Positions 1 to 27,404 of a stretch of 27,404 nt of DNA are shown one piece after another. How positions within the stretch are numbered: position 1 is the stretch's first letter; each line of letters opens with the position of its first letter. The notes under the pieces were generated by a model. It had not been told where the DNA came from and did no database searches. It was given only the letters and a program-made list of their open reading frames with translations. A program made the position numbers and the translations under genes. Location of the stretch: IMG/VR virus record IMGVR_UViG_3300027977_000166, positions 1 to 27,404 of that record; one strand, 5' to 3'. The DNA is from a virus.

Positions 1-2
1 AA

Positions 3-1271
3 GATAATCTATGTTTAACCCAACTTAAAGATTGGCAATGTTGTGTTAAATTAAATGTGGCAGAAAACAGAAATGTTATTAGAAGAATCTTTGCTGATTC
101 CTGGGTTTTTGGTACCGCTTATTTATTTCAGTTTAAATATAAAGCTAAAACTAAAAAACGTACTGGGGAACTTCGAAAAGAAAAATTTTGTGGCCCAGGA
201 GCCGACCAAAATCGAGCAGATAACTATAGAAATGTAAGTTGTTGTTTAGATACACAATCTAGTACCTGTGATAAGTGTTTAGTTAGAGGACCAGGTTTAA
301 GTAACGATCCAAAGTTTATTCAGTGGGTTTTTGCTGAACCCGGAAGACTTCTTTTACTTTCTAAAGGGTATTTAGGTATCGCTATTCTTTATGCAGCATA
401 TTTATTAGAAAACCCACAAGTCACTGGTTATCAAGGTTTTAATCATAATAATGCAGTAAGTAAAGGTCAAGTAGGTTCTGTCGATGTTGAAGATATTATA
501 TACTGTAACGCTTTAATGTCAACAAAAATAGTATCTTTAGGTAGGATTGAAATGTGCCCAGAAATATTAACAGATATTGAAAACGCTATTTTAGAGAGTA
601 CTACATTAGATCCTTTAACACAAAATCCTAACTTCTATACCGGTACTTACTTCGAAAGAGGTTGGGATTCTAACATATGGGTTAATTCTATGAAAGAATC
701 TTCTTATGAAGACCCAACTGACGTTTTAAGATATTTAGCCACAAAAGCTCAATGTAAATTAAATGATTTATTTGATAAACAACAAGGTTGCCATGAATAT
801 GAGTTGAAACCCAATAACTACTTTTTTGTTAAAGAAGTTTCCAAGATTTACAATGATGTTGTTTTGAGTGATATAAACAATGATGAAATTGACACTTTTG
901 ACCCGATTAATATAAATAACCCAATAGCTAATTCACCTATAGTAGATTTTAGTGCGTCTACAACTAATGCTTATAGTGGATTTGAAGTTACATTAGATTT
1001 GGCTAATAGATTTAGCCCTTGTGGTAGTTCTGGTGTTTGTGAACCATTACATAACTGGGATGGTGGTAATGCTTGGCCTGGTATGGGTTCAAATTCAACA
1101 GGGGATTATTCTGAAATATCTGCAAAAAATTCAGCTTTTGATTATATAACTGAGGCAAACAATAGAAACAATAGAAACACTAGGTCTAACGTACCTTATT
1201 ACTATTTTGGTTTAATACCGGGTAAAACAGCGATAACCAAATTAAGGAAAAACTTTTTCATTAACAAATAA
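3..1271 (+). CDS. Probable virion structural protein, C-terminal part (5' truncated)
   Basis: The reading frame is open from base 3 to the stop at 1271, with no stop before the first possible start (GTG at 57). The gene therefore very probably begins outside the window and only its C-terminal 422 residues are seen. I do not recognise a named family. The visible part is rich in Asn, Ser, Tyr and Gly. It has a cysteine-rich stretch near its start (CC and CxxC-like pairs) and ends in a basic tail after a YYYFGLIPGKT segment. It is followed by co-oriented genes that look like tail or virion components, so a structural role, perhaps the end of a large tail or baseplate protein, is inferred from position and composition only. 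An overlapping 60-codon frame starting at base 55 is a shadow. Confidence 0.6.
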   Translation, partial: DNLCLTQLKDWQCCVKLNVAENRNVIRRIFADSWVFGTAYLFQFKYKAKTKKRTGELRKEKFCGPGADQNRADNYRNVSCCLDTQSSTCDKCLVRGPGLSNDPKFIQWVFAEPGRLLLLSKGYLGIAILYAAYLLENPQVTGYQGFNHNNAVSKGQVGSVDVEDIIYCNALMSTKIVSLGRIEMCPEILTDIENAILESTTLDPLTQNPNFYTGTYFERGWDSNIWVNSMKESSYEDPTDVLRYLATKAQCKLNDLFDKQQGCHEYELKPNNYFFVKEVSKIYNDVVLSDINNDEIDTFDPININNPIANSPIVDFSASTTNAYSGFEVTLDLANRFSPCGSSGVCEPLHNWDGGNAWPGMGSNSTGDYSEISAKNSAFDYITEANNRNNRNTRSNVPYYYFGLIPGKTAITKLRKNFFINK

Positions 1272-1310
1272 AAAAATAACAATTAGATATTTATAAAATA
1301 AAATTACAAA

Positions 1311-3362
1311 GTGAGCTATATAGATAAAAATTCAAACACGGTTATTTCAGCCAGATTAACTAACGAAGGAAGAAGATTACTATCTTTAGGTTTATTAACA
1401 TTTGACACTTTTAGGTTAGGTGATTCCAATATTGATTACACAACTTTAGGTTCTACTTATGATATTTCATTAGAGAACATTATAAGAGCTAAAGCACAAA
1501 ATCCTGATATTAAAACACCGATAAAACCAACAGTTAACGCAACAAATAGTTATTCTAGTATACCAACATTAAGTCCTGTTATTTTAGAAACTTTAACTGC
1601 GGCACCAAGATTAGGTTTTTTTCAGTATAATAGTGGAACTACGGTTATCCAATATACGGCATACACTGATACTGTTTGTCATGTACTTCAGGCTGATACC
1701 ATTATACCTGTTACAGGTATGACAGGAACTAATGTGGTACCTGTTAAACAAGGGACAGCCTACGGTTCAAATACATATGAACCAAAAATAGGTGATTTAA
1801 TGATGGTTAAAATGAGTAACGACCAGTTAAGTCAGACTTCAAAAGCTGTTGTCGACTTAACAACACCAGTACCTTATCTTTGGTACCAGGTTCAAGGTAC
1901 ATCAGGTACTTTAGCTGGAAGTACTTTACAAGTAACTGTTGATAGGAATTTTGCTGACTTCTCATCTTACGCTGGAAGTAATTATGCAAATGTAATATTT
2001 TATCCGTTAGGTACTGGAGGTACACAAAATAGTTTATTTAGTGACGGAGGATTCTTTAGCGGTGGTTGTGTTTGGAATATGAATAATGTTTGGAGTTACC
2101 CGATACCAGGTGTTAATGGTGCAACTTATGAAACATATGATAAATATGGTTCAGAAACTTATATCGGTACTAAAGAATATTTTGGTTATACTTCTGAAAT
2201 AGCTTATTTATATACCGCAAATACGGCATGTAATTTAGTACCATCAGTTAGTGTCATTCATTACACCAACAAAGAAACCTGTGATAACCAAACAGAACAA
2301 AAATACGGTCAAAAATTTTATGTAGACACAACGGTCGGAGGTTCACCAAAATTGATTATGCCAACTTTAATGTGGCATAGAAACCAAACTGGTGCCACAA
2401 TTGGTCATGTTTTTAGTGCTGGTACAGGAAGTACACAATATGTTACACTTTCTGGTAATAACACAACTGTTAAATATAATAATTTAGTAGATAATTTTGG
2501 GTTTAAAGTAGGAAGATTATTCCCTGAACTCCAAATGTTTAGTATTGACAACCAAGAACTAGTTGCGTCATTATCTTATAAAGCAAATAGAAATTGGACA
2601 TTGCCAACGTTACAAACAGAAGTTGTGGCCAATAACGATGGGGTTATCGACGCAACCGAAAATCTTTTTGTAACTTATTTATTTGAAAGTAATTCTGGTT
2701 ACACCACAGGTCTTCATTGTCAAGATATTGTTTGTGTTAACTTCCCTAATATAGACTGTCCACCAACTTTAAAACAGGCTGTTAATGTAAGTTTACCTGT
2801 CGGTCAGTTACCGTACATGAATTTAAGTGGCGGTAAAGGTTGGTACGCTGATAAATTTTATATTTTAGCACAAAAACAACCAATAGGTACTTACCCAGAT
2901 CCAACTGCTTGGACCGTAATTAATTACACATCACAGATTAACGGACATACTGTTGGAACTAGAATTAACCCAACAAACTTAGAGGCAACAACATTTACTA
3001 TCACAAACAACATTTACGCAAACTCAGGTGTTACCTATAATTTAAACAATTTTATTACAATACCACAAATAGCACAAAGTGAATATTTGAATTTTGGGGA
3101 TGAAAGATTTTTCTTTGGTAATATAGAATCTGTAGGTGTTACTGACAAATACAGAACAAAATTTGTTTTCACAGTTCCACCGACAGCATTTAATGTAAGT
3201 ACAAATCCTACCTGGTCATCAACCGTAGGCCAATATGTACATATAAACGAAGTTGGTGTGTACGATGTTAATAAAAATTTAGTTGCGGTCGGTAAGATGA
3301 ATTTACCTATAGAAAAAATACCAAACGCAACAATAATTATTGAAATAGCTTTTGATTTATAA
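1311..3362 (+). CDS. Putative tail/virion structural protein with shared N-terminal module
   Basis: The protein has 683 residues and starts at GTG; the 39-base gap upstream is AT-rich. Residues 1-45 contain the pattern LTNEGRRLL..GLLTF..F.LGD..IDY, which resembles the N-terminal motif (LT.TGR..LA.G...F.KFALGDDEIDY) I recall from virion proteins of many marine and T4-like phages. Shorter variants of the module recur in the next two genes. The rest is rich in Thr, Asn, Gly and Tyr, with many beta-prone stretches, as in fibre or baseplate appendage proteins, and no enzymatic motif is visible. The stop codon overlaps the next ATG by one base, which suggests translational coupling. Structural role: moderately sure. 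Exact role (fibre, baseplate, neck): unknown. Confidence 0.65.
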   Translation: MSYIDKNSNTVISARLTNEGRRLLSLGLLTFDTFRLGDSNIDYTTLGSTYDISLENIIRAKAQNPDIKTPIKPTVNATNSYSSIPTLSPVILETLTAAPRLGFFQYNSGTTVIQYTAYTDTVCHVLQADTIIPVTGMTGTNVVPVKQGTAYGSNTYEPKIGDLMMVKMSNDQLSQTSKAVVDLTTPVPYLWYQVQGTSGTLAGSTLQVTVDRNFADFSSYAGSNYANVIFYPLGTGGTQNSLFSDGGFFSGGCVWNMNNVWSYPIPGVNGATYETYDKYGSETYIGTKEYFGYTSEIAYLYTANTACNLVPSVSVIHYTNKETCDNQTEQKYGQKFYVDTTVGGSPKLIMPTLMWHRNQTGATIGHVFSAGTGSTQYVTLSGNNTTVKYNNLVDNFGFKVGRLFPELQMFSIDNQELVASLSYKANRNWTLPTLQTEVVANNDGVIDATENLFVTYLFESNSGYTTGLHCQDIVCVNFPNIDCPPTLKQAVNVSLPVGQLPYMNLSGGKGWYADKFYILAQKQPIGTYPDPTAWTVINYTSQINGHTVGTRINPTNLEATTFTITNNIYANSGVTYNLNNFITIPQIAQSEYLNFGDERFFFGNIESVGVTDKYRTKFVFTVPPTAFNVSTNPTWSSTVGQYVHINEVGVYDVNKNLVAVGKMNLPIEKIPNATIIIEIAFDL

Positions 3363-3592
3363 TGAGTTTTATTGGGGGTAATACTAATAAATTAAATTTT
3401 GTTTTAACTAAATTAGGTCAAAAAACTTTAGCCGAAAAAGGTTTAGAAAAAACAATTAAATACTATACTTTATACGATCCAGAAGTTAATTATAGGATTG
3501 ACGCATACCCTTATCTAATGGTAGACGTTTGTGGTAGCAATAAAACAATAATACCTAATAGCATAATATTTAGAGATGAATTAATACCATAA
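3362..3592 (+). CDS. Small protein consisting mostly of the shared N-terminal module
   Basis: This 76-residue protein overlaps the previous stop by one base (TAATG). Residues 1-45 follow the same pattern as the flanking genes: LTKLGQKTLAEKGL, then I-K-Y-Y, L-Y-D and VNY. Only about 30 further residues follow, so the protein is nearly the module alone. It could be a stand-alone adaptor that sits at the same site as its larger neighbours, or a remnant of a longer paralogue. No catalytic motif or membrane segment is visible. The next gene begins two bases after its stop, so all of these genes are probably translated from one transcript. Confidence 0.6.
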   Translation: MSFIGGNTNKLNFVLTKLGQKTLAEKGLEKTIKYYTLYDPEVNYRIDAYPYLMVDVCGSNKTIIPNSIIFRDELIP

Positions 3593-3594
3593 TA

Positions 3595-4707
3595 ATGACA
3601 ACGATAACAACAACTATAACACCAAACGGATATAAAAAATTAATTGCAGACGGATTAGTTAATTCCATAAAATTTTATAATTTTATGGATAACACTCATA
3701 ACTATACTGATACAGCAACAGAAAGTTTAATCAATCCGGTAATTGGATCTCATTACCAAATTACAACATCAAAACCTAACTTTTCTGATTATAGAGGTGT
3801 TTTTAATACAACACCAACAACCAAAGAAGTACAAAGTGTTACCAGTCAGGTGAAATTAACTTTTACCAATTCTGATTGTACCGATTCTTTTGAAGAATCT
3901 TATTTAACGCTAAATATTAACATGTCCCGTTGGTTTAACGCTTTAACGAATCTAACGACTTATAGTACAAATATGTCACCAGGTTTAAGTTTAGGTTTAA
4001 TTAACTATGTTACCGCCTATATACAAACACTTAACATAAGTACACAGTCTTACGATACGAGTAAAATACTTAATGATTTATTTTTATCTTGGAAGCCGGC
4101 AACAACATCTGATAGCGAAAGGTTGGAATTACTTAGTCCTGTTTATGTTACTTTAACAGGTAATAAACAAAGACAGTTGGTTGATAATAGTGGTATTAGA
4201 TTTGGTTCACCTTTTATGTTGAACTTCTCGACCAGTGAAATTAATGGTATGGCTGTTAACGGTACAGGTGTTGATATTAGTTTTTTACCACAATTCGGTT
4301 ATTGGGTTAACGGAAACACTTTTTTAGATAATAAAACAGTTGAAGAATCTGATTTAAACAATTATAAATCGATTATACCGGCAGCAAAAGTAGGAAATAG
4401 TATTTACACTTTAAACACGACAACACCATATCCAACTAATGAACGTCTTATTGGTTATGCTTTAAACATGACAAACGTTAATGATAGTGGAGAAACTTTA
4501 ATAACTGCTTTGGTTAACGCTGGTAAATTGTTCTTTAAAACTTATGGTAAAGTGGACGGTAGTGTTTATTCGATGCCAATTACGCTGAATGTTTCTGCTT
4601 CAAATCAAGATTTAAATTCAATAACAAAAATAATAGGTGGTGAAGTTATTCTTAACTTTTTTTATGACGAAAATGACACCACAACAACACCGTTAATATA
4701 TCAATAA
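3595..4707 (+). CDS. Putative tail/virion structural protein with shared N-terminal module
   Basis: The protein has 370 residues. Its start reads TTTITPNGYKKLIADGLVNSIKFYNFMDNTHNYT, interrupted here only for description. It follows the module pattern of the two genes upstream (G-x-x-x-L, a GL pair, an aromatic pair, Asp, Asn-Tyr). The body is rich in Thr, Asn, Ser and Leu and looks like a beta-rich virion protein. No enzyme motif is visible. Two bases separate it from the previous stop and one base from the next start. It is probably a paralogue of the 683-residue protein that kept the attachment end and diverged elsewhere. The precise structural role is unknown. Confidence 0.6.
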   Translation: MTTITTTITPNGYKKLIADGLVNSIKFYNFMDNTHNYTDTATESLINPVIGSHYQITTSKPNFSDYRGVFNTTPTTKEVQSVTSQVKLTFTNSDCTDSFEESYLTLNINMSRWFNALTNLTTYSTNMSPGLSLGLINYVTAYIQTLNISTQSYDTSKILNDLFLSWKPATTSDSERLELLSPVYVTLTGNKQRQLVDNSGIRFGSPFMLNFSTSEINGMAVNGTGVDISFLPQFGYWVNGNTFLDNKTVEESDLNNYKSIIPAAKVGNSIYTLNTTTPYPTNERLIGYALNMTNVNDSGETLITALVNAGKLFFKTYGKVDGSVYSMPITLNVSASNQDLNSITKIIGGEVILNFFYDENDTTTTPLIYQ

Positions 4708-4708
4708 A

Positions 4709-4939
4709 ATGCCAGTACTATTACCACAAATACCAACAAATAGTGTTGCATATAGAATACCAGATTCTTTATATACAACAACCCCACCAGCAATTACTGG
4801 GGTTAATTTTTTTATTACACCAACGCAAAAACAATTTTATTTTAAACCTGAAAATGGTACTGTAACACAAGTTACAATAGATTTTATAGGTAAAGATTGT
4901 TTATATAAAATTAATAATATGTATAAAAAAGTTGCATAA
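4709..4939 (+). CDS. Small conserved-context hypothetical protein
   Basis: This 76-residue protein starts one base after the preceding stop. It is Pro- and Thr-rich in its first half, with short beta-prone segments and a single cysteine near the end, and it lacks the shared N-terminal module. I do not recognise it. Its tight packing inside the structural block suggests a small virion or assembly component. It is followed by a 35-base AT-rich gap before the next structural gene. Confidence 0.5.
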   Translation: MPVLLPQIPTNSVAYRIPDSLYTTTPPAITGVNFFITPTQKQFYFKPENGTVTQVTIDFIGKDCLYKINNMYKKVA

Positions 4940-4974
4940 TTTATAGAAATAATAAAATTTAATCAAAAATAAAA

Positions 4975-6186
4975 ATGGCTTTATTACCAGTATCAGACGT
5001 ATATCAACAAGAAAAAATTGATATCTCCACAGTATATACAATAGCACCAGGTCCTTTAGTTTCATACTATAAACTTCCGGCTTTTAATGACGCAACATTC
5101 ACAACCAGTTCGTTAAGTCATCTTTGGGGGCATCTTAGTTTAAGAACCCAAGGCGATTATAATACAGTTAATCAAACTTTTGGAAACGGAGGTTGGTTGG
5201 GTACTGCATTAGAAGGTTTGGTTGAGGCATTCGGTACTTATGGGGCCATCGCCTTTTCAGTCAATAACACAAGATACAGAACTCAGGTATATGGTCAAAA
5301 TATTGGTATGATGATACCAGTAAATTCTACCTTTTCTGGGTCAACTTCTGGTTTATCAGCAACAACTTTATATAGTTCACTTGTTTATAACTCGGATAAT
5401 TTAACAACAAATCCTGCTTCATTATGTTCAGGAACAAAAGCTGATTCTTATAAAAGTGAACCATCCATTCCATGGACAAACGACCAAGGAATCGGGTTCC
5501 AATTTTTACAAGGAACAAACCCGAACCCAAATGACACTAACTACCCTTATTATGATAGTGGTGTTGTTTATTTAATGTCTAATGTTGTTTACAACACTTT
5601 TTCTGGGGCAACAGGTTCAAGTTCTAGTTGGGGTTATTTATTTGGTCAAACTAATAAGTACACAAATGGTGCAAGACAAATAAGTACCGACCCAAGTAAT
5701 ACGCAATATACAGGCACAGGTGGTTATGATAGAATTGCTGGTGTTATGTTTCTTAATTTTGGTTTTGGAATCATCTTCGATAAACAATTGGTACAGGCTT
5801 TTGATACCACAAAATTAACAGGTGACTACACCAAAATAACTGGGGCAACAACAACTTCTGGGTTTACTAATTTTGTTGGTGCTGACTATGATATTGCAGA
5901 AATTTTAAATATCGATATCATAGCGAAACCCGAAGAATGGCCAGCGTCTTCAAATTCTTCTTATGTTGGTACAGGTGAAGATTGCGGTGTTGCCGTTTCA
6001 ACCATTACATTACACGGTGAGGATGGCCAGTGTTTAGCCATAGCAAAACCAGATCAGGCTATAGTAAAAGAACAAGGGCAGTATTTAATTTTAAACCTTA
6101 AAATACCTGTATCCGAAGATATTCAAAGTAGTTTAGCTGACACTGTTGGTAGGACTGACTGTGGTGTTAGCGGTATACCTTGTTAA
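4975..6186 (+). CDS. Putative virion structural protein
   Basis: This 403-residue protein is rich in Gly, Ser, Thr, Asn and Tyr, with no enzymatic motif, signal peptide or clear membrane segment. A Cys-containing C-terminal quarter (cysteines in the DCGV, GQCLA, DCGV and final IPC segments) resembles the cysteine pairs in the truncated protein at the left edge. It is preceded by an A-rich leader (AAAAATAAAAATG). Position at the end of the structural run and composition argue for a tail or capsid-surface protein. The exact function is not recognisable from sequence. It ends 28 bases before the resolvase gene, so the functional switch from structure to DNA metabolism happens without a visible terminator. 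Confidence 0.55.
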   Translation: MALLPVSDVYQQEKIDISTVYTIAPGPLVSYYKLPAFNDATFTTSSLSHLWGHLSLRTQGDYNTVNQTFGNGGWLGTALEGLVEAFGTYGAIAFSVNNTRYRTQVYGQNIGMMIPVNSTFSGSTSGLSATTLYSSLVYNSDNLTTNPASLCSGTKADSYKSEPSIPWTNDQGIGFQFLQGTNPNPNDTNYPYYDSGVVYLMSNVVYNTFSGATGSSSSWGYLFGQTNKYTNGARQISTDPSNTQYTGTGGYDRIAGVMFLNFGFGIIFDKQLVQAFDTTKLTGDYTKITGATTTSGFTNFVGADYDIAEILNIDIIAKPEEWPASSNSSYVGTGEDCGVAVSTITLHGEDGQCLAIAKPDQAIVKEQGQYLILNLKIPVSEDIQSSLADTVGRTDCGVSGIPC

Positions 6187-6214
6187 TAATAATAAATTAT
6201 AAAAATGTTTTTTA

Positions 6215-6865
6215 ATGTCACAGATAGAAAGTAAGAAGGCTGAAAAGTCTTATGTTATGGGATTAGATATAAGCACCAAAACAATTGGGATGTCTCTTTT
6301 TGATATTCACGGAAAATTAGTTGAGTTGACACACTTTACACCAAAAATTAAACCACAACCTGAAAATAAGTTGGAAGAACTTTTTAGAAAGGTTGATGCG
6401 TTTGAAAAGGTTTTAACTAGATATGTTGAGTTAGACATTCAAAAAGTCATTATTGAAGAACCATTACTTAATAGTAATAATGTAAGAACTGTTGCTACTT
6501 TATTAAGGTTTAATGGTATGATTTCTAAAATTGTAGATGAAGTTTTAGGGGTCATCCCTGATTTTATTTCTTCATACGATGCTCGTGCTTTCGCATTCCC
6601 AGATTTAATGGCAGTCAGAACTCATGACAAAAAAGGACAACCTTATAAGGAAAAAGAATTAAAAGATAAGAAACCAACCCTATTTGGTGGTTATCCTTGG
6701 GATGTTGATAAAAAAATGGTTGTTTTTGAAAAAGTTGCTGACCGTGAACCACAGATTGTTTGGGAGTATGACAAAAACTTTAAATTAAAAAAAGAAAATT
6801 TCGATATGACCGATTCGTATGCGGCCGTCATGGGTTACATGAAGAAAAATAGTTATTGGGTATAA
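6215..6865 (+). CDS. RuvC-like Holliday junction resolvase (RNase H fold)
   Basis: This 216-residue protein has the RuvC/RNase H acidic pattern. The first strand contains D18 in GLDISTKTIG, E81/E82 sit in IIEEP, and a C-terminal DMTDSYA helix supplies D197 and D200. In this family the acidic residues bind two metal ions and cut four-way junctions symmetrically. In a phage this resolves recombination intermediates and branched DNA before packaging. About 60 residues between the second and last motifs are longer than in bacterial RuvC and rich in Lys and Asp. An alternative reading is another RNase H-fold nuclease of unknown substrate. Neighbours (primase, exonuclease) fit a replication and recombination role. 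Confidence 0.75.
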   Translation: MSQIESKKAEKSYVMGLDISTKTIGMSLFDIHGKLVELTHFTPKIKPQPENKLEELFRKVDAFEKVLTRYVELDIQKVIIEEPLLNSNNVRTVATLLRFNGMISKIVDEVLGVIPDFISSYDARAFAFPDLMAVRTHDKKGQPYKEKELKDKKPTLFGGYPWDVDKKMVVFEKVADREPQIVWEYDKNFKLKKENFDMTDSYAAVMGYMKKNSYWV

Positions 6866-6924
6866 CACCAAAAATAACCAGCATAAACACCCCCACCATT
6901 TTTACATAATTTACTAAATTTTAT

Positions 6925-7758
6925 TTAGGCTAGTTGTTGTTTGATGGTATTAAATTTTTGAAATTTTCTTTCAAGACCAATCCCATCATATTCATCACCA
7001 TAAATGTAGTTACCTAGTTTAATAATTTCTTTAATAGAATTTATTGTTAAAGACGAACATTTAGAATTATTATTTTTATTGGAACAGATTAGATGATAAT
7101 TAGTTATACCAATATCGTTCAATATTGAACAAAAAGATGACCAATCGTAACCAGACGCATTAGTTATTACAAATTTTTGATACTTTTTAATATCGTACTT
7201 AAAATAAAAACACCCATCACCGTCTATAACACCTCTAATAAAATATTTTATTAAATCTTGTGGTATGAATTTTAGTACTAAATCGAAATCATTAAAACTT
7301 TTTTTTTGATAGTTTAGTGATTTAAAAAAACCATGTATTTTTTTATTGTAAACATAAGATCTAATTTGTGTTTTCCATTTAGTATCTTTTCTTGGTAAGA
7401 TTACCCTATTTTTCCATAAAATATGTTTATTTATAACATGTTTTATATTTATATAATCCTCTTCTGTGATAGACAAAGATACAACATAGTTATTATCTTT
7501 TGAAACAAAACCATCTGACCAAATAAAACCTAACATATAACTAAATTCGGCATCAATACCACCCATCAAAATACGATCATCAACTCTAACACTATTTTTC
7601 ATTTTAGGTAGGTAATTATCTAAAATTCTTTTCTCACATTCACTATTAAAATGTATTTTTCTTTCGAATAGATGGTAGCATTTTTCCTTTTTCAACCAAT
7701 TTTTCACTTTAGTTTTACTCAAACCATTTTCTATTAGAAATGTCTTTAAATCTTTCAT
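6925..7758 (-). CDS. Free-standing LAGLIDADG homing endonuclease
   Basis: The 277-residue product has two LAGLIDADG-type motifs about 100 residues apart: LGFIWSDG at 76-83 and RGVIDGDG at 175-182. The acidic residue near the end of each (D82, D181) is in the expected catalytic position. Residues 1-50 look like a helix-turn-helix or resolvase-type DNA-binding start (short helices, KTKVKNWLKKEK). Enzymes of this kind cut a long specific site in an allele lacking the gene and spread by repair. It lies on the minus strand between two intact plus-strand genes, so it behaves as a separate mobile gene and not as an intron or intein. It is very AT-rich and lysine-rich. The site it cuts is unknown but is expected near the insertion point. 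Confidence 0.85.
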   Translation of the reverse strand: MKDLKTFLIENGLSKTKVKNWLKKEKCYHLFERKIHFNSECEKRILDNYLPKMKNSVRVDDRILMGGIDAEFSYMLGFIWSDGFVSKDNNYVVSLSITEEDYINIKHVINKHILWKNRVILPRKDTKWKTQIRSYVYNKKIHGFFKSLNYQKKSFNDFDLVLKFIPQDLIKYFIRGVIDGDGCFYFKYDIKKYQKFVITNASGYDWSSFCSILNDIGITNYHLICSNKNNNSKCSSLTINSIKEIIKLGNYIYGDEYDGIGLERKFQKFNTIKQQLA

Positions 7759-7800
7759 AATTTTTACTATATTTATACAGGGTTAATCATTGTTATTATT

Positions 7801-8745
7801 ATGGATTTATTAATAAATATCTTAACAGATATATTAGGGCAAAAAAAAGATAGAAATTTAAATAAAGGTCAACATGCTTTTAACTGCCCAGTGTGTTCGG
7901 CTGAAAAAGGTGTTGAATACGATAATAAATTTAATTTAGAAGTTAACATACAAAAAAACGTGTGTCATTGTTGGTCTTGCCAATTCAGTGGTTCCATAGG
8001 TAAATTGATCACCAAGTTCGGCCGTAAAGAACACAAGAAAAAAATAAAACAATTAGGTATTGTTTTAAGTGAAACCAAAGGTAAGAAAAAAGAAATCCAA
8101 GAAATCAGGGAAATCCATTTACCAGATGAATATATTTCTTTTGAAAGTAGTAATCAAAACGATTTAATTTATAAAGAAGCTTGGAATTATTTAACGAAAG
8201 AAAGAGGTTTATTACCTGAAACTATTTATAAACATAAAATGGGTTTCACTAAAACGGGTGAATATAGTCATAGAATTATTTTACCTTCTTACGATAAAGA
8301 TGATAAGTTAAATTATTTTACAGCAAGAACCTGGTTAAAATATAGAAAACCAAAATATAAAAACCCAGATTTACCAAGAGAAGAAGTTATTTTTGGTCAG
8401 AATTTAATTAATTGGGATTCAACAGTTTATATTGTTGAGGGTCCTTTTGACCATATAGTAGTTTATAACTCAATACCGATGTTAGGTAAAGAACTCCACC
8501 CAAAATTATACGACAATTTAATGAAAAAAGCAAACGCATGGGTTGTTGTTCTATTGGATGATGATGCATGGGATAGAGCTAAACAAATATATAGTCAGTT
8601 AAATACTGGTCGATTACATGGTAAAGTTAAAATTATAAAAATGGCGACAGGATTTGATATATCACAAGTTAATGAAGACTTTGGGAGAGAGGGTGTTGTT
8701 GACGTTTTATCCTCAGCAATTAAACTTAAAGAAAGTGCAATATAA
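7801..8745 (+). CDS. DnaG-type DNA primase (zinc finger plus TOPRIM)
   Basis: This 314-residue protein has an N-terminal zinc ribbon (C29-x2-C32, then C55/H56/C57-x2-C60) of the CHC2 type that recognises single-stranded template. A TOPRIM core follows, with E213 in VEGPFD and the D253-D255 acidic cluster in LLDDDA, which bind the catalytic magnesium ions. It would lay down RNA primers on the lagging strand. It is much shorter than bacterial DnaG (about 600 residues) because no C-terminal helicase-interaction domain is present, as in phage primases such as T4 gp61. No replicative helicase is seen in this window; it probably lies elsewhere in the genome. Confidence 0.85.
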   Translation: MDLLINILTDILGQKKDRNLNKGQHAFNCPVCSAEKGVEYDNKFNLEVNIQKNVCHCWSCQFSGSIGKLITKFGRKEHKKKIKQLGIVLSETKGKKKEIQEIREIHLPDEYISFESSNQNDLIYKEAWNYLTKERGLLPETIYKHKMGFTKTGEYSHRIILPSYDKDDKLNYFTARTWLKYRKPKYKNPDLPREEVIFGQNLINWDSTVYIVEGPFDHIVVYNSIPMLGKELHPKLYDNLMKKANAWVVVLLDDDAWDRAKQIYSQLNTGRLHGKVKIIKMATGFDISQVNEDFGREGVVDVLSSAIKLKESAI

Positions 8746-8746
8746 T

Positions 8747-8953
8747 ATGGGACTCAACAAAAGATACATCAACCAAGAAAATTTAAAAAGGTTAATCCAA
8801 AACAAGGGTGAAATCACCCAAATAATTGAATACATTAAAAACCCAGATATCTTAATTATTGAGGATGATTTCTCAAAAAAAGTTTGTGATGCGGTTTTAA
8901 ATAATGAAATAGGTAATTTAATAGAAATTATAAATGGCGAAAAAAAGAGATAG
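8747..8953 (+). CDS. Small hypothetical protein
   Basis: This 68-residue protein begins one base after the primase stop. An upstream in-frame ATG at 8654 lies inside the primase and is unlikely to be used. Its 3' end overlaps the exonuclease start by 20 bases. It is charged, Ile- and Asn-rich and probably helical, with no recognised motif. The tight overlaps on both sides suggest translational coupling with primase and exonuclease, so a role in DNA replication is possible but unproven. Confidence 0.55.
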   Translation: MGLNKRYINQENLKRLIQNKGEITQIIEYIKNPDILIIEDDFSKKVCDAVLNNEIGNLIEIINGEKKR

Positions 8954-9689
8954 TTTAGTTTATTTAGAACCGATAGAACATAAATACCATCACAAAGAAA
9001 GTGGTGAGGTTTTTAAAAGTGTAACAACAGTATTGGGAATGTTGGAACCACCTTTTAATGCTGAAGAAGTTGCTCTTGCTATACAAAATCAAGACCCGTC
9101 CAAGAAAAAAGAACAATATCAAAATATGTCCCAAGAAGAAATTCTTGCTGAATGGAAACGTATTAACGATGAGGCAAATATTTATGGAACCGAAGTCCAT
9201 GAAATACTGGAACGGTATCTTTTAGCTGACAAGGTGTACATTCCACAAAATGATTATGAAAGAAAAATTATTTCCAAGTTTCAAGAAATTGACCCCATGA
9301 CAACTGGTACTATTTATCCTGAAACCATATTGTTTTCGGAAAAATATAAATTGGCAGGAACTTCTGATATTATTGAGGACTGCGGTGACTACTTTAATGT
9401 TTGGGATTTTAAAACGAACAAAAAATTACGTTATATTTCTGAATATAACCATTGGTTAAATAAACCAGTTTCACATCTGTCAGATTGTCAATACAGTATT
9501 TACTCTTTACAATTATCAATATACGCTTATATGTACCAACAAGAAACAAAAAAGAAAGTTGGTAGAATGGGTCTTTTTTATCTTAACCCAGAAACCGATA
9601 AGTTTGAGTTAATACCTGTTAGTTATCTTGGTTTAGAAGCAAAAGCAGTACTTGACCATTGGTTAGAAATAAATAAAAAAAATAAATAA
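8934..9689 (+). CDS. PD-(D/E)XK nuclease, RecB/Cas4-like exonuclease family
   Basis: This 251-residue protein has the ordered motifs of the RecB-type nuclease fold: GTEVHEILE with H89, GTSDIIE with D145, VWDFKTNKK with D158 and K160, and a later Q193-x3-Y197 helix. These residues bind metal and cut DNA ends. In phages such proteins act as 5'-3' exonucleases or in recombination and repair. There is no iron-sulphur cysteine cluster of the Cas4 type. It overlaps the upstream small gene by 20 bases and sits downstream of the primase, consistent with a replication and recombination operon. Start at the ATG in the AATGGCG context, chosen because the following residues lead straight into the fold. 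Confidence 0.8.
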   Translation: MAKKRDSLVYLEPIEHKYHHKESGEVFKSVTTVLGMLEPPFNAEEVALAIQNQDPSKKKEQYQNMSQEEILAEWKRINDEANIYGTEVHEILERYLLADKVYIPQNDYERKIISKFQEIDPMTTGTIYPETILFSEKYKLAGTSDIIEDCGDYFNVWDFKTNKKLRYISEYNHWLNKPVSHLSDCQYSIYSLQLSIYAYMYQQETKKKVGRMGLFYLNPETDKFELIPVSYLGLEAKAVLDHWLEINKKNK

Positions 9690-9696
9690 AAAAATT

Positions 9697-10095
9697 ATGG
9701 GAGAATTATTAAAAACATTAAAAGAACAAAACTCAAATGAATTAATCACAAAATGGGAAAACATTGGGTTTCTGTATAACGTTAAGAATAAAAGAAATTT
9801 AGCTTTGGCTTGCGAATTTTCTGCGTTATATTTATTAGATAATGTAGAAAAATATAATGGCGATATAACAACATTAACAGTTCCAGTTATTATTAGGATA
9901 TTCAGAGAAATCGAAGAAGATTTACCTGCCGAATTAATTTTTGGTAAGGTTATTGAAATTATAACAGAGTTTTATATTAAAGTTAATGAATTTCAAAAAA
10001 GTGAAGAATGGCTTAATAGAGGAAATACAATTGAAAAGGATGTAGAAGCTGAATTTGTGGCCGAATTTTCTGATAATTATAACATAAATAAATAA
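9697..10095 (+). CDS. Hypothetical protein, mostly helical
   Basis: This 132-residue protein is predicted to be almost all helix (rich in Glu, Lys, Leu, Ile and Asn), without a signal peptide, membrane segment or known motif. The start is preceded by the A-rich sequence AAAAATTATG, identical to that of the thioredoxin gene downstream. It lies between the exonuclease and thioredoxin genes on one transcript. I do not recognise the family. Helical repeats of a small adaptor type are possible, but nothing specific supports this. Confidence 0.55.
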   Translation: MGELLKTLKEQNSNELITKWENIGFLYNVKNKRNLALACEFSALYLLDNVEKYNGDITTLTVPVIIRIFREIEEDLPAELIFGKVIEIITEFYIKVNEFQKSEEWLNRGNTIEKDVEAEFVAEFSDNYNINK

Positions 10096-10102
10096 AAAAA
10101 TT

Positions 10103-10411
10103 ATGCAACAATTAAATGAAACCAGTTACAATGATTTAATTACATCAGATAAACTTAGTGTTATTAAATTTGCTGCAGAATGGTGTGGGCCCTGTCGCGT
10201 ATTAAAGCCAATAATTGAAAGTATTGTCTCCAAATATCCAGATGTTAATTTTGGTGAAGTCGATATTGACCAAGAAAGAAATATTGCTATAAGTGAAGGT
10301 ATAAGAGGTGTACCTGCAGTTATTTTCTATAAAAATGGTGTCGCAGTAGATAGAATGGTTGGTGTAAGACCAGCTAATGAATACGTACAAAAAATAGATA
10401 GTTTAAAATAA
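10103..10411 (+). CDS. Thioredoxin
   Basis: The 102-residue length is typical of the family. The redox motif is W27-C28-G29-P30-C31, and the cis-proline loop is GVPA at 69-72. The conserved FAAEWCGPC and VDID segments are present. It reduces disulfides in the cytoplasm. In phages it may support ribonucleotide reductase or, as host thioredoxin does for T7 polymerase, act as a processivity factor; which of these applies here is unknown. No ribonucleotide reductase is in the window. Its last base is shared with the start of the next gene (TAATG), indicating translational coupling. Confidence 0.93.
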   Translation: MQQLNETSYNDLITSDKLSVIKFAAEWCGPCRVLKPIIESIVSKYPDVNFGEVDIDQERNIAISEGIRGVPAVIFYKNGVAVDRMVGVRPANEYVQKIDSLK

Positions 10412-11088
10412 TGGGTCAAATAAAAAGAATTATAAAAGAAACTTTAATTTTAGAATCATTTGATTCACCATTAAAAAATTTTCATAAAGAAGATGACTTT
10501 AATTACATAGTATATGAAGATGATATAAAAGCCTATGTCACATTTACATTAAAGTTTAATAACAATAGGTTGATTGATTTCCCTAGTATAAAAAATGGTG
10601 AAATAGACACTTATTACGAAGTTTCATGGATTTTTGACGAACACACAGAAAGAAGTGGTTATAATTGGAAAAGGGTTACTGCTAGTATATTTAATGTATT
10701 AGATGACTTTATTAGAGTGAACAACCCTAAACTTATATCATTTTCATCACAATATGAAACAGGAAAAGTCTATTTTAATCAATACTTTTTAGATGTATTG
10801 AAAAAGTTATTCAATCAAAATTTCATAATAATGGCTTATAGTGAGGATATCTCTGATGTTGTGTTTTTAATAAAAAAAGAATATTCTACATTATTGGAGG
10901 ATAATATAAAAAAACATATGGAACGATGTGGAACCAATACTAAAGAAACCACAGACATTTATTTTTACCCACATAAACTAAAAAAAACGAGTAAAGGTAT
11001 TAGTAAAAATAATATCATAAAAGAACAGAAAGAAAGAGTTTTTTATAAACAAAAATTCTTAAAAGGTATTAAAAAAATTAATCTTTAA
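10411..11088 (+). CDS. Hypothetical phage protein
   Basis: This 225-residue protein is coupled to the thioredoxin stop by a one-base overlap. The N-terminus (IKRIIKETLILESFD) resembles that of the minus-strand protein at 19171-19563 (IKGIVKQILKEELDNFD): a short amphipathic helix with acidic end that I have seen at the start of many phage proteins, possibly a docking or sorting tag. The remainder is rich in Asp, Tyr, Phe and Lys, with no motif I recognise. The last 40 residues are strongly basic. It runs 11 bases into the end of the convergent gene. Confidence 0.5.
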   Translation: MGQIKRIIKETLILESFDSPLKNFHKEDDFNYIVYEDDIKAYVTFTLKFNNNRLIDFPSIKNGEIDTYYEVSWIFDEHTERSGYNWKRVTASIFNVLDDFIRVNNPKLISFSSQYETGKVYFNQYFLDVLKKLFNQNFIIMAYSEDISDVVFLIKKEYSTLLEDNIKKHMERCGTNTKETTDIYFYPHKLKKTSKGISKNNIIKEQKERVFYKQKFLKGIKKINL

Positions 11089-11635
11089 TACGAAACTCAA
11101 TAGTAAGACGGTCATAACCCGCCCAGCCTTCTTTAATTACCCAACGGTATTCTAGTTCAGATTGTAAAACAAATTTATCTTTTAATTGAATACCAATATT
11201 TGAATTGGTTATTTTTTCTAAAATATCAATACTTACAATCGGTTCTAGTTTTGAAATAAATTGATTGTATCTTTCTCTGCCCAAATGAACATCACCATTA
11301 CCTAAATATTTGGTTACATTGTCGATATCTCTCTGACAAGTTACCTTAATTATTGGTTCCGAATATAAAACCCAATCTTTTAAATATTTGGAATCGTATT
11401 TTTTAATTTCCACTTTTTCACCTGTTTCAGTAATTGCATCGTATTTTTCAAAAAAAGATTTACTTGTTGGTATAAACTTAGTTGGGTCTAAATTTAATGA
11501 AGCAACTTTTTGGGTATTGTTACGACCAATGCCATCCCATTTAATTTTGGGTGACTTTGATACATGTTTCCAGCCCTTCTCTTCACAGATTACTTTTTCA
11601 AACTGAACACCACTTTTATTTCTGGCCTGACCCAT
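11078..11635 (-). CDS. Putative PD-(D/E)XK-type endonuclease
   Basis: This 185-residue product of a lone minus-strand gene has an N-terminal segment, GVQFEKVICEEKGW, like the first helix of restriction-type nuclease folds (E at the metal site). A segment KYDAITETGEKVEIKKYDS follows, giving D-(about 10)-E-x-K, the core PD-(D/E)XK pattern. No DNA-binding domain is obvious. It could be a Vsr-, HJ- or restriction-like nuclease, a mobile endonuclease or a repair enzyme. The assignment rests on pattern only. It starts 71 bases from the divergent DUF4338-like gene, and its end overlaps the convergent gene by 11 bases. Confidence 0.5.
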   Translation of the reverse strand: MGQARNKSGVQFEKVICEEKGWKHVSKSPKIKWDGIGRNNTQKVASLNLDPTKFIPTSKSFFEKYDAITETGEKVEIKKYDSKYLKDWVLYSEPIIKVTCQRDIDNVTKYLGNGDVHLGRERYNQFISKLEPIVSIDILEKITNSNIGIQLKDKFVLQSELEYRWVIKEGWAGYDRLTIEFRIKD

Positions 11636-11706
11636 TTACTGATTCGATTATTTAACTTATACTTACAACAGTAAGATAAAATTATTAATAAGTAAAATAT
11701 TTAAAT

Positions 11707-12867
11707 ATGTCCACTAAAAAAAGTGTTGTTTTTGAAACAAAATTAACCCCAGAAGAAACATTAGGAATTATAAACACGTTGATGGGTTTTTATGATAATT
11801 TAGAAACCATTCAAGATTATTTTTTGGAAAGAAAAAAAGAAAAGGTAGAAAACATCGACCATGAGAAGTATGCTGCAATGATGTTCGATAAGTTTGATAT
11901 GGAACCAAAAGATATGAATATCAGCATTGAAGTTATTGACGGTAAACTTTTTAATCCCGCAGTCCAAATTATAACATCATTACCGTTAGAATCTCAAATT
12001 GGTCGTCAGGTTACGCTGGGTGTTAAAGAAACAACCACCAACAAATGGATTGGTTTTATTCGATTGGCATCACCAGTACTTTCGATTAGACCAAGAAATG
12101 AACTTTTTGAAGGTATGAAAGTTACGGCGAATGAAGTCAATAAGTTTATGATTAACGGTGCAATCATAGTACCCGTACAACCTTTTGGGTATAATTATTT
12201 AGGTGGTAAGCTTTTAAGTTTAATTTGTTGTTCTCATGAAGTCAGAGAGCTATTAAAAGAAAAGTATGGTGAAAAAATTGATACCGTCTTTATGGAAACC
12301 ACTTCATTATATGGGGATATTAAAGGAATGAGTCAATATGATGGTTTAAAACCTTTTATTAGATATGGTAGTATGACAGAATCAGACATCTTTTTATTCC
12401 CTGGTGATGTGGTTTACGATTCAATCAGAACCTTCATGAGAGGTCACTACGGAAACCCTGAATGGGGTGGTTCTATTGTTGACCCAGGACCGTCTGGCCC
12501 AAAAATGAGGGAGTTTAATAAAATTCTTTCTATTTTGAAAAACCATTTAAAAGTACAAGACCCATTAAAGTTTAAAGAGTTTTCCGATTTCACACAAACA
12601 CATATGAAATCAAAAACTAAGAAAAGGTATTATTACTGTACTTATGGTTATGAAAATGTTTTTCAATATATCGCAAGTAATGGTGAGATTGAATTAATTA
12701 AAAAAGATAATTACGATAGATACCATTTAACTAATTTGATTGAATGGTGGAAAAATAAAGCACAAAATAGATTTCAAAAACTAAAAGATGAATCAAGAGT
12801 TAGAACTGAAATTGAAATTTATACACCTGAAACTATTAAATCGGGTAAAATCGATATGATAAGATAA
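11707..12867 (+). CDS. DUF4338/DruA-like (Mom-related, GNAT-like) protein
   Basis: This 386-residue protein has a central region (about 115-225) that follows the layout I recall for DUF4338, the family of Druantia DruA. It has GFIRLASP at 117-123, then R-x-R, a hydrophobic IIVPVQPFGYNYLGGKLL strand-helix at 153-169, a KYG at 186-188, METTSLYGDIKG at 196-207 and YDGLKPFIRYG. DUF4338 and phage Mom share a GNAT-like fold. This suggests a DNA- or nucleotide-modifying role, but no substrate can be read from sequence. Residues 1-110 and 290-386 are family-specific additions. The next gene is a virion protein and two genes further comes a Mom-like protein. Confidence 0.5.
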   Translation: MSTKKSVVFETKLTPEETLGIINTLMGFYDNLETIQDYFLERKKEKVENIDHEKYAAMMFDKFDMEPKDMNISIEVIDGKLFNPAVQIITSLPLESQIGRQVTLGVKETTTNKWIGFIRLASPVLSIRPRNELFEGMKVTANEVNKFMINGAIIVPVQPFGYNYLGGKLLSLICCSHEVRELLKEKYGEKIDTVFMETTSLYGDIKGMSQYDGLKPFIRYGSMTESDIFLFPGDVVYDSIRTFMRGHYGNPEWGGSIVDPGPSGPKMREFNKILSILKNHLKVQDPLKFKEFSDFTQTHMKSKTKKRYYYCTYGYENVFQYIASNGEIELIKKDNYDRYHLTNLIEWWKNKAQNRFQKLKDESRVRTEIEIYTPETIKSGKIDMIR

Positions 12868-12882
12868 TTAAAAAAATTAAAT

Positions 12883-13308
12883 ATGGAAACAAAAGAAACT
12901 AAAACCTGGCCAACACTTGAACCCAAAAAAGAAAATCGTTTTGTAGTTAATTTTCCGGAACCTTTTAAGATTCCGCAGTATGTTATACACAAAACTAGTA
13001 GACCTTCTTTTTATATCACAGAATCAGGTATGATTAAATGGAATAATATTGCTTTTATATTGTACGACCCAATATCACCGTCGACTTCTGTTGCAATAAT
13101 GGAAGGCGTTAAAGAATTAAGAAAAAAAGATTCACAAAATTTAGTAATTGGTATTGAAATACTTTCACCAGTTGGGGATGTTGTTGAGTCTTGGGATATA
13201 CACGGTAAAATAAACTCGATAGATTTTGGTGTTTTAGATTGGAAAAATGGAAACCATTTAAACATAACAATTGATTTTAATGTTGATTACGCAAAATTAA
13301 ATTTTTAA
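12883..13308 (+). CDS. Tail-tube-like (gp19-type) structural protein
   Basis: The 141-residue protein has an all-beta pattern typical of small tail-tube/baseplate-tube proteins. It contains KENRFVVNFP, IPQYVI, then a W-x-NIAFILYDPISPS segment, VIGIEILSP, a WDIHG strand, and the closing IDFGVLDW...ITIDFNVDYAKL. The last element resembles the end of T4 gp19/gp54-type proteins, where the final strands build the tube wall. It is isolated from the structural block at 1-6 kb and sits among DNA-modification genes. Alternative: a head or baseplate protein with the same fold. The fold class is more certain than the exact position in the virion. Confidence 0.55.
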   Translation: METKETKTWPTLEPKKENRFVVNFPEPFKIPQYVIHKTSRPSFYITESGMIKWNNIAFILYDPISPSTSVAIMEGVKELRKKDSQNLVIGIEILSPVGDVVESWDIHGKINSIDFGVLDWKNGNHLNITIDFNVDYAKLNF

Positions 13309-13309
13309 A

Positions 13310-13927
13310 ATGTACGTTGAGATATCTCCCAGACAATCAGGTAAAACAACAAGGTTAATAGAGACTGTCATAAATCATTTACGTCAAGATGATTACGCTA
13401 GAATTGTTATCGTTGCCTCATCAATAGGGCAACTTCGCTTGATTAAAGAAAAAATTAAAATAAAAATACGTGAAATAACAACACCTAATTGGGGTGGAAG
13501 TGTTGAGAACCTTGAATTATTGATCGATGAATTTTATTTAAGAAGGGTGGAAACAGTATTTGACGTTAATTTGTTAAGAAGTTTAAGGGTTGATTATTAT
13601 TTTTTCGATGATTTTTCTTTTCTCGAACCAAGAAGAATTATGCTTAACAATAGTATTATAGAAAACGGTTATTATTATACAACCCCCACGGATAGACGCT
13701 CAACAATCGATATGATTACTAATTATTGTTTAATAAACGATATTAATATAAATTATTTTAATACTTGGACCGAATCTAGACTCAGAGAACAAGAAGCGTT
13801 AAGTCCTTATCTTAGAGAACATGTTCTTGAATATTGGAGTAATTATATGGAATCAATAGGTATTACCACTAATAATTTAAAAGAAAATTGGCTAACAAAA
13901 ATAATTAAAAAACATAGATTTGTTTAA
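13310..13927 (+). CDS. Small P-loop NTPase, helicase/terminase-like
   Basis: This 205-residue protein has a Walker A segment SPRQSGKTT at residues 6-14 (K12, T13) and a Walker B-like strand YYFFDDF with D100/D101. Between them lie hydrophobic strands (RIVIVASS) like motif Ia of helicase/terminase-type ATPases. A TTPTDRRST segment may act as sensor or motif III. It is too short for a full two-domain helicase, so it is either a single-domain ATPase or a partner that works with DNA. It starts one base after the tail-tube-like gene and ends directly before the Mom-like ATG. Confidence 0.6.
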   Translation: MYVEISPRQSGKTTRLIETVINHLRQDDYARIVIVASSIGQLRLIKEKIKIKIREITTPNWGGSVENLELLIDEFYLRRVETVFDVNLLRSLRVDYYFFDDFSFLEPRRIMLNNSIIENGYYYTTPTDRRSTIDMITNYCLINDININYFNTWTESRLREQEALSPYLREHVLEYWSNYMESIGITTNNLKENWLTKIIKKHRFV

Positions 13928-14728
13928 ATGAAATACCAGTTCCAAATAAAAGAAGTTAATCGAATAATCGCAACAGATTTTGTTCAAGAAAGACATTACT
14001 CAAAAGTAATGCCAAAATTAACCAAACATTGGTTAGGTTGTTTTTTAGAAGAAGAATTGGTTGGTATTGTGACTTTAGGTTGGGGTACACAACCACTACA
14101 AACAATTAAAAAGTTATTCCCTGATTTAAAATCGGGTGATTATTATGAGATTGGAAAAATGTGTATGGATGAAAAAATGCCAAAAAATTCCGAATCCCAA
14201 ATGTTATCTGCTGTCGTTAAATGGATGAAAAAAAATCTACCAGAAAAAAAGTTTTTATTTACTTGGGCTGATGGCATTGTTGGTAAAGTTGGTTATGTTT
14301 ACCAGGGTTCTAATTTTAATTATGGTGGCTTTATTTGGACTGATATCTATATATCGCCAACAGGTGAAAAGATTCACCCTAGAAGTTCAAAAAGTTTGTT
14401 AAAAGAAAACGCTGAGTTTTTGGGTAAAGATAAATTATTTTGGATGACACCTGATTTTATGGCAATTAAAGGTATCAGACGGATTAGAGGTAAACAATTT
14501 AGGTATATCTATCCTTTAAATAAAGAGGCAAAAAAAATTCTAACAAATAGTTCAACGGTTAGTTGGCAACAAAAATACCCAAAAGAAGTGGATTTATTAT
14601 GGAAAGAACAAATGGGAAAAGGTTTATATGTTAATCTTGTCGGTAAACCCGAAATGGATTTAAGCATTGTTGAGTATAACGAAAAGAATGTTAATGCTCA
14701 CAAAAAACAAACGGTTAACGATAAATAG
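13928..14728 (+). CDS. Mom-like GNAT-fold DNA-modification protein
   Basis: The 266-residue protein matches a phage family related to Mu Mom. It has an HY pair at 23-24 in ERHYSKVMP, a strand LVGIVTLGWG, YYEIGKMCMDE with E74, FTWADG at 112-117 and the family signature YVYQGSNFNYGGF at 124-136. Mu Mom adds a carbamoylmethyl-type group to adenine in DNA and protects it from restriction enzymes. Whether this protein makes the same modification is inference. The C-terminal third has a second conserved part, RGKQFRYIYPL. It begins at the base after the previous stop, and its end overlaps the convergent secreted-protein gene by 14 bases. Confidence 0.7.
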   Translation: MKYQFQIKEVNRIIATDFVQERHYSKVMPKLTKHWLGCFLEEELVGIVTLGWGTQPLQTIKKLFPDLKSGDYYEIGKMCMDEKMPKNSESQMLSAVVKWMKKNLPEKKFLFTWADGIVGKVGYVYQGSNFNYGGFIWTDIYISPTGEKIHPRSSKSLLKENAEFLGKDKLFWMTPDFMAIKGIRRIRGKQFRYIYPLNKEAKKILTNSSTVSWQQKYPKEVDLLWKEQMGKGLYVNLVGKPEMDLSIVEYNEKNVNAHKKQTVNDK

Positions 14729-15290
14729 TTAAAGAACCGACTTTGTAATCGTAAACACCTTTAATGGTAACAAACTCAACAAAATAAATATAGACACCAG
14801 TTGTGATATCCAAACCACCTACGGTACCATCCCAAACAAAACCCATATCATCAGTTTTATAAACCAAACCACCCCAGTTATTATAAACCGAAATAACCAT
14901 GCTTTCGATATAATAACCTACAGGTCGCCAAGTATCGTTTAAACCATCACTATTAGGTGTAAAACTATTTGGTATGTAGACTACTGGTATACGACAAGGT
15001 ATTACTTTAATAACATACTCTTGTGTTTCAGACTCACAAAGTTCGTTTTCTGAAAAAACAGTTATTTCATAATTACCTTCTTTTTCAAAAGTGTAAGTTA
15101 TTTTTTCTGTTTTAAAAGTTCTAATTAAACGATTATTCAATTTAATCACCCAACTATAATCACAGTTTGGTGTACCTAACGAATAATAGGTGAATGTTTT
15201 ATTACTATCTTCACATAATTCTACAATTTGATTCTGTGAGTACAGATTTAAAGTGATTAATAAAAATAATAGTGTTAATAATTTTTTCAT
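14715..15290 (-). CDS. Secreted protein with T9SS type-B (gliding-associated) C-terminal sorting domain
   Basis: The 191-residue protein has a Bacteroidota signal peptide at residues 1-19 (ending NLYSQ) and an Ig/PKD-like beta region at about 20-98. From about residue 103 it carries the full type-B sorting domain: IPNSFTPNSDGLNDTW, then VYNNWGGLVYKT, WDGT, GVYIYFVEF and the final GSLTIYR. In Bacteroidota this domain directs export through the type IX system and attachment to the cell surface. Finding it in a phage segment implies surface delivery in the host, or reuse as a virion adhesin. It is the last gene of a tightly packed minus-strand cassette, one base after the frameshifted gene. Confidence 0.85.
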   Translation of the reverse strand: MKKLLTLLFLLITLNLYSQNQIVELCEDSNKTFTYYSLGTPNCDYSWVIKLNNRLIRTFKTEKITYTFEKEGNYEITVFSENELCESETQEYVIKVIPCRIPVVYIPNSFTPNSDGLNDTWRPVGYYIESMVISVYNNWGGLVYKTDDMGFVWDGTVGGLDITTGVYIYFVEFVTIKGVYDYKVGSLTIYR

Positions 15291-15291
15291 T

Positions 15292-15851
15292 TTAGTTGTG
15301 TTCTATAGGTAATAACATTGGTTGAGGAAATACATTTACTGACATTACACTTACAAAAGTACATCCTGCATTATTATAAGTATAAGTTAAATTAAAGGAA
15401 CTAGAACCACTTGTGGTGGGACAAAATTCATTCCCTAAAACACCGATACCAGACCAAACACCCCCTGTTGGGTTACCATTTAAAGTAACACAGTTACCAC
15501 CTTCACACATATTAGGTAAAAGGGTTAATACGGGGTTGACGTTGTATATAAAAACATTCAGTGTAACAACAGGACTTAAACAACCTATATTGTTAGAGGC
15601 TTGAACCTGTACGGCATTTGGTATTAAACCAGGGTTAGCCCCCGACCAATCCACTTCGATCTGATTCGTGCCTTGACCACTAGTAATAACACCTGGAACT
15701 AATACATCCCAAATGTAAGTTAACCCTGCCGTTGGTGTTACGTTATAAATCGACATGCCTGTTTGATAACATACCGTATCGGGATTTACTGTAGTAAATT
15801 GTGCTAAACCAAACTTGGTAGTAGTGTTAAAAGTAGTAGTAATTTTTTCAT
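15292..15851 (-). pseudogene. Secreted PKD/Ig-like adhesin domain protein, broken by a single-base frameshift
   Basis: Starting at 15851, the minus strand encodes a signal-peptide-like start (MKKLLLLLTLLPSLV) that hits TAG at 15804-15806. Directly after, the -1 frame reads LAQFTTVNPDTVCYQTG and continues openly to the stop at 15292. Adding one T to the T3 run (15806-15808 on the plus strand, AAA) restores a 186-codon gene whose signal peptide ends in the usual AQ. The downstream part holds PKD-like Ig domains (YIWDV, IEVDWSG, VQASNNIGCLS, PNMCEGGNCVTLNG). Either a real mutation, a programmed or phase-variable shift, or a sequencing error explains it. If only the later ATG at 15756 were used, a leaderless 154-residue protein would result. 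Confidence 0.75.
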
Positions 15852-15853
15852 AA

Positions 15854-15967
15854 TTAAAATTGTTTGTTCCAGTATTTTGGTGGTATTTGTTTTATTTGAT
15901 CACGGAATATTTTTAGAAACTTTAAAAATTGTTTTTTTAATTTTTTGCTCTTCTTCTTTTTACTCAT
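15854..15967 (-). CDS. Small very basic protein (37 residues)
   Basis: This 37-codon frame starts one base after the stop of the secreted protein upstream and stops two bases before the ATG of the frameshifted gene, so it fills the gap almost exactly. About a third of its residues are lysine, concentrated in the first 12 (MSKKKKSKKLKK), followed by a hydrophobic-basic helix and a short PPKYW tail. The packing argues that it is translated. It may be a nucleic-acid-binding or regulatory peptide or an RNA leader peptide. No family is recognised. Confidence 0.45.
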   Translation of the reverse strand: MSKKKKSKKLKKQFLKFLKIFRDQIKQIPPKYWNKQF

Positions 15968-15968
15968 A

Positions 15969-16562
15969 TTAATTATGGTTTATGTTTGTTATATTAGGCA
16001 AGGCCGTGTTTATTACTCCGTTATAAATTGTAAATGGAGTCGTTGGGCAAGAGTTATTAATCCAGTTACCCCAATCACCATCTGCTCCCGCTGTTACTTG
16101 TATTGATAGATTTTGTGGTGTACATACGTTAGCAACGGTTACCGTAAAACAGAACGACCAAGTACATGAACCTGAGTCACCCCAATCATCTGCTGGGTTA
16201 TTATTTAATGGGCCACTTATACCAGAATCAAAAAACCAACCTGGTCCTACTAATCCTGATGGCGTAAAATTATTTAACATCCAAACCCAATTACCACCAC
16301 CTCCTTGACAATTTATTGGTGGTGCTGCCTGTTGTAAACCAACCCATCCTGGTCCTAAGTTAATATCAAAACCCTCCAACCAGTTGGATCCCACATTTAA
16401 TCCAGGCCACCCTGTCATTGTATAACAAACAGTTACAACAGTTCCTGGTGTATATCCAACCACCGGAGGTACCGGATTAAGTGTAAATGTTTGAACACCA
16501 ACGCACTGACTATATAGTGTGTTACTTATTAAAAACAATATATATAATAAAATTTTTTTCAT
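15969..16562 (-). CDS. Secreted Gly/Trp/Asn-rich surface protein
   Basis: The 197-residue protein has a signal peptide at 1-18 (MKKILLYILFLISNTLYSQ, cut near SQ/C). The mature part is rich in Gly, Trp, Asn, Pro and Cys, with segments such as SNWLEGFDINLGPGW, GNWVWMLNN, GPGWFFDSG, WSFCFTV and GDWGNW. I recall similar segments in the N-terminal domain of large Bacteroidota secreted proteins that end in the gliding-associated sorting domain. Here that domain is in a separate gene two positions downstream. It overlaps the upstream gene by four bases (ATGA), a sign of translational coupling. Function unknown; surface adhesion is the best guess. Confidence 0.7.
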   Translation of the reverse strand: MKKILLYILFLISNTLYSQCVGVQTFTLNPVPPVVGYTPGTVVTVCYTMTGWPGLNVGSNWLEGFDINLGPGWVGLQQAAPPINCQGGGGNWVWMLNNFTPSGLVGPGWFFDSGISGPLNNNPADDWGDSGSCTWSFCFTVTVANVCTPQNLSIQVTAGADGDWGNWINNSCPTTPFTIYNGVINTALPNITNINHN

Positions 16563-17236
16563 ATTTTAGATATTAAATCATAACCATCTATAACTTCAAC
16601 ATTGTGATCATACACAATAGATAACTTTCTTTCTTTATCTCTTTCATTTTCAAGATTTTTATAACTTGAAATTAAAAGTAATTTTTTGTCTCTTTGGTCA
16701 GCGTCCATACTACTATATCTTGTGTCAGAGGTATTCCAATTTAAACATTCAATGGTAAAAATCGAATCAACTTCTCTAGTTGTTAATCTCACCCCGTTTT
16801 TTTTGTGATACCACTTAAAACCTAATTCAAACAGTTTTTTTTGTAAAGAATAAGTTTGCTCAATACCAATACCGTTTTCAAAAAGAATAATAAAACCAGT
16901 TTTTAAAATTGGTTGACCCATTTCATTAAGTCCTACTTTTTTAATTTTAAGATCATCTTTCCAAGAAAAATCTTCTTTAAAAACTTTAACAAGACCTTTA
17001 GATGCTAAATCTTCTAAATAAGACTTACCAAGAGCCGCATGACCATGACCATTTACATCTGTAAACACATAAGCCTCATAAGACCCCCTACTACCATAAT
17101 CCGTTGTATATTCAGGGTCAAACTTTAAAAAAATAAGGGTTTCCCAATTATTACCTGATTTAATTAAATACTTTTTACCTGGAACAAAAATTAATTTATC
17201 CATTTCGGGTAACCAACTGTAATCGTCTTCAAACAT
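16559..17236 (-). CDS. Hypothetical protein leading the secreted-protein cassette
   Basis: This 225-residue protein has no signal peptide. An aromatic- and acidic-rich start is followed by short beta segments (KKYLIKSG, TLIFLKF), a middle part with FSWKDDLKIKKVG and a helical charged C-terminus. I do not recognise it. The segment LFELGFKWYHKKNGVRL resembles short host-related phage proteins of unknown role. Its stop overlaps the next gene by four bases, so it is part of the same transcript. It begins 59 bases from the divergent nuclease gene. Confidence 0.5.
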   Translation of the reverse strand: MFEDDYSWLPEMDKLIFVPGKKYLIKSGNNWETLIFLKFDPEYTTDYGSRGSYEAYVFTDVNGHGHAALGKSYLEDLASKGLVKVFKEDFSWKDDLKIKKVGLNEMGQPILKTGFIILFENGIGIEQTYSLQKKLFELGFKWYHKKNGVRLTTREVDSIFTIECLNWNTSDTRYSSMDADQRDKKLLLISSYKNLENERDKERKLSIVYDHNVEVIDGYDLISKI

Positions 17237-17295
17237 TTTTAAGGTATTTACTATTAATTTTTAAAATCTTATTTTTATATAAATATACAAAAATT

Positions 17296-18096
17296 ATGAA
17301 TAAAATCCAAAAAATAATTCACGTAGCCGACCTTCATATTCGTTTATTTAAAAGACATGAAGAATATAAGGAACAATTCCAAAAATTCTTTGATGAATGT
17401 CGAAAACAACAACCTGAACGTATTGTTATATGTGGGGACGTTTGCCATTCTAAAAATACGGTAACGCCAGAATTAATTAGTATGGTGACTTCTTTTTTTA
17501 ATGAATGTACTAAAATAGCAAAAACAGTTGTTATTTTGGGTAATCATGATTTTTTGGTTAACAACTTAGATAGAATGGATACCTTAACACCAATTTTTGA
17601 AAGTATGCAAAACCCAGATATTATTTTTTTAAAACACACAGGTTGTTATGAGGATGAAAACATTGTTTGGTGCGTCTATGGACATATGGAAGGTTCTCAA
17701 AGACCAGATATTGAGAAAGCAAAAACAGAGTTTGGTGATGATAAAACTTATGTTGGTTTATATCACGACCCATTGGTTGGTTTAAAAACGGCAATAGGGT
17801 TTGAGTTTGAAGATGGAAATGATATTTCTATCTTTGAAGGTTGTGATGCGGTAATGTGCGGGGATATACATTTATACGATGTTATGTATCATAGAGAAAC
17901 ACCTATTGTAATGCCAGGTAGCATGATTGCCCAAGATTTTGGTGAAAAGGTTAAAGGTCATGGTTATGTTTTATGGAATGTTAAAGATAGAACACATAAA
18001 CAAATAGATATCCCATCAGATTATGGTTTTTACACTTTTAAAATAAAATCTATTGAAGATATCGAAAACGAATCTGAAAAGTTAGTAAATGCCTAA
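17296..18096 (+). CDS. gp47/SbcD/Mre11-like recombination nuclease
   Basis: This 266-residue calcineurin-type phosphoesterase has D12-x-H14 in HVADLHI, D48 in CGDVCH, GNHD at 82-85 (N83, H84), H157 in YHDP and GDIH at 189-192. These residues bind two metal ions. With the gp46-like ATPase it would process DNA ends for recombination and replication restart, acting on host and phage DNA in the cytoplasm. It is shorter than T4 gp47 (339 residues), mainly in the C-terminal part. It overlaps the Mom-like gene by 8 bases. Unusually, its ATPase partner lies about 1.5 kb further on and not directly adjacent. Confidence 0.85.
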   Translation: MNKIQKIIHVADLHIRLFKRHEEYKEQFQKFFDECRKQQPERIVICGDVCHSKNTVTPELISMVTSFFNECTKIAKTVVILGNHDFLVNNLDRMDTLTPIFESMQNPDIIFLKHTGCYEDENIVWCVYGHMEGSQRPDIEKAKTEFGDDKTYVGLYHDPLVGLKTAIGFEFEDGNDISIFEGCDAVMCGDIHLYDVMYHRETPIVMPGSMIAQDFGEKVKGHGYVLWNVKDRTHKQIDIPSDYGFYTFKIKSIEDIENESEKLVNA

Positions 18097-18682
18097 AGGT
18101 GATTTTAACATACAAAAAATAACCAAAAAAGAGGCCGCAACCATCTTATTACAGTACCATTATTTAAAAGATAAATCTAAAACTTTTAAAAGTGGTTACA
18201 ACTATGGTTTATTTAAAAACGGTGAACTATTAGGTGCTATTGTTTTTACGGGTTTACCAGTACCTGAGCTGAGTAAAGGGATGTTGGGTTTAGAGAGAAA
18301 CCAACAGGAAGGTTTATTTGAATTAAGCAGGTTATGCGTTCATCCAAAAATTCAAGGCCAAGAACATAACATCACAAGTTGGTTTGTTAGTCGAAGTATT
18401 AGAAGTTTACGTAAAGAAACTGAGGTTAGATTAATATTAAGTTATGCTGACGCAGAATACCATGAAGGCGTTATTTATAAAGCGTGTAATTTCACTTATT
18501 ATGGTTTAACCGATGCTAAAAAAGATTTTTGGATTTACCAAGAAGATGGTTCTTATGTTAAACATTCCAGGGGTTCGGTTAAAAATTTAAAAGGTGAATG
18601 GCGACCTAGGAGTAGAAAACATCGGTACATACTATTATTTGATAAAAATTTAAATATTAAATGGAAATCCCCTACGAATTAA
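18089..18682 (+). CDS. Mom-like GNAT-fold DNA-modification protein (second)
   Basis: This 197-residue protein matches the common phage Mom-like family. It has HY at 24-25, the strand ELLGAIVFTGLP, FELSRLCVHP at 77-86, LSYADAEYHEGVIYKACNFTYYG at 117-139 and the C-terminal EWRPRSRKHRYI. The AD...G.IY.A.NF.Y.G core is the signature shared with Mu Mom, which modifies adenines. It is only distantly like the Mom-like protein at 13928-14728, so the two are not a recent duplication. It is inserted between the gp47- and gp46-like genes and overlaps both neighbours (8 and 22 bases). DNA modification as a role is a family-based inference. Confidence 0.75.
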   Translation: MPKGDFNIQKITKKEAATILLQYHYLKDKSKTFKSGYNYGLFKNGELLGAIVFTGLPVPELSKGMLGLERNQQEGLFELSRLCVHPKIQGQEHNITSWFVSRSIRSLRKETEVRLILSYADAEYHEGVIYKACNFTYYGLTDAKKDFWIYQEDGSYVKHSRGSVKNLKGEWRPRSRKHRYILLFDKNLNIKWKSPTN

Positions 18683-19185
18683 AAGAAGAAATAACCGAAT
18701 ATTGTCGTTTAAATAGTATCGACGATACTCAAAAATTTATGGTTAAAATGATTCGTCAAGGATATACTGTTGAAAAATATGGAACATCACCGATAGTACC
18801 ACAAGTTATTGAAAAAGAAGTGGAAAAGATTGTTGAAAAAATAGTTGAGGTACCTGTTGAAATTGTTGTTGAAAAAGAAGTTATTAAAGAGGTGGAAAAG
18901 ATCGTTGAAAAAATAATTACCGACGATTCTCAAGTACGAGAGCTTCTAACTAAAATAGATTCATTAACTTTAGAGTTATCAAAAGAAAAAGAAAAAGTTT
19001 CTAACAGTGAGATAGATAGGTTACATCAAAAAATAAGTAATTTAGAATCGTTATTAGAATTGGAAAAAAATCGGAACACTACACAAAAAAAAGAAGTTAA
19101 TCCTTTTGGTGATAAAGCTAAAACTACAATAAATTGGGTTACAAAAGAAGACAGGGACGGGAAAACAGACTTATACGGTGAATAA
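18661..19185 (+). CDS. Coiled-coil protein with VEK repeats
   Basis: This 174-residue protein has an N-terminal part (1-45) with a small helical domain, then residues 46-90 built from repeated V-E-K-I-V-E-K units, then a coiled coil (about 92-140) and a polar tail ending FGDKA...DLYGE. Similar VEK/VIKEVE linkers occur in phage and bacterial proteins as rigid spacers. The ATG at 18661 lies inside the end of the Mom-like gene, 22 bases overlapping, and is the first start in frame. Position beside the recombination genes suggests an accessory DNA-metabolism or assembly role, which is not proven. Confidence 0.55.
   Translation: MEIPYELKEEITEYCRLNSIDDTQKFMVKMIRQGYTVEKYGTSPIVPQVIEKEVEKIVEKIVEVPVEIVVEKEVIKEVEKIVEKIITDDSQVRELLTKIDSLTLELSKEKEKVSNSEIDRLHQKISNLESLLELEKNRNTTQKKEVNPFGDKAKTTINWVTKEDRDGKTDLYGE
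18820..18915 (+). repeat. Two 24-base direct repeats inside the coiled-coil gene
   Basis: Bases 18820-18843 and 18892-18915 are identical except one base (T or C at the 12th position) and lie 72 bases apart, so both are in frame. They encode the VEKIVEK units. The near identity suggests a recent in-frame duplication and potential for length change by recombination. Confidence 0.7.
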
Positions 19186-19563
19186 TGGCATTAAATCGTC
19201 ATATAGTTTTTTATATTCTAATCCAGAAGTGTAAGTACTGTTAGCCGAATTACCGATCTCCGCCTCTAAATCACTTAAATTAAAATCTTCTTTTTCTTTA
19301 TAAATAAAAAAACTTAACTCACCGTTTGTATTCTTTTCAGCAATATAATAACGGGGTCTATTACGAGAAACTTTCTCCATATCTACAATATAATCTCTAT
19401 TTAAATAACTTTTTTTACCTCTTAACTGGTTTCTTATCTGTAACAGCAATATATCTTCACTAGACATTTTATTTTTTTCTGGGTTAAGACCATAGTCATC
19501 GATCCAATCAAAATTATCTAATTCTTCTTTTAATATTTGTTTTACAATTCCCTTAATTTTCAT
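19171..19563 (-). CDS. Hypothetical phage protein with tag-like N-terminus
   Basis: This 130-residue protein begins IKGIVKQILKEELDNFDW, an amphipathic helix with an acidic end similar to that of the protein at 10411-11088. The rest is acidic and Tyr/Asn-rich with no recognised motif. It is divergent from the gp46-like gene with only 25 bases between starts, and its end overlaps the convergent coiled-coil gene by 15 bases. Whether it belongs to the same regulon as the plus-strand genes is unclear. Confidence 0.5.
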   Translation of the reverse strand: MKIKGIVKQILKEELDNFDWIDDYGLNPEKNKMSSEDILLLQIRNQLRGKKSYLNRDYIVDMEKVSRNRPRYYIAEKNTNGELSFFIYKEKEDFNLSDLEAEIGNSANSTYTSGLEYKKLYDDLMPLFTV

Positions 19564-19588
19564 TATTATTGTTCTATACTATATAAAT

Positions 19589-21961
19589 ATGTCTGTAAAA
19601 GAAAAAACCAAAATTACAATCCCATCAAAGGCAACCGTTAGGGTTCAATGGGAAGATGAACCACAAAACTATACCAAAGATAAGGTTAAAATAATTGAAC
19701 GTTATTTTGTTGAAAAATATGGTATTGAAAAAGTTCAGGTTATTTTTAAACCTAAAAAAATAGATTCAAATTCTGATACGGTAGATATGTCGATAACTGA
19801 TAATGTTATGGATAGTAATTACCAAAGACGTTTATTTAAAGAATGGTTGGATAACAACCAAATAAATGTTGATTGGGAACGTCTTTTACGCCTTGACGAT
19901 AAGGTAAAGGATAAATTAAAACAAATTAGAGATGTTGAATATCGTTATCGTAATTGGTATATTAAAGAATTAGAATGGGATAATTTTCTATCCTATGGTG
20001 ACGGCAATAAATTAACCTTTGATAACCTAAAAGGCATTACCGTTGTCACTTCTAATCCAGCAAATGCTGGTGGCAAAACTATTTTAAGTGTCGATCTTCT
20101 ACTTTTTCTATTGTTTAACGAAACTACGAGAACTAAGGTTGCTGCCCAAATTTTTAACAAATTTAGAGATGTAAACCAAGTTAGGGTTAAGGGCGTTATT
20201 ACTATCGATGGTGGTGATTATATTATTGAAAGAACTTTAAATCGTTCTAAAAAAAGAAATGAAGAAGGTTATAATGTTAAAACCGACCTTAATTTTCAGA
20301 AAATAATGGCAGATGGTTCCATCCAAAATTTAGAAGGTGAACAACGTCGAGAAACTGATGATTTTATTAAAAAATCTGTCGGTGATGTGGATGACTTTTT
20401 ATTAACCATAATTGCAACTTCTGACAACCTGGAAGAATTGATACATACCCTACCAACACAAAAAGGCAAGTTGTTATCAAAATTTATTGGTTTAGAAGTT
20501 ATTGAACAAAAAGAAGAAATCGTTAAAGAATTAAAATCTGCTTGGGCTAAAAATTTAAAGTCCGACCAATATAATACAGCTGATTTAACTGTTGAAATTG
20601 AAACTTTAAAAGAGAAAATAACTTCTTTAATAAATAACACTAAAGAATGTGAAACTAAAAAAGAATCAACCCAAAATGAAATTAAAGAAACTATTGAAAT
20701 CAAAGAACTTTTAATTTCACAAAAAATTATTATTGATAACGAAATTCTTAAATTAAGGATTTTAGATATTAATAGGGATATTAACGATATCACTGAAAAG
20801 GGTAAGAAATCAAAAGAAAGGTATGACGTTTTAACGGAAGAATTTCAAAAATTAAGTGAAATAGAGTACGACGCAAAAACACATAAAGAATGGCAACAAC
20901 AATTAAACGATTTAAATATTACAAAATCGAATAAAATTGTTAAAAGAGATGGTACTATTAGTTTAATTAAAAACCTGGAGGAAGGTGAGTTTTGTTCGCT
21001 TTGTAAACAACCTTTAAAGGATGTTGACCACTCTGAAGAAATTGCTCAAAATAAATTATTTCTAGAAACCTTAATAACTGAGATCACAGGGTTTGATACT
21101 GAAATTGCTGAAGCAAAGGCAGAAATATTAAAACTGGATGTTATTAAAACACAAGTAGAAGAGTACGATAAAAAATCTTTGATGTTGGATAAACTTAATT
21201 TAGAGGTAGATAATCTTAGGTTACAATTAAAAGAAAAAAAAGAACTAAAAAAGAAGTACGAAGATAATATTGAAAATATTGAAAAAAACAAAGATTTGGA
21301 TACTAAAATATTAGGGTATTCTTCTAAGTTGGAAAGATTAAATAGAGAAAGAGATGAGTTTTTAACCAAAATACAAAGAAATGATTCTGATAAATTAAGG
21401 GCAGAAGATATGATTCTTAAAAACAGTGAGACTATTAAAGTTATTCAAACAGAAGAAGAAGTTAAAATTATTTTTGAAATCTACTCTAGAATGGTTGGTA
21501 AAAATGGTATCACAAAGTTAATTATGAAAAATGTTATACCTCTATTAAATTCAGAACTAGAAAGATTACTGGTTGACTCTGCAGACTTTAAACTTTTGGT
21601 TGATCTTAATGCAAAACAAGAGGTTGATTTTATTCTTCAAAGAGAAGATGAAAACGGTCAGGAGACATCTTATTTATTAACAGAAGGTTCTGGTTTTGAA
21701 AAAACAATTGGTTCTTTAGCATTAAGAATGGTTTTATCGAGGGTTAGTTTATTACCGAAACCAAATATTGTGGTACTGGATGAGGTTTTAGGAAAGGTAT
21801 CAAACGATAATTTAGAATTGGTTGGTAATTTTTTCCAAAAATGTTCTGAAATGTTTGAAAACATATTTTTAATCACCCATAACCCACTGGTACAATCATG
21901 GGCAAATCATATTATAACAATTAAAAAAGTTAATAACGTTAGTTCTTTATCACAAAGATAG
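19589..21961 (+). CDS. gp46/SbcC/Rad50-like ATPase with extended N-terminus
   Basis: This 790-residue protein has an ABC-type head of the Rad50 family. WDNFLSYGDGNKLTF begins at about 133, followed by a P-loop NPANAGGKT at 156-164, long coiled coils, and a zinc hook C469-x2-C472 (CSLC). The returning coil leads to the signature region GSGFEKTIGSLALRM, Walker B D731/E732 in VVLDEV and the H-loop ITHN. It pairs with the gp47-like nuclease in end processing and recombination-dependent replication. About 125 residues precede the head, which T4 gp46 (560 residues) lacks. The P-loop also lacks the usual first Gly. The ATG at 19589 is the first start and follows TATAAAT directly. Confidence 0.85.
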   Translation: MSVKEKTKITIPSKATVRVQWEDEPQNYTKDKVKIIERYFVEKYGIEKVQVIFKPKKIDSNSDTVDMSITDNVMDSNYQRRLFKEWLDNNQINVDWERLLRLDDKVKDKLKQIRDVEYRYRNWYIKELEWDNFLSYGDGNKLTFDNLKGITVVTSNPANAGGKTILSVDLLLFLLFNETTRTKVAAQIFNKFRDVNQVRVKGVITIDGGDYIIERTLNRSKKRNEEGYNVKTDLNFQKIMADGSIQNLEGEQRRETDDFIKKSVGDVDDFLLTIIATSDNLEELIHTLPTQKGKLLSKFIGLEVIEQKEEIVKELKSAWAKNLKSDQYNTADLTVEIETLKEKITSLINNTKECETKKESTQNEIKETIEIKELLISQKIIIDNEILKLRILDINRDINDITEKGKKSKERYDVLTEEFQKLSEIEYDAKTHKEWQQQLNDLNITKSNKIVKRDGTISLIKNLEEGEFCSLCKQPLKDVDHSEEIAQNKLFLETLITEITGFDTEIAEAKAEILKLDVIKTQVEEYDKKSLMLDKLNLEVDNLRLQLKEKKELKKKYEDNIENIEKNKDLDTKILGYSSKLERLNRERDEFLTKIQRNDSDKLRAEDMILKNSETIKVIQTEEEVKIIFEIYSRMVGKNGITKLIMKNVIPLLNSELERLLVDSADFKLLVDLNAKQEVDFILQREDENGQETSYLLTEGSGFEKTIGSLALRMVLSRVSLLPKPNIVVLDEVLGKVSNDNLELVGNFFQKCSEMFENIFLITHNPLVQSWANHIITIKKVNNVSSLSQR

Positions 21962-21978
21962 ATTAATAAGATTTCTGT

Positions 21979-22009
21979 TTTGAAAATTAAAAAATAGTTC
22001 TTATATTTG
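21979..22009 (+). promoter_or_regulatory. Bacteroidota-type promoter
   Basis: TTTG at 21979-21982 and TATATTTG at 22002-22009 are 19 bases apart, matching the -33 TTTG / -7 TAnnTTTG pattern of Bacteroidota primary sigma promoters. The start codon of the next gene lies 28 bases downstream. Confidence 0.65.
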
Positions 22010-22037
22010 TCGGAGATATTTATAAAAAAAAACAATT

Positions 22038-22505
22038 ATGGACAGAAGATTTCTTTTAACAATTATCGGTGGTTCTGAAAACATCGAAAAAGATTTGAAT
22101 TTTATTGCCAACGGTGATACAGGTGTTAATTTTGTAGATGGAAGGGGTATGTTTATTTGTACGTTTTACAGTCCGTATACCACATCGGAAATCCATGGAA
22201 AATTATCACATAGGTCAGCAATGATGCTGTTCGACATCACGGATAATGAAACATATGGCGTTAATCTACCAACTAAGTATTATTTAGGAATATTCCCTGA
22301 AAACCAAAAAATATTAGACCTAAGTCAGAATACTTTTAAAACTAAAACAAAAAAAGAAACCACTAAAAACACAAAAAAAGTGGAACCACAAATTGTTACT
22401 GAAGAGTTTGAAACAGTAAATGAAATTTTAGACAAAATTTCTCGTAACAACTACGATAGGTCTTGTTTAACCGAAAAAGAGTTAGAAATCTTAAATAAAG
22501 GATAA
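22038..22505 (+). CDS. Hypothetical protein with DUF6576-like C-terminal motif
   Basis: The first 100 of 155 residues form a mixed beta domain that I do not recognise (GGSENIEKDLNFIANG, FTFY-like strands, HGKLSHRSAMM). A Lys/Thr linker (about 108-122) leads to a C-terminal helix ILDKISRNNYDRSCLTEKELE. That helix resembles the short ILDKI...GY.SLT..E module I recall at the end of Bacteroidota rhomboid-like and other proteins. It is first in the unit driven by the host-type promoter, two bases ahead of the DprA-like gene. Confidence 0.5.
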   Translation: MDRRFLLTIIGGSENIEKDLNFIANGDTGVNFVDGRGMFICTFYSPYTTSEIHGKLSHRSAMMLFDITDNETYGVNLPTKYYLGIFPENQKILDLSQNTFKTKTKKETTKNTKKVEPQIVTEEFETVNEILDKISRNNYDRSCLTEKELEILNKG

Positions 22506-22507
22506 CG

Positions 22508-22990
22508 ATGAAATATTATGCAGGTATTGGTTCTAGAGAAACACCGGTAGAGTTAAAAGAAAAAATAAAAACCGTTGTTGAACATTTAAACCAAAAAAAC
22601 TATACGTTACGTTCAGGTGGTGCACAAGGTGCCGACTCTTTTTTTGAAGAGTTTGCACGTAAAAAAGAAATATATCTACCTTGGATGGGTTTTAACAATA
22701 ACACTTCTTTGCTCTTTAACCCAACAACTGAAGCTTTTTTAGTTGCCGAAAGATACCACCCAAGATTTAAATCCCTTAGTAACGGTGCAAAAAAATTAAT
22801 GGCAAGAAACTGTCACCAAGTTTTAGGCTTGGATTTAAAAACACCAGTTGATTTTATTGTTTGTTGGACTAAAGACGGTACCATAAATGGTGGTACAGGA
22901 CAAGCTTTAAGAATTGCTGAAGCATATAACATACCCGTTTACAATTTGTTTTTTGAAGAAAGCTTCGAAAACGTATTAAAAAACACATAG
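22508..22990 (+). CDS. DprA/SLOG-like nucleotide-binding protein
   Basis: This 160-residue protein has a Rossmann-type SLOG domain: KYYAGIGSRETP at 2-13, LRSGGAQGADSFFE at about 34-47, VDFIVCWTKDG at about 117-127, NGGTGQALRIAE at about 129-140 and IPVYNLF at about 145-151. This is the nucleotide/DNA-binding core of DprA-like proteins, common in large phages. In bacteria DprA loads RecA on single-stranded DNA. In phages the role is unknown, and a nucleotide-derived signal or DNA binding are both possible. It has no winged-helix tail. It is in the same operon as the gene upstream and ends 67 bases before the next unit. Confidence 0.75.
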   Translation: MKYYAGIGSRETPVELKEKIKTVVEHLNQKNYTLRSGGAQGADSFFEEFARKKEIYLPWMGFNNNTSLLFNPTTEAFLVAERYHPRFKSLSNGAKKLMARNCHQVLGLDLKTPVDFIVCWTKDGTINGGTGQALRIAEAYNIPVYNLFFEESFENVLKNT

Positions 22991-23004
22991 TACAGATATT
23001 TATA

Positions 23005-23035
23005 TTTGTAGAAACCAAAAAGTTTCATACCTTTG
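23005..23035 (+). promoter_or_regulatory. Bacteroidota-type promoter for the sigma-factor unit
   Basis: TTTG at 23005-23008 and TACCTTTG at 23028-23035, separated by exactly 19 bases, match the Bacteroidota primary promoter pattern closely. The first gene starts 22 bases downstream. Confidence 0.75.
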
Positions 23036-23057
23036 TGATTGTAAAACATCGTTATTA

Positions 23058-23237
23058 ATGGCAACAAAACCCTTAAAAAGTTCCGAACCCCTAAAAAAAT
23101 GGGAAAGGATTTATGAGTCTGAAGAAACTATTAGTATTTGGAAATACGATAGTGAAATAAGTATGATTAATCCGTATGAAGTGGAAATTAAGTATAAAAA
23201 AGAATCTGAAATCAAAACCAAAAAAACAAAAAAATAA
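23058..23237 (+). CDS. Small protein encoded ahead of the sigma factor
   Basis: This 59-residue frame is not part of the sigma factor. It starts at ATG 22 bases after the host-type promoter and stops one base before the sigma ATG. It is Trp-, Tyr- and Lys-containing (KKWERIYESEETISIWKYD), with a basic Lys-Thr tail. It may be a small regulatory or host-interaction protein; no family is recognised. Its presence argues that the sigma gene starts at 23239 and not at the upstream ATG at 23176 inside this frame. Confidence 0.6.
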   Translation: MATKPLKSSEPLKKWERIYESEETISIWKYDSEISMINPYEVEIKYKKESEIKTKKTKK

Positions 23238-23238
23238 T

Positions 23239-24063
23239 ATGAAAGTTACTAACACAAAAAGATTTATCGATAATTCCGAAGAAAGTGTTTCAAAATATCT
23301 TAAAGATGTTAGAAAACTTACAATGTTAAAAGCGGAAGAAGAAGTTGAACTAGCAAAAAAGATTCAAGAAGGGGATGCTAAAGCCTTGGAAGTTTTGGTT
23401 AATTCTAACTTGAGATTTGTTATTTCAGTCGCAAAACAATATCAAAATCAAGGACTACCGTTATCAGATTTAATTGCTGAAGGTAATTTAGGGTTGATTA
23501 AGGCCGCTCAAAGATTTGATCACACTAAAGGTTTCAGATTTATATCATATGCAGTCTGGTGGGTCAAACAATCGATAATCCAATCTTTAAACGACCATTC
23601 AAGAACTGTTCGTCTACCCGTAAATATCACTAATACTGTTTCAAAACTTAAAAAAGAAATGGCATCTTTTGAACAAGAGTTTGGTCGTAAACCAGATTCA
23701 AATGAAATGGATTTAACCGTATTAAATCAACCTTATTGTATGTCTTTAAACGAAACCATTAATGAGGATGGTGATGAAATGTTAGATATCATTGAAGATA
23801 ATACATTTATTAGCCCAGACCAATCGTTTCAAAAAAGTTCTGATTTATTAAAAAATGAGTTAAATAATATTCTTTCTAACCTTCCACCGCGTGAGCGAAA
23901 AATTATTGAACTTTATTTCGGATTAAACGGTACGGCTTTAACCTTGGAAGAAATTGGTGATGAATTTGGTTTAACGAAAGAGCGTATTCGCCAGGTAAAA
24001 GCAAAGGCTTTAAGAAAAATAAGATACAAATCTTTAGGTTTATTTAAATATATGAACGAATAA
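23239..24063 (+). CDS. RpoD-like sigma factor (Bacteroidota type)
   Basis: This 274-residue protein resembles Bacteroidota RpoD. Region 1.2 is at about 15-45, region 2 has SNLRFVISVAKQYQNQGL, DLIAEGNLGLIKAAQRFD and FISYAVWWVKQSI (about 55-115), and region 4 has LPPRERKIIELYFGL and LTLEEIGDEFGLTKERIRQVKAKALRKIR (about 215-262). These bind the -10-like and -33 elements and core polymerase. Region 1.1 is absent, as is usual in this phylum. Region 3 is short, by roughly 10 residues compared with host RpoD as I recall it. The start at 23239 is chosen because it gives an RpoD-like N-terminus and follows the small gene. It probably redirects host RNA polymerase. Confidence 0.88.
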   Translation: MKVTNTKRFIDNSEESVSKYLKDVRKLTMLKAEEEVELAKKIQEGDAKALEVLVNSNLRFVISVAKQYQNQGLPLSDLIAEGNLGLIKAAQRFDHTKGFRFISYAVWWVKQSIIQSLNDHSRTVRLPVNITNTVSKLKKEMASFEQEFGRKPDSNEMDLTVLNQPYCMSLNETINEDGDEMLDIIEDNTFISPDQSFQKSSDLLKNELNNILSNLPPRERKIIELYFGLNGTALTLEEIGDEFGLTKERIRQVKAKALRKIRYKSLGLFKYMNE

Positions 24064-24064
24064 A

Positions 24065-24214
24065 ATGGAACTATTAAAAGCTGTGGAGGTAATCCAAAAA
24101 AAATTTAATAAAAAACTGTCTATGATTGAGTTTGAAGATGGCAGTGGTTATAAATTCAATTACCAATTTTTTGGCGAACGAGATAAAAAATTTATTGACC
24201 TAAAAAGTAAATAG
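24065..24214 (+). CDS. Small hypothetical protein
   Basis: This 49-residue frame starts one base after the sigma stop and stops just before the terminator. It is basic and helical at the start (ELLKAVEVIQKKFNKKLSM), then has FEDGSGYKFNYQFFGERD. The ATG is well placed and the frame is not overlapped by another gene. It may be a small partner of the sigma factor. No family is recognised. Confidence 0.55.
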   Translation: MELLKAVEVIQKKFNKKLSMIEFEDGSGYKFNYQFFGERDKKFIDLKSK

Positions 24215-24220
24215 TTTAGT

Positions 24221-24248
24221 AACCCCAGGAACCTACCTGGGGTTTTTT
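24221..24248 (+). terminator. Intrinsic (Rho-independent) terminator
   Basis: A perfect 9-base stem, AACCCCAGG (24221-24229) with CCTGGGGTT (24236-24244), has a 6-base loop (24230-24235) and is followed by a T-run to 24248. It ends the sigma-factor unit. Confidence 0.9.
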
Positions 24249-24290
24249 ATTTTACTTTATTTATTTTTAAGTTATATTTATTGTAAAAAA

Positions 24291-24596
24291 ATGAGTATGA
24301 AAAATTTTATCACAGATTTTACGGACAAATGGGCGAATAGAATAATGTTCCCTTTAGTTTTTATTATTTTTTTAAAAACTTGTTCCACTAATAGTAAGAT
24401 TGAAAAAACAAACGAAGGTTTAAATCAAAAAATAAATAAAATAGACAGTATTGTCACACAAAGTGTAACAAAAACCGATGTTAAAATAGAAGGTTTAAAA
24501 TCAGAAAAAAGAATGATTCAGTCGACCGACAGAACAATTTTAGATGTCAACAGACAGACTGAGATTGATAAAGAAATTCAAGAATTAGAAAAATAA
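24291..24596 (+). CDS. Small membrane-anchored coiled-coil protein
   Basis: This 101-residue protein has one hydrophobic segment (about 18-30, IMFPLVFIIFL) followed by a Lys-Thr-Cys and a charged helical coiled coil to the C-terminus. The Cys could suggest lipidation, but the preceding residues do not form a convincing lipobox. It is the first gene of the envelope/lysis-like block, 42 bases after the terminator. A holin-associated or spanin-like role is possible but not shown. Confidence 0.5.
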   Translation: MSMKNFITDFTDKWANRIMFPLVFIIFLKTCSTNSKIEKTNEGLNQKINKIDSIVTQSVTKTDVKIEGLKSEKRMIQSTDRTILDVNRQTEIDKEIQELEK

Positions 24597-24599
24597 AAA

Positions 24600-25208
24600 A
24601 TGATCAACTGGTTTAAAAAAAATAAAAAAGGCATAATAAGAAGTACTTTTTTAGTACCAATCATATTAACCATGATAGTTTCAATGGCACATGTTATTAA
24701 ATGGTATGATATGTCTAACCCATTAAGTTGGGCTATTTTTATGTCTATATCAGTAGAAGTTGGTGCTATGACATCTATAATAGCAAGAAATAACAGGATA
24801 AATAGTGGTATTTGGTTTATGTTTGGGTTAGTGACATTTATACAATTAATGGGTAACATATTTTATTCCTATAATGAGATAGATAAAAATAGTATTTTAT
24901 TTAGAGATTGGGTAGAATTAAGTTCACCCCTTTTTGAGATGCTTGGTTCTAATGTTTCAGACCTTGTTGCACAAAGAAGATGGTTGGCACTTTTACAAGG
25001 TGGATTACTACCGATGATTTCTTTAGCTTCTTTACATTTTTTCATTAAATACGGTGGTATGGATGATGAACCGGTGGTAAAAACAAAAGAAAAGTTACCA
25101 GAAGAATCAAAAGAGGAAGTTCTAGAACCTATCGTTGAAGAATTACCGAAACCACCTTTACAGGCTAAAATTGAAACAGACAATAACGGTAATTTTAGAT
25201 TTTATTAA
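24600..25208 (+). CDS. Polytopic membrane protein (about four TM segments)
   Basis: This 202-residue protein has hydrophobic segments at about 15-36, 42-62, 69-91 and 130-152, then a Pro/Glu/Lys-rich C-terminal tail ending NGNFRFY. A holin or a phage membrane-associated protein is possible. Neither family can be assigned. The amidase-like gene starts at the next base in the same frame, with only a TAA between them, so readthrough would join the two into a membrane-amidase fusion. Confidence 0.55.
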   Translation: MINWFKKNKKGIIRSTFLVPIILTMIVSMAHVIKWYDMSNPLSWAIFMSISVEVGAMTSIIARNNRINSGIWFMFGLVTFIQLMGNIFYSYNEIDKNSILFRDWVELSSPLFEMLGSNVSDLVAQRRWLALLQGGLLPMISLASLHFFIKYGGMDDEPVVKTKEKLPEESKEEVLEPIVEELPKPPLQAKIETDNNGNFRFY

Positions 25209-25805
25209 TTGATTGATTTTAAAACATATCAGTTAACAGAAAACAATTACCATACTGAGGTTTATGGTAAAAAACAAATAGTCATTGGCAATACAAACCA
25301 ACGTGGCATGTTACATTACGCTTCTTGGATTTATCGTTTAAATGGTAAAAATAAAAAAACTGCTGCTTTTACCGTAACCAAAGAAGGGGTGATATACCAA
25401 CATTACAACCCAGAGTATTATTCCGATTTTTTAAGGCAAGAATCCGATAAAATAACAATACCAATTGTTTTAGAAAATCTTGGTTGGTTTCGTAAAGATA
25501 GTGTTAATAATAAATACGTTGATTGGTTAGGTAATTATCATGTAAAACAAGATGAAGAAGTTTTAATGAAACGTTGGCGAAATCATCTTTATTGGGATAT
25601 TTATACAGAAGAACAGTTAACTTCTTTGAAAGGGTTAGTTACACTACTATGTGATACTTATAGTATAGATAAAAAGTCTATTGGTTGTAACGTATTTAAC
25701 GAGGATGTTGATTTGTTTAACGGCATAACTTTTAGAAGTAACTATTATCAAGAGCTAACCGATGTTAACCCATCTTTTACTTTTGAAGCATTAAACAATT
25801 TATAA
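25209..25805 (+). CDS. Amidase_2-like protein lacking zinc ligands
   Basis: This 198-residue protein follows the N-acetylmuramoyl-L-alanine amidase layout seen in Bacteroidota phages: a strand IVIGNT (24-29), TAAFTVTKEGVIYQHYNP (51-68), ITIPIVLENLGWF (82-94), YTEEQLTSLKGLVTLLC (132-148) and GITFRSNYYQELTDVNPSF at the end. Active members have H-H-T in the first strand, a His in the YxxH-like segment (here YYSDFL) and a further ligand near the end. None of these zinc residues is present here. It is probably a non-catalytic amidase fold used for cell-wall binding or virion structure, or an enzyme with changed chemistry. TTG is used as start, immediately after the previous stop. Confidence 0.6.
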   Translation: MIDFKTYQLTENNYHTEVYGKKQIVIGNTNQRGMLHYASWIYRLNGKNKKTAAFTVTKEGVIYQHYNPEYYSDFLRQESDKITIPIVLENLGWFRKDSVNNKYVDWLGNYHVKQDEEVLMKRWRNHLYWDIYTEEQLTSLKGLVTLLCDTYSIDKKSIGCNVFNEDVDLFNGITFRSNYYQELTDVNPSFTFEALNNL

Positions 25806-25814
25806 AAAATAAAA

Positions 25815-26381
25815 ATGAAAAAACAAGACGATATTAGAAATCTTTTAGGTAAGATACGTAAACTACAAAAAGAAAATCACCAAATAGAGGTTACTGGTAC
25901 TGAAGAGGTAAAAATCTTTTTAGAGGGTAAAAAAAGAGAAACCCTTTTCGAAAATTCTTTTGGCAGAAGATTATTAAAAGAAGAAGATGCTCAAGTGGTA
26001 ACAGCCGAAGAACAAAGAGACGAAGAAAATAAATTTAAAGAAGTTGTTTCCAAGTTGGTAAAATTTGAAAAAATTAAAGTTTTTCGTCAAAATGTTGAAT
26101 GGTCTGGAGAACTTGTTCGTGAAAAAATTAAATGGGTTTTTTCATTAAACGAAAATAACGGTTGTTATATTTCTATTGAAACCGAAGATATGTTACAATT
26201 AACTGACCAGGTTATTGAAACCCTTAAAAAATTAAAAGGTTATTACGATATCTGGGGGGATGATTGGGGTGGTCGTCTCGTCGGTGATAAACCAACAGAA
26301 GATGGTGGCCAAGCCGGTACTGCGATACCAGAGACAGGGGGAGAAGGTGCAACACCAGAAGCCGGTGGTTTTGGTTTTTAA
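25815..26381 (+). CDS. Hypothetical protein with Gly-rich acidic tail
   Basis: This 188-residue protein has a basic helical N-terminus (1-22) and a glutamate-rich middle helical region. A compact part containing WSGELVREKIKWVFSL and IETEDMLQLTDQVIETLKKLKGYYDIW follows, and residues 157-188 are Gly-, Thr-, Pro- and Glu-rich, ending GGFGF. The tail is disordered-looking. No signal peptide or membrane segment is present. I do not recognise the family. Located between the amidase-like protein and the spanin-like proteins, it may be a virion or assembly component. Confidence 0.5.
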   Translation: MKKQDDIRNLLGKIRKLQKENHQIEVTGTEEVKIFLEGKKRETLFENSFGRRLLKEEDAQVVTAEEQRDEENKFKEVVSKLVKFEKIKVFRQNVEWSGELVREKIKWVFSLNENNGCYISIETEDMLQLTDQVIETLKKLKGYYDIWGDDWGGRLVGDKPTEDGGQAGTAIPETGGEGATPEAGGFGF

Positions 26382-26404
26382 TAAAAAATTAAATAAAATA
26401 AAAA

Positions 26405-26833
26405 ATGATTAAAAAGTTTTTCACAGAATTAGATTTTAAAAGTTGGGCAATTGTTATCTTAGGTGGTATTGTTATTGTTTTATTTCTACAGTTTATGTTA
26501 TCACCATCAGGTTGGCGAAAAAAAATTAGAGAATATGAAAAAATTAATAAGGAATTACAAGCTAAAAGAGATTCCTTAAACACTGCCAATATAGAATTAA
26601 AAAAACTTGCAACACAAGATTCTTTAAATATTGTTATGTATCAAAACAGAGTTGATTCTGTGGCAAAAATTATTAAAGTTAAAAATATTGAAATTGCTAG
26701 ATTAAAAAAAGACGCAAAAGATGCTGAAGAAATAATGAAAAAAACAAAAGAACAAATCGAAAAATTAACTAACGAACCTATAAAAAGAACAGGTGATGAG
26801 TTACTACAATCTATAAAACAAAAAACCAAATAA
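26405..26833 (+). CDS. Membrane-anchored coiled-coil protein, inner-membrane spanin-like
   Basis: This 142-residue protein has one N-terminal transmembrane segment (about 14-33, WAIVILGGIVIVLFLQFML), then a long charged coiled coil to the C-terminus. This layout, a single inner-membrane anchor and a periplasmic coiled coil, is typical of inner-membrane spanins, although the length and motif do not prove it. It is followed after one base by a signal-peptide protein with a C-terminal membrane segment, consistent with a paired envelope function such as outer-membrane disruption at lysis. Confidence 0.55.
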   Translation: MIKKFFTELDFKSWAIVILGGIVIVLFLQFMLSPSGWRKKIREYEKINKELQAKRDSLNTANIELKKLATQDSLNIVMYQNRVDSVAKIIKVKNIEIARLKKDAKDAEEIMKKTKEQIEKLTNEPIKRTGDELLQSIKQKTK

Positions 26834-26834
26834 T

Positions 26835-27335
26835 ATGAAAAAGTTTTTATTTACTCTTATACTGTTTTTATTTATTTTTAATTTAAAGGCACAAGTTTCT
26901 AACTTACCCAAATACTATGTCGTAGACAAAGATACTGTAGGTATTATTCTAACCGTAGAACAGGTACAAAAACTTGATAACGATGTTGAATTGTTAGAAC
27001 TTTTTAAAAAATTACAACTAGATTGTGAAAATGTAACAACACATTATATTAAAATAATAAATGGTTTAGAAGAAAAAGTTGTTCTTATGGAAGTTTCCAT
27101 TAAAGACTTAAATAATAAAAGTAAAGAACAAGATGATTTAATAAATAATCTTAAAAAACAAGTGAGTAACAACGAGAAAGATAAGGCTTTGTGTGACAGT
27201 ATTTTAAAAAATAAAGATGAAGAGGTTAAAACTTTAAGAACTGAAATCGTTAAACAAAATATTAAAAAAGGGGCTAGTTTAATCGGTAATGTTGTTTTAT
27301 TCATTACTTTAATTGTTCTTATTATAAAAATGTAA
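26835..27335 (+). CDS. Secreted coiled-coil protein with C-terminal TM, spanin-like
   Basis: This 166-residue protein has a signal peptide at 1-20 (ending FNLKAQ), a segment YYVVDKDTVGIILTVEQVQKL common in Bacteroidota phage envelope proteins, a long coiled coil (about 50-130) and a C-terminal hydrophobic segment (about 145-164, LIGNVVLFITLIVLIIKM). Periplasmic coiled coil plus membrane anchor is the general layout of unimolecular spanins, though here the anchor is C-terminal and not a lipoprotein. Role: probable envelope disruption or a virion-linked adhesin; moderately sure. Confidence 0.55.
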   Translation: MKKFLFTLILFLFIFNLKAQVSNLPKYYVVDKDTVGIILTVEQVQKLDNDVELLELFKKLQLDCENVTTHYIKIINGLEEKVVLMEVSIKDLNNKSKEQDDLINNLKKQVSNNEKDKALCDSILKNKDEEVKTLRTEIVKQNIKKGASLIGNVVLFITLIVLIIKM

Positions 27336-27347
27336 AATTAAATAAAA

Positions 27348-27404
27348 ATGAGCCATCAAATTCAAAGATTATTAGAAGACGTTAAAAACAATGGTGATAA
27401 AAAA
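27348..27404 (+). CDS. Start of a gene cut by the right edge
   Basis: ATG at 27348 begins a frame of 19 codons (MSHQIQRLLEDVKNNGD...) that is open to the window end. It follows the spanin-like gene by 12 bases with an A-rich leader. Only the start is seen, so the function cannot be judged. Confidence 0.5.
   Translation, partial: MSHQIQRLLEDVKNNGDKK

Follow-up and report, generated by a model that had tools for sequence, protein, structure and literature searches.

Introduction

Phage_tail_fib (PF12571, also DUF3751) is the N-terminal domain of fibers of the type of gpH of phage P2, with an N-half that reads LT..G...L....GD and a C-half that reads E.G.YD..G.L.AV. It has been proposed to be a baseplate-contact domain, an inference made in PMC6363177. 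Overexpression of a DUF3751-plus-fiber protein slows E. coli, and a T6SS role was proposed (PMC12469244), a result with no bearing on attachment. Genes that make one chain as two cooperating, endonuclease-associated ones are described for T4-like phages, in which the split nrdA of Aeh1 and the split gene 43 of phage 25 yield working enzymes (PMC2988022). Among the papers listed in literature searches, mainly outside subscription journals and judged by title and opening of the abstract, none described a split tail-collar domain.

We analyzed a 27.4-kb virus record (27,404 nt), referred to as the window, and the five consecutive, tightly packed genes in it that are designated P1 to P5 (Table 1). 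Their parts resemble PF12571 in both motifs, in the order of the halves, and in belonging to tail proteins. They differ in that ~570 residues lie between the halves in P1, and in that the halves are on different chains in P2, P3, and P5. Compared with the T4-like split genes, which encode enzymes, the divided unit here would be a structural domain, and no endonuclease was recognized in P3-P4. The explanation we prefer, and to which we give about an even chance, is a split docking domain of the tail-collar type that is assembled in cis in P1, whereas P5 would obtain the missing half in trans from P2, P3, or both.

Table 1. Genes and putative half-domain segments of the P1-P5 cluster, in positions of the window.
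Feature	Position	Strand	Basis
P1, 683 aa, GTG start; N-half, ~570-aa body, and C-half	1311..3362	+	IMG/VR relatives, AF2 model
P1 N-half, ~48 residues, LT..G...L..GL..F..F.LGDS.IDY	1311..1454	+	Profile comparison
P1 C-half, residues ~622-683, HINEVGVYDVNKNLVAVGKMNLPIEK	3174..3359	+	hmmsearch E 2e-29
TAATG, P1 stop overlapping P2 start	3360..3364	+	Also in 19/22 near-clade loci
P2, 76 aa, free-standing N-half	3362..3592	+	Alignment with distant-clade P5, dN/dS
P3, 370 aa; N-half and own body, no recognizable C-half	3595..4707	+	Profiles, model
P3 N-half, ~52 residues	3595..3750	+	Profile comparison
P4, 76 aa, gene of the near clade; relation to other parts not detected	4709..4939	+	
P5, 403 aa; body and C-half, without the N-half of distant homologues	4975..6186	+	hhalign, hmmsearch
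P5 C-half, residues ~319-379, diverged	5929..6111	+	hmmsearch E 5e-8

Loci and genomic setting

Relatives of P1 were taken from IMG/VR, where the best 80 of 141 stretches gave 78 loci on contigs of up to 380 kb. The near clade, which is that of the window, has 22 loci reaching past P1, and the far (distant) clade has 56. Near-duplicates are present, and the 22 near loci hold 18 distinct P2 sequences. L014 and L030 end within P1 and were excluded from the joined tree, and L031 ends just past the start of P5. N-half profiles and trees were built without L047, whose start is extended, and L077, in which the P1 N-half lies in a different frame. A scan of IMG/VR with the single P3 protein gave no match; a scan with the P3 alignment gave 10 loci, all on contigs already found.

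Pfam and PHROG scans assigned no structural family to P1-P5 of the window. In one near-clade record, a gp25-type gene (PF04965, E 1e-14) and a baseplate wedge subunit gene (PHROG 219, E 9e-17) share the strand of P1 and precede it by ~16-18 kb. With these gp25-/gp6-type wedge genes upstream of the cluster, the assignment of P1-P5 to the tail is well supported.

Homology of the N-termini of P1, P2, and P3

The initial annotation, which placed P1, P2, and P3 correctly, proposed that their N-termini are one module and that the proteins diverge behind it. BLASTP within the window alone detected P2-P3 (E 1e-5, 35% over 54 aa) but neither P1-P2 (E 1.8) nor the N-termini of P1-P3 at significance. The sequences of the window did not suffice to connect P1 with P2 or P3; this required profiles from relatives. 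Near-clade profiles aligned in local mode gave 99.0% for P2-P3 (E 5e-18), 89.6% for P1-P2 (E 1.9e-6), and 84.5% for P1-P3 (E 6.9e-6), and none of 40 column shuffles reached any of these three scores. With the -glob option, the values were 98.7%, 32% (E 9e-5), and 16% (E 3e-4), respectively. Decoys, namely the N- and C-termini of 14 other families at the same loci, gave at most 3.5% against the N-half profiles. Residues T, G, D, and Y were invariant in 135/135 modules from P1, P2, P3, and distant-clade P5 (without L047 and L077), and the L before T was present in 121/135. The proposed homology was thereby borne out, as was the divergence, since the bodies behind the N-halves are not detectably related.

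Relation to the two halves of PF12571

In 12 whole records searched with the N-half profile, P1 carried the module; in the seven far-clade records among them, so did the next gene, the homologue of P5. P1 and far P5 also have in common a C-terminal segment, EVGIYD..NLVAIGK. We compared these parts with N-half and C-half profiles of PF12571, built from 11 tail-fiber sequences of named phages, the first of which was gpH of phage P2. Distant-clade and pooled N-half profiles matched the PF12571 N-half at 72-78% (E 2-4e-5), with far-clade P1 at 78% and far P5 at 72%. C-half profiles of P1 and distant P5 matched the PF12571 C-half at 94.6-96% (E 7e-8 to 5e-9): near-clade P1 at 94.6%, far-clade P1 at 95%, and far P5 at 96%. 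Cross comparisons of N-half with C-half stayed below 6%. Decoys reached at most 11.6% with the N-half profile of PF12571 and at most 29.4% with its C-half profile; because one decoy, an RuvC-like N-terminus, matched the latter spuriously (29%, E 6e-4), we did not rely on isolated matches around E 1e-3.

Near-clade families taken alone were weak against the PF12571 N-half (P1 27%, P3 18%, P2 10%), as was near P5 against the C-half (43%), and their link to PF12571 runs through the distant relatives. At E 0.1, the family matches of 46 P1 members did not include PF12571, P1, P2, P3, and P5 of the window had no match to it at E 1, and no window match appeared at E 10. Among 22 far P5 members, two matched PF12571 (best E 0.066) and one matched tail-fiber PHROGs (best E 0.0012); the most frequent PHROG match (5/22) was a family without assigned function. 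Searches of PDB sequences gave a best E of 0.27 with the PF12571 profile and nothing useful with the P1, N-half, and far P5 profiles. No member scanned reached the Pfam gathering score of PF12571 (23 bits); we therefore speak of a relative of PF12571 and not a member. Similarity to both halves, in order, was found for far-clade P1 and P5, and in none of P1, P2, P3, and P5 are the halves contiguous in one N-terminal domain of ~150 residues.

Judged by these profiles, the shared module and the N-half of PF12571, a tail-collar fiber domain, are related, and the module looks like half of a domain. The initial annotation read it as a docking domain for a common virion site, with interchangeable outer parts. 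That idea fits the relation to PF12571, the unrelated bodies, and the wedge genes upstream; the annotation took for a whole domain, however, what appears to be half of one, and did not notice the C-half that goes with it in P1 and P5.

Fused and separate halves in the two clades

Gene order in the near clade was P1 (both halves), P2 (N-half), P3 (N-half), P4, and P5 (no N-half) in 22/22 loci reaching past P1. The C-half was detected in near P5 of 18/22 at E 1e-3; it was not detected at that threshold in the complete P5 of L003 and L004, which belong to the subclade of the window, and P5 is cut by the contig end in L002 and L018. In the far clade, 54/56 loci had P5 with an N-half and no P2-P4 between P1 and P5; the other two, L030 and L031, end too early, and P5 of L053 is cut before the C-half.

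Near and far P5 aligned at 99.8% in hhalign, with the near start at far column 92. Among 16 single near/far comparisons, near residue 1-10 fell on far 87-95 in eight, or in 10 if far residue 101 is allowed, and six started further in. The near and far bodies are homologous (99.3%), the near P5 profile matched P1 at 94.1%, and the C-half of P5 was no more conserved than its body (0.38 vs 0.40). P4 was considered as a further piece of P5 and rejected (profile match at most 1.5%).

The absence of the N-half from P5 thus coincides with the free-standing N-halves of P2 and P3. A P5 without an N-half in the very clade that has P2 and P3 was overlooked in the initial annotation. The near/far difference is a single clade contrast and so counts as one evolutionary event.

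Separate halves in other phages

In LR756508 (484 kb), one N-half in a frame of ~212 aa lies just upstream of a C-half-only protein of 482 aa. Queries from this record turned up equivalent pairs, annotated as hypothetical proteins, in Flavobacterium phage immuto, Microcystis phage Mel-JY01, and Rhodothermus phage RM378. N-half A adjoins C-half-only B and C in LR756508, gp107 adjoins C-half-only gp106 and gp105 in immuto, 512 adjoins C-half-only 513-517 in Mel-JY01, and p127 and p129 lie beside C-half-only p128 in RM378. Whole-record counts were one, one, one, and two N-halves (E 0.1) and two, two, five, and two C-halves (E 0.001) for LR756508, immuto, Mel-JY01, and RM378, respectively. All halves of a record lie in one cluster, except for a weak second C-half of RM378 (E 9e-6) ~6 kb off. 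The immuto pair is five genes after an annotated baseplate wedge protein.

N-halves of these four phages matched P2 at 96.9% (E 1.9e-10), P3 at 70%, and the PF12571 N-half at 90% (E 1.7e-6). Their C-halves matched P1 at 98.4% and near P5 at 96.3% (E 1.5e-9). In contrast to P3, the N-half proteins of immuto, Mel-JY01, and RM378 have a body of ~160-180 aa that is not detectably like that of P3, and no homology to P5 was found in the C-half bodies of these three. Identity of the far P5 bodies with those of the C-half-only proteins of the named phages was rejected (5%, E 0.008); the far P5 score of 25.9 exceeded 30/30 shuffles (maximum 17.2), a weak hint, and the near P5 body scored within the shuffle range.

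Structural models

The AF2 model of P1 had a mean pLDDT of 80.2 and a pTM of 0.74. Within its N-half, pLDDT was 83-87 for residues 11-40 and ~50 for residues 1-10. The model matched the HFTV1 tail chain 9h4p_BD with Z 10.2 and rmsd 2.3 over 113 residues, at a Foldseek probability of only 0.08. The aligned range was P1 residues 1..683 with only 113 positions aligned; both ends of P1 thus aligned to one target chain, and we read this as the two ends forming one domain in the model. PMC12494034 describes an HFTV1 hub that anchors tail fibers, and chain BD is presumably this hub. The next structural match of P1 had Z 7.4, and the T4 baseplate chain 5iv5_BJ had Z 7.0, which may reflect a common arrangement. 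Against BFVD, Foldseek gave one full-length relative of P1, A0A6J5L8D6 from an uncultured phage (TM 0.79/0.75), and 10 further matches at E 0.001, all partial.

In the P3 model, pLDDT was below 50 for residues 1-10 and 23-70 and 80-94 for most of the body; the model was made from 18 sequences, and this small number alone may explain the poor N-half. Fold searches with P3 (Foldseek, VIA) gave nothing convincing (best Z 4.5).

Proposed assembly across chains

We propose that the shared module and the EVGIYD..NLVAIGK segment ending P1 and P5 are, respectively, the N-terminal and the C-terminal half of a PF12571-like attachment domain of the tail-collar-fiber type. P1 would carry both halves in cis, a large body separating them. 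For P5 the domain would be in pieces, with the C-half on P5 itself and orphan N-halves supplied by P2, which is bare, and P3, which has a 300-aa body. Halves from different chains would assemble into one domain at the baseplate, where P2 (or P3) would complete and anchor P5, and this joining of the two halves may serve to mount exchangeable tail parts. Fusion of two polypeptides in some genomes, with separate neighboring genes for them in others, is a known sign of interacting partners. From this pattern, which the halves follow, and from the poorly predicted N-half of P3 (18 sequences), we infer assembly across chains. Because two orphan N-halves face one orphan C-half, the pairing is ambiguous.

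Alternatively, in line with the initial annotation, the N-half could bind a common baseplate site alone and the C-half could be a separate small domain, with P2 capping, spacing, or competing. C-half-only proteins are indeed common (five in Mel-JY01), no relation of the P3 body to other parts was detected, and the N-halves of P2 and P3 resemble each other most, which fits two alternatives for the same site. We nevertheless regard this as unlikely, given that P1, far P5, and PF12571 have both halves in order on one chain, that AF2 leaves most of the P3 N-half unfolded where no C-half is recognized (18 sequences only), and that the absence of the N-half from P5 coincides with free-standing N-halves.

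Within the preferred split-domain explanation, we also consider, as a tentative idea that is less likely than not, that the halves act as plug and socket. The N-half would be a common socket and the C-half proteins exchangeable plugs, as in Mel-JY01, or the reverse in the window, with bare P2 and body-bearing P3 alternately completing the C-half of P5. In that case, P2 would be a natural half-domain that complements in trans and determines the body to be mounted, and such alternation on P5 would revive the idea of a competitor in a different form.

A split domain points to two polypeptides as the possible building blocks of one tail-collar-type attachment domain, which would be a way of swapping tail parts without covalent fusion. 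It would also give a likely role in tail attachment to hypothetical proteins of three isolated phages and to unannotated ones of large uncultured phages.

The 76-aa protein P2

P2 is a real gene: it is present in 22/22 near-clade loci that reach its position, its dN/dS is 0.08-0.38 (12 pairs), and its ATG overlaps the P1 stop in 19/22. The same dN/dS values and retention, with the invariant T, G, D, and Y, make it very improbable that P2 is a functionless, decaying leftover of the P5 N-terminus, even though it resembles the piece that P5 lacks. End to end, P2 aligned with residues 1-86 of far P5 (90%, E 2e-7), and locally with 1-47 only. It is equally near far P1 (95.7%) and far P5 (95.0%), and the N-half tree did not settle its origin.

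Genes for tail-fiber chaperones often adjoin their fiber gene. P2 lies between two structural genes and overlaps the stop of P1, so we considered that it might have borrowed the module while serving P1 or P3 as an assembly factor or chaperone. This is improbable, as the Pfam and PHROG hits of P2 included no chaperone family and its alignment with far P5 runs end to end. The initial annotation had suggested that P2 may be a competitor or spacer at the common site; a detached half-domain that would complete P5 is better supported and is our best reading of the sequence.

Possible origin of the separate halves

The separate half genes could instead be ancestral, with far P5 (and P1) fused later, which is compatible with the preferred split-domain explanation. 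Four named phages have the split state, and a tree with P5 as its outgroup left near P1 unresolved at the base of P1. Conversely, the halves are fused in PF12571 proteins and in P1 of the near and far clades, the N-half tree places near P1 within far P1 with mixed support, and near and far P5 bodies are homologous to each other while those of the named phages had no detected homology to P3 or P5. With split genes in four other lineages and the root not resolved, we rate fusion a little short of even.

Insertional splitting of the P5 domain is also plausible, since putative endonuclease genes occur at this very place in relatives, and the split genes of T4-like phages offer a precedent. An HNH-like ORF, recognized by eye and without a Pfam hit, lies between P1 and P5 in L031. 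In L074 and L056, an ORF with DUF4379/DUF723 matches lies behind an extra, similar P1 start.

Tail-gene clusters in related records

The 380-kb record G001, from which the relative L016 was taken, carries two P1-P5 tail-gene clusters on one contig, one of the near type (the window's type, with P2-P4 between P1 and P5) and one of the far type, which lacks P2-P4. Genes assigned as RuvC-like and SbcD-like by their resemblance to those of the window accompany each cluster, and GC content is similar (0.30-0.32). Either the assembly is chimeric, or the phage has two tail sets.

In the 484-kb phage record LR756508, the protein carrying the N-terminal half of the proposed attachment domain (N-half) lacks an ATG, GTG or TTG at the position that matches the MGYL.. 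start of its homologues, and its frame reads ATT GGA TAT at this point.

Host and accessory genes

The phage-borne CHU_C domain protein and its neighbours point to a Bacteroidota host for the window phage. A RuvC-like gene adjoins the LAGLIDADG-like endonuclease ORF of the window. In loci L074 and L056, an additional P1-like start is followed by an endonuclease-like ORF and then by intact P1. Two Mom-family proteins are encoded within this one phage stretch; the DNA-modification protein of phage Mu belongs to this family (PF25680).

Locations of the features described
Feature	Location	Strand	Remarks
P1-P5 clusters of G001, one far-type, one near-type	47.9 kb and 274.6 kb (L080-L082)
LR756508 N-half protein, start region	L086:18468
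CHU_C type IX secretion signal domain protein	window 14715-15290	-	PF13585, E 5.6e-15
Two ORFs adjoining CHU_C protein	window 15292-15756, 15969-16562	-, -	PKD-like; signal-peptide-like start in other
LAGLIDADG-like endonuclease ORF	window 6925-7758	-	E 1.9e-4, just below cut-off
Additional P1-like start before endonuclease-like ORF	L074:7012-8013 and L056:4561		P1-like start of ~26 codons
Mom-family protein	window 13928-14728		PF25680, E 2e-53
Mom-family protein	window 18089-18682		PF25680, E 2.7e-29
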